Shown one piece after another: positions 1 through 7,640 of a stretch of 7,640 bases of DNA. The number at the start of each line of letters is the position of its first letter. The stretch's first letter is position 1. The translations under genes were made by a program, and so were the position numbers. A model generated the notes under the pieces. The model searched no databases. It was not told the origin of the DNA and saw only the letters and a program-made list of their open reading frames with translations. Origin of the DNA: Elusimicrobiota bacterium. GTDB taxonomy: Bacteria; Elusimicrobiota; Elusimicrobia; UBA1565; UBA9628. The stretch covers positions 1-7,640 of the forward strand of contig JAHFCD010000090.1 of the NCBI GenBank assembly GCA_023249695.1, read 5' to 3'.

Positions 1-2156
1 TTCGCCTCGTTGCCCTCGGGCGACTTGTGAACGGTCTGCGTCGGTTTGCTGAGCTGCTGCTTGACCCAGCGCAGGCCGCCGAGATAGACGAAGCCCATCG
101 CGAACAAAGTGAGCGTGATGATCTTCATCGGCGCGAGCGCGCCCAAGGTCAGCGCGAGCGCCGTGCCGGGCATCGAGTGATGGAACAGCCACGCGAACGC
201 GAGGCCGCCCGCGCCGGCGGCCATCACCTCGACGAAGGTCATCAGGCTGTAGATGTCGTCGGCGTGGGGCGCCGCCTTCGGGTCGTTCTTGATCTCGGTC
301 TGCAGCAGGGCGCGCATGCGCGAGCGCAGCGGCTGGAGCATCAGCTTCATCATGAACACGGCCGGGATCGCGAGGGCGAGCGACGGCACGAGCCACAGCC
401 CGATCGAGGGCACGAAAGCGAGCGCGGCGATCGCGGTCAGGCCGGCCAGCACCTTGTAGGTGCCGTGCTTCTTCTGAAGAGCCTGGATGCGCTTCATCAG
501 GAACATCGAGGCGACGAGGCCGCCGGCGGTGATCGCGGACAGCAGCAGCCCGTTGCCGAAGGCGCCGACCTTTAAAATATCGATGGCGAAGGTCGGCAGG
601 ACCACGGCGAAGAGCGCGTCCTCGACGAAGTTCTCCATCGTCGCCATCGCCGAGCGCGCGAGGATGGCCTTGTTGCCGATGATGATCTTGGCCGTCGCCC
701 AATTGCGGCGCGGCACGTCCAACAGGATGCGCCCGAAGGTCTTCAGCGCGCCGATCAGGCGCCCGATGTAATTCTTAAAGCCGTCCCACGGGGCCGAGGC
801 CATGTCGCCGACCGTGCTCACTTTGGTCGCGTATATATAGGAAACGACGCCCATCAGGGCCGCGAACACGGCGAAGCCCGCCCCCGCGCCGATGCCGGCG
901 CCAAAGCGCGCGTCGATCCAGTCCATCGGCAGGCCGATCAGCGCGGGCACGACCAGCATCATCCCGTAGTAGATGAAGTCGTAGATGTAGCCGGCCTTCT
1001 CGATCTTGTGGTCGGTGGACTTCTGGTCGGCGCCCTTGAAGATCTTGGCCGCGCCGCCGGTGTCGATGTCGACGAGATGGTTGTGCGCGACGATGAGGGA
1101 GTTCACGCCGACGAGCACGAGGAAGGCGGCCCAGGGCAGGCCGCCGAACAAGGCCAGGACGCCGATCGAGCCGAACAGCAGGGCCCGCCCGCCGGCCGCG
1201 CCGACGAGGATGCGCTTCATCGGGGTCTTGCTGACGACCGCGCCGGCGAACAGCGAGGCGCCGCCGAACACCCAGTAGTGGACCATGCGCGCCACGCCGG
1301 TCATCGCCGCGTCGCCGGTGAGCGCGCTGACGAGCAGCGGCAGGGACGCGAGGTACACGGAGATCGCGAGGAGGAAAACCGCCTGGCCCGCGATGTAGGA
1401 TTTCTCGCTCTTGTTGAACTCGGAGAGATCGAACGTGGATTTGACGCGCTGCCACAGGCCGGGTTTGGCGACGGGAGCGGCGGCCGCCGGGACCTCGGCG
1501 ACGGTGGATTCGGTCGAGGGCGCGAAGCGCTTAAGCCCCGAGCGAAGGGCCGCGGGACCGGCGCGGCCCGCGACGGAGCCGAGCTCGCCGCGCGAAGCGC
1601 CGTTCTCGTAGACCCCGTTCAGCGCGAGCGTCGCGTCGCCGTTCTTGACGCCTTCCAAAACCGGCTTCGCCGCGGCCGACAGCGCGGCGACCTGCTTCGA
1701 CGCCGCGGACTGACCGCCCGGGGCGCCGGTCTTCGCGGCGGGCGCCAGCGCGGCGGGAACGAGAGCCGCGGCCGTCTTTCCCGGGATGGCGGCGGGAGCG
1801 AGCCGCGTTCCACTCAGAGCCGCCGGCGCGGCGAGCGCGGCGGCGGGCGCCGCGTTGGCGATCGTCGCCGGCGTCAGGGAGAGCGCGAGCGCGGGATTGG
1901 CCGCCGGCATGAGCGCCGGCGCGGCGCCGACGGGACCGAGACCGGCGTTGAGGCCCAGGGACTGAACGGGCAGGACGAGGGGCGCGGCGAGGCCGGCGGC
2001 GCCGGCGCCGGAATTGACCGAGCTCGCGGCGTCGCCGCTGGCGCCCGTCGCCGCGCCGCTCTGGCCCACCGTCTGCGCGAACGCCTGATAGGCGGGCGCT
2101 CCCGGGGAGAGCAGGATGACAATGACGGCGAGCGCGGAGGCGAGGGGTCGCTTCAC
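1..2156 (-). CDS. MFS-like multi-pass membrane protein with signal sequence and long Ala-rich N-terminal extension (3' end outside window)
   Basis: The frame is open from a GTG at 2156 to the window edge (718 full codons), so the C-terminus is missing. Residues 2-28 form a signal sequence: KR, then a hydrophobic core, then a likely cleavage after AFA (residues 25-27). Residues about 29-235 are low complexity, rich in Ala, Pro and Gly, with repeated APAAL/PAA-type units. From about 254 onward I count roughly twelve hydrophobic segments. Six lie at 254-280, 290-308, 315-338, 340-360, 391-412 and 420-442. A charged linker (443-500) follows, then about six more to residue 695. This 6+loop+6 plan, and the TM2-TM3 loop with SKTPMKR (309-315), suggest the major facilitator superfamily. 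The substrate cannot be read. The signal sequence plus extension is unusual for MFS. The GTG start is chosen because a -35/-10 promoter ends six bases before it and no better in-frame start lies upstream. Membrane protein: near certain. MFS: moderately sure. Confidence 0.75.
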   Translation of the reverse strand, partial: MKRPLASALAVIVILLSPGAPAYQAFAQTVGQSGAATGASGDAASSVNSGAGAAGLAAPLVLPVQSLGLNAGLGPVGAAPALMPAANPALALSLTPATIANAAPAAALAAPAALSGTRLAPAAIPGKTAAALVPAALAPAAKTGAPGGQSAASKQVAALSAAAKPVLEGVKNGDATLALNGVYENGASRGELGSVAGRAGPAALRSGLKRFAPSTESTVAEVPAAAAPVAKPGLWQRVKSTFDLSEFNKSEKSYIAGQAVFLLAISVYLASLPLLVSALTGDAAMTGVARMVHYWVFGGASLFAGAVVSKTPMKRILVGAAGGRALLFGSIGVLALFGGLPWAAFLVLVGVNSLIVAHNHLVDIDTGGAAKIFKGADQKSTDHKIEKAGYIYDFIYYGMMLVVPALIGLPMDWIDARFGAGIGAGAGFAVFAALMGVVSYIYATKVSTVGDMASAPWDGFKNYIGRLIGALKTFGRILLDVPRRNWATAKIIIGNKAILARSAMATMENFVEDALFAVVLPTFAIDILKVGAFGNGLLLSAITAGGLVASMFLMKRIQALQKKHGTYKVLAGLTAIAALAFVPSIGLWLVPSLALAIPAVFMMKLMLQPLRSRMRALLQTEIKNDPKAAPHADDIYSLMTFVEVMAAGAGGLAFAWLFHHSMPGTALALTLGALAPMKIITLTLFAMGFVYLGGLRWVKQQLSKPTQTVHKSPEGNEA

Positions 2157-2162
2157 AATGGG

Positions 2163-2191
2163 AGTATAGGCCCGGAACCCGTTATTGTCGA
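2163..2191 (-). promoter_or_regulatory. Promoter of the MFS-like gene, placed for a leaderless mRNA
   Basis: On the minus strand TCGACA (2191-2186) and TATACT (2168-2163) are separated by exactly 17 bases. Each is a close match to the housekeeping-sigma consensus. Six bases separate the -10 from the GTG at 2156, so transcription should start at or within a base or two of the start codon. No Shine-Dalgarno sequence is present. This is the best-formed promoter in the window. Confidence 0.75.
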
Positions 2192-2198
2192 GGGGTCA

Positions 2199-2215
2199 GG
2201 GGGCCTACGGCCCCC
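2199..2215. repeat. Perfect GC-rich hairpin between the prcB-like and MFS-like genes
   Basis: GGGGGCC and GGCCCCC form a 7-bp perfect stem around a TAC loop. It lies 18 bp past the stop of the prcB-like gene and 7 bp upstream of the -35 of the MFS-like gene. It could end transcription of the former, but no T-run follows on the minus strand, so a classical intrinsic terminator is not supported. Part of it (2200-2211) is the same 12-mer found at 2824-2835. Confidence 0.5.
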
Positions 2216-2233
2216 AGGGCCCAGCGGCCTAGA

Positions 2234-2758
2234 TCAGCGGCCGTCGAACGACGGCAGGGCTTCGAGCAGGGCGCGGACCTTGGAGTCGTCGCGCGGGTTC
2301 TTCGGAGCCTTCGTCTTCTCGGGAATGGACATCGTGCCGTTCGCTTCGAAGGCGACGGTGGCGGCCTTGCGCACCTTGACCATCGCGAAAGGCCGGCACA
2401 TCACCGCGGCCGCGAAAGGCTTGGAGGCGGGGCGGACTTCCTTATAAAAGACGTTGAGGCGGTTCGAGTCGATCATGTCGTTCTGGACGACGATCTCGAT
2501 CTTCACGCCGCCGTTCTGCGTCTCGCCGAGGAACACCGCGACGACGCTTTCCTTCGAAAAGTCCACGGCCGGAACGGGCGCGCTGGCGTCGTGCTCTTTC
2601 CAGACCTTTTCCCACGCGGCCGAATCGGTCACGGCGACCGCGCGGCGCTCCGCGATCCGGCTGTGCTGCCCTTCGAGCTTCTCCCACGATCCGACCTGGG
2701 CGGAGGCGGCGACGGAGAGGAGCGCGGCGGCGATCACGGCGAGAATGGGTTTGATCAT
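2234..2758 (-). CDS. Exported PrcB-like domain protein
   Basis: The product has 174 residues. Residues 1-20 form a classical signal peptide (MIKP, hydrophobic core, cleavage after ASA before QV), so the mature protein is exported. The mature part resembles the PrcB C-terminal domain: Trp at 49 and 53, then VDFSKESVVAVFLGE (65-79), an NGG turn (82-84), alternating beta-strand residues, and YKEVRP (105-110) followed by a Pro-containing strand (CRPFAMVKV, 121-129). PrcB is known as a lipoprotein partner of the dentilisin protease complex of Treponema denticola, but the domain occurs widely in single exported proteins of unknown role. No catalytic residues are evident and no subtilisin-type partner is in view, so a function in protease assembly is not claimed. 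The tail (146-160) is Lys/Pro-rich. The ATG at 2758 is fixed by the signal peptide and by a -10 box six bases upstream. Confidence 0.8.
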   Translation of the reverse strand: MIKPILAVIAAALLSVAASAQVGSWEKLEGQHSRIAERRAVAVTDSAAWEKVWKEHDASAPVPAVDFSKESVVAVFLGETQNGGVKIEIVVQNDMIDSNRLNVFYKEVRPASKPFAAAVMCRPFAMVKVRKAATVAFEANGTMSIPEKTKAPKNPRDDSKVRALLEALPSFDGR

Positions 2759-2764
2759 GCTTCA

Positions 2765-2770
2765 ATCCTA
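2765..2770 (-). promoter_or_regulatory. -10 box of the prcB-like gene (leaderless spacing)
   Basis: Reading the minus strand, TAGGAT is followed by six bases (TGAAGC) and then the ATG at 2758. No recognisable -35 lies 16-18 bp upstream and there is no Shine-Dalgarno sequence. Alone this hexamer would be weak. Its support comes from the identical spacing at three neighbouring genes. Confidence 0.5.
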
Positions 2771-2794
2771 CCAAGATGACCCCCTTTTCCCTGT

Positions 2795-2861
2795 GGGCCG
2801 CGGGGTCCAAATCGGCCCGCCAAGGGGCCTACGGCGAACCGGGCCCCCTGTCCTAGGCGCC
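2795..2861. repeat. Cluster of GC-rich inverted repeats in the divergent intergenic region
   Basis: Three overlapping potential stems lie between the divergent prcB-like and ceramidase-like genes. GGGCCG (2795-2800) pairs with CGGCCC (2813-2818). GGGGCC (2824-2829) pairs with GGCCCC (2842-2847). GGGGCCTA (2824-2831) pairs with TAGGCGCC (2854-2861) with one mismatch. The last is followed by eight T (2862-2869), which on the plus strand looks like an intrinsic terminator. However, no plus-strand gene is seen upstream that would need one. The arms could instead be protein-binding sites or a dispersed intergenic repeat. Confidence 0.4.
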
Positions 2862-2872
2862 TTTTTTTTCGG

Positions 2873-2878
2873 TACAGT
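2873..2878 (+). promoter_or_regulatory. -10 box of the ceramidase-like gene (leaderless spacing)
   Basis: TACAGT is followed by GTCGGC and then the GTG start at 2885. A T8 tract (2862-2869) lies just upstream. No clear -35 is visible at 16-18 bp and no Shine-Dalgarno sequence is present. Confidence 0.55.
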
Positions 2879-2884
2879 GTCGGC

Positions 2885-3631
2885 GTGGACCCGCGCCTCG
2901 TGCCGCCCCTGCCCGCCGGCTCCCCGTGGAGCGGGTGGGCCCTGCCCGACATCAAGCATTGCGAGGCCAACCTCGGCGGCTGGATCACCGCCCCGGCGAA
3001 CACCTGGTCGAACCTGGCCTACATCGGCGTCGGGCTGTGGATCATCAACCGCGCTTCGACGCGGCGCGCGCTGTCGGCCGGAGGCCTCGGGCCGGTCTCG
3101 ATCGCGGTCGGCGTCACCTCCTTCGCCTTCCACGCGTCCTACACCTTCGCGGGCCAGGTCTGCGACTACGCGGGGATGTTCCTCCTCATGGGCTGGGCGC
3201 TCGCCCGCGGCCTCAAGCGCGCGGGCTTCCTTCATGAGACCCAGGCGCTGCGCTTCTGGGGCGCCCTGTTCGCCTCGAGCCTCGCCGCGCTGTTCGCCTT
3301 CCGCGCCCTGGGCTGGGGCATCCAGACGATCATGATCGTCCAAGCGCTGGCCCTCGCCGCCCTGGAGATCCGCCTCATGCTCGTCAAGCGCGACGCTCCC
3401 TCCTATGCCTCGTTCTGGCTGATGCAGTTCCTGCTGATCGCCGCGTATGCGTGCTGGCATCTCGACCACGCGGATTTCGCCTGCCGTCCCGACGATCATT
3501 GGCTCCAGCTGCACGCGACCTGGCACGTCGTCACGGCCGGCGCCTTCGTCGCCGGCTGGCGCTTTCACGAAGGGATCGACGCGCTCGCCGCGCCACGGAT
3601 AAACCCGCCCGTGACGCGCGCGCCGTGCTAA
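2885..3631 (+). CDS. CREST-superfamily / alkaline-ceramidase-like integral membrane hydrolase
   Basis: The product has 248 residues and about seven hydrophobic segments, the usual size and topology for alkaline ceramidase relatives. The metal-site signature is complete. Ser79 and His83 lie in SFAFH, Asp94 falls eleven residues after that His (CDY), and His210 and His214 lie in LHATWH. These spacings (S+4H, H+11D, H+4H) are those of the zinc site of human ACER3 (Ser77, His81, Asp92, His217, His221). The N-terminus carries HCEAN (25-29) and NTWSNLAY (39-46), matching the DWCE-N...NT-SN segment of ceramidases. The Asp of that motif is not conserved, so calcium binding may differ. The family cleaves amide bonds of lipids such as ceramides in the membrane. 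The substrate here is inferred only. GTG 2885 is chosen because the -10 box places transcription start on it. The first in-frame ATG comes too late, after the conserved HCE/NTWSN segment. The next gene begins 9 bp after the stop. Confidence 0.85.
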   Translation: MDPRLVPPLPAGSPWSGWALPDIKHCEANLGGWITAPANTWSNLAYIGVGLWIINRASTRRALSAGGLGPVSIAVGVTSFAFHASYTFAGQVCDYAGMFLLMGWALARGLKRAGFLHETQALRFWGALFASSLAALFAFRALGWGIQTIMIVQALALAALEIRLMLVKRDAPSYASFWLMQFLLIAAYACWHLDHADFACRPDDHWLQLHATWHVVTAGAFVAGWRFHEGIDALAAPRINPPVTRAPC

Positions 3632-3634
3632 AAT
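3629..3634 (+). promoter_or_regulatory. -10 box of the lysozyme-like gene, overlapping the upstream stop codon
   Basis: TAAAAT is followed by GGGCTC and then the ATG at 3641. The first three bases are the TAA stop of the ceramidase-like gene. No Shine-Dalgarno sequence lies in the 9-bp gap, so the downstream gene may have its own leaderless transcript in addition to any readthrough. No clear -35 is present. Confidence 0.55.
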
Positions 3635-3640
3635 GGGCTC

Positions 3641-4423
3641 ATGAACCGAGCCCTGCTCTGCGCCGCGCTGTTCGCCGCCGCGTCATGCGCCCACGCCGGA
3701 ATCCGCCTGAGCGACGCGGAAGCGGAGGCGGTCGGCCGCAAGATCTGGAAGAACGAGAGCGGCGCGACCATCGACGGGCTCACGCATTGGAACAAGGGCG
3801 AGAACTTCGCCTCGCTGGGCATCGGCCATTTCATCTGGTACAAGGCCGGCGAGCCCGGCCCGTTCACGGAGAGCTTTCCCGGCCTGCTCGACGCCATCGG
3901 CGCCTCGGGAAGGACCTTGCCCGCCTGGCTCTCGGGCCGGCCGACCTGCCCCTGGTCCGACCGGGACGCCTTCTTCGCCGACTTCCGCGGCGCCCGCATG
4001 AACGAGCTGCGCAGCCTGCTCGCCGGGACGATCGGCGTCCAGGCCCGCTACGCGGCCGACCGCCTCGAGGGCGCGCTCGAGAAGATCCTCGCCGCCGCGC
4101 CGGCCGCCGAGAGGCCCGCGCTTCAGGCCCGCTTCGACCGCGTCGCCTCCGTGCCCAACGGCGTCTACGCGCTGATGGATTACGTGAACTTCAAGGGCGA
4201 GGGCATCAACCCCTCCGAGCGCTATAACGGCGCGGGCTGGGGCCTGCTCCAAGTTCTCCAGGGGATGGCGGACGCGGCGCCGGGACAACCCTCCGTCAAA
4301 GCCTTCGCCGCGGCCGCCGACGAGGCGCTCACCCGTCGCGTGGCCAACAGCCCCCCCGCGCGCGACGAGAACCGCTGGCTTCCCGGCTGGCGCAAGCGCC
4401 TGCGCACCTACCTCGACAACTGA
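3641..4423 (+). CDS. Exported lysozyme-like protein (putative peptidoglycan hydrolase)
   Basis: The product has 260 residues. Residues 1-19 form a signal peptide (MNR, hydrophobic core, cleavage after AHA). The AASC at 13-16 is a poor lipobox, so a soluble periplasmic protein is more likely than a lipoprotein. I recognise the body as a conserved family of exported bacterial proteins, usually left as hypothetical. The N-terminal part has IWKNESG (35-41), THWNKGENF (48-56), SLGIGHFIWY (58-67) and PFTESFP (74-80). A Glu followed about twenty residues later by GIGH resembles the catalytic Glu and T-x-GxGH strand of T4-type lysozymes, so Glu39 is the candidate catalytic acid. Further conserved-looking blocks are DYVNFKGEG (180-188), GWGLLQVL (199-206) and RWLPGWRKR (245-253). 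Peptidoglycan cleavage is inference from this motif and the export signal. It lies in the same direction as the upstream membrane hydrolase and the downstream kinase. Confidence 0.75.
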   Translation: MNRALLCAALFAAASCAHAGIRLSDAEAEAVGRKIWKNESGATIDGLTHWNKGENFASLGIGHFIWYKAGEPGPFTESFPGLLDAIGASGRTLPAWLSGRPTCPWSDRDAFFADFRGARMNELRSLLAGTIGVQARYAADRLEGALEKILAAAPAAERPALQARFDRVASVPNGVYALMDYVNFKGEGINPSERYNGAGWGLLQVLQGMADAAPGQPSVKAFAAAADEALTRRVANSPPARDENRWLPGWRKRLRTYLDN

Positions 4424-4442
4424 CGCCGTCATAAAGGCGTCA
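4421..4442. repeat. Hairpin at the end of the lysozyme-like gene with repeated TGACG/CGTCA half-sites
   Basis: TGACGCC (4421-4427) and GGCGTCA (4436-4442) form a 7-bp perfect stem with an 8-base loop, starting on the TGA stop codon itself. Within it, TGACG (4421-4425) and CGTCA (4427-4431) form a second small palindrome, and CGTCA recurs at 4438-4442. An A-run rather than a T-run follows on the plus strand, so it is not a standard terminator for the gene. It may be an operator for the kinase promoter or a 3'-end processing structure. Confidence 0.4.
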
Positions 4443-4477
4443 AAAAACCCTGACACCGGGGCGCGAAGACGAGTTGA

Positions 4478-4483
4478 TACAAT
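4478..4483 (+). promoter_or_regulatory. Candidate -10 box of the histidine kinase gene
   Basis: TACAAT ends 19 bp before the ATG at 4503. A start about seven bases downstream, at A4491, would give a leader of roughly 12 nt with no Shine-Dalgarno sequence. CTGACA (4450-4455) resembles a -35, but the 22-bp spacing is too long for a standard promoter. Confidence 0.4.
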
Positions 4484-4502
4484 CGTCTGGATTCGAGCCC
4501 CG

Positions 4503-6530
4503 ATGCCCACGATACCGCGCCCCCGCATACTCGTCGTCAGCTCCAGCGCCCGTTTGCAGGCGCGGATCATCGACCAGCTCATCGAACGCTACGAGCTGGT
4601 CGGCGGCCGCGCCGCCGAGCGCCTGCAGAACATCGCGCTGGCGGTGGTCGACGAAAGAGACTGGCTGAGCAGCGACACGCCGAAGATGCCCTGGCCGGTC
4701 GTCGTCGTGCGGACGCGGGGAGCGGGCCCCCTGCCCACGGCCGACGCGAGCGTGCGGGCCGAGTTCGAGCCCGAGGAGCTGACCGAGCGCATCGAGACGC
4801 ACCTCGCGCTCGCCCGCCTCCGACAAAGCGCGGCGAACAAGGAGAGCGCGCTCGTCGACCAGGCCGGACGAGCGCGAGAGCGCCTGACCTTCCTCGTCTC
4901 CGCCGCCGAGAAGATGGCGAACTCCGTGAGCCTCGGGGAGACTTTGGGCCATCTCTGCGGGGCCGCGGTGCCCCGCCTCGCCCAATGGTGCACGATCACC
5001 TTGCGCGAGAACGGGCGGCTCGCGCCCCCAGTCGTCGCGCACGAGTCGCCCGCCAAGGTCGGGCTCCTCGAGGAGCTCGGCCGCCTCAATTTCCAGGAAG
5101 GAGACCGCCGCCACCCGGTCCACCGGGCGCTCTCCTCCGGGCGGGCGGAGTTCGTCGCGAAGGCTCCGGAGTCGTTCATCACCCGGCTGGGCGGCTCCGA
5201 GCGGCACTCCGAACTGCTGCGGGAGCTGGGCGTCGGCGCCTTCATGTGCGTGCCGCTGCGCTCGCGCGGCAAGACGCTCGGCGCGATGATGCTCGGCGCC
5301 GACGCCGGCTGGCGCCCCCTCTGCCGCACCGACCTCGTGCTCGCCGAGCAGCTCGCGACGCGGGCCGGCGCCGCGATCGAGCGGGCCCAGCTCCATCATA
5401 AGGTCGAGGCCGAGCTGTCCGAGCGCCAGCGCGTCGAGACCGCCCTGCTCCGCCAGGAGGCGGATCACACCCTGATCCTGGACACGGTCCGGGCGATGAT
5501 CTGGTACAAGGACGCCGGCAACCGGGTCCTGCGCTGCAACCGCGCGGCCGCGCAGTCGGTCGGGAAGCCGGTCTCGGAGATCGAGGGCCGCCGCGTCGAG
5601 GAATTTTTTCCCGCGGCGCGCGCGCGCGCCTATCACCTCAACGATCTCGCCGTCATCGCCTCGGGGCAGGCCAAGATCGGCGAGCTCGAGGAGCTCAAGC
5701 TTCGCGGCGGAGTGAAACGCTGGATGCAGCGCGACACGCTCCCCTACCGCAACGACCTGGGCGCCATCGTCGGCGTCGTCGTCATCGCCGTCGACGTGAC
5801 CGAGCGCAAGCGCGCCGAGGACCTCGCGGTCGCCAAGGAGCGGGCGGAGCGCGAGTTCGTGGCGAACGTCTCGCACGAGTTCCGCACGCCCGTCGCCGCG
5901 ATCAAGGGCTTCGCGCAGACGCTCCGGGACGGCGCCTGGCGCGACGACGCCGAGCGGACGCGCTTCCTGAACATCATCGAGACGAACGCCGACCGGCTCG
6001 ACGCGCTCGTCGGCGACCTGCTCACGATGTCCAAGCTCGAAGGCAGCGAGCCGCGAGCGTCGGTCGCGACCGCGGTGCAGCGCGTCGCGCTCGACTGCGC
6101 GGCGAAGCTCGAGTCCCGCGCCAAGCGCAAGCGGCTGAACGTGTACGTCGCGGTGACGCGCGGCCTGCGCGTGAAGATGGAGCCGGAGCACCTGGCCCAG
6201 GCGCTCGAGCACCTGCTCGACAACGCGATCAAGTTCACGCCGCCCGGCGGCTGGATCCGCCTCGGCGCGCGCGCGTCGAAGCGGAAAGTGCTGATCGTCG
6301 TCGAGGACAGCGGCATCGGAATTCCGTCCACCCATCTGCCGCGCGTCTTCGACCGCTTCTTCCGCGTCATGAAGGGCGCGCAGCCCGGCAGCCCGGGCGT
6401 CGGCCTGCACATGGTCAAGAAGCTCGTCGAGGCCTACGGCGGGAGCGCCTCGGTTCGCAGCCGCCTCGCCCGCGGCTCGGCCTTCCGCCTCACGCTTCCC
6501 GCCGCCGCGAGGCGCGCGCCTAAAAAATAA
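4503..6530 (+). CDS. Sensor histidine kinase: degenerate receiver-GAF-PAS-HisKA-HATPase
   Basis: The product has 675 residues with no signal peptide or membrane helix, so it is a cytoplasmic sensor. Residues 8-108 look like a receiver fold (RILVVSSS, AVVDERD, VVVVRTR), but the usual acidic pair is replaced by Ser and the conserved Lys is absent, so it is probably not phosphorylated. A short helix leads to a GAF-like domain (about 125-297), a coiled linker (298-320) and a PAS domain (about 321-435, ending AVDVTERKRAE). The kinase core has the H-box SHEFRTP with His458, the N-box HLLDNAIKF with Asn574, the G1 box VEDSGIGIP (Asp602), an F-box FDRFFRV, and the G2 box GVGLHMVKK (632-640). All the residues needed for ATP binding and autophosphorylation are present. 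No response regulator is adjacent, so it is an orphan within this view. The signal is unknown. ATG 4503 is the first in-frame ATG and lies just before the receiver strand. Confidence 0.92.
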   Translation: MPTIPRPRILVVSSSARLQARIIDQLIERYELVGGRAAERLQNIALAVVDERDWLSSDTPKMPWPVVVVRTRGAGPLPTADASVRAEFEPEELTERIETHLALARLRQSAANKESALVDQAGRARERLTFLVSAAEKMANSVSLGETLGHLCGAAVPRLAQWCTITLRENGRLAPPVVAHESPAKVGLLEELGRLNFQEGDRRHPVHRALSSGRAEFVAKAPESFITRLGGSERHSELLRELGVGAFMCVPLRSRGKTLGAMMLGADAGWRPLCRTDLVLAEQLATRAGAAIERAQLHHKVEAELSERQRVETALLRQEADHTLILDTVRAMIWYKDAGNRVLRCNRAAAQSVGKPVSEIEGRRVEEFFPAARARAYHLNDLAVIASGQAKIGELEELKLRGGVKRWMQRDTLPYRNDLGAIVGVVVIAVDVTERKRAEDLAVAKERAEREFVANVSHEFRTPVAAIKGFAQTLRDGAWRDDAERTRFLNIIETNADRLDALVGDLLTMSKLEGSEPRASVATAVQRVALDCAAKLESRAKRKRLNVYVAVTRGLRVKMEPEHLAQALEHLLDNAIKFTPPGGWIRLGARASKRKVLIVVEDSGIGIPSTHLPRVFDRFFRVMKGAQPGSPGVGLHMVKKLVEAYGGSASVRSRLARGSAFRLTLPAAARRAPKK

Positions 6531-6774
6531 AGATGCTGCCCAAGGTCAGCGCGGCGCCGATGATCATGTTCTTGACGTCGCCGTTCTTCTTGCCGTAGCC
6601 GAGGTACACCATCCCGGCGAGGCCCATGACGGTGCTGCCCCCCATCTTCCAGTAGGTGGCCGCGTCGGCGGTGATGGCGGGCAAGGAGGACGCCGCGACC
6701 GTCCCCGTCGAGAGGTTCTGCGCGAGCGTCGGGAGGGCGTCCTCGTTCTGGAGGAGCACCGACTTGAGGTCCAT
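6520..6774 (-). CDS. Small two-helix membrane protein, coupled to the ClpP-like gene
   Basis: The product has 84 residues. The first 40 are mildly polar (MDLKSVLLQNEDALPTLAQN onward). Two hydrophobic segments follow at about 43-60 and 68-84, joined by a short basic turn, YGKKNGDVKN (60-69). A basic turn between two helices suggests a hairpin in the inner membrane with the loop in the cytoplasm. The pattern of helix, YGKK, then helix recalls a group of small bacterial membrane proteins sometimes labelled amino acid transport protein. That name has little meaning and is not adopted here. The ATG lies 2 bp after the stop of the ClpP-like gene with no Shine-Dalgarno sequence, so translation probably depends on coupling. 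This also suggests the two products act together. Its last 11 bp overlap the 3' end of the convergent histidine kinase gene. Confidence 0.7.
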   Translation of the reverse strand: MDLKSVLLQNEDALPTLAQNLSTGTVAASSLPAITADAATYWKMGGSTVMGLAGMVYLGYGKKNGDVKNMIIGAALTLGSIFIF

Positions 6775-6776
6775 CG

Positions 6777-7640
6777 CTAGCGGTAGTACGAGTCGCGGTT
6801 GTAGATGAAATACGCGTCGGCGTGCTGGAGCCGGGGCAGGCGCACGAAGCGGTCGCCCTTCGCGTCCGACTCCTCGGCCAGGCCGAAGGCGAGCTTGGGC
6901 TTGTCCTCGAGCTTGGTCTCCGGCTCCTTGAGGATGCCGGTCTCGCGAATCTCATGCACGACGTGGTCGATCCACTTGAGCTTGACCGCCGTGTCCGCGA
7001 ACTCCTCCCAGTCGCCGTCCACGTTCTGCTTGTACATCTCGGCGGTGAACTTCTCGATGGTGGTGCCCATCTTCTTCGCGATCGGCTCGCGCAGGCGGCG
7101 GTCCCACTCCTTGAGCACGTCGAGCTGCTGCTTCTGCTGCGTGGGATTGCCGAACAGCACGCTCCAGATCTGATGGTGCAGGATCACCGCGTTCGGATAG
7201 GCGTAGGACCGCGGCGCGAGCGTGGCGATCGTCGCGGCCATGCTCGCCGCGTAGGATTTCACGACCACCTGCACCGGCGCCTTGCTCGCCTGCATCGCCT
7301 TCAAAATACGGTAGCCCTCCATCACCGAGCCGCCGGGGCTCCGGTCGATCACGAGGAAGATCGGATACTCCTCGGACTTGTTGTTGAAGTAATGGATGCG
7401 CTCGGTCACGAAGTCCGCCGTGCCGTAGACGATCGGGCCCTCGATCGGGATGCGGCGGTCGGTGATCGTCAGAACCCCGTCCTTGAACGGCTCCTTCTCG
7501 TAATCGGGCTCGCGGTTGGGCTGCTTCTTCCACGCGTCCCGCTTCTCGAGCAGCTCGAGATCCGCCTTGATGGCGACCGTCTTGTTGTCGGCGATGTCGG
7601 ACTCCTGGCGCAGCTTGCGGGACTGGAAATCGAGCTCCGC
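6777..7640 (-). CDS. ClpP-fold serine peptidase with N-terminal extension (5' end outside window)
   Basis: A continuous frame of 287 codons enters from the right edge, so the start is missing. The internal GTG at 7409 lies inside the fold and is not the start. Residues below count from the edge. Residues 1-50 are charged and helical. The ClpP-type fold begins near 56 (GVLTITDRRIPIEGPIVYG) and includes the oxyanion-hole SPGG (101-104). The nucleophile Ser133 is in YAASMAA, His156 is in LHHQ, and the likely Asp210 is in VDGDWEEF, fifteen residues before the D of WID. That is the same spacing as in ClpP. The Ser-His-Asp triad therefore appears intact. The tail (about 230-287) is charged, ends in DSYYR, and has no counterpart in ordinary ClpP. 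The family makes ring-shaped peptidases that need an ATPase partner; none is visible here. Membership of the wider ClpP/SppA/crotonase clan is firm. Housekeeping ClpP is unlikely given both extensions. A 2-bp gap joins it to a small membrane protein. Confidence 0.85.
   Translation of the reverse strand, partial: AELDFQSRKLRQESDIADNKTVAIKADLELLEKRDAWKKQPNREPDYEKEPFKDGVLTITDRRIPIEGPIVYGTADFVTERIHYFNNKSEEYPIFLVIDRSPGGSVMEGYRILKAMQASKAPVQVVVKSYAASMAATIATLAPRSYAYPNAVILHHQIWSVLFGNPTQQKQQLDVLKEWDRRLREPIAKKMGTTIEKFTAEMYKQNVDGDWEEFADTAVKLKWIDHVVHEIRETGILKEPETKLEDKPKLAFGLAEESDAKGDRFVRLPRLQHADAYFIYNRDSYYR

What the first reader, a model, noticed from the sequence alone, without database searches (positions are those of the whole stretch)
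2156..3641. Four consecutive genes with TANNNT, exactly six bases, then the start codon: a leaderless expression signature
Seen directly: TATACT+6+GTG (2156, minus), TAGGAT+6+ATG (2758, minus), TACAGT+6+GTG (2885, plus) and TAAAAT+6+ATG (3641, plus). None has a Shine-Dalgarno sequence. A -10 box at this distance puts the transcription start on or next to the first codon, as known for leaderless genes in Actinobacteria and Deinococcota. In such GC-rich DNA, four AT-type hexamers at identical spacing are unlikely by chance. It suggests the host uses leaderless translation widely, including on GTG starts, and gives a practical way to choose start codons.
Basis: partly seen in the sequence, partly recalled or inferred. 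Interest (0 to 1): 0.7.

Follow-up and report, generated by a model that had tools for sequence, protein, structure and literature searches.

The report
Leaderless gene starts in Elusimicrobiota bacterium
In this uncultured Elusimicrobiota bacterium a predicted promoter box sits exactly six bases before the start codon of four neighbouring genes, and before about a fifth of the genes predicted to begin a transcript, so their messenger RNAs likely start at the start codon itself with no ribosome-binding leader; this is a known mode of expression that our searches did not find reported in this phylum.

Summary
Confirmed and supported. In about 22% of the window's own genome, 67 of 615 starts have TANNNT at spacing 6, against 12, 13 and 25 at spacings 5, 7 and 8; internal in-frame ATG/GTG codons show 6 of 6,522. 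The signal belongs to predicted first genes (62 of 316; shuffles average 2.9) rather than operon-internal ones (4 of 290, gene 4 being one). It looks like a promoter: a TTGACA-like -35 peaks 17 bp upstream, TG extends the -10, box genes lack long Shine-Dalgarno (SD) runs. The four sites are conserved in same-genus relatives, though not in every gene-4 ortholog. Other genes use SD; the anti-SD is intact in 11 of 11 family genomes with a readable 16S end. The phylum is Elusimicrobiota; the pattern is strong in this family and weak or absent in most others sampled. Leaderless TANNNT genes are well known in Actinobacteria and Deinococcota (PMC3160421), so this is a new member of a known kind. Against: raw GTG pattern counts are not enriched, one 60-kb relative sample was weak, and no RNA data exist.

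The parts
2154..2156 (-). GTG start codon of gene 1 (3-2156, runs off the contig; Ala-rich N-terminus then what looks by eye like a transporter; no Pfam hit)
   Evidence: GTG kept in 7 of 7 same-genus genomes compared, own included
2163..2168 (-). -10 box TATACT, 6 bases before GTG 2156
   Evidence: the only sigma-70-like promoter in the window scan (10 of 12 matches; shuffles average 0.4, so weak alone); invariant in those 7 genomes
2186..2191 (-). -35 element TCGACA, 17 bp upstream of TATACT
   Evidence: invariant in those 7 genomes
2756..2758 (-). ATG start of gene 2 (2234-2758, 174 aa, no Pfam family)
2765..2770 (-). -10 box TAGGAT, 6 bases before ATG 2758
   Evidence: TANNNT at spacing 6 in 10 of the 13 best-matching loci (L238-L250, own included), as TAGGAT, TAAGAT or TATACT
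2873..2878 (+). -10 box TACAGT, 6 bases before GTG 2885
   Evidence: by hand spacing 6 in 6 and 5 in 1 of 7 same-genus genomes, own included; start codon varies GTG/ATG
2885..2887 (+). GTG start of gene 3 (2885-3631, ceramidase family PF05875)
3629..3634 (+). -10 box TAAAAT, 6 bases before ATG 3641; its TAA is the stop codon of gene 3
   Evidence: box at spacing 5-7 in 14 of 28 ortholog starts called blind, own included
3641..3643 (+). ATG start of gene 4 (3641-4423, 260 aa, no Pfam family)

Best explanation
Each of the four start codons is preceded, at exactly six bases, by a TANNNT hexamer that is most likely the -10 element of a primary-sigma (sigma-70-type) promoter, so transcription likely begins on the first base of the ATG or GTG and the mRNA is likely translated leaderless, without a Shine-Dalgarno sequence. 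Shown here: the sites, their genome-wide excess at this one spacing, their concentration in predicted first genes, the -35 at 17 bp, the TG extension, the lack of long SD runs in box genes, and conservation in relatives. Inferred: that the hexamer is bound by RNA polymerase, that the 5' end falls on the codon, and that ribosomes start on the 5'-terminal AUG/GUG (by analogy with other bacteria). The same genome keeps SD-led starts for operon-internal genes and for many first genes, so it runs a mixed system.
For: Spacing profile of 615 starts: 67 at 6, against 12 at 5, 13 at 7, 25 at 8, 11 at 9 and 1-10 elsewhere; first genes 62 of 316, operon-internal 4 of 290, internal codons 6 of 6,522, shuffles mean 2.9 and max 8 (Fisher first vs operon 1.4e-14). 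A second promoter element: at a 17-bp spacer 11 of 62 sites match TTGACA in at least 4 of 6, against 26 of 1,178 at spacers 8-14 and 21-32 (rank test 2.5e-7). TG extension in 19 of 62 against 6 of 290 in the same columns of operon-internal genes. C at -1 in 43 of 62 (109 of 208 first genes without a box, 114 of 290 operon), a pyrimidine-before-purine context that fits a start at +1 (the preference is recalled). SD run of 5 or more in 0 of 108 box genes, against 62 of 290 operon genes and 376 of 6,522 internal codons. Footprint. Family-wide ATG counts: 42 of 42 genomes have at least 1.66 times the reversed-pattern control. E. coli through the same pipeline: 0 of 80 at spacing 6.
Against: No transcript or protein data. 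The raw whole-genome count of TANNNT-6-GTG does not exceed its reversed control (147 vs 151 in the own genome; above 1 in only 4 of 42 family genomes), so the GTG case rests on gene-aware counts and on conservation. A 60-kb sample of G183 (same genus) had only 1 of 29 first genes at spacing 6 and 5 of 29 at 5-9 (Fisher 0.066 vs own), although G183's whole-genome ATG count is 478 against 126. The spacing-12 pattern is also enriched (1.03-2.10 times control), so part of the raw excess is AT-richness near starts, and in genus g2 spacing 6 exceeds spacing 12 by only 1.15-1.23 times. Most box genes lack a good -35: 18 of 62 have at least 4 of 6 matches at spacers 16-18. The box occupies much of the SD zone, so lack of SD is partly built in. 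Gene 4 is operon-class by spacing, and four same-genus gene-4 orthologs (G112, G162, G166, G169) show no box at 5-9 at the start called blind.
Confidence: 0.88

Rival explanations
1. The hexamers are true promoters but RNA polymerase usually starts one to four bases upstream of the codon, giving very short leaders rather than strictly leaderless mRNAs.
For: Boxes also occur at spacings 7-9 (12, 18 and 8 of 316 first genes); gene 4 orthologs drift between spacing 5 and 7.
Against: The mode is 6 by a wide margin; -1 is C in 43 of 62, which suits a start on the codon's purine.
Confidence: 0.08
2. The AT-rich hexamer is an unstructured or S1-type ribosome-entry patch in a longer leader, not a -10 box.
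For: AT-rich upstream signals are discussed as possible S1 sites in other phyla (PMC5397173, passages seen).
Against: Fixed T1-A2-T6 at one exact spacing, coupling to a -35 at 17 bp and to TG, and scarcity in operon-internal genes, which also need ribosome entry (4 of 290).
Confidence: 0.02
3. Chance or composition artefact: four AT-type hexamers at one spacing in GC-rich DNA, picked out by eye.
Against: Shuffles, internal codons and the E. coli control; conservation of the sites in relatives.
Confidence: 0.01

Closest known systems
TA-led (leaderless) genes of Actinobacteria and Deinococcus-Thermus (Zheng et al. 2011, PMC3160421; passages and Results parts 1-2 of 3 seen)
   Same: TANNNT about 12 bp upstream of the start in GC-rich genomes, no SD, operon-distal genes usually SD-led; their Table 2 gives average 19.2% of genes in Actinobacteria and 39.4% in Deinococcus-Thermus.
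   Different: Host phylum: the text names no Elusimicrobia (0 occurrences), though Table 2 has an unnamed 'Other Bacteria' row with 8 of 20 genomes. Here 67 of 615 starts at spacing 6 alone.
The -10-motif adjacent to ORFs in Deinococcus radiodurans (PMC12340547, passages seen)
   Same: TANNNT with a fixed spacing to the ORF and a mixed system with GGAG-led genes; that paper reports by experiment that it works as a -10 and that a -35 raises expression; a GTG example (pprI) is given.
   Different: No experiment exists here. They also scanned bacteria at large; the word Elusimicrob- is not in its text (it is not among the papers found); its supplementary figures were not seen.
Leaderless mRNAs of mycobacteria (PMC4633059, PMC3898074, passages seen)
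   Same: ATG or GTG, not TTG or CTG, start leaderless translation there; here TANNNT-6 occurs at ATG and GTG but at 0 of 23 TTG starts (too few to tell, Fisher 0.16).
   Different: M. tuberculosis showed no -35 consensus and TGN before only 7% of TANNNT motifs; here a -35 at 17 bp is visible and TG precedes 19 of 62 boxes.

Membership tests
Leaderless (TA-led) bacterial genes | -10-like TANNNT about 12 bp upstream of the start codon, above shuffled expectation | tested here: met
   62 of 316 first genes vs shuffle mean 2.9, max 8 in 200
Leaderless (TA-led) bacterial genes | No SD in the box genes | tested here: met
   SD run of 5 or more in 0 of 108 box genes; 9 of 108 have a 4-base run, partly AGGA inside TAGGAT. 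The box itself fills part of the SD zone
Leaderless (TA-led) bacterial genes | Concentrated in single or operon-proximal genes | tested here: met
   first 62 of 316, operon-internal 4 of 290 by gene spacing; the window's gene 4 is one of the 4
Leaderless (TA-led) bacterial genes | Transcription start on or within a few bases of the start codon | not testable with these tools
   needs 5'-end RNA mapping
Leaderless (TA-led) bacterial genes | Translation from a 5'-terminal AUG/GUG | not testable with these tools
   needs reporter or ribosome profiling
sigma-70-type promoter | TTGACA-like -35 at about 17 bp from the -10 | tested here: met
   as a group: highest at spacer 17, weaker at 18; 11 of 62 vs 26 of 1,178. 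Per site: found at 2186-2191 only
Bacteroidota-like loss of SD use | SD sequences absent genome-wide, or altered anti-SD | tested here: not met
   CACCTCC intact in 11 of 11 family genomes with a readable 16S end; G000 itself has no 16S in its assembly; SD peak in operon-internal genes

The most novel reading that the evidence does not exclude
One family of Elusimicrobiota runs leaderless, promoter-fused start codons as a main route for first genes, GTG included, while most of the phylum does not, and individual orthologs flip between leaderless and SD-led starts between genera; the phylum is therefore a natural record of how leaderless expression is gained and lost gene by gene.
Probability: 0.6. 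Interest if true: 0.55.

Novelty: new member of a known kind. Interest (0 to 1): 0.42.

Why it matters
It extends the predicted reach of leaderless expression to a family of an almost uncultured phylum and gives a concrete rule (TANNNT-6-RTG) for choosing start codons in its metagenome genomes, where SD-based callers may misplace N-termini. Because most sampled neighbouring families of the same phylum show little of the signal, and because orthologs of two window genes are box-led in some genera and SD-led in others, the clade can be used to study how a gene changes its mode of initiation.

Tried and rejected
Chance and composition: rejected by shuffles, internal codons and the E. coli control. 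An SD reading of TAGGAT (AGGA): rejected for gene 2 because orthologs carry TAAGAT or TATACT at the same place. Lost anti-SD: rejected. A separate explanation for spacing 8 (25 of 615 starts in the own genome): sequences were listed, no firm reading; family loci show 1 of 183. Positive controls were small: D. radiodurans MP1, 2 of 43 starts at 6 and 6 of 43 at 5-9; T. thermophilus pTT27, 4 of 52 at 6, two of them operon-internal. G065, a genome of another family (f3), had 2 of 16 first genes at spacing 6 with no peak, too few to weigh. The -1 C is not specific: it is also common in first genes without a box (109 of 208). A first simple gene caller missed gene 4 and was replaced. For gene 4 the hand-made footprint used 16 of the 30 loci fetched, chosen where a start with a box could be read, so it is biased; the blind count is 14 of 28. 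One box-led gene-4 ortholog (G182) also has a 5-base SD-like run.
Full report
What was checked. The window is the whole contig C54 of a metagenome-assembled genome of 2,965,811 bases in 587 contigs, 73% complete. The four sites are exactly as described.

Genome-wide test. Fetched contigs under 3 kb read as N, so 21 of 120 fetched loci were dropped; 99 loci plus the window, 662,577 bases or about 22% of the genome, gave 715 genes and 615 usable starts. TANNNT ends 6 bases before the start in 67 of 615, against 12 at spacing 5, 13 at 7, 25 at 8, 11 at 9 and 1-10 at other spacings. By class: divergent 35 of 144, same strand with a gap of 60 or more 13 of 99, gap 20-59 14 of 73, gap under 20 (operon-internal) 4 of 290, and one of the 9 at contig edges. 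The window's gene 4, 9 bp after gene 3, is one of the 4 operon-class cases. By codon: ATG 49 of 463, GTG 18 of 129, TTG 0 of 23. Internal in-frame ATG/GTG codons: 6 of 6,522. Dinucleotide shuffles of the 316 first-gene upstreams: mean 2.9, maximum 8 in 200. Above the background of spacings 11-29, the excess at spacings 5-9 is about 29% of first genes.

Is the hexamer a promoter? A -10 box should have company. At a spacer of exactly 17 bp, 11 of 62 sites match TTGACA in at least 4 of 6 positions, against 26 of 1,178 at spacers 8-14 and 21-32 (rank test 2.5e-7). TG precedes the box by one base in 19 of 62, against 6 of 290 in the same columns of operon-internal genes. SD runs of 5 or more occur in 0 of 108 box genes (spacings 5-9), in 62 of 290 operon-internal genes and in 45 of 208 first genes without a box; the internal-codon background is 376 of 6,522. 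The box fills part of the SD zone, so some of that lack is built in. Operon-internal genes show a GGAG/GAGG/AGGA peak at spacings 4-10. So two kinds of start coexist in one genome. In the window itself only the 2156 promoter has a recognisable -35.

Conservation of the four sites. Orthologs of genes 2, 3 and 4 were sought in 44 genomes of the family (matches in 31, 8 and 30 of 44); gene 1 was read from the same loci. All counts include the own genome. Gene 1: TCGACA-17-TATACT-6-GTG is invariant in 7 of 7 same-genus genomes, and a more distant one (G157) has TACACT-6-ATG; blind, spacing 6 in 8 of 8. Around gene 1 the flanks are fairly conserved too (11 of 18 columns from -30 to -13 invariant); for genes 2, 3 and 4 they are not (4, 2 and 0 of 18 in an ungapped comparison). 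Gene 2: TANNNT at spacing 6 in 10 of the 13 best loci, as TAGGAT, TAAGAT or TATACT; the other three (G157, G156, G160) look SD-led. Blind, 9 of 23; 10 of the other 14 are weak hits under 37% identity that may be paralogs. Gene 3: by hand spacing 6 in 6 and 5 in 1 of 7 genus genomes, the start changing between GTG and ATG; blind, 4 of 8, the rest being three genus genes called at another start and the distant G157 match. Gene 4: blind, spacing 5-7 in 14 of 28 (9 at 6); four same-genus orthologs (G112, G162, G166, G169) have no box at the called start. SD-led orthologs by the blind count: gene 2 in G157 (L248) and G160 (L250), gene 4 in G174 (L229) and G170 (L231). Leaving out matches to window proteins, other genes on the fetched family loci have the box at spacing 6 in 10 of 64 first genes and 0 of 29 operon-internal genes.

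Who and how far. The closest named rpoB is from Elusimicrobia bacterium RIFCSPHIGHO2_02_FULL_57_9, 80% identical over its best segment, so the phylum is Elusimicrobiota. In 149 genomes of the phylum, TANNNT-6-ATG over its reversed control is 1.83-2.92 in 7 of 7 genomes of this family; of 142 others none reaches 1.8 and 7 reach 1.5, median 1.10. Within the family, 42 of 42 genomes are at 1.66 or more; spacing 6 beats spacing 12 in 42 of 42, by 1.5 times or more in 28, most in the window's own genus (median 2.7) and least in g2 (1.15-1.23). No 16S was found in G000; 11 of 42 family genomes hold the 16S-end anchor and all 11 read CACCTCC.

Against. Raw TANNNT-6-GTG counts are no higher than the reversed control (147 vs 151 own; above 1 in 4 of 42). 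I think coding background swamps this count, but that is inference; GTG use rests on the gene-aware 18 of 129 and on gene 1's conserved GTG. The 60-kb G183 sample was weak (1 of 29 first genes at spacing 6, 5 of 29 at 5-9), although its whole-genome ATG count is 478 vs 126. Positive controls were small. First-gene status is predicted from gene spacing only.

Known kinds. Zheng et al. 2011 (PMC3160421; passages and Results parts 1-2 of 3) described TANNNT about 12 bp upstream as the mark of leaderless genes and list groups that have it; Elusimicrobia is not named, though an 'Other Bacteria' row is not broken down. PMC12340547 (passages) tested the motif in Deinococcus. PMC4633059 and PMC3898074 (passages) give the RTG rule and the TANNNT promoters of mycobacteria. 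Full-text searches for leaderless with Elusimicrob- found two papers: PMC10783764, whose passages place Elusimicrobia in an anti-SD class, and PMC7448276, seen only in the listing; of a wider search (459 papers) I saw the ten listed. Absence from print is claimed for this open-access library and these searches only.

Verdict. It is a clean new instance of a known mode, with phylum-level interest because the trait is graded within the phylum.

Noticed in passing
3629-3634: The stop codon TAA of gene 3 is the first half of gene 4's -10 box TAAAAT, so a stop codon doubles as promoter sequence in a tightly packed pair.
   Followed up: partly
4478-4503: Gene 5 (histidine kinase, PF00512/PF02518) has no box at spacing 6 but TACAAT 19 bases before its ATG, which would give a leader of about 13 bases without an SD.
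   Followed up: no
2167-2222 and intergenic regions of the fetched genome: GGCCTA/TAGGCC is about 5 times denser in intergenic than genic DNA (48 vs 135 counts); in the window it lies among inverted repeats. Role unknown.
   Followed up: partly
own genome, spacing 8: A second, smaller TANNNT peak at spacing 8 (25 of 615 starts) in the own genome but 1 of 183 in family loci.
   Followed up: partly
L209, L211 (gene 4 orthologs, spacing 7): An in-frame ATG overlaps the box itself (TAAAATG or TAGAATG), and the codon-usage caller takes it as the start.
   Followed up: no
G141, G061, G102, G088, G129, G082, G053: Seven genomes of other families or genera of the phylum have TANNNT-6-ATG at 1.5-1.8 times control, suggesting the trait recurs elsewhere in the phylum.
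   Followed up: no
6520-7640 (-): A ClpP-like protease gene (PF00574) followed two bases on by a small gene for an 84-aa protein, hydrophobic by eye.
   Followed up: no
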